A model generated the notes under the pieces. It worked only from the letters and a program-made list of their open reading frames with translations. It made no database searches and was not told the origin of the DNA. From positions 1-38,394 of IMG/VR virus record IMGVR_UViG_3300046780_000429: a stretch of DNA of 38,394 nucleotides. One strand, written 5' to 3'. The position numbers and the translations under genes were made by a program. Origin of the DNA: a virus. Positions 1 through 38,394 of this stretch are shown in pieces; position 1 is the first letter of the stretch; each line of letters starts with the position of its first letter.

Positions 1-107
1 ATAATCATCCTTCTGAAAGCTCAAATTCCATTAAATTATTAATGGAAGGATTATTAAATACATTGAATGGCTTTGGAGAGAATAAAGATGCCGCTAAAGA
101 CGCTTGA
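1..107 (+). CDS. 3' end of the 99-aa gene at 38075-38374 (contig overlap)
   Basis: This is the duplicated tail of the gene whose full copy is at 38075-38374. It is an artefact of where the circle was opened, not a second gene. It ends at the TGA at 105-107, 19 bases past the start of the next gene at 88, so the two genes overlap. Confidence 0.9.
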   Translation, partial: NHPSESSNSIKLLMEGLLNTLNGFGENKDAAKDA

Positions 108-127
108 AGAACATAATAAAGAAACAA
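1..127. repeat. Terminal direct repeat, left copy (circular contig overlap)
   Basis: These 127 bases are identical to 38268-38394. A 127-base exact end overlap is what a k-mer assembler leaves when it closes a circle, so this most likely marks a complete circular or terminally redundant phage genome and not a biological repeat. A true 127-bp packaged terminal repeat cannot be excluded from sequence alone. Confidence 0.95.
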
Positions 128-276
128 GAATTCGTTATGAGGAACGCGGTCATAATGGTATTGCGTGTCCAAAATGCGAGAATGAATTAAGTGATACAGG
201 GATATTTTATAAAACTTTACCTGCTACACAAGGGATTGAATGTCTGAAATGTGAATATAGAGGAGAAAGATATTAA
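88..276 (+). CDS. Small zinc-ribbon protein, paralogue of the next gene
   Basis: A 62-residue protein of unknown function. Two CxxC pairs (CPKC and CLKC) form a probable zinc ribbon. I chose ATG 88 over the upstream ATG at 67 because GGAGAG lies 8 bases before it. It shares MxLKTLEEHN at the start, NGIxCPxC in the middle and YxGERY at the end with the gene at 278, so the two are tandem duplicates. It belongs to the long rightward small-gene operon. Confidence 0.75.
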   Translation: MPLKTLEEHNKETRIRYEERGHNGIACPKCENELSDTGIFYKTLPATQGIECLKCEYRGERY

Positions 277-277
277 T

Positions 278-478
278 ATGTTATTAAAGACACTTGAGGA
301 ACACAATAATCGCGCACTAGAGGCGCACACCTTATTACAAGTGGGAAGTAATAATGGGATTGAATGTCCAAATTGTAAATGCGAATTATTTGACAGCCAA
401 CATCTTGTATTGTTGAGTAATCCACCTAGGTATAAGATATTTTATAAAAACTGTGATTATACTGGAGAGAGATACTAA
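278..478 (+). CDS. Small zinc-ribbon-like protein, diverged duplicate
   Basis: A 66-residue paralogue of the gene at 88. The first knuckle is kept (CPNC, with one more Cys), but in the second knuckle the first Cys is replaced by Tyr (YKNC), so metal binding may be weakened. The start at 278 follows a GGAGA site; the ATG at 251 lies inside the previous gene. Its stop overlaps the ATG of the next gene by one base. Confidence 0.72.
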   Translation: MLLKTLEEHNNRALEAHTLLQVGSNNGIECPNCKCELFDSQHLVLLSNPPRYKIFYKNCDYTGERY

Positions 479-993
479 TGCCGCTAAGTAAAGAAGAGTT
501 GGAGGAAATACAAAAATTAGTCGAAGATGGTGAATTCAAAGCAGATGGCTATGGATTTATGGTTATAACATGCGCTGAATTAGATGAAATTCTTGCGAGA
601 TTTTTAGATAAAAGCATATCCAAAGATACCGAGCCTAAGCCGGTAGTTACAGATACCAATAAACTATTACCATGTCCGTTTTGTAACGGTAATCCAGCGG
701 TATTTGATAATGGATCTATTCCAGGTTGGACATATATAAAATGCAATCAGTGTGGGATTAAAGGCAACTATTGTCGCGATAGTAAGAGAGCTATAGAAGA
801 ATGGAACACGCGCGTAACGCCTAAGGTTAGTGTGGAACAAGTGAAGGGAATGATTCAGGAAAAAATAGAAGTTAATAAGGATATTATTAGAGGATGCCCT
901 TATCAACTTAAAGATACAATGGATTTATTCGAGGCTTGCAGAATAGAATTAGAAGGTGTGCTCAAAGAAATCAGCGAGGCAGAGAATGTTTAA
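478..993 (+). CDS. Lar-like restriction alleviation protein with C-terminal extension
   Basis: 171 residues. The central part matches the Lar family: LLPCPFCNGNPAVF at about 63-76 with Cys66 and Cys69, a second pair Cys89/Cys92, then the typical end AIEEWNTR near residue 112. Lar of the Rac prophage lowers type I restriction of unmodified DNA by promoting modification, so this is a candidate anti-restriction factor for the incoming genome. Known Lar proteins are short single zinc-ribbon proteins. Here about 60 N-terminal and 55 C-terminal residues flank the ribbon and have no role I can assign. The family call is firm; function in this host is inferred. Confidence 0.75.
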   Translation: MPLSKEELEEIQKLVEDGEFKADGYGFMVITCAELDEILARFLDKSISKDTEPKPVVTDTNKLLPCPFCNGNPAVFDNGSIPGWTYIKCNQCGIKGNYCRDSKRAIEEWNTRVTPKVSVEQVKGMIQEKIEVNKDIIRGCPYQLKDTMDLFEACRIELEGVLKEISEAENV

Positions 994-1213
994 AAGAATG
1001 TTTAAAAAAAAGGAAGAACAAAAGGAAAAGACAAAAGAAATATATGTGTGCGGTAATGGCCATCAATGTACTATAGAGCATGCTTGGTTTCGCTTAAAGA
1101 CAAGAAAAATTGAAATTATATTTTGTCTTGATTGTATTGTTGATAAAGTACAGCAGGCTGGTATGCAACTTAAAAAGGTAGAGGTAGAGAATGACGGCAG
1201 ACCAAATACTTAA
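986..1213 (+). CDS. Hypothetical zinc-ribbon protein
   Basis: 75 residues with a very basic, Lys-rich first 20 residues and two Cys pairs (CGNGHQC and CLDC) that could bind one zinc. I chose ATG 986, which overlaps the end of the Lar gene by 8 bases; a start at 998 is also possible. It overlaps the next gene by 23 bases. No family recognised. Confidence 0.65.
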   Translation: MFKRMFKKKEEQKEKTKEIYVCGNGHQCTIEHAWFRLKTRKIEIIFCLDCIVDKVQQAGMQLKKVEVENDGRPNT

Positions 1214-1388
1214 AGAATATAAGCGCTGGTTAGAAGAATTAATTTCATACAATGATGAATTAATAAAACATTACGCTGATAAGCCAGAATATTCTACGGA
1301 AGGATTTAGTAAAATGAGGAATTGTGCATATATATGCTTATTTAATTTAAACTATTTTGAAAACAAAGGTGACAGCGATGCAAGTTGA
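1191..1388 (+). CDS. Hypothetical small helical protein
   Basis: 65 residues, predicted mostly helical and rich in charged residues, with two Cys near the centre (CAYIC). It starts inside the 3' end of the previous gene, which suggests translational coupling. No family recognised. Confidence 0.6.
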   Translation: MTADQILKEYKRWLEELISYNDELIKHYADKPEYSTEGFSKMRNCAYICLFNLNYFENKGDSDAS

Positions 1389-1393
1389 AAATA

Positions 1394-1534
1394 ATGCGTA
1401 AGTGCAAAATATGTGACGCTAAATCACAATATGAATTCTGTCATTTATGTGCCGAATACATTATTAGATTATTAAAAAATACGGTACCAAATGAAGTTGA
1501 TCGTATGGTAGAAATTATGAGGACATGGCAATGA
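1394..1534 (+). CDS. Hypothetical 46-aa zinc-knuckle protein
   Basis: A short reading frame starting MRKCKICDAK, with two pairs, CKIC and CHLC, spaced like a small treble-clef zinc knuckle, and then a helix. It fills the gap between genes at 1191 and 1525 and overlaps the next gene by 10 bases, matching the packing of its neighbours. No strong Shine-Dalgarno site is seen before ATG 1394. Unknown function. Confidence 0.6.
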   Translation: MRKCKICDAKSQYEFCHLCAEYIIRLLKNTVPNEVDRMVEIMRTWQ

Positions 1535-1722
1535 TTAAAAAAGAAGTCCGCTTTAAATTACCCGATGACAGCCCTGTATCTCCAAGAGATAGGTCTAAAC
1601 GTAGGCAGAGACTTGATCCTAATGAGGTAAAACAAGAGTTGGATAAATTCAAAGAGTTGACTATAGATACTAGTGTACCGGATACTGATCCATTTATTAT
1701 GACTCCGAGGCATGGTAAATAA
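1525..1722 (+). CDS. Hypothetical small basic protein
   Basis: 65 residues, with a basic stretch (RDRSKRRQRL) near residues 22-31. The start could be ATG 1525 or ATG 1531; GAGG lies just before the first, and the second overlaps the previous stop. Its last base is the first base of the next ATG (TAATG). No family recognised. Confidence 0.6.
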   Translation: MAMIKKEVRFKLPDDSPVSPRDRSKRRQRLDPNEVKQELDKFKELTIDTSVPDTDPFIMTPRHGK

Positions 1723-2003
1723 TGGCTACTGATTATGTTTATGTGTGTGATGCTTGTAAGACAAAAACATATACAAATATAAGGCGTAGTATAAGAGCAT
1801 GGAATGTTCCCGAAATTTTAGCTTTCTTTGAAAAGCATCAGTCTATCTTGTGTAGTATTGTTTATTTAGAAGAATCAGGTATGGGCTCATTACGCGAAGA
1901 ATACATGGAAGAAACTTATAAAGAAGATGAGGTTAAATATTTTGATGAAATTCTTAGAGGGTATTATAATCCTTCATTAATTACGTCGAGGAATAAGAAA
2001 TGA
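1722..2003 (+). CDS. Hypothetical protein with N-terminal CxxC
   Basis: 93 residues; CDAC at 9-12 is the only Cys pair, followed by an acidic C-terminal half rich in Glu and Tyr. It overlaps the next gene by 4 bases (ATGA). Function unknown; metal or thiol chemistry is possible but not shown. Confidence 0.6.
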   Translation: MATDYVYVCDACKTKTYTNIRRSIRAWNVPEILAFFEKHQSILCSIVYLEESGMGSLREEYMEETYKEDEVKYFDEILRGYYNPSLITSRNKK

Positions 2004-2257
2004 CGCGCTATATTCCTAATTACATTGTGGATGCGTCATTTACTTCATTGGTATTTAAAAATGGACGCACTATTTTTGAAAAGATTGCGCAATATATTAA
2101 GCATCCTTGGAAATGCTCTACTTATCTTGATAAGTTAGAATATGTTCATCGAGGAAAAATGCATAGCATATATGCAGATAGAATATGCTTTGTTTGTAAT
2201 AAGAAAGAGAATCGATTATTGGTTTATCAAGAGGTGAAAAATGACGGGTCTAACTAG
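2000..2257 (+). CDS. Hypothetical protein
   Basis: 85 residues, basic, with a single CFVC pair near the C-terminus. It starts at an ATGA overlap with the previous gene and overlaps the next by 17 bases. No family recognised. Confidence 0.6.
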   Translation: MTRYIPNYIVDASFTSLVFKNGRTIFEKIAQYIKHPWKCSTYLDKLEYVHRGKMHSIYADRICFVCNKKENRLLVYQEVKNDGSN

Positions 2258-2411
2258 AAAAGAATTTAGGAAAATGTATCCTGATGTTAAGGAAGGTGAC
2301 GATAAAGACATTATCGGACTATTTGAATTTGTAGATACCCACAATAGAGAAGTTATTAAAAGCTGCAAATTTACTAATGTAGCTAATGCAATCTACGAGG
2401 TGGTGAAATAA
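2241..2411 (+). CDS. Hypothetical 56-aa protein
   Basis: A short frame starting MTGLTRKEFRKMYPDV. GAGG lies 6 bases before ATG 2241. It begins inside the end of the previous gene and its TAA shares its last base with the next ATG (TAATG). That packing and the ribosome site support a real gene. Unknown function. Confidence 0.65.
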   Translation: MTGLTRKEFRKMYPDVKEGDDKDIIGLFEFVDTHNREVIKSCKFTNVANAIYEVVK

Positions 2412-2830
2412 TGCAAATAGATTCTATTGAATATAAGGATTTTGATAGTATAAAAAATTTATTAATTAATAATTATACATGTAGTGATGAAGATATAAAG
2501 CATATTGAATATGATCCACAATTAGATCTTTATGATCCAATTGAAAGAACCAAGTTAGGATTAGATGATGTTATTATTGTAATTAGGCAAGCATGGTGCG
2601 ATTCTACCTTAATATTTTTACTTCAAACCATAATTAAAGTTCTTGATCCTTTGATATCTAACAATAGATTATGCACAAAAAAGAGGATGGAGATTCCAAA
2701 AAGATACCGGGTAGGAAAACTTAAAATAGAGATTGGCTCCAGAAGCGCAGAGGAATCAATAGAAAATTCAGGTGAGTCTTGGTATACAACTCTTTATAAG
2801 GTATCTTTACCCGTTAGGATAATATGGTGA
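2411..2830 (+). CDS. Hypothetical 139-aa protein
   Basis: A mixed alpha/beta protein with an acidic first half (DPQLDLYDPIE) and a hydrophobic stretch near 74-90, too short and mixed to call a membrane span. The next gene follows after 4 bases. No family recognised. Confidence 0.6.
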   Translation: MQIDSIEYKDFDSIKNLLINNYTCSDEDIKHIEYDPQLDLYDPIERTKLGLDDVIIVIRQAWCDSTLIFLLQTIIKVLDPLISNNRLCTKKRMEIPKRYRVGKLKIEIGSRSAEESIENSGESWYTTLYKVSLPVRIIW

Positions 2831-2834
2831 AATA

Positions 2835-3110
2835 ATGACAAAAATAGTAAACGAAAAAATAGACTCTGAATTGTTCTTACCATTTGTTAAACTATATGAA
2901 GATAGGCTGTCTGAAACTTGGCGTAAGTTCTCTCGTAATATTTATTATGACAAGGATCATTGCTTTAAAATGTCATGCTATGCGAGTTTATTGGATGAGC
3001 AGATATTCATTGCTAATGGCAGCCTTGAGCAAGAAACTGGAGGAGATTTAGGTGATATTATGCTTACTTATGATCCTAGTGGAAACCCCGAGATAAGAAA
3101 GGTTAATTAA
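2835..3110 (+). CDS. Hypothetical 91-aa protein
   Basis: A small soluble-looking protein whose TAA shares its last base with the next ATG. No motif or family recognised. It lies in the small-gene operon upstream of the terminase. Confidence 0.55.
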   Translation: MTKIVNEKIDSELFLPFVKLYEDRLSETWRKFSRNIYYDKDHCFKMSCYASLLDEQIFIANGSLEQETGGDLGDIMLTYDPSGNPEIRKVN

Positions 3111-3430
3111 TGGCGAGAAATTATCCTTTTAAAGTTTATTATAGAGGCTCAGATAGTAATTATTATTTTGAGAGGCATAAAGAGCAGCGTGGTGGATTCT
3201 GCTATACGGTTGAATTTACTCTTATTGATATAAGGGATAGTGAAAGATTATCAAATCCAAATAATCCTGATTATGTTAAAATAAAATGGTGTTATCCAAC
3301 AAAAGATATGATGCTAGAAGCAATGGTTGAACTGAATAAAATCGTACCATTGCAGACCGTCTGGGTAATAAAGAATTTTATTAGAAAGGATTGCTGGCAT
3401 AAGGATTATTTTAAAGAGATTAAAAAATAA
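3110..3430 (+). CDS. Hypothetical 106-aa protein
   Basis: Rich in Tyr, Phe and Arg in the first 40 residues. Its TAA shares a base with the next ATG, so translation is probably coupled. No family recognised. Confidence 0.58.
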   Translation: MARNYPFKVYYRGSDSNYYFERHKEQRGGFCYTVEFTLIDIRDSERLSNPNNPDYVKIKWCYPTKDMMLEAMVELNKIVPLQTVWVIKNFIRKDCWHKDYFKEIKK

Positions 3431-3786
3431 TGCACATAAATATTAAAAAACCATTTTTTGTATTTCAATTTACTACACCTTCCTATCGTCGTAAGAAATC
3501 AAACTGGAAAGATAATGGATTATGGTATTTTCGTATTCAGATAGGGCGCTTGGTAAAACCGTGGTTTCATTATCATAGGTTTAAATATCCAAAAAGTGGA
3601 ATTGGTGTAAAAATACGACTAACTGATTATGAAATTATCGAGAAAATAAAAGAAGAATTATGGATAGGTTTTTATCAAGGTCAAAGATGTGATATATCTC
3701 CAGATGAACAGAAAGGAAAGCATTTAACCTATACGTATTTGCTGGATTTTGTATCGCGGATTCAACAAAGAAATAATTTGGAATAA
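3430..3786 (+). CDS. Hypothetical basic, aromatic-rich protein
   Basis: 118 residues, strongly basic in the first 60 (SYRRKKSNW and similar), with many Trp, Tyr and Phe, which would suit nucleic-acid or protein contact, but no fold is recognised. It overlaps the preceding gene by one base. Confidence 0.58.
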   Translation: MHINIKKPFFVFQFTTPSYRRKKSNWKDNGLWYFRIQIGRLVKPWFHYHRFKYPKSGIGVKIRLTDYEIIEKIKEELWIGFYQGQRCDISPDEQKGKHLTYTYLLDFVSRIQQRNNLE

Positions 3787-3790
3787 ATTG

Positions 3791-3979
3791 ATGAAATATA
3801 AACGAAAAAGTGATGGATTAGTAGTAGACATGGAGCGTAACGGACTTGGATATAAATACATGTATCGGTTCGTTTCTGGCAAGAGTAATGGTAAGGACAG
3901 GTATGCGACTGTTACAGGTTTTGTTGATCCTGACCACCTCAAACTTGACTGGGATGAAATGAAGGATGAATATATGTAA
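3791..3979 (+). CDS. Hypothetical 62-aa protein upstream of terminase
   Basis: It starts MKYKRKSDGL at ATG 3791; the ATG at 3749 is inside the previous gene. It ends directly before the terminase ATG at 3980. A small terminase subunit would be expected about here, but 62 residues without a visible helix-turn-helix is too little to make that call. Confidence 0.6.
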   Translation: MKYKRKSDGLVVDMERNGLGYKYMYRFVSGKSNGKDRYATVTGFVDPDHLKLDWDEMKDEYM

Positions 3980-5542
3980 ATGAGAGAATCAGCGCTAAAA
4001 CGAATTGAACAGCTAGAAAGCAAGCAACAAGCACTTATCGACCAGCATATTTTTATCGATGGCACTAACCTAACAGTGCTTAATTCAGATCCATTAATCG
4101 AATATTTCCCTTCCAATACGGGAGCAGAGTTCCACCAAGACAATACCTTTGTTCGCACTCTTATGGGCGCATTTGGAAGCGGAAAATCATCTACCTGTTG
4201 CGTTGAGATAGTAAGGCGTGCTTGTCAAATGCCGCCTTGGATAGATGGAAAGATACGTCGTAGTCGATGGGCTATCATTCGTAATACATCGGGCGAATTA
4301 AAATCAACGACCTTACAAACGTGGCTACGCTGGTTTGAAAGTTTGGGTGATGTGAAAAAGCGTGAAAAACCCTATCTTACGTATGATCACACGTTTAATG
4401 ACGGCAATGGAATTATTGAACTTCAATTACTGTTTCTGGCTTTGGATAATCCAAAAGACTTTAGAAAGTTAAAATCACTTGAGGTAACAGGTGCTTGGGT
4501 CAATGAATCATCCGAAGTGCCAAACGGAGTAATTGGATATCTCAAAGGTCGTGTTAATCATCGCTATCCACCATTAAGTTTATGTCCTGATTACTGGTGT
4601 GGAATCATTGAAGATACTAACCCGCCTGACACCGATCATCCTATGTACCGGCTATATGAAGTTGAGCGGACGCCTGGCTATAAGCTATTTAAGCAACCAC
4701 CAGGGCTTTTGTTTGATGTAGTAGGCGATAAGAAAGTTTATCGTCCTAATCCTGATTGTGACAACTTTTCGCATTTAAGTATTGATTACTATACAAAGCT
4801 TGCTGAGGGTCAAAATGAAGAATTCATCAAGGTTTATTGCTTGGGTGAGTATGGCAGCGTTATCCTCGGTAAGCGTGTTTATTTTGAGTATAACGATGAT
4901 TTGCATAGCGTGGATGATATTGATTATGTGCCAAACCTGCCTATTTATCTCGGCTGGGATTTTGGTTTAACACCGGCCTGTATTGTGTGCCAATATACCC
5001 CGCGCGGGCAGTTGAGGGCGATTAAAGAATTGATTGCTGAAGATATGGGCATTGATCAATTTGCGCGTATCGTGGTGCTTCCTTGGCTGCAAGCGACGCT
5101 TAAGGATTATAATATTGGGTGCTCATGGGGCGATCCTGCGGGCAATATTCGCGTTGAAACTGACGAGTCAACATGTTTTGATAGTTTGTCAGAAGTAGGG
5201 CTTGGCAGTGAGCCTGCAAGTACGAATGCTATTGTAAAACGACTAGAAAGTGTTAAATACTTCCTTAATCGCATGAGTGATGGGCGACCAGTCCTTCTTG
5301 TCTCAAGAAAGGGCTGTCCTGTGCTTAGAAAAGGATTTTTAGGTGGCTATCATTTCAAGCGCATAGCGGTATCGGGTGATGAAAGGTATCAAGAAGTACC
5401 CAACAAAAACCGATATAGCCATCCTCACGATGCTTTTCAATATGTGGCTATGGGGCTACGTGGCGATACGCAAAGCGAAGCGAATAAGGAAAAAATGACC
5501 GCACTTAAAGAAGCGATTTACAATAGATCATTCGTCTTATGA
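3980..5542 (+). CDS. terL: Terminase large subunit (ATPase and nuclease)
   Basis: 520 residues, full length for a TerL. It is the motor that cuts concatemeric phage DNA and pumps it through the portal. Visible landmarks: Walker A GAFGSGKS at 63-70; a Walker B-like segment GAWVNE with Glu176; and a C-terminal RNase H-fold nuclease with acidic residues in GWDFG (Asp327), GDPAG (Asp385) and HPHDAFQY (Asp484). It overlaps the portal gene by 4 bases (ATGA). The neighbouring small subunit is not recognisable. Confidence 0.95.
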   Translation: MRESALKRIEQLESKQQALIDQHIFIDGTNLTVLNSDPLIEYFPSNTGAEFHQDNTFVRTLMGAFGSGKSSTCCVEIVRRACQMPPWIDGKIRRSRWAIIRNTSGELKSTTLQTWLRWFESLGDVKKREKPYLTYDHTFNDGNGIIELQLLFLALDNPKDFRKLKSLEVTGAWVNESSEVPNGVIGYLKGRVNHRYPPLSLCPDYWCGIIEDTNPPDTDHPMYRLYEVERTPGYKLFKQPPGLLFDVVGDKKVYRPNPDCDNFSHLSIDYYTKLAEGQNEEFIKVYCLGEYGSVILGKRVYFEYNDDLHSVDDIDYVPNLPIYLGWDFGLTPACIVCQYTPRGQLRAIKELIAEDMGIDQFARIVVLPWLQATLKDYNIGCSWGDPAGNIRVETDESTCFDSLSEVGLGSEPASTNAIVKRLESVKYFLNRMSDGRPVLLVSRKGCPVLRKGFLGGYHFKRIAVSGDERYQEVPNKNRYSHPHDAFQYVAMGLRGDTQSEANKEKMTALKEAIYNRSFVL

Positions 5543-7821
5543 ATAATACAGCCTACGTCAATAATTCAGAAATCCACGATCGCGAAGTTGAAACATTCCC
5601 CGAAGATACGCTTGAAAAATTAGAAGATGAGCGGGTTAAAAAACTAGAAGATGCGGGCATCGATGAAACTTCGGTATTAAATGAAGCGCTTAAGTGCATT
5701 GCTGATTCAGATGCGAATTTTAGTGATAACAATTTACGTGGTAAGGAAGATGCGGAATTTTTATTCAGATCGCAATGGCGTGATGATGAAAGGGCAGATT
5801 TTAAGCGTAATTTTAAGCCAGCGCTTCAATTTAATAAACTACGTGATATTCACCGTAAGATTATTGGCGAGCAACGTAATAATACGCCTGCATTAAAAGT
5901 AAGGTCATTGACGGGTAATGCAGACCAACAAGCGCTTGATTTGCGCACCGATTTAGTAAAAACCATATCGTATCAATCTCGTAATAACATTGTTTATCAA
6001 ACGGCATTTGATTCTGCATTATCTAAAGGTTATGGCGCATTTCAGATAATGACAGATTATGAATCTGCAAAAAGCTCTAAGCAGATTATTAAATTTGATC
6101 GTATTGTTGACCCCTTTACCTGTGGTTTTGATCCGTCGGCAATGGAACCCACCAAGTTTGATGGTAATTATTGTTATCGACGATTAACAATGACAAAACA
6201 GCAATTTGACGCTACTTATCCTCAAATTGAATTTCCCGTTTCATTCCCTGATCCCAATTGTGTCGTTGAATTTCAATGGCAGACCGAAGATACCATTACC
6301 GTATGTGATTATTACGTCAAAGAATGGCGCAGCATTATGGTATATGAAATGGATAATGGGGAAGGAGTTGATAAGGAAGATTATGATAAGCTGAAATCTT
6401 TGCGCGATAAGGCATTAAAACATGTTATGGGGGCTCATCCTGATGATGAAATGAGAGCGCAAGCTTTGGCTGATTCTATATTGCCTCCATTGCCTGAAAT
6501 TATCTCTGAAAGACAGTCTCAAGACTATAAAATAATGCACTATCGCTTGATTTTAGGGAAAATCATTGAATTTTCAGAATGGCCAAGTAAATACTTGCCT
6601 ATTATTTTTGTAGATGGCGATTCTTATTGGCTAGAAGGTAAGCAATATACGCGCTCATTTATTGCTGACGCTAAAGATGCACAACGCTTTGTTAATTATA
6701 TCGGGAGTGAGGCAGCAGGGCAGATAAAGAACATGACGCGCGGCCAGTATGTCGCTACACCCAAACAAGTTATAGGGCATGAGGATTTATGGCGTAATCC
6801 AGAAGTACAGGTAGGCGCATTAGTCGCTAATCCTGATCCTTTGGTGCCTGGTTCATTGCCGCGTAAAGACCCACCCAGTGAAATACCGCAATCCCTTTTG
6901 TTACATTTTCAACGCGCAACAAATGACATTAAAGAAATTGTTGGTTTTTACGATGAAAACATCGGTGCTGCTGGCGCTACGCAAAAGGACTTGTCCGGTA
7001 AGGCCGTACAAAGCCTACAATTACGTGGCGCTGCCGGTACATTCGTTTATTTTGATAATTTGGATAGGGCGATTGAGCAAAGTGGTCGTGTAGTACTTGA
7101 TTTGCTTCCTAAGATTTATGATACCGAACGAAAAGTAGTGTTAAATGCGATTGATGGTACACCGCGTAACTTAGTGTTGAATCAACAAATGGAAGATGGG
7201 AGTACGCAAAATTCGTTATTAGATGATGGTGATTATGATATTGAGATAGATACAGCGCCATCTTATGCCGTTCAAAAAGAGCAATCATTACAGATTATGA
7301 CATCCTTTGTTGCTGCATACCCTGCGGCATTCCCGTTAATTGCTGATTTAATGGCTCAAAACTGTGATTTAAATAACTTGCAACAATTTGTAAGCAGACT
7401 TCAAACACTCGTGCCGCCAGATATTATTGCTAAAGAGAAAGGTCAGCCACCACCGCCTCCTAAACCTAATCCGCAAGAACAAATGATGAAAATGCAAATG
7501 CAATTAGCAGAAGCGAAGCTTGAGGAACAAAAACAAGAAACAATGGTACGCCAGCAAAAGAATGTATTGGAAGATAAGAAGCATAGATTATCAGAGCTAC
7601 AAATGATGTTAGATGCTAAGGCATTGCAAGATAAGATGCTATCTGATAAACAAAAAGATGCGACAGAAAATCATAAAGCCGAGCTTGATTATACCGCTGC
7701 TATGGCGCGTTTAATGCATGATATTCGCTCGGAAATAAACACGCATTCACGCGAAACTACCAAAATTACGGTAAGTAATAAGGGTCGTCAATCAAAAGGT
7801 AGAAACGCACTGAACGGGTAA
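5539..7821 (+). CDS. Portal protein, P22 family
   Basis: 760 residues, close to the 725 of P22 gp1. It forms the dodecameric ring at one head vertex through which DNA enters and leaves. Typical features are the ATQKDLSGKAVQSLQLRGA stretch near 480-500, and a long C-terminal helical tail (about 640-745) rich in Gln, Met and Lys, matching the barrel of P22-type portals. A proline run (QPPPPPKP) sits at the hinge. It is coupled to terminase by an ATGA overlap. Its last 56 bases overlap the antisense resolvase gene. Confidence 0.93.
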   Translation: MNNTAYVNNSEIHDREVETFPEDTLEKLEDERVKKLEDAGIDETSVLNEALKCIADSDANFSDNNLRGKEDAEFLFRSQWRDDERADFKRNFKPALQFNKLRDIHRKIIGEQRNNTPALKVRSLTGNADQQALDLRTDLVKTISYQSRNNIVYQTAFDSALSKGYGAFQIMTDYESAKSSKQIIKFDRIVDPFTCGFDPSAMEPTKFDGNYCYRRLTMTKQQFDATYPQIEFPVSFPDPNCVVEFQWQTEDTITVCDYYVKEWRSIMVYEMDNGEGVDKEDYDKLKSLRDKALKHVMGAHPDDEMRAQALADSILPPLPEIISERQSQDYKIMHYRLILGKIIEFSEWPSKYLPIIFVDGDSYWLEGKQYTRSFIADAKDAQRFVNYIGSEAAGQIKNMTRGQYVATPKQVIGHEDLWRNPEVQVGALVANPDPLVPGSLPRKDPPSEIPQSLLLHFQRATNDIKEIVGFYDENIGAAGATQKDLSGKAVQSLQLRGAAGTFVYFDNLDRAIEQSGRVVLDLLPKIYDTERKVVLNAIDGTPRNLVLNQQMEDGSTQNSLLDDGDYDIEIDTAPSYAVQKEQSLQIMTSFVAAYPAAFPLIADLMAQNCDLNNLQQFVSRLQTLVPPDIIAKEKGQPPPPPKPNPQEQMMKMQMQLAEAKLEEQKQETMVRQQKNVLEDKKHRLSELQMMLDAKALQDKMLSDKQKDATENHKAELDYTAAMARLMHDIRSEINTHSRETTKITVSNKGRQSKGRNALNG

Positions 7822-8143
7822 ACTTGATGGGTTCTTGATCATATTCCCAAGTGATTTTATCGCTACCGTCATTGACTTTGAGCCAGTCGGCTATGCCATC
7901 TCTGATAGCTTTAAATGCGCTGACTAAATTATCGTTATCGAGTTTTTTAGGAGCTAAACGTACTAGTTTTATTTTAATAGTTGCATCCGGTGAAACCTCA
8001 ATAATTCCTCGCTTTAACCGGCAATAATAAAAGGCATCGGCACGTTGTTTCTTTACTCTATTGGCCTTGCGCGCCCAATGTTCTTTTGTGTTGGCTTCTG
8101 AAATTGTTTCTATCGGTAGTTCCATAACGATATTTCGTTGCAT
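7766..8143 (-). CDS. RusA-like Holliday junction resolvase
   Basis: 125 residues. The acidic signature LDNDNLVSAFKAIRDGIAD (Asp69, Asp71, Asp82), followed by NDGSD and a WEYDQE strand, matches the RusA endonuclease family, in which clustered Asp residues hold Mg2+ to cut four-way junctions. In phages such enzymes resolve branched DNA before packaging. ATG 8143 has a GGGG ribosome site upstream. The orientation is odd: it is the only leftward gene in the morphogenesis block, overlapping the portal's end tail to tail. A divergent non-coding stretch separates it from the scaffold gene. Confidence 0.78.
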   Translation of the reverse strand: MQRNIVMELPIETISEANTKEHWARKANRVKKQRADAFYYCRLKRGIIEVSPDATIKIKLVRLAPKKLDNDNLVSAFKAIRDGIADWLKVNDGSDKITWEYDQEPIKFTRSVRFYLLIDDPYYLP

Positions 8144-8292
8144 TCATTTCCCCTTAAGTTTGCTATTGCAGATTAATAATCATCCTGTATATCCTGTGAG
8201 TATATTGTACATAACCTGTGGATAACTATCTACCGTTATGGGGCTCTACACGAAGCCAATATCGCGGGGCGAATAGCCAAAAGGGGCAAATT
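8144..8292. other. Divergent non-coding region with a perfect DnaA box
   Basis: 149 bases between the leftward resolvase gene and the rightward scaffold gene. TGTGGATAA at 8217-8225 is the reverse complement of the DnaA-box consensus. CCTGT occurs three times (near 8184, 8193 and 8215). AGGGG at about 8281 is the ribosome site of the scaffold gene. A promoter for the resolvase must lie here or upstream of it, but I cannot pick one with confidence. Confidence 0.5.
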
Positions 8293-9174
8293 ATGACCGA
8301 TGAAGTGATAGTCGAATCAAATTCAGAACTGGTACCAGAAATTGTACCAGAACAAGAAGAACAGGAAGCCGCCGAAGAAGTACCAGAAGGTACACCGGAA
8401 GCGGAAGAAGTAGCAGAAAGCCAAGAGGAGCCAGAAGGCGAGGAAGCAAAACCAGTTGATGCCTATGCGGCGGCTGGCGGCGATCTTCCCGAGTTCAAAT
8501 CTCGTTTTGGTCGATTACAGAAACAGCACCAAAGAGAAATACGGACGTTAAACCAGAAATTGGATGCGGTGTTACAGCAAAGGCAAATCGGTTATCAGCC
8601 GCCAGTACAGCAAACTGATATTCCATTTGTCGATCCTATGACGGGCGCGCCAATTGAAGAAGGAAGCATTGAGCATGTTGTCTTAAAAACTCTTGCTGCT
8701 AAAGAGCGCAAAGAGCAAGAAGGGGAGGCGGTAAAACGTCAACAACTTCAAGAGCAACAAAAAAATGCTAGCCTTCAACGCCATCGGAATGAGCTACAGA
8801 AAGAGTTGGACAGGGGTTCAGATGTATACCCTGATTTTGACGATGTAGTACGCCATGAAGATGCGCCAATTACGGAAATTATACGTGATGCTGCTATGTT
8901 TGTTCCGAATGCTGCTGATGTTTTTAATCTGATTTGTAAGGATGATTATAAAGAACTTAATCGCATAAATGGCCTTGATCCTATTGAACAATTTAAAGAG
9001 ATGGCACGAATAGGTATGCAATTGGCTCAGAAAAAAGCGATTCCCTCAAAGGCTCCAAATCCTTTGAAAAAACTTAGCTCTAATCCAGGTGCTGCCGAAC
9101 GTTCGTCGTCTCAATTGAATGAAAATTCACCCATGACGGACTTTATAAAGGCCGTAAAAACCTGGAGAAAGTAA
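8293..9174 (+). CDS. Scaffolding protein, P22 gp8-like
   Basis: 293 residues (P22 gp8 has 303). It sits between portal and coat, where scaffold genes lie. The first 60 residues are extremely acidic (repeated EE and PE), the middle (about 75-175) is a Gln/Lys/Glu helical region, and the C-terminus is basic (FIKAVKTWRK), matching the basic coat-binding end of gp8. ATG 8293 was chosen for its AGGGG site; a longer frame from 8218 lacks one. It directs procapsid assembly and should be absent from the mature virion. Confidence 0.85.
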   Translation: MTDEVIVESNSELVPEIVPEQEEQEAAEEVPEGTPEAEEVAESQEEPEGEEAKPVDAYAAAGGDLPEFKSRFGRLQKQHQREIRTLNQKLDAVLQQRQIGYQPPVQQTDIPFVDPMTGAPIEEGSIEHVVLKTLAAKERKEQEGEAVKRQQLQEQQKNASLQRHRNELQKELDRGSDVYPDFDDVVRHEDAPITEIIRDAAMFVPNAADVFNLICKDDYKELNRINGLDPIEQFKEMARIGMQLAQKKAIPSKAPNPLKKLSSNPGAAERSSSQLNENSPMTDFIKAVKTWRK

Positions 9175-9175
9175 G

Positions 9176-10384
9176 ATGGCTAATACATTTTTAACAACGC
9201 AACTTATTAGTAAGACTGCGCTTGCTATGTTTTCGATTAATTCCCCTTTTATTATGACTGGCTCAAGAAATTATCAGGCAGAGTTTAGCGATACCGGTTA
9301 TAAAATTGGTAATTCTATTAATGTACGAAGACAGGTTCAATATATTGCTGGCGATGGTCCAACTGCACAATCCCAAAGTATTTTAGAAACTGACGAAACC
9401 ATCACTATCAATCATCAATATCACACGATGATTGAATACAACATGTCAGATTTGACGTTGAAAATTGATGATTTCAGTCGAATATTCTTGCAGCCCGCTA
9501 TTCAAACTATTATCGCTAAGATGGAAGGCGATATCGCAACTGCTGCTGAGCAACAGCTTTATATCTACACGGGTACGGCTGGTACGCCCATTAACTCCTT
9601 TGCTTCCGTTGATAGAGCGGGTACAAAGATGCTAGGTGCTGGCATTGATTTGAGTGGAGATGTTTATCAAGCGATGTCATTACAAGATGCACAAACTTTG
9701 AAGGCGTCTTTCCCCAATGGTTTTACTCCGGCATTCAACGAAGATATCGTGCGTAATTCATCGTTAGGCCATGTGTCATATTTCGATGTTTTTCAATCTC
9801 AATTGATTAAAAAGCACGTTGCTGGGCTTGGGCCAACTACTTATGCAACTGATACATTAACTACAAGTGGCGATGTTGGAAGCGGGAATACCATTACTAT
9901 TACGGGCGCTACTGGCTCTGTTACCAATTATTTCTTACCTGGCGATCGCATTCAAATTGCAGGCACTAATTCGGTAAGTCCATTAGGTCGTATTGATACC
10001 GGCGAAAACATTCAATTTGTAATTACTGCCGCAGCTAATTCAGGAAGCGGTACATTTACGGTAACTGTTGCTCCGGCAATCATTAGTGATATTAGCAATC
10101 CGTTACGTAATGTGACTAATGCTATCTTGTCTGGTTCTGCTATTACTACGGTCGGCAATCACCGTGTAAACGTTGCGTATATTCCGCGCGCGATTGACAT
10201 TGTTTGTCCTCCGCTTGCGAAATTACAAGTGCCTTACTGGTCACGAGCAACCGATCCAAAAACTAAACTGTCATTAACATTGACTCAAGCGGGTGATATC
10301 GTTTCGTATAATAACTTTATGCGTCTTGATATTTTATGTGGCTTCCAATGGCATCCGCAATACGCCGTTGTTAACTTATCTTAA
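9176..10384 (+). CDS. Major capsid (coat) protein, P22 gp5 family
   Basis: 402 residues (P22 gp5 has 430). The start MANTFLTTQLISKTAL, the VRRQVQYIAGDG segment and the order of elements match the P22 coat family. A Thr/Gly-rich inserted beta domain lies at about 222-300, equivalent to the I-domain of P22 coat. It forms the icosahedral shell. It follows the scaffold gene by one base, and a 13-G tract follows its stop. Confidence 0.92.
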   Translation: MANTFLTTQLISKTALAMFSINSPFIMTGSRNYQAEFSDTGYKIGNSINVRRQVQYIAGDGPTAQSQSILETDETITINHQYHTMIEYNMSDLTLKIDDFSRIFLQPAIQTIIAKMEGDIATAAEQQLYIYTGTAGTPINSFASVDRAGTKMLGAGIDLSGDVYQAMSLQDAQTLKASFPNGFTPAFNEDIVRNSSLGHVSYFDVFQSQLIKKHVAGLGPTTYATDTLTTSGDVGSGNTITITGATGSVTNYFLPGDRIQIAGTNSVSPLGRIDTGENIQFVITAAANSGSGTFTVTVAPAIISDISNPLRNVTNAILSGSAITTVGNHRVNVAYIPRAIDIVCPPLAKLQVPYWSRATDPKTKLSLTLTQAGDIVSYNNFMRLDILCGFQWHPQYAVVNLS

Positions 10385-10386
10385 TA

Positions 10387-10399
10387 GGGGGGGGGGGGG
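10387..10399 (+). repeat. Homopolymer of 13 G
   Basis: Thirteen consecutive G lie between the coat stop (10382-10384) and ATG 10404. The run sits where the ribosome site of the next gene should be and can pair with the CCUCC of 16S rRNA. It is the longest G run in the window. Confidence 0.9.
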
Positions 10400-10403
10400 A
10401 TTT

Positions 10404-10601
10404 ATGGCTAATACTAAAGGGGCTGATGATGTTTCTGCTGTTACCTATAGCGCTAAAAGCTTAGGTATGAACAACAAAATGCCCAGTGTTGAAAAAGAGT
10501 ATGAAATGGTTGATCAGTGTATGATTAATGACGGTATGAGCGCCCAAAAGCTAGCTAAGACATTGGGCGGCAGTCTTGATGCTGATTTTCCGGTGAAGTA
10601 A
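10404..10601 (+). CDS. Small conserved-position protein after coat
   Basis: 65 residues, starting MANTKGADDV. It has no recognised domain, but its place between coat and the gp4-like gene suggests a virion or assembly role. Its only ribosome site is the 13-G tract ending 4 bases upstream. A longer frame from 10293 would run through the coat gene and the G tract and is not credible. Confidence 0.72.
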   Translation: MANTKGADDVSAVTYSAKSLGMNNKMPSVEKEYEMVDQCMINDGMSAQKLAKTLGGSLDADFPVK

Positions 10602-10605
10602 TGCA

Positions 10606-11334
10606 ATGTCACAGGCACCAGTTACCGTCAACCAGCTGATCCTTTATTCGCTTTACCAAATAGGTGAGTTGGCGGACGGTGAGGTGCCTAGTGGTTTTAT
10701 GCAGCAAACAGGGGTATTTCTTTTAAATCAGCTATTGGATCAATTCTCCAATAGTGAGATTTATGTGCCTTATGAAACCGATATTAATTTCAATATGGTT
10801 GCTGGAAAAGATACTTACACGGTATCCAACCTTATTACGCTGCCGGATGTATTTCAAAATAGATTGGTAAGTTTGGATTATGCCAATTATAGTTTTGATA
10901 CCATCGTATATCCGATGCAGATTATCAATAAGTCTCAATACTATAATTTAACGCGCCTTAATACGATTCAAGCACGGCCTTCTATAATTTTTCTTAATAA
11001 ACAAGTTACTGAAAGTATTTTGACCGTATATCCATTTCCTGATCAAACTTATCCCACTACCGTACGCGGTAAGGTGATGATAGATAAACTTGATTACAAT
11101 ACGAATGTCGAACAAGTAGCGCCTTATTATTTAGGATTTTTGGTAATGGCTTTAACGCGCCGATTTAAAAGTTATTTCCCGTCGGGTAATTGGACGGAGC
11201 AAGATGAGCAAGAATATCAGCGTATGTTTACTGACCTACAAGCGGCAAATGAACTTGATTTGACAATAAGAACGACGACGATATTAACGAAAGATCGTGA
11301 TACTTATTTCTGGCAGAACATCCTTGCGTACTAA
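10606..11334 (+). CDS. Tail accessory factor, P22 gp4-like
   Basis: 242 residues; P22 gp4 has 166. P22 gp4 binds beneath the portal and closes the filled head. The N-terminus (VTVNQLILYSLYQIG) and the FLLNQLLDQFSN helix, followed by an NFNMVAGKDTYTV strand, resemble the gp4 and phage adaptor family. Position between coat and the gp10-like gene is exactly as in P22. The extra 75 residues are C-terminal. Confidence 0.82.
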   Translation: MSQAPVTVNQLILYSLYQIGELADGEVPSGFMQQTGVFLLNQLLDQFSNSEIYVPYETDINFNMVAGKDTYTVSNLITLPDVFQNRLVSLDYANYSFDTIVYPMQIINKSQYYNLTRLNTIQARPSIIFLNKQVTESILTVYPFPDQTYPTTVRGKVMIDKLDYNTNVEQVAPYYLGFLVMALTRRFKSYFPSGNWTEQDEQEYQRMFTDLQAANELDLTIRTTTILTKDRDTYFWQNILAY

Positions 11335-12787
11335 TTTTGATGTGGTTGGAAGTTATAACAAGCAAAGAATAAGAGGCATTGATTCTGAAAAAAACATCAA
11401 TGTCTTTGAGTTTAGCGATCCTGATGGCAAAAACATGAAGTCATTGTTGCCAACAGCTGGATTAACATTTGCTATTGATTATATGGTATCGATGGCTGGA
11501 TTTAGAAATTCATTTGTATATTTAGGTTTGGCTTATAGCGTGGTTGGAAATAAAGTTATTTCAATGGATGATGGGCTTAATTTAACAACCATTGGAACTA
11601 TTGATACAACGACAGGATATGTGGGAATAGAGGCTAATTTAGGATTGCAAGTTATCTTTGTAGATGGCGCTGACGGGTGGTTGTGGGATATTGGCATGTC
11701 ATCATTTACTAAAATAGTAGCGGGTGGTTTCCCGGCAGCTCCTACAGATGTAGCATTTTTAGATGGATTTTTTGTGGTAACAGAAGGGCAAACAAATAAT
11801 TTTACGATATCGGCATCTAATGATGGCACGATGTGGGATGCGTTAGATTCGGGTGCCATAACTACGCACCCTGATTACATTACAGCAGTACAGGTTTTAC
11901 ATAGAAGATTATTTTTGTTTGCGAATAATTATTGTGAGGTATGGGAGAACGCAGGATTTACCGATTTCCCTTTTCGTCGTAATAATTCAATGCTGATGGA
12001 ATATGGAACTATTTCACCGGCAAGCGTTATTTCGGGATTTGATAAGATGTTTTTTATCTCGCAAAACGCCGATGGATTAGGGCATATTATTATGGTTACA
12101 GGCTCTACGGCGTTGCCAATTAGTACGCAAGCGCTTGATGCTGAATTACAAAGTTATGATGACGTTTCTGATGCAAGCGGAATGATTTATCAAGATAGAG
12201 GAATAATTTTTTATCGATTAAACTTTACGAATGCTAATAAAACATGGGTATTTAATGTTACGCAAAGTAAAGTGGCTGCTGGAGATATTGCTGGAAGTGA
12301 TTTGCGATGGCATCAAGAAGAGATGATAAATGATTCAAGACATATAGGGCAAACGGTAATTTATTTAAGTGGTGTGACTTATTTTGGTAGTTATTATAAT
12401 AGCCAGCTTTTTATTGTTGATAATTTGAATTATACAAATAGCGGTGACGCCATAAAAAGAGAAAGAATAACTAAACAACTTTATGATCCAAAAACAAATA
12501 ATAGATTAAGGGTTGATAGATTGTATTTAGATTTAATTCAAGGGCAAGTCGCAAGTTGCGGTACAGATTTAGAACCTATTGTTTATTTAGATGTATCAAA
12601 GGACGGCGGCAGAACATGGCCTATTTCACAAACTCAAGTAATGGGAAAGATAGGCGAGACAACTGCAATTACAAGATTTAGGAAATTAGGTGTTGCAAGA
12701 ACGCACACCTATAGAATTAGATTTTATAATGGAACCATTTTTGCTTTATTAGGTGCTTTTATTGATTATGAGGTATTACCAGAATGA
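11297..12787 (+). CDS. Packaged DNA stabilisation / tail hub protein, P22 gp10-like
   Basis: 496 residues (P22 gp10 has 472), predicted all-beta with repeated strand-turn units, as expected for the tail hub propeller. The N-terminal RGIDSEKNINVFEF and LPTAGL stretches fit the family, and gene order agrees. The start is uncertain: GTG 11297, TTG 11324 or GTG 11342 are all possible and none has a good ribosome site, so translation is probably coupled to the gp4-like gene, which it overlaps. Confidence 0.82.
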   Translation: MILISGRTSLRTNFDVVGSYNKQRIRGIDSEKNINVFEFSDPDGKNMKSLLPTAGLTFAIDYMVSMAGFRNSFVYLGLAYSVVGNKVISMDDGLNLTTIGTIDTTTGYVGIEANLGLQVIFVDGADGWLWDIGMSSFTKIVAGGFPAAPTDVAFLDGFFVVTEGQTNNFTISASNDGTMWDALDSGAITTHPDYITAVQVLHRRLFLFANNYCEVWENAGFTDFPFRRNNSMLMEYGTISPASVISGFDKMFFISQNADGLGHIIMVTGSTALPISTQALDAELQSYDDVSDASGMIYQDRGIIFYRLNFTNANKTWVFNVTQSKVAAGDIAGSDLRWHQEEMINDSRHIGQTVIYLSGVTYFGSYYNSQLFIVDNLNYTNSGDAIKRERITKQLYDPKTNNRLRVDRLYLDLIQGQVASCGTDLEPIVYLDVSKDGGRTWPISQTQVMGKIGETTAITRFRKLGVARTHTYRIRFYNGTIFALLGAFIDYEVLPE

Positions 12788-13089
12788 TACCATTTCCAGC
12801 GAATTTTAATGATGACGGTATTGATAATCCACCCATCAATGATCCCATTACAAAGACTAGTGCGGATATGTTATCCGATATATGGGTTAGATGGTTTTCA
12901 ACATCCATACAAACGATACAAAATTATATAACACCGGATGGATTTTTATTGCAGTCTTTTAGTAATGAAGATTTAGCATTAATTGCAAAACCATTTGATG
13001 GGTTAACGGTTTTTAATAGTGACGATCAAAATGTACAAATTTATGTAACCAGTTTAGGTGGGTGGAAAGCACTTGCCTTTGCACCTTAG
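12784..13089 (+). CDS. Small virion-associated protein at the gp26 position
   Basis: 101 residues, starting MIPFPANFNDDGIDNPP and linked by ATGA overlap to the gp10-like gene. In P22 the tail needle gp26 lies here, but this protein is too short and lacks the long heptad-repeat coiled coil of a needle. The C-terminal FNSDDQNVQIYV...GWKAL looks like a small beta domain found at the ends of many tail proteins. It is probably a tail tip or needle substitute; this is inference. Confidence 0.65.
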   Translation: MIPFPANFNDDGIDNPPINDPITKTSADMLSDIWVRWFSTSIQTIQNYITPDGFLLQSFSNEDLALIAKPFDGLTVFNSDDQNVQIYVTSLGGWKALAFAP

Positions 13090-13101
13090 GAGGAATTAAT
13101 T

Positions 13102-13728
13102 ATGATGCCAGGCGTGATGAGTGGTATATCGCAGTTTATGGGTGGCGCTATGGGTAATAGCGGTGCTCCTTATGAGAAAGCAGGAAATGCCTATAATGGC
13201 GCTATGGACAAGTATTTTCCTGGTGCCCAAAGTTATCTCAATCCTTATTCACAAGGGGGCGCAAATGCGTTTAATAATCAGGCAAATGCTTTAAATAAAA
13301 TGTCCGATCCCAATGCATTCATGGATTCAATTATGTCCAAGTATGAAGAATCTCCCTGGGCAGCATTTGAAAGAAAATATGGCAATAAAGGAATGATCAA
13401 TCAAAATTCCGCAAGCGGCATGATGGGAAGTGGTGCAGCGCTTAAGGCATCGGCAGATTATAACCAGGGATTAACATCGCGTGATATGCAAACTTATCTC
13501 AATAATATATTGGGCATTAATCAACAATACTTATCGGGTCAAAGTGATATGGCGCATGTCGGAGCTGGGGCAGCGGGTCAGCAGAGCTCTCAAGAAGCAC
13601 AAATGGCGCGTGATAGGGCTGATATGGATGCACAAACGGCTTATGGAAAACAAGCGGGTGAAAATAGGGATAGGAGCGATATGTGGGGCGGATTGGCAAA
13701 TGCTGGACTTTCATTTTTTGGATTCTAA
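13102..13728 (+). CDS. DNA ejection (internal virion) protein 1
   Basis: 208 residues, very rich in Gly, Ala, Met, Asn and Gln, with a hydrophobic Gly-rich start (MSGISQFMGGAMG) and end (GGLANAGLSFFGF). This composition and the place after the hub genes match P22 gp7 and similar ejected pilot proteins that open a path through the cell envelope. A good ribosome site (AGGAGG) precedes ATG 13102. Confidence 0.72.
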   Translation: MMPGVMSGISQFMGGAMGNSGAPYEKAGNAYNGAMDKYFPGAQSYLNPYSQGGANAFNNQANALNKMSDPNAFMDSIMSKYEESPWAAFERKYGNKGMINQNSASGMMGSGAALKASADYNQGLTSRDMQTYLNNILGINQQYLSGQSDMAHVGAGAAGQQSSQEAQMARDRADMDAQTAYGKQAGENRDRSDMWGGLANAGLSFFGF

Positions 13729-13731
13729 AAC

Positions 13732-14976
13732 ATGGCTATACAATTACCATTACAAGCACCGTTACCCGCGCAAAGCTGGTTAGAAGCCTATGGGAAAGGT
13801 GCGCAATTAAAAAATCAATTGCAGCAAGAGCGGATTGCTAATGCGATATCTCAGAATACGCTTAATTATGCACCGCAAACCAGCGAAGCAGAAATAGGAC
13901 TTAAAAAAGGTCAAGCTTACGAAAACTATGGGCGAGGTCAAAATTATTTTGAAGAAGCGAAAACTCATCCCTCAAAGTCAGCATTAAATTATGCGCAAGC
14001 AAGCGAAGCTCCTTATAGGAATGCTTTGACGGCAATGGAAACAAAATATATACCCGAAAAATATGCTATTGAACGAGCAAGAAATGAAAGGGCATCCAAT
14101 AGATTTGGCGAAGTCTATCAATTTGCCAAAGTATTTGGGGCATTACCTGCACCTTTAAAAGCGCAATATGCTGCTGCTAATCCTGAAGCATATCAAGCGA
14201 TGCTTCAAATGAGCGGAAATTCTGCGTTAGAAAGCATGGGTAATCCTATGGCTGCGCAACAACAGCAACCAATGAATGCGCTTAATCAACCTATGCCGCA
14301 GATGCAAGGACAGCAGCCCCCCAATAATTCTGGGAATGGTGTTGCGCCACCTGAGAATGCCGCTCTATCTGCGTCTATACCTCAATTTGCACAAGCTAAT
14401 CCACAACAAAATGCTGATTTTAAAAAAGCGGCACAAATGACCGCTAATCAAGCATTAACGACAGCAGCTACGCGTAGGCAAATGGAAGGCGCTATTCAAG
14501 TTGAGAATATTATCAATGATCCTATGGTTCAAGGACAGGCGATGAATGCCGCCAAGTATGCGGGCGCTCTTAGAAAAGGGAAAGCCGCTGCTGCTGCATT
14601 ATCACAATCAAATCCCGAATCGTATGAAGACTACCTAGCATTTAAAAACCAGACAATGGTTTTATTACAAAATAGGATTAAGACATTGGATCAGATGGGT
14701 GCAACCGATAAACAGCGCGAAGAACTTGCGGGGCTTTATTCAAAAACCATGGATTCTCTAACTTCTAATCCCGATCAGTTTATCAAGCAATTTAATAAAT
14801 TGGGAACTACATTGGATACAGTAGCGCGCTCAGTTCAAAAATCCGCCGAACCTATGGCCGATGTAAATCGTCTTTCTGGATTTAAGCCCATTGGCGCAGA
14901 AAGTGCCGCTGTTCCTCCAGAACTCGCCAATATGTCGATGGATGACTTGCAAAGAATAGCCAATGGAGGGCAGTAA
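13732..14976 (+). CDS. DNA ejection protein 2, P22 gp20-like
   Basis: 414 residues, Ala/Gln-rich and largely helical, with a low-complexity Gln/Pro/Met/Asn stretch at about 175-205. It occupies the P22 gp20 position (471 residues). It is probably packaged in the head and ejected before the DNA. Its last base overlaps the next ATG. Confidence 0.72.
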   Translation: MAIQLPLQAPLPAQSWLEAYGKGAQLKNQLQQERIANAISQNTLNYAPQTSEAEIGLKKGQAYENYGRGQNYFEEAKTHPSKSALNYAQASEAPYRNALTAMETKYIPEKYAIERARNERASNRFGEVYQFAKVFGALPAPLKAQYAAANPEAYQAMLQMSGNSALESMGNPMAAQQQQPMNALNQPMPQMQGQQPPNNSGNGVAPPENAALSASIPQFAQANPQQNADFKKAAQMTANQALTTAATRRQMEGAIQVENIINDPMVQGQAMNAAKYAGALRKGKAAAAALSQSNPESYEDYLAFKNQTMVLLQNRIKTLDQMGATDKQREELAGLYSKTMDSLTSNPDQFIKQFNKLGTTLDTVARSVQKSAEPMADVNRLSGFKPIGAESAAVPPELANMSMDDLQRIANGGQ

Positions 14977-16934
14977 TGCAGCCTTCTATTACTCCTGAAA
15001 TGGCGCAAGCCGAGATTGCTAGACGGCAATCAGCGGCACCACAAAACAGTGGTGGTATTACACCTGAAATGGCGCGCGCTGAAATTGCGCGCCGTCAAAA
15101 TGCTCCACGGGAAACAAAAGGATTGCTGGATGAGGCCAAAGAGGAATTTTCAACGGTTGGTAAGAATGCTGCATCTTTTGCAAAGGGCGCAGGTCAACAA
15201 TTCTTAAATTCAGCAATTAATGCGTCAAACTTGATAAATAACAAAAAAACGTCAGGATTCGACTTTGCGCCTCAAAATACGGCGGCGGAAGTCGGAAAGG
15301 TAGCCGGTGATATTGCCGGATTTGCATTGCCTTATACGGCTGGCGCGAAAGGAATACAAGCCGGAATGCAAGCGATGCCACATGTTGCCAACGCGTTCAA
15401 CAAAGCGCATGGCCTTATACGTGGTGGCATGAAAGCTGCTGGTGCAGGCGCTGCCGCTGGACTTGTAGCGCCGGAAGGCGAGCGCACACAGAATGCATTG
15501 CTTGGTGCTGGATTGGGCGCAGCAGGGGAAGCGGTTCCAGCGATTTATCAAGGCGCTAAATCTGCTGTTAAAAATGCATTAAGCGGCACACGTTCTCCAA
15601 TCGAAGCGCAGAAAATTGCAGAAATAGCCGGAGATTTGCCAGTTTCTTATGGTGATATTGTTAAATCACCGGCATTACAGGCTCTCAATAAGGGATTATC
15701 AAAAATTCCATTTTCGGGAGTTAAAAATAATGCACAGAAAATAGAGCAAGCAACTGAACAAAAATCTGCTGACATTTTAAAAAATCTTAAAGGGCTCGTT
15801 TCAGAAGAAAATATCCCAGCAAAAATACAATCTCAAATAGCCAAAAACAGCAAATTAGCTACTAAGTTTAAGAATAATTTATGGGAAGATTTAATGCAAA
15901 GCGCTGATGATGCTGGAGTTAAACTCTATCAAACACCTGAACTACAAAAAAAGGCATTTCAATATTTTAAACAACATGGGGATGCCTTAAAGCAGGGGGG
16001 AAGTTCTCCCCTAACAGAATCAGAGCTAAAAGATTTTACAAGAATATTTGGTAGAAAAAATCAAGAATTAGCAAAAAATCAAATGAATGGTAAATTTGGG
16101 GATAGTATAGAAGGTTATGAGCCTATGAATTTCAGAACCGCCTATAATGATGTCACAAATTATGGTGAAAAAGCCGATAAATTTGGTGATTTTGGTGATA
16201 ACTATTTAGCTAAAATATACGGTGATTTCAAGGGATCGCTTAATAAAGATATAGAAAAATCAATACTAAAAAGCGGAAACAAAGATTTATTAAAAAAATT
16301 GGAAATGTCAAAAAATTACCATAAGGAAAATTTTCTTCCATATCAATCCAATGAAATAAAATCTATTGTTAATGAAAAAAAGAATTTAGAAAATGTTCAT
16401 AATACCTTATTAAATTCCGTTAACCATAAAGTATTAAGTAATTTGCCGCAGTCTTTAAAAAAGAATGTGGCATTTATGAAATTTAAATCAGCCATAAAGG
16501 AAGATGTAGGAGGGGGTTCTATAACGGATTCGAGAAAACTATTTAATGCATATCAAAATTTGTCTAAACGTCAAAAGAATTCTATTTTTAATCAAAAAGA
16601 GCAGGATGAATTTCATAAATTAGGCGTCCTTTCCGATTTATCGAAGTCTTCCCCCAAAGGAAATGCCAACGAATTAGGCGAATTAGCCTTAATAGGCGAT
16701 ATGGTGGCTGGTTTGGCGCATAGTCCAGCATTGGCCGCTAAAATGCTAGCGCTCGAAGGAGGCGCTGTTTTGACCGCACGCGGTATCAACAAATTACTGA
16801 TCAGTCCCCGCATACGCAATTCGTTATTGCAGGGCGGCTCTCAAACCACTAGGCTAAGTCCAAGAGTAAAAAATGCGCTAAAAGTAGGCGCAATTGGCGC
16901 TGGTAGCACTAATAGCAATAGGTTAAATGAATAA
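14976..16934 (+). CDS. DNA ejection/transfer protein 3, P22 gp16-like
   Basis: 652 residues (P22 gp16 has 609). The N-terminus has two copies of ITPEMAxAEIARRQ, 23 residues apart, a pattern common at the start of gp16-type transfer proteins. A Gly/Ala-rich hydrophobic region (about 105-190), which could insert in membrane, is followed by a long Lys-rich helical part and a short hydrophobic region near 565-600. It completes the three-gene ejection set. Confidence 0.78.
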   Translation: MQPSITPEMAQAEIARRQSAAPQNSGGITPEMARAEIARRQNAPRETKGLLDEAKEEFSTVGKNAASFAKGAGQQFLNSAINASNLINNKKTSGFDFAPQNTAAEVGKVAGDIAGFALPYTAGAKGIQAGMQAMPHVANAFNKAHGLIRGGMKAAGAGAAAGLVAPEGERTQNALLGAGLGAAGEAVPAIYQGAKSAVKNALSGTRSPIEAQKIAEIAGDLPVSYGDIVKSPALQALNKGLSKIPFSGVKNNAQKIEQATEQKSADILKNLKGLVSEENIPAKIQSQIAKNSKLATKFKNNLWEDLMQSADDAGVKLYQTPELQKKAFQYFKQHGDALKQGGSSPLTESELKDFTRIFGRKNQELAKNQMNGKFGDSIEGYEPMNFRTAYNDVTNYGEKADKFGDFGDNYLAKIYGDFKGSLNKDIEKSILKSGNKDLLKKLEMSKNYHKENFLPYQSNEIKSIVNEKKNLENVHNTLLNSVNHKVLSNLPQSLKKNVAFMKFKSAIKEDVGGGSITDSRKLFNAYQNLSKRQKNSIFNQKEQDEFHKLGVLSDLSKSSPKGNANELGELALIGDMVAGLAHSPALAAKMLALEGGAVLTARGINKLLISPRIRNSLLQGGSQTTRLSPRVKNALKVGAIGAGSTNSNRLNE

Positions 16935-16937
16935 ATA

Positions 16938-18464
16938 ATGACAACGGCATACGTTCTTACACCCGTACCCTTATGGAACTTCAATGATTTTTTTGCGAAG
17001 CCGTTAAGTGGTGGGTATATGAAAACCCTGCTAAATAGCAATCCCACATTAAATAAACCTGTTTATAGTGATTCGGGTGGAACTATCCCCTATACCGATC
17101 CTGTTCGTTTTGGCGCTAATGGAATGGCAGGGCCATTCTATTGGGCAACTGATGTACCTTATCGCCTTGAAATTTACGATATTTTTGGAATATTGCAAAA
17201 GGTAATTCCTAATTTTTCACCTCCTTCTACAGGAGGAGGAAATACCACTAATTACGTAACGTTTAAAAATCTATTAGTAAATACACAATTTTTATGGCCT
17301 TATGCTAATCCGGCGCCAAGTGTGGATAGCGCCTTAATTGCTCCGAGCGCGTGCGATCGTCTTGTTATAGTTGATAGTGACGAATATATAAATGGGTCAA
17401 TCCTTTACATAAAATCTAATACGACAGCAACCGATCAAGTTTCTGTTATTGCATTCACGCCAGGCACGACATTACCGGAAGCTAGTCCTGAATATTATGC
17501 AAATTATGTTTGCACTGTTGCAGGAACCGGCGAAACATTTAAAGATTTTAAATATTACATAAAAGATTTACGCACTATTGAAAACCAAAGTATAAATATT
17601 TCATTTAGTGCGCAGAGCGAAACATCATCCACAATACATTATTTTATTGAACAAAATTATGGGGATGGAGGAACGCCGACAGCGCCGGTGGCAACACCAG
17701 CAACTCCTACCGCTGCTATATTAAGTCCTATCTGGCAAAAGTTTAGCTCATCAATTGTTGTGCCTAGTACAGGCGGAAATAGTCTAGGAACCTGTCATAA
17801 CGACTATACAGCTTTAGTTATTAGAATGCCTATTGATCAAACTTGTAATGTTAGCCATACGAATGCGCAAATAGCTATTGGCAATACTGATTTTCCTTAT
17901 GATTTATTAGTGCCTGAATTAGTGGCAACACAAATATTTAAAACAAAAACAGGTACGATTAAGCAAATGCTCGGCATTCAATATGAACCTGGCTGGGTAA
18001 TGATGAATAATGGTTCCATAGGAAGTCCTACATCCGGTGCAACGTCACGCGCCAATATTGATGCGTTTTCACTCTATGCATTTTTGTGGACAAATGTAGT
18101 AGATACTTTTGCGCCTGTTGCAGGTGGTCGCGGCGCTTCGGCTACGGATGACTTTTCAGCCAACAAATTAATGACGCTTCCGCCTACAGCAGGGCGTGCA
18201 ATGCTATGTATTGGAGATTCTGCCGGTGGATTAGGCGCATGGATTATAGGTGAATATGGGGGAGTGGATTTATATGCTCTTACTGTTGGCCAATTACCGG
18301 CACATGGCCATGATTATACAAGTCCAAATACGCCAGGTGCGAGTGGCGTAGGGGGCAATGGATTTATTGGAGTAGGTACAGCGGCAACTACTAATACAGG
18401 AAGTAATGAACCTTTCGGACTTACGCAAACATCTATGGCGATGAATTGGTATATAAAACTTTAG
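16938..18464 (+). CDS. Tail fibre with collar-type receptor-binding tip
   Basis: 508 residues. The N-terminal 100 residues (FFAKPLSGGYMKTLL, then YSDSGGTIPYTDPVRFGANG, then YRLEIYDIFG) resemble the virion-attachment domain of P22-type tailspikes and fibres. The C-terminal 200 resemble the phage tail collar domain: GWVMMNNGS, then LMTLPPTAGRAML, then ALTVGQLPAHGHDY with an HxH pair of the kind that binds iron in T4 fibre tips, ending MAMNWYIKL. It should recognise the host surface. There is no hydrolase domain as in P22 tailspike. Confidence 0.83.
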   Translation: MTTAYVLTPVPLWNFNDFFAKPLSGGYMKTLLNSNPTLNKPVYSDSGGTIPYTDPVRFGANGMAGPFYWATDVPYRLEIYDIFGILQKVIPNFSPPSTGGGNTTNYVTFKNLLVNTQFLWPYANPAPSVDSALIAPSACDRLVIVDSDEYINGSILYIKSNTTATDQVSVIAFTPGTTLPEASPEYYANYVCTVAGTGETFKDFKYYIKDLRTIENQSINISFSAQSETSSTIHYFIEQNYGDGGTPTAPVATPATPTAAILSPIWQKFSSSIVVPSTGGNSLGTCHNDYTALVIRMPIDQTCNVSHTNAQIAIGNTDFPYDLLVPELVATQIFKTKTGTIKQMLGIQYEPGWVMMNNGSIGSPTSGATSRANIDAFSLYAFLWTNVVDTFAPVAGGRGASATDDFSANKLMTLPPTAGRAMLCIGDSAGGLGAWIIGEYGGVDLYALTVGQLPAHGHDYTSPNTPGASGVGGNGFIGVGTAATTNTGSNEPFGLTQTSMAMNWYIKL

Positions 18465-18474
18465 CGAGGAAATT

Positions 18475-18795
18475 ATGGCAAACCCTTTAATTATAGATAT
18501 TTTACCGTTTGATGCCTCAAACATACAAGGTATAGGGCGAATCGTATCGGCGCCACAAGATGTTTATCCTGTTACGCTTGATGTTCCGTTTCAAGTAACT
18601 AAAATCGATAACAGTACATCATATGCTTATGGCAGATGGGTATGGGCAGGTGTCGCCGGAAATATTACGTATGTTAAATATAATGGACAAACAGCGATTC
18701 TTCATAATGCTATTGCTGGCGTTTGGCATCCTATTTGCGCGCTTCAAATAAATACGTCGGGAACATCGGCTCAATTGATGTCCTGGGGAAATTAA
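18475..18795 (+). CDS. Spike-base-like small tail protein
   Basis: 106 residues. The second half (GVAGNITYVKYNGQ, then AGVWHPICALQINTSGTSAQ) has the strand pattern and Gly-Thr-Ser/Ala ending seen in spike base proteins of gene transfer agents and phages (family RCAP_Rcc01079). It is probably a small jelly-roll that attaches the fibre or covers the head. The likeness is by eye and moderate. Confidence 0.6.
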   Translation: MANPLIIDILPFDASNIQGIGRIVSAPQDVYPVTLDVPFQVTKIDNSTSYAYGRWVWAGVAGNITYVKYNGQTAILHNAIAGVWHPICALQINTSGTSAQLMSWGN

Positions 18796-18820
18796 TTTTT
18801 AACTTTAAGAGGATATTATT

Positions 18821-19987
18821 ATGGCAGTTTTACAGATTATAGCGACAGTTGTTGGTCAACAATATTTAACGCCACGACCTGTTTTTGTGTTAACCAATGA
18901 TATTTTATCAAAAGTGATTTCTACTAATTATTTAACAGCAGCGCTTAACGCGGAAGGAATTACATTAAAAAGCAGTGATTTGCTTTATGTGTCATATGGT
19001 ACCAATAGCCAAACTACAGGTATTTTTACGCCTACTATTACTGCGACAACGATTACCTTGACACCATTTGTTGATTTAGCGAATGTTACATTGCCAGTTA
19101 CTTCGGGTCATTTTGCTAATTTTAGCGGAACCACGGGTTTAATAGCAGATTTAGGATATTTACCGTCTAATGCTGCAAAGACCATTGTATCAATGGTAAG
19201 TGCTGCGGTGCTTACTAATCATATTGCATGTTTTAGTGATACCACAGGAACCATCAATGATGACGCGGCTATTGCTATAAATGGCGGCGATTTACAGGCT
19301 GGTTTAAATGCGGTCGCAGGTAAATTACGAAGTTATAGTGCAACTACGACCACAGGTTATTTAGAAGTATATGCTACTGCGAATAGCGGAGCATTTAATA
19401 CCGGTATTACTAATTCTGCTATGGGTCAATCAAGCGTTATAAGTGTTCCCGATCCAGGTGCAGCTACTGCAAACTTTTTATTAGATACCGGAACCGCTAA
19501 CATTGTTACCGATTATCAGCAATTTGTAGGATTAACCAATATTTTAATTAATAGCGTAGGAACATGGACGCGTACCCGTGTTGCCGAAGCAAACTATTCG
19601 TTGGTTCACACACCGGCAGATGATACTTCCGTAATTGGTATTGATATTCTCCCACAGTTACGTGCGGCAGCCAATAAAGGTTTTAAATTAGCGAGCATTG
19701 ATGTTATTTATTCGATCGCCACTCTTGCATTAGATGCTCATACATTTACCTTAGACAGCGTTTCGTATGCAAATAACGTCGCTGTTTCTGTTACGTTGGC
19801 TGGCTCTGGCTCATTATCAACTGCGACACAGGCAAACCCATATGTAACAAATGTTCAGCCTATTACGCCGGCGTTTATCAATACAGCTTGTACAAAGTAT
19901 GTATTTGAGTTAACCGTAAATGCAGCGGCAACAAGTGTTTATAGTTTTTATGGTTTGAATTTACATTTTTCTAAAACCATATCATAG
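18821..19987 (+). CDS. Accessory virion protein, modular beta-rich
   Basis: 388 residues. The first 95 residues share a module with the next gene (SSDLLYVSYGTNSQTTGIF against STDVFFVSYNSGANFGIF). The middle has the GQSSVISVPDPGAATANF segment found in many phage surface proteins, and the last 150 look like a jelly-roll domain. It is a probable fibre or decoration protein. Upstream AAGAGGATATTATT is a strong ribosome site. Confidence 0.65.
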   Translation: MAVLQIIATVVGQQYLTPRPVFVLTNDILSKVISTNYLTAALNAEGITLKSSDLLYVSYGTNSQTTGIFTPTITATTITLTPFVDLANVTLPVTSGHFANFSGTTGLIADLGYLPSNAAKTIVSMVSAAVLTNHIACFSDTTGTINDDAAIAINGGDLQAGLNAVAGKLRSYSATTTTGYLEVYATANSGAFNTGITNSAMGQSSVISVPDPGAATANFLLDTGTANIVTDYQQFVGLTNILINSVGTWTRTRVAEANYSLVHTPADDTSVIGIDILPQLRAAANKGFKLASIDVIYSIATLALDAHTFTLDSVSYANNVAVSVTLAGSGSLSTATQANPYVTNVQPITPAFINTACTKYVFELTVNAAATSVYSFYGLNLHFSKTIS

Positions 19988-20028
19988 AGAGTAAAATATT
20001 TTTTAACTTTAACTTTGGAGAATTTAAC

Positions 20029-20697
20029 ATGACAGCGACTTTTTGCACAGCAATCGTAGAAACTTTTGGTACTGATTCTTTTATTCCAAGAATTGTACGT
20101 GTATCAACCGATGGTACTTATTCTGATGTAACTACTTTAAACTTTTTAGCATTAGCGCAAACCGCTAATCCCGAAGTATCTTTTTTATCAACTGATGTAT
20201 TTTTTGTTTCCTATAATTCAGGTGCTAATTTTGGAATATTTACCGATGTTATTAGCGGTAATAACATTACGTTGATTCCATCATCCCAGCAAAATGTAGG
20301 TTCATTAATTCCATTTAATGTAACCGTGGGTCAGTCATCATTGGCGTCTGCCGGTAATGTTAAATTGATAACCGCACAAAGTGCTACCGCACAATATCGA
20401 GTATTCAGCTTATTTCTTAACTCTGGCGGAACAAACTTCTCTGGTGGTGGCGGTGATAGGCTTGGTCAAGTTACAGATGCAACAACCGTATACAGCGTGA
20501 TTCCCGCTACTAATATGCAGACATTATTGAATGCTGGCTGGGGAATTAGCACGCCATTACCATTTCCTGTCAGCGCTCCTATTGATACCTTAACGGCTGC
20601 CGGGATTGGTTTATTATTCAAATATTCTGGTGGGGCTACCGATTACACCACTGGGTCATTAGTAATGAGCGGTATTGTCCAATTGGTAACTGCTTAA
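20029..20697 (+). CDS. Accessory virion protein, paralogue of previous N-terminal module
   Basis: 222 residues. Residues 1-100 align with the start of the 388-residue protein and the rest is a different Gly/Thr/Ser-rich beta domain. The gene pair looks like duplication of one attachment module carrying different outer domains. TTGGAG precedes the start. Its stop overlaps the next ATG (TAATG). Confidence 0.63.
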   Translation: MTATFCTAIVETFGTDSFIPRIVRVSTDGTYSDVTTLNFLALAQTANPEVSFLSTDVFFVSYNSGANFGIFTDVISGNNITLIPSSQQNVGSLIPFNVTVGQSSLASAGNVKLITAQSATAQYRVFSLFLNSGGTNFSGGGGDRLGQVTDATTVYSVIPATNMQTLLNAGWGISTPLPFPVSAPIDTLTAAGIGLLFKYSGGATDYTTGSLVMSGIVQLVTA

Positions 20698-20831
20698 TGG
20701 GAATTGGAATGATTGTCATTTTGTACCAGATATATGCCGAACGCATAGCTGGTACAAGTGATTTTATTTTATTGGCCGGAGATGATTTTCATCTTCTCGA
20801 CCATACTAACTTTTTATTGTTAGGGATTTAA
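20697..20831 (+). CDS. 44-aa beta-strand peptide
   Basis: A short frame starting MGIGMIVILYQIYAERI with a tail FILLAGDDFHLLDHTNFLLL. Alternating hydrophobic strands separated by Asp/Thr turns are typical of short phage structural proteins. TAATG overlap with the previous gene and a one-base gap to the next support translation. It may be virion-associated or a remnant of a longer protein. Confidence 0.5.
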   Translation: MGIGMIVILYQIYAERIAGTSDFILLAGDDFHLLDHTNFLLLGI

Positions 20832-20832
20832 T

Positions 20833-21804
20833 ATGTCACGAAATATAGCGGCTATTTATTTAGATAATCCAAGTACAACACTTGCTCCTAATGATTTATT
20901 GTATTCGGGACTGTCGCCTTACGACACCAAAGATGATAGCGCTATTAAATATAGTGATTTATTGACTCAGCTTAAAACTCAAATGTTGCCTCTTGCTGGC
21001 TCTTCAGTAAATGCGGTTCAAGCGCAACGATCAGATCAGAATATTTTTATTGGAATAAATACAGCAATAGGTAGTACCGGATATTCTAATGTGGGTATTG
21101 GTAAAGGTACAATGCAAAATGCCATGGATGCCGCAGAAAATGTAGCTATAGGACTAGATGTTTTTAAAAATGGAAACGGCGCTCAAAATGTTTTTGTAGG
21201 CATTACGACTGGCATTAGCTTGATAACGTCATCTTATAATGTGGCTATGGGCGCATATACGTATAACGCATCAACTACAGGACAATTTAATACAATAATT
21301 GGAGGAAATACCTGTAATCAATTACTTACTGGTAATTATAATACGATATTTGGGGCAAATACAGCAAATGAATATACTACTTCTGAAAGTTCCAATATAG
21401 TAATAGCAAACCCAGGTGTACAAGGTGAGTCACATGTAGCGCGTATTGGAGATACGGGATCGGGAGATGGACAGATAACCGATACCTATCTTGCCGGAAA
21501 TATACATTTTCCACAGGGGCAAACAGTTTCAGTAACTCAGGTAACGACTTCTACTTATACAACACTTAATACCGATTATGTTTTATCATGCAATCGTGCT
21601 GGCGCTATTGCTATCGGATTAATTTCCTCACCGGAAACGGGAAAGGTATACCGATTCAAAGATATTTCAGGTGCGGCAGCCTCAAATAATATTACAATTA
21701 CCCCCGCGTCAGGAAATATTGACGGCTCAGCTAGTTATGTTTTAAATACAAATTATGGCGCTATTGATGTTATTTATACGGGTTCGCAGTGGAGTATATT
21801 ATAA
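20833..21804 (+). CDS. Fibre-like protein with YadA-head-type repeats
   Basis: 323 residues. Residues about 70-205 hold repeated NxxIG-like units (NIFIGINTAIG, NVGIGKGTMQN, NVAIGLDVFKN, NVFVGITTGIS, NTIIGGNTCN, NTIFGANTAN) of the beta-roll type in heads of trimeric autotransporter adhesins. The C-terminus (VYRFKDISGAA, NITITPASGNIDG) is a capping domain frequent in phage fibres. It is therefore a likely trimeric adhesive fibre. TAATG overlap with the next gene. Confidence 0.72.
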   Translation: MSRNIAAIYLDNPSTTLAPNDLLYSGLSPYDTKDDSAIKYSDLLTQLKTQMLPLAGSSVNAVQAQRSDQNIFIGINTAIGSTGYSNVGIGKGTMQNAMDAAENVAIGLDVFKNGNGAQNVFVGITTGISLITSSYNVAMGAYTYNASTTGQFNTIIGGNTCNQLLTGNYNTIFGANTANEYTTSESSNIVIANPGVQGESHVARIGDTGSGDGQITDTYLAGNIHFPQGQTVSVTQVTTSTYTTLNTDYVLSCNRAGAIAIGLISSPETGKVYRFKDISGAAASNNITITPASGNIDGSASYVLNTNYGAIDVIYTGSQWSIL

Positions 21805-22319
21805 TGAAAAAAATATTATTATCATTGATATGTTTGTTTTTTATAAGTACTTCTTTTGCAGCTTATAATGGAAATCCAGGAAGAATAATGGTAAGTTCGC
21901 GATCTACGCATGGCGCAACTACTGCCGTGTTATCCAACATGACAATTGGGTATATTGATTTTGGTGCTGCATATTTAACTGGAAGTGCTCCCGCTTCGTA
22001 TACCGCATTTACCGCACCTCAAAGTGGTGTATATAGATTCCAATTTGGTGGCGCAAAATGCGGTGTCGATGCAGGGACTGAAGAAGTTATAGATACGCGG
22101 TCTGGGTCTGGTGTTGTTTATGATCAAACCAAAACTTTCGCTGATCAGGACTGTACTTCATTTGACGGGGATTTTATTGTCGTAAATGTTTTAGCAGGAG
22201 ATGTATTTACATTTAAACTTCAAGAAAATAATGCATTATCAGTCGTAACGTCTATTACTGATAATACAGTGCAAGTACAAGGTAATTTTAAAGTATATAT
22301 TTTACAAACTTATCCATAG
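21804..22319 (+). CDS. Exported C1q-like beta protein
   Basis: 171 residues. A clear signal peptide (MKKILLSLICLFF...SFA, cleavage near residue 19-20) is followed by a domain with YTAFTAPQSGVYRFQFGG, like the jelly-roll of C1q/TNF-type domains, and two Cys that could form a disulfide in the periplasm. It is unusual for a late-operon gene beside fibres to carry a signal peptide: it is either exported by the infected cell or reused from a host gene. Confidence 0.68.
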   Translation: MKKILLSLICLFFISTSFAAYNGNPGRIMVSSRSTHGATTAVLSNMTIGYIDFGAAYLTGSAPASYTAFTAPQSGVYRFQFGGAKCGVDAGTEEVIDTRSGSGVVYDQTKTFADQDCTSFDGDFIVVNVLAGDVFTFKLQENNALSVVTSITDNTVQVQGNFKVYILQTYP

Positions 22320-22328
22320 GGTGGAATT

Positions 22329-22748
22329 ATGAAATTTAAAAAAATATTTTGTTCTTTAATATTTTGTTTATTGTCAATTAACGCAAATGCATATGACGTT
22401 CATTTTTATGCCTCAGGAGTGGTTAATGTTAAAAATACAGGGTCAACTTTATTATTTACTACTAAACCGGCAAATTTTGCACCTTTACAGATTTTTATGT
22501 ATTGTATTGCAGCTAATAGCATAACGGTTCCCGCTACAGTAAGTATCGGAACCAACTCACCAAACTATAATAATATTGTTCCTGCAACTCTAATGACAGC
22601 GGAAACAACAGGTCTTTATTATACATTTGTTCCCTCTAATTTAATGCCGTTGATTCCACCTTCTACTCAGATTTTTGCTAATGTAACAATAGCGGCAACA
22701 GGAACTAGTCAAACCATATCAATTGGCATACAAGGGCCATTGTCATAA
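22329..22748 (+). CDS. Exported small beta protein
   Basis: 139 residues. Signal peptide MKFKKIFCSLIFCLLSINANA (cleavage after residue 21), then a Thr/Ala/Pro-rich all-beta domain. It follows another exported protein and precedes the holin, and overlaps the holin start by one base. Function unknown: periplasmic factor, receptor blocking or lysis aid are all possible. Confidence 0.65.
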   Translation: MKFKKIFCSLIFCLLSINANAYDVHFYASGVVNVKNTGSTLLFTTKPANFAPLQIFMYCIAANSITVPATVSIGTNSPNYNNIVPATLMTAETTGLYYTFVPSNLMPLIPPSTQIFANVTIAATGTSQTISIGIQGPLS

Positions 22749-22960
22749 TGAATAAGTTACTCGATTTATTTACAGGTTCCGATAATGCTACGCTCGACAT
22801 GGGGCGCGTGATATGGTTTATGGGAACATGTGTGTTCTTATTTTGTGAGCTGATAAATATAAAAACATTTGATGGTCAACAATTTGCAATGTCGCTCAGT
22901 ACAATATTGGTAGGTGGCGCGGGCGCTCTATTGATAAAACAATCTACGGAGCCGAAATGA
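22748..22960 (+). CDS. Holin-like membrane protein
   Basis: 70 residues with two hydrophobic spans (about 19-37 and 48-64), a polar start with LFTGSDNATLDMGRVIWF, and the end KQSTEP. The TGxDN...D.GR.IWF pattern followed by a second Gly-rich span is a common phage holin-like family. It would form lesions that start lysis. ATGA overlap with the next gene. Confidence 0.7.
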   Translation: MNKLLDLFTGSDNATLDMGRVIWFMGTCVFLFCELINIKTFDGQQFAMSLSTILVGGAGALLIKQSTEPK

Positions 22961-23313
22961 AATGGTATAGCTCTAATCAAATATTATATGCAGGTATAAG
23001 TATTCTATTATCAGCCGGAGCTTATTTATATCTTAATCAGAATGCAATTGATAAACGTTTGGTAGCAGTAGAAAATATCATCTATCTTACTTCTAAAAAT
23101 TATGATGAGAAAATATCAGCTATTATAGAATCTCAGCGTGATATGAATATGAAGCTGGACAAAATGAATGATTTATTATTACACAATATCGTTAGGCCAG
23201 TTGCCAGTCTCAATCATGTCAATGAGCCTATCAGCCCTGTTGCTCTTAACGTCGATGTACCATTTGCTATTACGCATCTCGACTGCTGCCCCCTTAAAAT
23301 CTCCCATGCTTAG
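22957..23313 (+). CDS. Membrane-anchored coiled-coil protein, spanin-like
   Basis: 118 residues: an N-terminal span (about 9-27), a helical region with heptads (about 30-80) and a Pro-containing tail. Topology and place after the holin fit an inner-membrane spanin or a holin partner, but no o-spanin lipoprotein gene is nested in it. The last 45 codons (23179-23313) lie antisense to the lysozyme's 3' end, so one of the two ends probably arose by overprinting. Confidence 0.6.
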   Translation: MKWYSSNQILYAGISILLSAGAYLYLNQNAIDKRLVAVENIIYLTSKNYDEKISAIIESQRDMNMKLDKMNDLLLHNIVRPVASLNHVNEPISPVALNVDVPFAITHLDCCPLKISHA

Positions 23314-23628
23314 CGCATGCAGCATCTTTTTAAATCCATATAAGCCTTGATCGCCCATATTATAAGCCATGTCTATTAAGGCAACTTTTCTTGTATCATC
23401 GAGGTTAGAAAAGAAATTCAATTGTTTGTCTAATATATCGTAATGGTGAAATATATCATTATAGAGTGCAAAGGATGATTCTTGTTCTGATAACCCGCGC
23501 GCTTGTAAATTCAAACCATAGCCTATAGTTTCTATTCCTTTAGTATCCTTGTAAGGGAATTGTTTATAACGTTCTTCTTGTTTGATTTGTTTTAATGCTC
23601 GGCTAAGAGCGTCTTTTGATAATGGCAT
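23179..23628 (-). CDS. T4-type lysozyme (endolysin)
   Basis: 149 residues (T4 lysozyme has 164). It cuts the peptidoglycan glycan chain between MurNAc and GlcNAc. Catalytic Glu19, Asp28 and Thr34 have exactly the T4 spacing (Glu11, Asp20, Thr26), with YKDTKGIETIGYG matching YKDTEGYYTIGIG. The C-terminal ALIDMAYNMG, SKWY, NRADRLIDMI and TGNW also match T4. There is no signal peptide, so it depends on the holin. It is the last gene of the leftward early operon, on the strand opposite the holin. Confidence 0.92.
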   Translation of the reverse strand: MPLSKDALSRALKQIKQEERYKQFPYKDTKGIETIGYGLNLQARGLSEQESSFALYNDIFHHYDILDKQLNFFSNLDDTRKVALIDMAYNMGDQGLYGFKKMLHALSMGDFKGAAVEMRNSKWYIDVKSNRADRLIDMIETGNWPNDIV

Positions 23629-23629
23629 A

Positions 23630-23893
23630 TTATTTATCTTGTTGTTGGACGGTTATTTTTATCTTGTTTTTTCCACTTTTGTCTTCGTGAATACAAATTA
23701 ATTTTCCTCTCTGGGTCACAACCATAATATAATCCATTAATTTTTCTACGCCAACCACTATTTCCCCTTCATGTAGCCCTAAGTCAATATAATGTAATTT
23801 TTTGATGTTGGGTGTTTCTTTAGCCCATCTCTTAGCCATTTCTGGTTTATTGGCGAACATCCATTTTTGTTGTGCTTTTGATTTTATTGGCAT
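23630..23893 (-). CDS. Small protein with SKAQQKWMFANKP motif
   Basis: 87 residues. The start MPIKSKAQQKWMFANKPEMA, followed by KRWAKETPNI, is a motif seen at the start of many small phage proteins (DUF3008-like); the rest is a short beta domain. Role unknown. A strong AAGGAG site precedes ATG 23893. It is one base from the lysozyme start. Confidence 0.65.
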   Translation of the reverse strand: MPIKSKAQQKWMFANKPEMAKRWAKETPNIKKLHYIDLGLHEGEIVVGVEKLMDYIMVVTQRGKLICIHEDKSGKNKIKITVQQQDK

Positions 23894-23924
23894 TATATAT
23901 TCTCCTTAAAGAATTCTATTTTAA

Positions 23925-24215
23925 TCATACTTTGTCGCTATCTGCAAATAATTCCTTATATTTATTTACAAGCTGATCTTTTGTCCTATACAAGTTTCCA
24001 ATAATCGTGTCGGGATATACGCGCTCGAAGAACTCAGAATTATTGGGATGTTCAATTATATGATGTGAAATATAATCGCCATGATCGACAGTATCCCATA
24101 TATCTTCAATTGGCCTATAGCCATTTTCTCCTTTAGTGACTGGAACCATATTTTTCAATATCGCACCCTCCTTCCACAAAAATGTATCTTTTTTAACTCT
24201 GTAAAATTTATTCAT
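23925..24215 (-). CDS. Hypothetical 96-aa protein
   Basis: A soluble protein with a basic first 25 residues (MNKFYRVKKDTFLWKEG) and an acidic, His-rich centre. It has AGGAG upstream of ATG 24215. No family recognised. Confidence 0.58.
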   Translation of the reverse strand: MNKFYRVKKDTFLWKEGAILKNMVPVTKGENGYRPIEDIWDTVDHGDYISHHIIEHPNNSEFFERVYPDTIIGNLYRTKDQLVNKYKELFADSDKV

Positions 24216-24224
24216 TGTTCTCTC

Positions 24225-24317
24225 CTAGTCTTTAAATAAAAAATAAATAACAACTATGATTGCAATTATAGTCATTCCAACGCAGTTAATTATATCACAT
24301 ATATTATCAGCACTCAT
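24225..24317 (-). CDS. 30-aa single-span membrane peptide
   Basis: A very short gene reading MSADNICDIINCVGMTI and then a hydrophobic run (IAIIVVIYFLF) ending in KD. Its ATG overlaps the stop of the upstream gene as ATGA (24314-24317), the same coupling used by its neighbours. Size, topology and coupling support a real membrane peptide; function unknown. Confidence 0.6.
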   Translation of the reverse strand: MSADNICDIINCVGMTIIAIIVVIYFLFKD

Positions 24318-24541
24318 TCTTTCACCCCATCATCCTGTAAACGAAGCGGTTCATCCTGCAAATACCACTTATCAAAAACAAGTCTATAGCCATTAGCGAA
24401 CATGAACTTTCCGATGCGTGTTGCTATCGGGACGGGAATATTTTTCAGCGCCTGGACGGGCAAGTTATTGAAAAAATCCCCTACTAATTCAGAAATTACA
24501 GCATTTACAATTAGCAATTCTTGACCGTTTTTAGTTTTCAT
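24314..24541 (-). CDS. Hypothetical 75-aa protein
   Basis: It overlaps by 4 bases both the upstream gene (24538-24541) and the membrane peptide downstream. Contains LPVQALKNIPVPIATRIG, a mostly helical stretch. No family recognised. Confidence 0.6.
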   Translation of the reverse strand: MKTKNGQELLIVNAVISELVGDFFNNLPVQALKNIPVPIATRIGKFMFANGYRLVFDKWYLQDEPLRLQDDGVKE

Positions 24542-24840
24542 TTATCATCATCCTGCGGAATGGGCGGGAGTTTTTGCCACTTAGACCCCCTGCAAAAATC
24601 GTTCCATTCTTCTATTTTTAAATAATATTGCGATTCATCATCATATGATGTAACAATCTCGGTAATGTTATCTTGAGCGCAAATTGATGTGCTGACAACC
24701 ATACGCCTCGGCTGTTCGGGTTGTTGTCTCAAAATAACCAACAATATATCTCTTAAAAAATTAGAACTAACAAAAGTATCTTCGACTTTTGAATCAATTA
24801 TTTGTTGCAGTAATTTGATAACTGCTTCCCTCGTTAGCAT
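24538..24840 (-). CDS. Hypothetical 100-aa protein
   Basis: An N-terminal helix pair (MLTREAVIKLLQQI, FLRDILLVILRQQ) and a polar C-terminus ending PPIPQDDDK. GGAG lies upstream of ATG 24840. It is part of the leftward operon with ATGA coupling. Unknown function. Confidence 0.6.
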   Translation of the reverse strand: MLTREAVIKLLQQIIDSKVEDTFVSSNFLRDILLVILRQQPEQPRRMVVSTSICAQDNITEIVTSYDDESQYYLKIEEWNDFCRGSKWQKLPPIPQDDDK

Positions 24841-24851
24841 TGTGAATTCTC

Positions 24852-25331
24852 CTAGTGACCAATTCTAATTAGGCCATGTTTTTTACAATGTTCGCATCGG
24901 CAAACTGGATTTTGTCTATCGTTATTTTCGCCATGCCAACGCCATCTATCCTCCGCGCCCATTAATTGATTTTTGGTAGTATTTACATAATCATAAAAGC
25001 TTTCAAGATATTCTTCGTCAGTTAACCCTATATCAAAAGTTTGATGGCAAAACCATGTTAGACACCAAGGCGCTTTATATTCTAATTTTCCGGCGGGAAC
25101 AGCATCTAAAAATTCAGTATCTTTATATTTCTCTGATTTTATAAGATTATCCCACCAGTCAAGCGCTTTTTTATTTAGCGCATCTTCGGTTAATTCTTCT
25201 TTTAACATAATCAAAGTAGTTGAAATTATATCGGGTTCACGCTTAATTTCTATTCCATCAGCTTTAGTTATTCTGATATTTCTACAAGAAAAACTATACA
25301 TAAAATAGTCGGGTATCTTTTGAATTAGCAT
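24852..25331 (-). CDS. Hypothetical 159-aa protein with C-terminal Cys cluster
   Basis: It has a strong ribosome site (AAAGGAGG, 7 bases before ATG 25331). The N-terminal half is beta-rich, the middle holds WDNLIKSEKY and a Trp/Cys/His-rich patch (CLTWFCHQTF), and the end has CRCEHCKKHG, which could hold zinc. No family recognised. Confidence 0.62.
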   Translation of the reverse strand: MLIQKIPDYFMYSFSCRNIRITKADGIEIKREPDIISTTLIMLKEELTEDALNKKALDWWDNLIKSEKYKDTEFLDAVPAGKLEYKAPWCLTWFCHQTFDIGLTDEEYLESFYDYVNTTKNQLMGAEDRWRWHGENNDRQNPVCRCEHCKKHGLIRIGH

Positions 25332-25344
25332 TGCTCAGCCTCCT

Positions 25345-25926
25345 TTATATGTGTTTCCAGGTAATTCTTCTTTTCGCAGCCCAAATAGTGCGAAAACAGA
25401 CATTATATTTTTTTGCAAGATTGGCGATCTTTAATTTACTTTCTCTAATTACTAAAATCTGTTCAGCATTTAATTTTGCGCTTGAATTATTTTCACCTCT
25501 TCGGGCGATAGACATAAGATATTTTGCATGTGAATTATGTTTTTTACCATACCATGGATTTTTATTTCCTGTCATTCCGTATAAGCGATGATTTTTACCG
25601 CTTGGTATTCTTCCTTTATTTGCCATATCAGCCATATTTATCGCGTGAACCGCCAAAAATAAATGATCTGGATTAACGCACGATGGATTATCACATTTAT
25701 GGCACACACATAAACCATCATGGATATATCCATGTTTTAACATCCACGAAAAACGATGAGCCATTATTTTTTTTGAATTAACGCGAATTCGCGCGTATCC
25801 TCTTTTTGTTAAGATACCACCCCACTTCATGCAATCATTTTTATCTGGTGGCAATATAACGGAATAGAATTTATCAATCCTATTTTGATTAACTTCTTTA
25901 TTGTTGATCATTATTTTTAGTTTCAT
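25345..25926 (-). CDS. HNH endonuclease (homing-type)
   Basis: 193 residues. The HNH core is [18 protein letters not shown] at about 74-91, with structural Cys75, Cys78 and Cys83 and catalytic-type His/Asn residues. Upstream AHRFSW is typical, and the C-terminal 45 residues form a helix-turn-helix ([18 protein letters not shown]) for target recognition. It is a free-standing selfish or recombination-promoting endonuclease. Start 25926 or 25911; either overlaps the end of csrA. No interrupted host gene is visible beside it. Confidence 0.88.
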
Positions 25927-26098
25927 TGGCTGCTTTCTCTTCTTGTATCTTTAAATATATCTCTTGGCGATGTACACCTATAGACTTTGGTGCATCAATA
26001 CCTATTCTGACTTGATGTCCTTTAATACCTAAAACTGTAATAGTTATGTCATCACCTATCACTAATCGCTCCGAGATTCTCCTGCTTAAAATTAACAT
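25898..26098 (-). CDS. csrA: CsrA, RNA-binding translational regulator
   Basis: 66 residues, full length for CsrA (61 in E. coli). It forms a domain-swapped dimer that binds GGA in mRNA leaders and blocks or stabilises translation. RNA-contact residues Leu4, Arg6, Val42, Arg44 and Glu46 are present, and [16 protein letters not shown] and [10 protein letters not shown] match the core. An AGGAG site lies before the start. A phage copy could redirect the host's carbon, motility or virulence programme or tune phage mRNAs. The C-terminal tail differs from host types. Confidence 0.94.
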
Positions 26099-26132
26099 AT
26101 ATCCATTCTCCTTTGTTAAGCTAAGTTTAGTA

Positions 26133-26210
26133 GGGCATAGGATGGAATCGAACCACCAACGGCCTGTATCTGTGGGAGATACCTGGACTCTACCATTGAG
26201 TTACTATGCC
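26133..26210 (-). tRNA. tRNA-like gene, isotype uncertain
   Basis: Read on the minus strand: acceptor GGCATAG pairs with CTATGCC (7 of 7), bases 8-9 are TA, the D arm is ACTC-AATGGTA-GAGT, and the T arm is GGTGG-TTCGATT-CCATC. An extra G-C pair can form at each end (26211 with 26133). The best anticodon arm is GTATC-TCCCACA-GATAC, which puts CCA in the anticodon with a C at position 33 and a C at 37. The central region has 28 bases where about 22 are normal. No CCA end is encoded. It may be an active odd tRNA, a degenerate one or a mimic. Confidence 0.6.
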
Positions 26211-26279
26211 CATATTGCCACCGTTTTAAGGGCATATGGTGGCGATGTGACGTTGCGGACTGTAAGCGCACCCTCAAAC

Positions 26280-26792
26280 TCAGCCAAACGGGATATCATC
26301 ATCAAAAAATGGCGCATCATTTTCTTTTGTTTTCCTGTTTGCTTTATCTTTTGAAAATTCAATATAATCCTTAACTGAATTCCTATCAGGATAAAATTCT
26401 GGTTCGCTTCCTTTCCATTTATCCCTGGGTTTTTCATTTCCCTTTTGAATAGTAAGCTTTAGTTTTCCACATTTTCCAAAACAATCACCTGGATCGAACT
26501 TGCCGGATGCAAATACTTCAGGTTTGCCCACAGAATCCCAAAAGTGTTTTATTTTAAACATCATGACATCCATAAAGACAAGCCAATCATCTACCTTACC
26601 TTCATTACCGTCTTTATCCCAAACTTTTAGAGTTAGCTGTAACATAGGATTACCGCTTTTAGACATTAAGCGCGCGCCTTTATCTTCACTAATAACCCTA
26701 ATTACTTCAAAATCAGCTTCACCTTCCGCCAAAAGTGGAGGGCGTGACATTTTCTGTACTTCTTCTTCGGTGCGTGGTGTAAATTCAAACAT
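26280..26792 (-). CDS. DUF669 family protein
   Basis: 170 residues. MFEFTPRTEEEV at the start, a central beta domain (MLQLTLKVWDKDG, then VDDWLVFM) and the acidic end DDDIPFG fit DUF669, a phage family regularly coded beside Sak4 or other recombination genes and thought to bind single-stranded DNA. The acidic tip resembles that of SSB proteins, which recruits partners. It overlaps the ATPase gene by 8 bases. Confidence 0.8.
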   Translation of the reverse strand: MFEFTPRTEEEVQKMSRPPLLAEGEADFEVIRVISEDKGARLMSKSGNPMLQLTLKVWDKDGNEGKVDDWLVFMDVMMFKIKHFWDSVGKPEVFASGKFDPGDCFGKCGKLKLTIQKGNEKPRDKWKGSEPEFYPDRNSVKDYIEFSKDKANRKTKENDAPFFDDDIPFG

Positions 26793-27639
26793 TTTTATCT
26801 CCTTTCATTTTTAAGTTGAGGGCATCTAAACACTTTGTAGCATAATCAAAACTCATTTCTTCTACGGTTTCGGCTCCATCCTTATCAAGCCATTTTTGTA
26901 GCGTTTCTTCGGGAACGCGCAATAAATCTAATAATCGCTTTATCTCCATTACTTGCTCGTGAGTAGCAAGTTTTTGCGCTATTGCATCACGCTCTAATAT
27001 TGAGCGCCCATATTTTTCCGCGATAGCATCATAGCTAAATGGGAATTGCTCGCCATCCAAGAACGACTTTATGCGTGTTTTACGCACAATACCTACACGC
27101 TCTTTGCCGCGCTTTTGAATTTCAAATACTAAATCAAACATATAATCTAGCTTCTTATAGCAATCAAAAGTCTGCCCTATTACTTTCATGCCTTCTCCGT
27201 ATTCATTTTTAGCATGAGAGGTAATAATTACATTCATATCAAGGCGCGTAAGCAATTTAAGAAGATGGCGCATTTTCTTATTAGCTTCCCCGTAATGACG
27301 ACCAAAATCATTACCCATCTTGGCTTCGGTTTTGTCGAGTAAATCGCTATATAGGGTAGTAAGCGGATCAATGACTAATGTTTTAAAAGGGTGCTTTTCT
27401 GTTAGCAATACCTTTACTTCGGTTATTAATTCTTCAAAGTCTGATGTCTGAAATATTAATCCGCCAACATCAGTTAATCTTTTTTGATATTGATCGTTTT
27501 CCGCGCCTTTTTCTGTATCAATCAAGTATGGCTTAGGAAAGCTAATAACTGCTGTAGTTTTTCCAACGCCTGCTGCTCCATAAAAAAAAGCCTTTAATCT
27601 TTTTTCGATTGCTTGTGGTTTAATGCCTCGTAATCCCAT
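26785..27639 (-). CDS. Sak4-like RecA-fold ATPase (recombination)
   Basis: 284 residues. Walker A GAAGVGKT at 21-28, the IDTEKGA segment at 40-46, Walker B TLVIDP with Asp91, and NVIITSHAKNEY (about 135-146) match the AAA_24/Sak4 family of phage single-strand annealing or RecA-like ATPases. With the DUF669 protein it forms a recombination pair for repair and concatemer formation. The RusA-like resolvase elsewhere may finish this pathway. Confidence 0.85.
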   Translation of the reverse strand: MGLRGIKPQAIEKRLKAFFYGAAGVGKTTAVISFPKPYLIDTEKGAENDQYQKRLTDVGGLIFQTSDFEELITEVKVLLTEKHPFKTLVIDPLTTLYSDLLDKTEAKMGNDFGRHYGEANKKMRHLLKLLTRLDMNVIITSHAKNEYGEGMKVIGQTFDCYKKLDYMFDLVFEIQKRGKERVGIVRKTRIKSFLDGEQFPFSYDAIAEKYGRSILERDAIAQKLATHEQVMEIKRLLDLLRVPEETLQKWLDKDGAETVEEMSFDYATKCLDALNLKMKGDKNV

Positions 27640-27737
27640 GTCTGTTGCTCCTTTAATTGTTTAAGTTCGGTTTCTTCTCGCTCTCTTTGCTCTAACTCTA
27701 TTTGATACCACCCTTGACCTCCGTCGTCATCGTCCAT
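27594..27737 (-). CDS. Candidate 47-aa charged peptide overlapping the ATPase gene
   Basis: A frame starting MDDDDGGQGWYQIELEQRE, very rich in Glu, Gln, Asp and Lys. It begins 11 bases inside the end of the gene upstream and overlaps the ATPase start by 46 bases in another frame. It fills an otherwise 87-base gap and contains the ATPase ribosome site (AAAGGAGC). No clear ribosome site of its own. Tentative. Confidence 0.4.
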   Translation of the reverse strand: MDDDDGGQGWYQIELEQREREETELKQLKEQQTWDYEALNHKQSKKD

Positions 27738-27972
27738 TAGTGGCATCCTTTATTAATTTCTTTAATTGTTGATAGCTTTCTTGTGGTATGTATTGAGCCT
27801 CACAACCCCTTAAATAAATAACGCAATGATTTTTGTGATAACCGTGCTCACATTTTCCTTTTTTTATTTTTTTTGAGCCACAAACATCAATAAGCTCAAT
27901 TTCATTGATATTTAATAAACATGCATTTTTTCTGCTATTGTCGGTAGCATATAAGTCAATTTCTATAAACAT
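27727..27972 (-). CDS. FlbD-like small protein with Cys/His insert
   Basis: 81 residues from the ATG at 27972, chosen because GGGAG lies 7 bases upstream; the earlier ATG at 27987 has none. LLNINEIELID and CVIYLRGCEAQYIPQESYQQLKKLI resemble the FlbD family of small beta proteins, a pattern frequent in phages. A Lys/Cys/His-rich insert (CEHGYHKNHC) between the two halves could bind zinc. Role unknown. Confidence 0.6.
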   Translation of the reverse strand: MFIEIDLYATDNSRKNACLLNINEIELIDVCGSKKIKKGKCEHGYHKNHCVIYLRGCEAQYIPQESYQQLKKLIKDATNGR

Positions 27973-28061
27973 ATTTTTATCTCCCATTTTAAATTAAAGT
28001 ATGCTATTTTCTGCCTAAAACTAAGCTTAATACGCTCTTTTGCTGTGATGTAATCTTTCAT
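27963..28061 (-). CDS. 32-aa basic peptide
   Basis: It starts MKDYITAKERIKLSFRQK. A strong AAGGAG site lies 8 bases before ATG 28061, and ATGA (28058-28061) overlaps the upstream gene's stop. Its end overlaps the start of the next gene. It is therefore likely to be translated. Unknown function. Confidence 0.6.
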   Translation of the reverse strand: MKDYITAKERIKLSFRQKIAYFNLKWEIKICL

Positions 28062-28576
28062 GCCGGTTCTCCTTTTTCAAAGTTCCACGTTGACGATAAA
28101 AATTTTACAATATGATTATTTCCTGATTCTGGATGTGAGGTGCAATAACCATCTATTAACCATACTCCTGTATGGTTATTATCCAAAAATCTGCCGCTTA
28201 ATATTTTTTCCGATATTAAAAAACTTACTGGCCTTCCATTTTTTGTTACATAAACCCCAGGCTTATCGATTGTGAATTTCTTTTTGCCGAGATAGCGAAC
28301 AATTGCACTTCCACCACGATATATCTTATTATCTTCATGTATGACACTACCATCAGTATTCCATTTCATATGGCCCTGTGTGTCTTTTAAATGGATTCTA
28401 TTATCTAAATCAATCTTTATGTTAACAGTTTCCCCATTCGCCATCTCGTATTCGCCTTCTTCCGTAAACTTAATAGGCAGTTTTTGTTCATAAAAATTGC
28501 GAATGCTATTTACAGCTCCCTCTAAAGTCTTAGCTAATCCCATCCAATCACTTTTATTTTTTTCTTCGCTTATCAT
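28058..28576 (-). CDS. Hypothetical 172-aa beta-rich protein
   Basis: An N-terminal helix (SDWMGLAKTLEGAVNSI) precedes a beta-rich body with YRGGSAIVRYLG and PGVYVTKNGRPVSFLIS. No recognised family or catalytic motif. It lies second in the leftward operon, two bases after the first gene. Confidence 0.62.
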   Translation of the reverse strand: MISEEKNKSDWMGLAKTLEGAVNSIRNFYEQKLPIKFTEEGEYEMANGETVNIKIDLDNRIHLKDTQGHMKWNTDGSVIHEDNKIYRGGSAIVRYLGKKKFTIDKPGVYVTKNGRPVSFLISEKILSGRFLDNNHTGVWLIDGYCTSHPESGNNHIVKFLSSTWNFEKGEPA

Positions 28577-28578
28577 TT

Positions 28579-29001
28579 TTATATCCTCGCTTCTTGCATG
28601 TCACGTGTGCGATTAAGGTTGTCAAGTTCTAATTCCTCATTAGCTGGCCGACCGTAAAATTCATAACGATACTCAATCCATTGTGTTTCTAAGTGCGCAT
28701 TAATTGCATCTTCATACCGAGTTATCGCACATTGCTCTAAAACGTGTAATAAGCGCTTACTTGCATCTTCTTTTTTACAGAGATAGAAGGCTAGCAAGCC
28801 CATGAGTAAGTCACTATTCCGACCATCGGATAGTTCGCTTACATCCGCAGTCTTATCAGAGAGCAAGTAAAGCCCTGTTAAATGCGCTCTATTAGCGTCA
28901 GACAGCGATCTAACGCCTCCGAACTCTTTTAGCCATCTGTGGCCGTAAATCACGCACATCTCGTTGCAGTAACCCAAAAACTCACTATATTGTATATGCA
29001 T
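28579..29001 (-). CDS. First gene of the leftward operon, hypothetical
   Basis: 140 residues from ATG 29001, chosen because AAAGGAG lies just upstream; an upstream ATT start at 29037 would lie in the leader. Mostly helical. No family recognised. As the first early gene of this operon it is a candidate for a regulator or host-takeover factor, but nothing in its sequence shows this. Confidence 0.65.
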   Translation of the reverse strand: MHIQYSEFLGYCNEMCVIYGHRWLKEFGGVRSLSDANRAHLTGLYLLSDKTADVSELSDGRNSDLLMGLLAFYLCKKEDASKRLLHVLEQCAITRYEDAINAHLETQWIEYRYEFYGRPANEELELDNLNRTRDMQEARI

Positions 29002-29046
29002 AAATTTCTCCTTTAGTTGATGTTTGTGTAATAACAACGCTATCTC

Positions 29047-29121
29047 ACAAAAGTAATGATAAACAAAATGTTTTTATTTGTCAACAGTAGTTTAATTTTA
29101 TTTTTTACAAAAGAAGTGATA
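29047..29121 (+). repeat. Pair of 15-base near-identical direct repeats
   Basis: ACAAAAGTAATGATA at 29047-29061 and ACAAAAGAAGTGATA at 29107-29121 differ at two bases and start 60 bases apart. The first covers the leftward -10 box. They may be binding sites for a regulator acting on both divergent transcripts. Confidence 0.55.
29056..29084 (-). promoter_or_regulatory. Strong leftward sigma70 promoter with operator in spacer
   Basis: On the minus strand: -35 TTGACA (29084-29079), a 17-base spacer, -10 TATCAT (29061-29056). The spacer holds AAACATTTTGTTT (13 bases, half-sites AAACA and TGTTT), the same sequence in the same register as the rightward promoter at 34962. It would drive all genes from 29001 down to the lysozyme. 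Confidence 0.8.
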
Positions 29122-29128
29122 GGCTATA

Positions 29129-29150
29129 TTTGTACGAAATATCGTACAAA
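29129..29150. promoter_or_regulatory. Perfect palindrome before exported-protein gene (operator)
   Basis: Arms TTTGTACGA (29129-29137) and TCGTACAAA (29142-29150) around AATA. It lies 24 bases before ATG 29175 and overlaps a possible -10 (TATATT, 29125-29130). It is too short-looped and lacks a U run for a terminator, so a dimeric repressor or activator site is the best reading. Confidence 0.7.
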
Positions 29151-29174
29151 ACATTAACCTTAAGAGGATGGATT

Positions 29175-29597
29175 ATGAAATGTATTAAATTGACTTTTAT
29201 AGCTATTTTATCGATGTTTTTTATGGGATTAGCGCAAGCTGATGGTGTGACACCTAGTGCTAAAGTTTTAATTAATCTGCCAAGCTGGGGCGATGAAGTT
29301 CAGATGGTAAATGACTGCCTAACAAGAGGAATCCCCAATAGTTCAACTTTTCTACCCTCTTTTGAAGCGGTTTCATGCTATCACCCAGGACAACAAAAAG
29401 GTTCCTATTATTTTGTACTGGGTGTGGGGCAACAGCCATTTCATTCATCTTTCTTAATTACAGTTCTAGGAGATAACACTATTTCTTGTAGTCAAACATT
29501 AAGTGGAAAAGCATGCTCAAAATATTTTCAGCAAATAGATCGCTATACGCTTAACTGGTATAATGTTGACGCAGAGGCAAAATCACAAAGCCGCTAG
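29175..29597 (+). CDS. Exported protein in the immunity region
   Basis: 140 residues from ATG 29175 (AAGAGG upstream; the frame can be extended to 29130 but that start lacks a site and lies in the palindrome). Signal peptide with cleavage near AQA|DGV (residue 22). The mature part has four Cys (NDC, VSC, ISC, KAC), so two disulfides are possible in the periplasm. It stands alone between the repressor and the early promoter, with its own operator, as lysogenic-conversion or superinfection-exclusion genes often do. No family recognised. Its end overlaps the repressor's by 15 bases. Confidence 0.75.
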   Translation: MKCIKLTFIAILSMFFMGLAQADGVTPSAKVLINLPSWGDEVQMVNDCLTRGIPNSSTFLPSFEAVSCYHPGQQKGSYYFVLGVGQQPFHSSFLITVLGDNTISCSQTLSGKACSKYFQQIDRYTLNWYNVDAEAKSQSR

Positions 29598-29906
29598 ATG
29601 GCCGATAATAACCCCGACTATCTTAACAGAATCATCCATAGTGATTTTCTGATAGTCGGAGTTTAATGCTCGCAAGAACTTGTCACGTCCATCTACGATA
29701 TATTGTCTAAATACCGCCTCGGGATTTCCGTTGACAAAAGCCAAGACATAATTAGTTGACTTACATTCACGCAATGGATCGACGATAATAATATCGCCGA
29801 TTAAAAAGGTTTTTTTACCGCTTGAATTATTGGTCATGGCATCAGTAATTAAACGTACGCCATAAGATTTTTCACTTCCGTCAACGGGCATTGAGAGATA
29901 TTCCAT
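29583..29906 (-). CDS. S24/LexA-like C-terminal half of a split CI repressor
   Basis: 107 residues collinear with the dimerisation/autoprotease domain of CI repressors: YGVRLITDAMTNN aligns with the GxSMT active-site segment, then GDIIIVDP, then FRQYIVDGRDKFLRALN. The catalytic Ser is Ala (Ala23) and the catalytic Lys position is Arg/Gln (Arg67-Gln68), so self-cleavage should be impossible. It is in the same frame as the upstream helix-turn-helix half; TAA AAT lies between. GAGG stands 8 bases before its ATG, so separate translation is possible. Confidence 0.82.
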   Translation of the reverse strand: MEYLSMPVDGSEKSYGVRLITDAMTNNSSGKKTFLIGDIIIVDPLRECKSTNYVLAFVNGNPEAVFRQYIVDGRDKFLRALNSDYQKITMDDSVKIVGVIIGHLAAL

Positions 29907-29909
29907 ATT

Positions 29910-30233
29910 TTAGTCCTCAGTTTGATTTTTAATGTCCTCCCACGCGATGAGAGGGATTTTTGTACAACTTCCCGCATATTGCAAAGTTTTAGAAAATGGC
30001 GAAAATCCTTTTCCTGTATCTAACCATACTGGGTCACAATCCAGCGCCTTAGAAAAAGTAATAATAAGCCTGGTCGAGCCACTACGCCCTTGCTCAATAT
30101 AAGATATCGCATTTTGAGTAACGCCTACTAAACCGGCTAGTTCATCCTGCGAAAACTTTCTAAACTCCCTGATCGCCCGAAGGCGACCGGCCAAAGTTTC
30201 TAAGTTATTATCATTTTCTTTCTTTGCTGACAT
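29910..30233 (-). CDS. cI: HTH N-terminal half of a split CI repressor
   Basis: 107 residues from ATG 30233 (AGGGG upstream; the longer frame lacks this). A helix-turn-helix of the XRE/CI type lies at about 27-50 (FSQDELAGLVGVTQNAISYIEQ). It ends IPLIAWEDIKNQTED, the stretch that in full CI repressors leads to the Ala-Gly cleavage site, and stops there at TAA (29910-29912). With the following S24-like frame it would make about 216 residues, the length of P22 C2. It is divergent from cro. Alone it may bind operators weakly. Confidence 0.85.
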   Translation of the reverse strand: MSAKKENDNNLETLAGRLRAIREFRKFSQDELAGLVGVTQNAISYIEQGRSGSTRLIITFSKALDCDPVWLDTGKGFSPFSKTLQYAGSCTKIPLIAWEDIKNQTED

Positions 30234-30255
30234 AATATCCCCTTTTATTTTTAAA

Positions 30256-30303
30256 AAAACAAAACAAACTTCGGTTGACAGTAAAACAAAACACTTGTAT
30301 TGT
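30256..30303 (+). promoter_or_regulatory. Rightward promoter PR for cro with repeated AAAACAAAACA
   Basis: -35 TTGACA (30275-30280), a 17-base spacer, -10 TATTGT (30298-30303). AAAACAAAACA occurs at 30256-30266 and again at 30283-30293, one copy each side of the -35 box, so these may be operator half-sites. Transcription would start about 30310, the A of the cro ATG. Confidence 0.72.
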
Positions 30304-30309
30304 TGAGCT

Positions 30310-30591
30310 ATGACTACTAGATTTGAATTGCAAGCGGAAAACAACCGCATCAAGAAAAAATACGCCAAACAATTGCATAAAGCCGCTTTGCGCGTCATGG
30401 ATTTGTTTGGTGGATGCCCTCAAATGGTTAAAGCGCTTAATGCGGTTGGTGATAAAGTTTATCAACAAATTGTTTGGCAGTGGGTAATGCGTCACAAATG
30501 TATTCCTGAAAAACATATAAGATTTATAGTCAAAGCACTTAAAGGACAAATAACAGCGGAAGAAATACGCCCCGACTTATTTGACTTTTAA
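30310..30591 (+). CDS. Cro-like repressor (YdaS-type HTH)
   Basis: 93 residues. ALRVMDLFGGCPQMVKALNAVG, then QQIVWQWVMRHKCIPEKHIRFI, ending ITAEEIRPDLF, is the pattern of phage Cro/YdaS helix-turn-helix proteins. It lies divergent from the CI-like gene, as in lambdoid immunity regions, and should repress early promoters. There is no Shine-Dalgarno site: the -10 box ends only 6 bases before the ATG, so the mRNA is probably leaderless. Confidence 0.82.
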   Translation: MTTRFELQAENNRIKKKYAKQLHKAALRVMDLFGGCPQMVKALNAVGDKVYQQIVWQWVMRHKCIPEKHIRFIVKALKGQITAEEIRPDLFDF

Positions 30592-30638
30592 GCATTATAA
30601 CATTCAAACCTTAAGGAAACCTTAAGAGGATTATCTAT

Positions 30639-30971
30639 ATGAACATAAATCTACAAGATACATTGCATAATTCCGACTTTCAACCATTTACTATTCAGAA
30701 GCAATTACAGGGTGGGCAACCCGCTCCGGTTCCAGTAACGGTCGGCATGGTCATCAATAATTCGCTTTTAAACGACGGTGACGTGATGCAGCCTAAGCCT
30801 TCTATCGATTCACGGCTTGAGCGCTATAACCTCGCAGAGCGCATAAATATGGCCTCTAACGTGATGGAATTTACTATGGATGAAATAGCATTGATCAGAT
30901 CATGCGTAGGCCAGTTTCAGCCTATTGTAGTTTTAGGGCAAATATTTAAGATTTTAGCCGCAGCGGCATAA
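30639..30971 (+). CDS. Hypothetical protein between cro and replication genes
   Basis: 110 residues: a disordered-looking first 60 residues, then two helices (LAERINMASNVMEFTMDEIALIRSC...). It occupies the place of CII in lambdoid phages but does not look like CII. Its leader AACCTTAAGAGGAT is identical to that of the exported-protein gene at 29175. Confidence 0.65.
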   Translation: MNINLQDTLHNSDFQPFTIQKQLQGGQPAPVPVTVGMVINNSLLNDGDVMQPKPSIDSRLERYNLAERINMASNVMEFTMDEIALIRSCVGQFQPIVVLGQIFKILAAAA

Positions 30972-31025
30972 CGATTGGACATGATCAGCAAGGATGCGCA
31001 AATTTAAGAGCTTGAGTATGGAACT

Positions 31026-31973
31026 ATGCCGCTATTATTGTCAGACGAGGAGATACAAGCTTTAAATGGATTGCCGCATTTACATTTTATCTTATATGTA
31101 AAAGGAATTCGGCAATACATGGATTATAAAACAGGAATAGTGGGTATTAAGAGAGGTATTAGTTATCAGTCATTATCAGAGGAAGTTTTTATAAGTGGGA
31201 TGCAAGGAATTAGAAAAACAAAATTCAGTCATCAGCAAATTAAAAGAGCATTGGGGCAATTAGAAAAGATAGGGCTAATAGAACGGCGGAGCGTAATTAC
31301 TAAAGATGAAAAAAGATTGGTTTTAGCGTGTATTTTTGCGCAGACGGATAAGTCCGTTAAAAATAAAGCCGACTTGACCCCGACCCGCCCCCCCGACTGG
31401 GAACGCGACTCGATAGCAGATACAAAAAGTACTATAAATATAGATACAAACGGAGAAATAAAAAATAAAGGCGACTTTGATATATCACCGCAAACATGTG
31501 AAAAAGCCGACCCACCTCCGGTATCCGGTAAAGATATTAAATTATACAACAGCGGCGATGATGAAATTTTTGCAGAAATTGGAGATTACAAACAAATTTT
31601 AATCGAATGTGGCTATGGTCTATCACAGATTCAAAACTATAAGACAATAACCATGCTACAGGCGTTTAAAAGAGAGGGGGTGCTACTCGCGGATGTAAAA
31701 TTGATTATCGAAGCCCATAAAGCAAATTTGGGGGCTTTGGCGGCACACCCCACATATTACGCAGCACAGATAATGAAGGCTAAAAATGAGAAGGCAACTA
31801 TTTTACAAAAACTAGAGGACGGTAAAAATGAACCCAACACAGCGAGAAGGCAGCATCAGACATATCCGAGATATGAAACTGTCATGGAACGAGCCCAAAG
31901 ACTCCTCAATGAATCAAAGGGAGGCCGTAAACTTACCGAGCTTACCGAGGAAAACGACCCATATCTTAAGTGA
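31026..31973 (+). CDS. Replication initiator, lambda O-like
   Basis: 315 residues. The N-terminal 90 form a winged helix (LSDEEIQALNGLPHL, YMDYKTGIVGIKRGISYQSL, KFSHQQIKRALGQLEKIGLIERR) known from phage O-type replication proteins, which bind iterons in the origin. The C-terminal half would contact the helicase loader. A GC-rich repeat cluster followed by an AT-rich tract inside the gene (31361-31510) suggests the origin lies within it. It overlaps the P-like gene by 146 bases. Confidence 0.75.
   Translation: MPLLLSDEEIQALNGLPHLHFILYVKGIRQYMDYKTGIVGIKRGISYQSLSEEVFISGMQGIRKTKFSHQQIKRALGQLEKIGLIERRSVITKDEKRLVLACIFAQTDKSVKNKADLTPTRPPDWERDSIADTKSTINIDTNGEIKNKGDFDISPQTCEKADPPPVSGKDIKLYNSGDDEIFAEIGDYKQILIECGYGLSQIQNYKTITMLQAFKREGVLLADVKLIIEAHKANLGALAAHPTYYAAQIMKAKNEKATILQKLEDGKNEPNTARRQHQTYPRYETVMERAQRLLNESKGGRKLTELTEENDPYLK
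31361..31510 (+). other. Candidate replication origin inside the O-like gene
   Basis: AAATAAAGCCGACTT (31361-31375) recurs with one change at 31463-31477, and AAAGCCGACCC (about 31502-31512) is a partial third copy. Between them are a C-rich cluster with repeated CGACT (31371-31412) and an AT-rich tract with AGATACAAA twice (31418-31426, 31442-31450). This layout is like lambda ori, which also lies in gene O. Confidence 0.45.
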
Positions 31974-32466
31974 TTCCCAAGTTGATGATCTCTTTCAACA
32001 GTTTTTAGATATATGGGATACTGAATGGGCACGAAAAATTGCCACGGGTGTAGATGGTAAGAAAAAACGTTGGGCTGAATCACTGGGAGAATTTAATTGG
32101 TCAACTATTCAAAAGGCCGTTGATGACGCCGCTAAAGTTTGTGACTTACCCCCTTCGATTGCCAGAATGCGTGAATTTTGTAGTAAGCATCAGCAGACAT
32201 CCGGAGTTTTATATCAAGATGATGATAATGGTCGAGGTATATTGCCCCCTTTGCAACAAAGAGAGGTTGAGGTAATCACATTGATAAAAAAAGTTTATTA
32301 TGCTAATGAAGGATGGTGTAAGCGCATAGTTTATGAAATTGTAGATATTTTAAAAAGCCATAAAAAGTCTGCCAAGGCAGTTGATCCTAATGCCGATGAG
32401 TTTCAAGTGCTGGCAATTATCGAAGCTGATTTGAGGAATAGAAATGCAACAGCAATATCATCCTGA
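31828..32466 (+). CDS. Helicase loader, lambda P-like
   Basis: 212 residues. QVDDLFQQFLDIWDTEWARKIA, then GKKKRWAESLGEF, then CDLPPSIARMREFCSKH follows the pattern of phage replication protein P, which brings the host DnaB helicase to the origin. It starts 146 bases inside the O-like gene in another frame, a longer overlap than usual. The next gene overlaps by 23 bases. Confidence 0.7.
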   Translation: MNPTQREGSIRHIRDMKLSWNEPKDSSMNQREAVNLPSLPRKTTHILSDSQVDDLFQQFLDIWDTEWARKIATGVDGKKKRWAESLGEFNWSTIQKAVDDAAKVCDLPPSIARMREFCSKHQQTSGVLYQDDDNGRGILPPLQQREVEVITLIKKVYYANEGWCKRIVYEIVDILKSHKKSAKAVDPNADEFQVLAIIEADLRNRNATAISS

Positions 32467-32725
32467 TTCGTCGCTGGGAAAAGCGAAATTTTATGTGGAA
32501 ATGCCAATGATTAATCAATTCAAAAGTAATGTGAAAATAAAACCTTTGCTTGCAAAGATTGAAATGCACATGCTGCATCAACCTGACAAAAAAGTAATTC
32601 ATGTTACACAAGCAGGATTCAATGATTTGATAAATGCATTGCATGATAAAAGCAAATTGGTGAATGATGAAATTGAAATCGGCGATTACAAAATTAATGT
32701 GTTTTCACTAGCGAGGAATTTATAA
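32444..32725 (+). CDS. Hypothetical 93-aa protein
   Basis: GAGGAA lies before ATG 32444. An N-terminal basic half is followed by ADP/beta-like segments (KKVIHVTQAGFNDLINAL, GDYKINVF). TAATG overlap with the next gene. No family recognised. Confidence 0.6.
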   Translation: MQQQYHPDSSLGKAKFYVEMPMINQFKSNVKIKPLLAKIEMHMLHQPDKKVIHVTQAGFNDLINALHDKSKLVNDEIEIGDYKINVFSLARNL

Positions 32726-33543
32726 TGGGCAATCCACTGGGTGAGAGAAGAAAAGTTAAAAAACCTAAATTGAAAAACTTTGTTACGAAAAAAGAGTTTA
32801 GCGAATGGGTAGAAAAATTCGATGAAATTGCTGGAAGATGGGCGCAATCTTTATTAAAAAAGATAGAAATGTCACAAGAAAAAAAACAAGAGGTTATTAA
32901 TGAAAACGCAAGAGCATTTGATGCGCGCTTAAATAAACTGGAAACTGAAAATTTGGAAATAAAAGGCTTATTAAAAAAACAAGCCGATATTATGAATCAA
33001 AATTTTGATAAAGCGGGAGTATGGTTAAATAAGCTTAAGGATAAATATGAAGAAAAAGATAATCCACCGCAGAAAGAAGAAAAAGTTTTGTGGTGTGCTA
33101 ATTGCAAAGACAAGGTATTTGTAGCTAAAGAAGAAAATAAAAAATGCGAGCATTTTTTTATATCTGGATTGGTCAACGGCGATTTTTGTTCAAAATGTCT
33201 TGTATATTTCCCTAAACCTAAAGATAAGAAAGAGTGTAAGCATGAGTATACGACTGCACAGATAATTAATTATTGTAGAAAATGCATGATCAAAAAACCT
33301 ATTCAGATAGAACCTAAATTCAAAATAGGCGATGTGTGGGAGACACAAGATAAAAATACAATTGTAGTAATTTATAAAATAGATAGCGAATATGTTTCTG
33401 GAAGATTGATTAACATAAGGGAAACTAGCAGATGGTTAACATCACGTTTTACTTTGTCAGCTAGCAGTCAATGTGCTTGGGATCATTATGGTAGGAGTGT
33501 AAGCATTAATTCAGATTTAAATTTAATTAATAAACTTGCTTAG
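32725..33543 (+). CDS. Coiled-coil protein with zinc ribbons
   Basis: 272 residues: a basic start, a Lys/Glu coiled coil (about 15-120), then CANC, CEH, CSKC, CKHE and CRKC groups (about 125-190) suggesting two zinc sites, and a C-terminal beta domain (FKIGDVWETQDKNTIVVIYK). No family recognised. An adaptor or nucleic-acid role is possible. Confidence 0.65.
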   Translation: MGNPLGERRKVKKPKLKNFVTKKEFSEWVEKFDEIAGRWAQSLLKKIEMSQEKKQEVINENARAFDARLNKLETENLEIKGLLKKQADIMNQNFDKAGVWLNKLKDKYEEKDNPPQKEEKVLWCANCKDKVFVAKEENKKCEHFFISGLVNGDFCSKCLVYFPKPKDKKECKHEYTTAQIINYCRKCMIKKPIQIEPKFKIGDVWETQDKNTIVVIYKIDSEYVSGRLINIRETSRWLTSRFTLSASSQCAWDHYGRSVSINSDLNLINKLA

Positions 33544-33552
33544 GAGATAAAA

Positions 33553-33756
33553 ATGTCAAAATTAAATGCAGAGAAAAGAAGTAAAATACCATCGAGTAAA
33601 TTTGGTATGCCAGGTGAGAGAAAATATCCAATGGAGGATCGTGCTCATGCTGCGAACGCAAAAGCTCGAGCAACACAAATGGAAAAGAAAGGTAGACTAA
33701 GCGCATCTTCAAAGGCGAAGATTGATGCAAAAGCAAATAAGGTTTTGAAAAAGTAA
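33553..33756 (+). CDS. Small basic protein with KIPSSKFGMPGERKYP motif
   Basis: 67 residues. RSKIPSSKFGMPGERKYPME, then RAHAANAKARA is the pattern of DUF6582-type small proteins (safe prediction: short, Lys/Ala-rich, often in phages). Role unknown. Good AGGAG site upstream. Confidence 0.68.
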   Translation: MSKLNAEKRSKIPSSKFGMPGERKYPMEDRAHAANAKARATQMEKKGRLSASSKAKIDAKANKVLKK

Positions 33757-33971
33757 TGGACACACGATTATTACATTTTAATAATATTATTGATTTGATA
33801 AATAGTATGAATCATTTTTATGTGAGAGATTTATTGATTTTTATGCGTGTTGCTTGTACAGATAGATATGATACTGAAATTATTGATAAATTAATTGCAT
33901 TAGAACAGAGAGAAAGAAAAAGACTTGAAGGTAACAATACTGAAACTAGAAAATGGAGAATAGAAAAATGA
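33756..33971 (+). CDS. Hypothetical 71-aa protein
   Basis: Helical, with basic C-terminus (ALEQRERKRLEGN). It shares one base with the previous stop and overlaps the next gene by ATGA. No family recognised. Confidence 0.58.
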   Translation: MDTRLLHFNNIIDLINSMNHFYVRDLLIFMRVACTDRYDTEIIDKLIALEQRERKRLEGNNTETRKWRIEK

Positions 33972-34285
33972 GTGAAGCTAATTATGTAAGTGCACCGATT
34001 CCCATAACTGATGAAATGAGATCGCATTGGGATAATATTAATAATTGTGTTAATGCTTTAACAAAGACGATGCCAATCCCAGTTAACATGCAATTACAAG
34101 CAGATTATCCGGTGGTTGAGATATTGCACCTTATTCGATTTGGGCGTAATCGTGAAGAGCAATTGCTAATTGATAAGATGATTAAGATAGCTAATTCAGC
34201 AGATGAGGAATTAAGACGCGCTAAATATCAAGTGGATATGTCGAGAGAACAGGCTAGTATGATGATGCAGAAGGCAAAAGAATGA
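33968..34285 (+). CDS. Hypothetical 105-aa helical protein
   Basis: Start at the ATGA overlap (33968); a longer frame from 33953 has no better site. It has IPITDEMRSHWDNINNC and a C-terminal amphipathic helix rich in Met and Gln. Overlaps the next gene by ATGA. Unknown function. Confidence 0.6.
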   Translation: MSEANYVSAPIPITDEMRSHWDNINNCVNALTKTMPIPVNMQLQADYPVVEILHLIRFGRNREEQLLIDKMIKIANSADEELRRAKYQVDMSREQASMMMQKAKE

Positions 34286-34491
34286 TTGATAATCCAGATA
34301 CTTCAACATTTGAAGCGCAAAAATTATTCCGTGATGCGATGTCAAAGGACAGGACAATAAGCCATAATGCGCTTGCAAAAATCATTGAAAATAAATACGA
34401 TGATAGTTCAAAGGTGATGGCGTGGTTAAAAAGATGTGGGCTTTTACAGCGCTATTATGATATTAAAAATGAAGTGGGCGTACATCCATAA
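34282..34491 (+). CDS. Hypothetical 69-aa protein
   Basis: Mostly helical (FEAQKLFRDAMSKDR, HNALAKIIENKYD, VMAWLKRCGLLQ). The last segment resembles a winged-helix-like turn but is too short to classify. Part of the rightward early operon. Confidence 0.58.
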   Translation: MIDNPDTSTFEAQKLFRDAMSKDRTISHNALAKIIENKYDDSSKVMAWLKRCGLLQRYYDIKNEVGVHP

Positions 34492-34500
34492 AAAAATCGT

Positions 34501-34902
34501 ATGAGTGAATCTAAGTCATGGCATTTTAAACCAGGCAACTGTATGAACCCTAAAGGCCGTACAGGCTCTACAAAGCAGCAATGGTGGAATAAGATGCTTG
34601 CAGGGAGGGAAGATAAGATTTTAGAGAAGGCAATTATATTAGCTCAAAATGGCGATCGTCGTATGATGGAATTAATTTTAAAACGATGTGCGCCCGCTAA
34701 AAAGACTGAGGACACTGTTAAAATTGAATTCAAAGGAACGACATTCAGAGAGCAAGCGGAGGAAGTACAGCAAATGCTTATCGATGAAAAACTTAACATT
34801 ACACAAGCATCTAATTTAATGAACATGCTAACAGCTAAAATGAAGGGAATAGAAAGCGCTGAAATTATGCAAAGATTGGATAAATTGGAAGGTAAAACAT
34901 AA
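34501..34902 (+). CDS. DUF5681-like protein
   Basis: 133 residues. FKPGNCMNPKGRTGSTKQQW at the start, then IILAQNGDRRMMELILKRCAP, is the pattern of DUF5681 (PGxxxNPxGRxxGS), a phage and bacterial family often coded near DNA-packaging or mobile genes. The C-terminal half is a Gln/Met-rich helix. It could be a DNA-binding packaging accessory; this is inference. Last gene of the early right block. Confidence 0.7.
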   Translation: MSESKSWHFKPGNCMNPKGRTGSTKQQWWNKMLAGREDKILEKAIILAQNGDRRMMELILKRCAPAKKTEDTVKIEFKGTTFREQAEEVQQMLIDEKLNITQASNLMNMLTAKMKGIESAEIMQRLDKLEGKT

Positions 34903-34904
34903 AG

Positions 34905-34924
34905 TAATTATTGTTCAATAATTA
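34905..34924. promoter_or_regulatory. Perfect 20-base palindrome after the early operon
   Basis: Arms TAATTATTG and CAATAATTA around TT. The loop is too small and there is no T run, so it is a likelier protein-binding site than a terminator. It lies 38 bases before the -35 of the rightward promoter. Confidence 0.6.
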
Positions 34925-34961
34925 ATCAATTAAAATCAGTAAATCTCCTACAATAATATAT

Positions 34962-34990
34962 TTGACAACTCAAAACATTTTGTTTATACT
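34962..34990 (+). promoter_or_regulatory. Strong rightward sigma70 promoter with shared operator
   Basis: -35 TTGACA (34962-34967), 17-base spacer, -10 TATACT (34985-34990). Spacer AAAACATTTTGTTTAT matches the leftward promoter at 29084-29056 base for base over 16 positions. It would drive the small-gene operon at 35044 and, with no terminator seen, possibly the late genes across the circle junction. Confidence 0.82.
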
Positions 34991-35043
34991 GTAGTTATCA
35001 GATGCAATAACGCTCTGATTACTGCTCAAAAAGGGGATATATT
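34991..35043 (+). promoter_or_regulatory. Leader with alternative hairpins
   Basis: GTTAT...ATAAC (34994-34998 with 35007-35011) and ATCAGA...TCTGAT (34997-35002 with 35014-35019) cannot form together. ATTACTGCTCAA (35018-35029) then has a perfect reverse complement at 35506-35517. AAGGGG (35031-35036) is the ribosome site of the next gene. Confidence 0.45.
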
Positions 35044-35304
35044 ATGAATACGATTAAATTAGGTACTTTTGAAGCTGAAGAAATAATTGCAAAATCAGTA
35101 GATAAAGAAGTAAAAAATATAACTAGTTTTTTAAAAGGTGTGTCAAATAAAAAATATGGGGAGATGCGAAAGTTATTGGTTAATATTGCTGTAGATAAAA
35201 TTATCGATTTGCATGATCAAGATGATTCATTTGCTTTCGATAAACACCCCAAAGCTTTTATAGAGGCAGCTATCTATAATTCCTTAAATAGTATAGACCA
35301 ATAA
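35044..35304 (+). CDS. First gene of the 35-kb operon, hypothetical
   Basis: 86 residues, Lys/Asp-rich with one long helical region (EEIIAKSVDKEVKNIT) and no known motif. A strong AAGGGG site precedes it and it follows a strong promoter, so it should be abundantly made. Unknown function. Confidence 0.68.
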   Translation: MNTIKLGTFEAEEIIAKSVDKEVKNITSFLKGVSNKKYGEMRKLLVNIAVDKIIDLHDQDDSFAFDKHPKAFIEAAIYNSLNSIDQ

Positions 35305-35335
35305 ACTAACAGCTCAAACAAAGGAGAATTGAAAT

Positions 35336-35509
35336 ATGGAAACTTTAAAGAAGATAGCGCTTAAATTTATATGTGGTATTTGGTTTATGATGATTAGTAT
35401 AACGATGCTGCGAGTATTAGATATTAATTTGACGTGGAATTTATTGATAGCAATTGCATGTATAAGTGGATTTTTAATATCAATTATTACTGATAAAATA
35501 ATTACTTGA
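35336..35509 (+). CDS. 57-aa two-span membrane protein
   Basis: Starts METLKKIALKFICG. Two hydrophobic spans (about 9-24 and 35-51) joined by a short polar loop. AAAGGAG lies 8 bases before ATG 35336. Small membrane proteins in this region could be involved in exclusion or lysis control; no evidence for either. Confidence 0.65.
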   Translation: METLKKIALKFICGIWFMMISITMLRVLDINLTWNLLIAIACISGFLISIITDKIIT

Positions 35510-35515
35510 GCAGTA

Positions 35516-35599
35516 ATGACGGCGTGGAAAGACACGCATGATCGTAAAAGATAATCTATCCAGTATTTCTTTTTACGATGACAGCTCGGAAAGACGGGC
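35516..35599 (+). ncRNA. Candidate structured RNA: twin GAAAGA-loop hairpins
   Basis: Hairpin 1: GCGTG-GAAAGA-CACGC (35522-35537). Hairpin 2: GCTCG-GAAAGA-CGGGC (35584-35599). Each is preceded by ATGAC one base upstream of the stem and shares the same six-base loop, but the stems differ by compensated changes. Between them ATCGTAAAA (35541-35549) pairs with TTTTACGAT (35571-35579). It lies in a gene-free stretch of 109 bases. Confidence 0.55.
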
Positions 35600-35617
35600 A
35601 ATTAACTAAGGGGATAT

Positions 35618-35674
35618 ATGTATCGTTATCTGCGAAACTTAATGTATAAATTATGGTATCAGCATTGTTTTTAA
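35618..35674 (+). CDS. 18-aa leader-like peptide
   Basis: ATG 35618 has an AAGGGG site at ideal distance and reads MYRYLRNLMYKLWYQHCF, basic and aromatic. It overlaps the next short frame by 22 bases. It may be a leader peptide coupled to that frame. Very short, so tentative. Confidence 0.4.
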   Translation: MYRYLRNLMYKLWYQHCF

Positions 35675-35739
35675 TGCTATGTATTCCTGTCGCTGGGATA
35701 TTAATAATTTATATTGCTATAAGGTTTATTCATGAATAA
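35653..35739 (+). CDS. 28-aa single-span membrane peptide
   Basis: Reads MVSALFLMLCIPVAGILII then YIAIRFIHE: one membrane span. It has no ribosome site of its own, beginning inside the 18-aa frame, and overlaps the start of the next gene by 8 bases. Tentative. Confidence 0.42.
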   Translation: MVSALFLMLCIPVAGILIIYIAIRFIHE

Positions 35740-35926
35740 ATATATCGCGCTATTCATGGCTATATTAGCCTGGACATTAACCAATTCAGTAGGCGTAATG
35801 ATGGTGCTTAACTGCTATGACTGGCCTTTGCATAGCATGATGCCATTCTATATTTGCGTGGGATTGAATACGCTATGGACGATATTAGCGCTTGATATTT
35901 ATAAGACGATGAGGAAAAAGTTATGA
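35732..35926 (+). CDS. 64-aa two-span membrane protein
   Basis: Spans at about 5-25 and 38-54, with a basic end (KTMRKKL). AAGG lies before the ATG and the gene ends in an ATGA overlap with the lipoprotein gene. Unknown function. Confidence 0.62.
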   Translation: MNKYIALFMAILAWTLTNSVGVMMVLNCYDWPLHSMMPFYICVGLNTLWTILALDIYKTMRKKL

Positions 35927-36222
35927 AATTTGTTTTGATTATATTGGTAATGATTCTGTGTGCTTCTTGTTCATCTGCTAATTTAGATGACGTAAAGAAT
36001 AATGCAGATAAAACTTTTGAGCAAGCCGGTTTTCAAATTATAGGATATGAAGGTTATAACTTGGGGTTAGCTACTTTTGGAACTTCCTATGGTGGTGCTT
36101 ATGTGTGGTATACGTTAAAAAACAAGAACGATGGAATTATATATGAGGCAGCAATTCAGCGCTGGGGCAATGAATATCATATTTATGATTTGAAAGCTCT
36201 TAATGCTATTTCTAACAAGTGA
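35923..36222 (+). CDS. Small lipoprotein
   Basis: 99 residues. N-terminal hydrophobic signal, then LCASC with the lipid-attachment Cys16; position -3 is Cys where Leu is usual. The mature part has one compact alpha/beta domain (FEQAGFQIIGYEG, GGAYVWYTLKNKND). Outer-membrane or periplasmic lipoproteins of phages often block receptors against superinfection; that role is inferred here. Confidence 0.72.
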   Translation: MKFVLIILVMILCASCSSANLDDVKNNADKTFEQAGFQIIGYEGYNLGLATFGTSYGGAYVWYTLKNKNDGIIYEAAIQRWGNEYHIYDLKALNAISNK

Positions 36223-36229
36223 GGAAGCG

Positions 36230-36460
36230 ATGAAAACAATTAAAGAATGTATTGCTGCTGCTATTGCGACAGGTATAGTTGTAAGTGGTGTGTCTATTAT
36301 TGCATGGTTTCTGTTGATCGGAGTATGGGCTATTGTCTATGTAATAGGAGGAAATCCAATGCCTATTGAACAGTTCATACATTATGCGAATTTGTTTGCT
36401 GAAATATTATTTGTAATTTTATTTATGGTATTGTGGATAGCGTTAATGGTGTCAGAATGA
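36230..36460 (+). CDS. Two-span membrane protein
   Basis: 76 residues from ATG 36230 (GAGGA site); the upstream ATG at 36203 lies in the lipoprotein gene. Spans at about 14-41 and 55-75. ATGA overlap with the next gene. Unknown function. Confidence 0.63.
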   Translation: MKTIKECIAAAIATGIVVSGVSIIAWFLLIGVWAIVYVIGGNPMPIEQFIHYANLFAEILFVILFMVLWIALMVSE

Positions 36461-36699
36461 CTAAAAAATACGTTTACTTTGTGAGTTATGTGGCAGCAAG
36501 ACGAGTATTTTTAATTAGAAAATCATGGCACGGACATACCGTTTTAAGTTTGATTGAAAAAATAGAAAGTGCTGATGGCTTTAAGAATATGCATGATTTT
36601 TTAAGTGAAGAAATCATTAATAAAGATCGATATGTTAAGATTGTAGTAATTACAAACTTCATCTTATTGCGTGAGGAAGATAATGACAAAGTGGATTAG
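36457..36699 (+). CDS. Hypothetical 80-aa protein
   Basis: Start at the ATGA overlap. Basic N-terminal third (VAARRVFLIRKSW) and a short alpha/beta fold (VKIVVITNFILL). It overlaps the DUF551 gene by 17 bases. No family recognised. Confidence 0.58.
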   Translation: MTKKYVYFVSYVAARRVFLIRKSWHGHTVLSLIEKIESADGFKNMHDFLSEEIINKDRYVKIVVITNFILLREEDNDKVD

Positions 36700-36859
36700 C
36701 GTTGAGGAGAGATTGCCGGACAACAATCAATTTACATTGCTTTATTGCCTGTTAGATATGGGTTTAAATATTAGAATAGGTGAATTTGGGTCTGATATAA
36801 AAATATATCATGACTTGGGTATAACGCACTGGATGCCATTACCGGAGCCCCCAGTATGA
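36683..36859 (+). CDS. DUF551 protein
   Basis: 58 residues. WISVEERLPDNN at the start and THWMPLPEPP at the end are the two hallmarks of DUF551, a small phage/prophage family of unknown role. Start at ATG 36683, which follows GGAAGA. ATGA overlap with the next gene. Confidence 0.82.
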   Translation: MTKWISVEERLPDNNQFTLLYCLLDMGLNIRIGEFGSDIKIYHDLGITHWMPLPEPPV

Positions 36860-37050
36860 TGCCTACCTCTTATCCATTAGAAGAAATAAGTAGGTTAAGG
36901 TCATTTATATTTCTATTAGAAGCAACAGTTAATGGTGATATTGATTTTATTGCTAAGCATGGCCTTAAGCATGTTAAAGATATACAGATGAATGTATTAT
37001 TATCAATTAAGGATAAGATTGCTAGGATAAAAAGAGACTTAAAGATATGA
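36856..37050 (+). CDS. Hypothetical 64-aa helical protein
   Basis: Mostly helical with a basic end (KIARIKRDLKI). Coupled to its neighbours by 4-base overlaps on both sides. No family recognised. Confidence 0.6.
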   Translation: MMPTSYPLEEISRLRSFIFLLEATVNGDIDFIAKHGLKHVKDIQMNVLLSIKDKIARIKRDLKI

Positions 37051-37469
37051 CGCACGCAGAGTTTAGGGAGTTATTACGACACTACCACTATTCTAATGGC
37101 CATGATATTGGCATAGAAAAAGCATTCTGTGAGTTGCGCATGGAATTCGATATGCTCCCCGACATAGGCGCTGAGCTTGAGGAAATAGAAAAAAAGAAAG
37201 TTAAATGGCATAATAGAATAATAGAAAAAAATAGGATATGGCGTAAGAAGTATAGGGATTGGTATCATAATTTACATGAGAAGCATGAAGATATATGCCG
37301 CTCTCTATATGCGCGTGAACAAGGAGAGGCCGATAGATTAGAGGAGCTTGAGAAAGCATTGCACCATGACTTAAGCACAACAATAAGAGATAGCGAATAT
37401 AGATTCGGTTGTGCTGATGGCATACAGCATGCCTTAAATAAAATTAAGGAATTATCGAATGGAAAATAA
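37047..37469 (+). CDS. Hypothetical coiled-coil protein
   Basis: 140 residues, rich in Glu, Lys, His, Tyr and Trp. A long central coiled coil (about 40-120) ends with GCADGIQHALNKIKEL, which recurs in part (LVLNKIKEL) at the end of the next gene. No known family. Confidence 0.6.
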   Translation: MTHAEFRELLRHYHYSNGHDIGIEKAFCELRMEFDMLPDIGAELEEIEKKKVKWHNRIIEKNRIWRKKYRDWYHNLHEKHEDICRSLYAREQGEADRLEELEKALHHDLSTTIRDSEYRFGCADGIQHALNKIKELSNGK

Positions 37470-37647
37470 TAACAACTTAATGTTGGTAGATGGAGACGAA
37501 TATCTTAGGGTTTGCTTGGGATCGCAAGCGCTATCCTTGCTTAAGGAGTGGCTGCTAGATAAGAGATTAGACAAATCTGAACATAGAACAATTAGACTTG
37601 GTTATGGCTTGGTTTTAAATAAAATCAAGGAGTTGCAGGGTGAGTGA
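37459..37647 (+). CDS. Hypothetical 62-aa protein
   Basis: Has the C-terminal helix RLGYGLVLNKIKEL, like the end of the previous protein, so the pair may share an interface. Overlaps both neighbours. Unknown function. Confidence 0.6.
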   Translation: MENNNNLMLVDGDEYLRVCLGSQALSLLKEWLLDKRLDKSEHRTIRLGYGLVLNKIKELQGE

Positions 37648-37795
37648 TTTACCGCAAGTATATTTAGGGGCAGAAATTAACCTGGTTACTAACGCACAGT
37701 TGCAGACTGTTATTAATCATATGAATCGTTGTTTAAATGAACTTGTTAAGCGCATAGAAGCGTTAGAAAATAACCAAAAGCAATCGGGTGAATGA
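37640..37795 (+). CDS. 51-aa protein with GTG start
   Basis: GTG 37640 has AGGAG 7 bases upstream. Reads VSDLPQVYLGAEINLVTNAQ, then a helix ending LVKRIEALENNQ. It overlaps the previous stop by 8 bases and the next ATG by ATGA. Likely real; function unknown. Confidence 0.6.
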   Translation: MSDLPQVYLGAEINLVTNAQLQTVINHMNRCLNELVKRIEALENNQKQSGE

Positions 37796-37899
37796 TGGTA
37801 TCATTGATTATGGGGAAGTGTTGGAAAGTATCATACCGCAAAGCGCGCCTAGAAATGCGGAGATTGCAGATTAACGAACTGCCTTCCCTACCAAATTGA
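37792..37899 (+). CDS. 35-aa basic peptide
   Basis: MMVSLIMGKCWKVSYRKARL then a Leu/Arg-rich end. ATGA overlap with the previous gene; short gap to the next. Tentative but consistent with the packing of the operon. Confidence 0.5.
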   Translation: MMVSLIMGKCWKVSYRKARLEMRRLQINELPSLPN

Positions 37900-37905
37900 G
37901 GGTGA

Positions 37906-38088
37906 ATGATGATCGACAATCACAGGTGCGAACAATATGAAGTAATATCCTTTGATGATCCCAAGCAACTTAAATTATTCTGTACTAAATGTCGGAAAGA
38001 GAGGGGTTTTGAATATAATATACTTGGTAATTCCGAGGTGGGAGCGGCTATTGAACATGCAGCAAAGGTGAAAAATGAAACAAGGTAA
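37906..38088 (+). CDS. Hypothetical 60-aa zinc-ribbon-like protein
   Basis: CTKC in the centre plus an upstream Cys/His (NHRC) could form one zinc site. The start has two Met codons (37906 and 37909). It overlaps the next gene by 14 bases. Confidence 0.6.
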   Translation: MMIDNHRCEQYEVISFDDPKQLKLFCTKCRKERGFEYNILGNSEVGAAIEHAAKVKNETR

Positions 38089-38374
38089 ATGCAAAGCAGA
38101 GTTTGAGGAATTTTGTCAATTAAATGGGCATCCGTTTCAATGGTTGGAAATCGCAGACGTATATATACCAATTAGAGTGCATGGCAATTTTATAGCATTC
38201 CGCGCAGGTTATGAGTCTGCCCAACTTGGAATACGCAATCACATTAATGTAGTTATTGAAAACGAAAATAATCATCCTTCTGAAAGCTCAAATTCCATTA
38301 AATTATTAATGGAAGGATTATTAAATACATTGAATGGCTTTGGAGAGAATAAAGATGCCGCTAAAGACGCTTGA
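38075..38374 (+). CDS. Hypothetical 99-aa protein spanning the circle junction
   Basis: Contains QWLEIADVYIPIRVHGNFIA and a C-terminal Ser/Asn-rich helix. Complete here because the end repeats 1-107. It is a single gene on the circle, proving the ends join in frame. Unknown function. Confidence 0.65.
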   Translation: MKQGKCKAEFEEFCQLNGHPFQWLEIADVYIPIRVHGNFIAFRAGYESAQLGIRNHINVVIENENNHPSESSNSIKLLMEGLLNTLNGFGENKDAAKDA

Positions 38375-38394
38375 AGAACATAATAAAGAAACAA
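38268..38394. repeat. Terminal direct repeat, right copy
   Basis: Exact copy of 1-127. It holds the last third of the gene at 38075-38374 and the first 40 bases of the gene that starts at 88. With one copy removed the unique length is 38,267 bp. Confidence 0.95.
38355..38394 (+). CDS. 5' fragment of the zinc-ribbon gene at 88 (contig overlap)
   Basis: First 40 bases of the gene at 88-276, repeated because of the 127-base end overlap. Not an extra gene. Confidence 0.9.
   Translation, partial: MPLKTLEEHNKET

Follow-up and report, generated by a model that had tools for sequence, protein, structure and literature searches.

A CI-like repressor region of a P22-like phage divided by an in-frame stop, with an S24 half lacking its catalytic residues

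Layout of the immunity locus

The analysed stretch (hereafter the window) comprises the 38,394 bases of virus record IMG/VR IMGVR_UViG_3300046780_000429, with a G+C content of ~37%; its portal, coat and scaffold mark it as a P22-like phage. Its repressor region consists of two ORFs in one frame, with only TAA and AAT between them (Table 1), as the preliminary description had claimed; readthrough would give 216 residues. The first ORF matches HTH_3 (36.4 bits, E = 5.3e-9; cut-off 23) and the second Peptidase_S24 (PF00717; 38.7 bits, E = 8.8e-10; cut-off 23.3), both in Pfam. Because it is divergent from a Cro-like gene, the pair occupies the CI position of P22 and lambda.

Table 1 Features of the repressor region (window coordinates)
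Feature	Position	Strand	Length or basis
HTH half: DNA-binding domain of Cro/CI type, linker and retained IPLIAW strand, ending in TAA	29910–30233	−	107 aa
S24 half: fold of the lambda CI C-terminal domain, catalytic residues absent	29583–29906	−	107 aa; ATG 29906–29904
Cro-like divergent gene	30310–30591	+	phrog_35 transcriptional repressor, E = 3.9e-8
Repressor–cro intergenic region, presumed operator region	30234–30309		position only
In-frame TAA parting the halves, then AAT	29910–29912	−	sequence
GAGG Shine–Dalgarno site, 8 nt before the second ATG	29915–29918	−	sequence and duplex energy
Two GAGGAC copies 21 nt apart, imperfect linker repeat around the stop	29913–29939	−	read directly
Ile101–Lys102 codons at the Ala-Gly self-cleavage position	29928–29933	−	alignment to P22 C2, ungapped from the PLI motif
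Ala codon at the catalytic Ser position (S24-half residue 23; DAM for DSM)	29838–29840	−	alignment
Arg codon at the catalytic Lys position (S24-half residue 67; AVFRQ for ATFKQ)	29706–29708	−	alignment

The locus shares with P22 C2 and lambda CI its domains, their order, the place opposite a Cro-like gene, the joined length and the folds of the parts. Of the hallmarks of an autocleaving S24 repressor, it has the N-terminal Cro/CI-type HTH, the C-terminal S24 fold and the divergent cro; it lacks the single polypeptide, having two ORFs instead, as well as the Ser-Lys dyad and the Ala-Gly site. The repressor–cro intergenic region contains a promoter-like site (TTGACA-17-TATTGT, 30275–30303 (+)), and such sites are no more numerous there than expected by chance; no operator repeats stood out in this region. 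A search of the window found no tyrosine integrase. Directly behind the repressor pair lies a convergent ORF (29130–29597 (+)) with a signal-peptide-like start, and a similar convergent ORF (5593–6042) follows the repressor of a related locus, L217 (below).

An S24 half without its active site

We compared the window with 36 dereplicated S24 repressors. The four self-cleavage columns are near invariant in this reference (Ala 0.97, Gly 0.97, Ser 0.97, Lys 1.0) and are occupied in the window by Ile, Lys, Ala and Arg. The assignment of Ile and Lys to the Ala-Gly columns comes from the ungapped alignment on the PLI motif; MAFFT places a gap there. Two residues neighbouring the active site have changed as well (Gly to Thr, Thr to Val). 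The alanine in place of the catalytic serine and the missing Ala-Gly pair had both been read correctly in the preliminary description; its 'Arg/Gln' for the lysine holds for Arg only. The S24 half retains 18/29 of the conserved non-catalytic columns and 0/4 of the catalytic ones (one-sided P ~0.03, calculated by hand), and therefore the active site is lost and the fold is kept. With Ser, Lys and Ala-Gly all absent, RecA-driven self-cleavage should be impossible, in support of the earlier suggestion that the repressor is non-inducible.

An AlphaFold2 model of the S24 half alone is confident (pLDDT 92.9) and superimposes on the lambda CI C-terminal domain (1kca) with Z 17.2 and 1.3 Å over 97 residues. 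It also matches the lambda CI domain in the RecA filament (8gmu, Z 14.8) and, below the lambda CI C-terminal domain, UmuD' (Z 14.2). UmuD' is likewise a stand-alone S24 fold, similar to the cleaved product, but is itself generated by cleavage and functions in DNA polymerase V. The sequence matches agree that the window half is not closest to UmuD: the UmuD-like family phrog_811 (3.6e-6) is weaker than phrog_8558 (7.4e-21) and the repressor family phrog_4 (2.7e-15). We considered phrog_8558 as a family of stand-alone S24 proteins and rejected it, as it matches the S24 domain of 23/23 sequences tried.

The stop, the second start and the fit of the halves

The stop sits six codons downstream of the former cleavage bond, which bears out the earlier placement of the break in the linker, near the point of CI self-cleavage. 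The GAGG site before the second ATG, also noted earlier, is of ordinary strength: its anti-Shine–Dalgarno pairing energy is −5.8 kcal/mol, against medians of −5.9 kcal/mol for 69 starts of this genome and −2.45 kcal/mol for internal ATGs. In-frame internal ATGs with a comparable site occur at 0.0033 per codon judged by energy and 0.0011 judged by motif. The chance of finding one within three codons of a random stop is thus small (P ~0.01 by energy, 0.003 by motif), rising to 0.03 and 0.01, respectively, within nine codons. The strength of this start and its rarity behind a stop therefore favour an independent, coupled second cistron. The imperfect 21-nt linker repeat around the stop (GAGGACATTAAAAAT / GAGGACTAAAAT; GAGGAC copies at 29939–29934 and 29918–29913) may be the origin of both stop and start, although this is a guess.

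In a model of the read-through protein, the PLI strand (residues 92–96, pLDDT ~89) lies on the HTH side of the break, yet forms part of the S24 domain. The break itself falls within the loop 101–110, the least certain part of that domain (pLDDT ~72). A short strand (111–114) is present in the read-through model and missing from that of the S24 half alone. That it is seen only together with the PLI strand suggests that the tail of the first cistron completes the sheet of the second. CI N-terminal fragments can retain considerable DNA binding by themselves (PMC10584840), and by this analogy the HTH half alone might also act as a repressor.

Relatives and readings of the repressor pair

S24 matches in phages and plasmids reach at most 38.5% identity, and the best in IMG/VR are 31–38% identical. 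The first 17 phage loci read are all unbroken, as are 79 of the best 80 IMG/VR matches, which keep Ser, Lys and Ala-Gly. The exception among these 80 is a prophage repressor (L100, 2553–3312 (+)) with a deletion and a frameshift just after Ala-Gly; it has a normal active site and no proper second start, and reads as plain decay, a contrast case to the window. The preliminary description had proposed looking for homologues with the same split; none of the ~130 other S24 loci examined has it. A later scan with 135 S24 hits (including L001 and L020, which are the window itself) gave no further split repressor, and searching viral_contigs for exact peptides of the read-through protein returned no relative. 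We found no report of a split CI in the literature searched, which is weak evidence of absence. Several candidates were set aside: the single genome-collection match (L002) lies opposite a 1187-aa gene and is a chance hit, and the short S24 genes of ECP1 and YMC11/07/P54 are annotation effects, their frames extending upstream through the HTH.

Dead S24 domains also occur in unbroken repressors. At least two, L369 and L400, share the GDAM motif (for GDSM) with the window, but are single 245-residue frames that keep Lys; L318 (1804–2568 (−)) is an unbroken 255-residue frame whose S24 domain lacks both Ser and Lys. A dead site alone therefore does not require two genes.

Closer relatives were reached through the Sak4 gene, 2 kb from the window repressor. 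Portal comparison gave the relative G003 (44%), and alignment of its Sak4 with that of the window gave 80 loci. Among 50 of the longer Sak4-sharing records, only two have an S24 domain (L217 in phage G056 and L222 in G060), in repressors at the same locus upstream of Sak4. Unlike the window, each is one chain (208 and 217 aa, respectively) with Ser kept, but Ala-Gly is replaced by Ile-Lys in L217, as in the window, and by Ile-Ser in L222, and the catalytic Lys by Ile and Arg, respectively. HTH-only genes stand at this locus in L164 (G003), L186 and L200. Because the unbroken L217 and L222 already lack Ala-Gly and Lys, self-cleavage was probably lost before the split arose, which is also the simplest order. 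An S24 tree groups the two with the window (support 65/90) on long branches, that of the window measuring 1.23; it neither contradicts nor shows this order, nor does it settle whether cleavage was lost once in a shared ancestor. G056 carries a tyrosine integrase, which suggests that this temperate relative lives with a non-cleavable repressor, and that a temperate lifestyle in this group is compatible with such a repressor.

Our best reading, which we hold tentatively and from a single example at close to an even chance, is that the window pair forms an SOS-insensitive repressor from two coupled cistrons. In this P22-like phage the immunity repressor would have been recast so that, on one mRNA, the HTH half is made first and the ribosome halts at the TAA, to restart at the ATG 3 nt on by way of the GAGG site; the site and its rarity are observed, its use predicted. 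The S24 half, a dead peptidase, would serve as a dimerization module only. The halves would join by strand complementation through the HTH-tail strand and act like one uncleavable CI, and exit from lysogeny would need another route, for example an antirepressor or the loss of one half. The window gave no antirepressor and no E. coli-type LexA box beyond chance, the latter judged by an E. coli consensus that may not be the host's. The fuller version is a naturally split CI of two separately translated subunits, in which the HTH half brings the first strand, the dead S24 half completes the fold and dimerizes, RecA cannot inactivate the complex, and the balance between the halves or their stability can set induction; this we consider possible but rather unlikely. 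For the two-cistron repressor speak the ordinary-strength start, improbable by chance just behind a stop (P 0.003–0.01), the open, in-frame and confidently folded S24 half with its match to the lambda CI C-terminal domain, the PLI strand retained on the HTH half and the non-cleavable repressors L217 and L222 at the same locus, the former in a phage with an integrase. Against it stand the lack of any relative with the same split, the dead S24 domains of unbroken repressors and the failure to find an integrase in the window, which leaves lysogeny putative. The two subunits envisaged earlier thus gain from the start site, the intact fold and the IPLIAW strand, but not from the homologues.

The main rival, which we judge somewhat doubtful but plausible, is a nonsense change that arose recently in a repressor already unable to cleave itself: the HTH half would work alone or lysogeny would be in the course of being lost, the S24 half would be a relic, and the lineage would be moving to an HTH-only form. 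The HTH-only genes of L164/G003, L186 and L200 fit such a course, as do the DNA binding of CI N-terminal fragments (PMC10584840), the missing integrase and the long S24 branch of the window, and the intact appearance of the second frame is what a stop of recent origin would produce. Chance is, however, unlikely to place a start of ordinary strength directly after the stop, and the sole decayed repressor seen, L100, broke by deletion and frameshift and has no proper second start. Of the decay proposed in the preliminary description only this recent form keeps some weight; older decay of the S24 half is disfavoured because its frame has no stops or frameshift and its structural residues are kept. 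A different use of the second ORF, which we hold very unlikely, would make the S24 half a separate protein with its own job, for example occupying RecA filaments or pairing with other S24 repressors, and leave repression to the HTH half alone. The half does fold alone like UmuD' and the lambda CI domain in the RecA filament, with the active site lost and the fold kept, but no stand-alone relative was found and the matching strand kept on the HTH half suits joining better. A stop codon created by misassembly or a sequencing error is highly improbable: the window is a single record and no second copy was found, but only a substitution could account for the stop, as the reading frame does not change across it, and an error would offer no explanation for the start site. 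Stop readthrough, also raised earlier, would yield a full-length 216-residue repressor besides the short form. The shared frame, the alignment of the joined protein with P22 C2 along its length and the match of its model to the lambda repressor would suit it, yet we regard it as extremely unlikely. A TAA with A as the next base is not known to be leaky, there is no RNA structure beyond chance around the stop (z 0.12), the only tRNA found in the window is a tRNA-Trp and no suppressor, and a separate start site is present. The large structural genes of the window are unbroken under table 11.

Two phage systems offer partial parallels to the two-cistron repressor. The tum gene of phages PSP3 and Fels-2 is split by a stop codon (PMC3121763), so a phage regulator parted by a stop into two neighbouring ORFs has precedent; Tum, however, is joined to DinI and is an antirepressor rather than a repressor. 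The Gifsy GfoR/GtgR-type repressors are non-cleavable HTH proteins without an S24 domain that answer to a LexA-controlled antirepressor (PMC3121763). They resemble the HTH half in lacking self-cleavage; the window differs in its S24 ORF 3 nt downstream and in that no antirepressor was found.

If both halves are made and cooperate, the pair would represent, in naturally split form, the genetic switch protein that has been studied best, and would separate dimerization from both DNA binding and the SOS response. The locus bears on the route from autocleaving to non-cleavable or HTH-only repressors: within one phage group it holds repressors with cleavage lost in one chain (L217, L222), a split one (the window) and HTH-only ones (L164, L186, L200).

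Other genes of the window were recorded in passing. Positions 478–993 (+) match Lar, a restriction alleviation protein, at 45.5 bits (cut-off 28.6), and 25345–25926 (−) encode an HNH endonuclease of homing type. The tRNA-Trp (CCA; 26132–26211 (−)) is absent from G003 and G056 when searched. Near Sak4 lies a 66-aa CsrA-like protein, identified by eye (25898–26098 (−)), with matches in L152 (76% identical) and L248 (46%); phage-borne CsrA is kept within this phage group.
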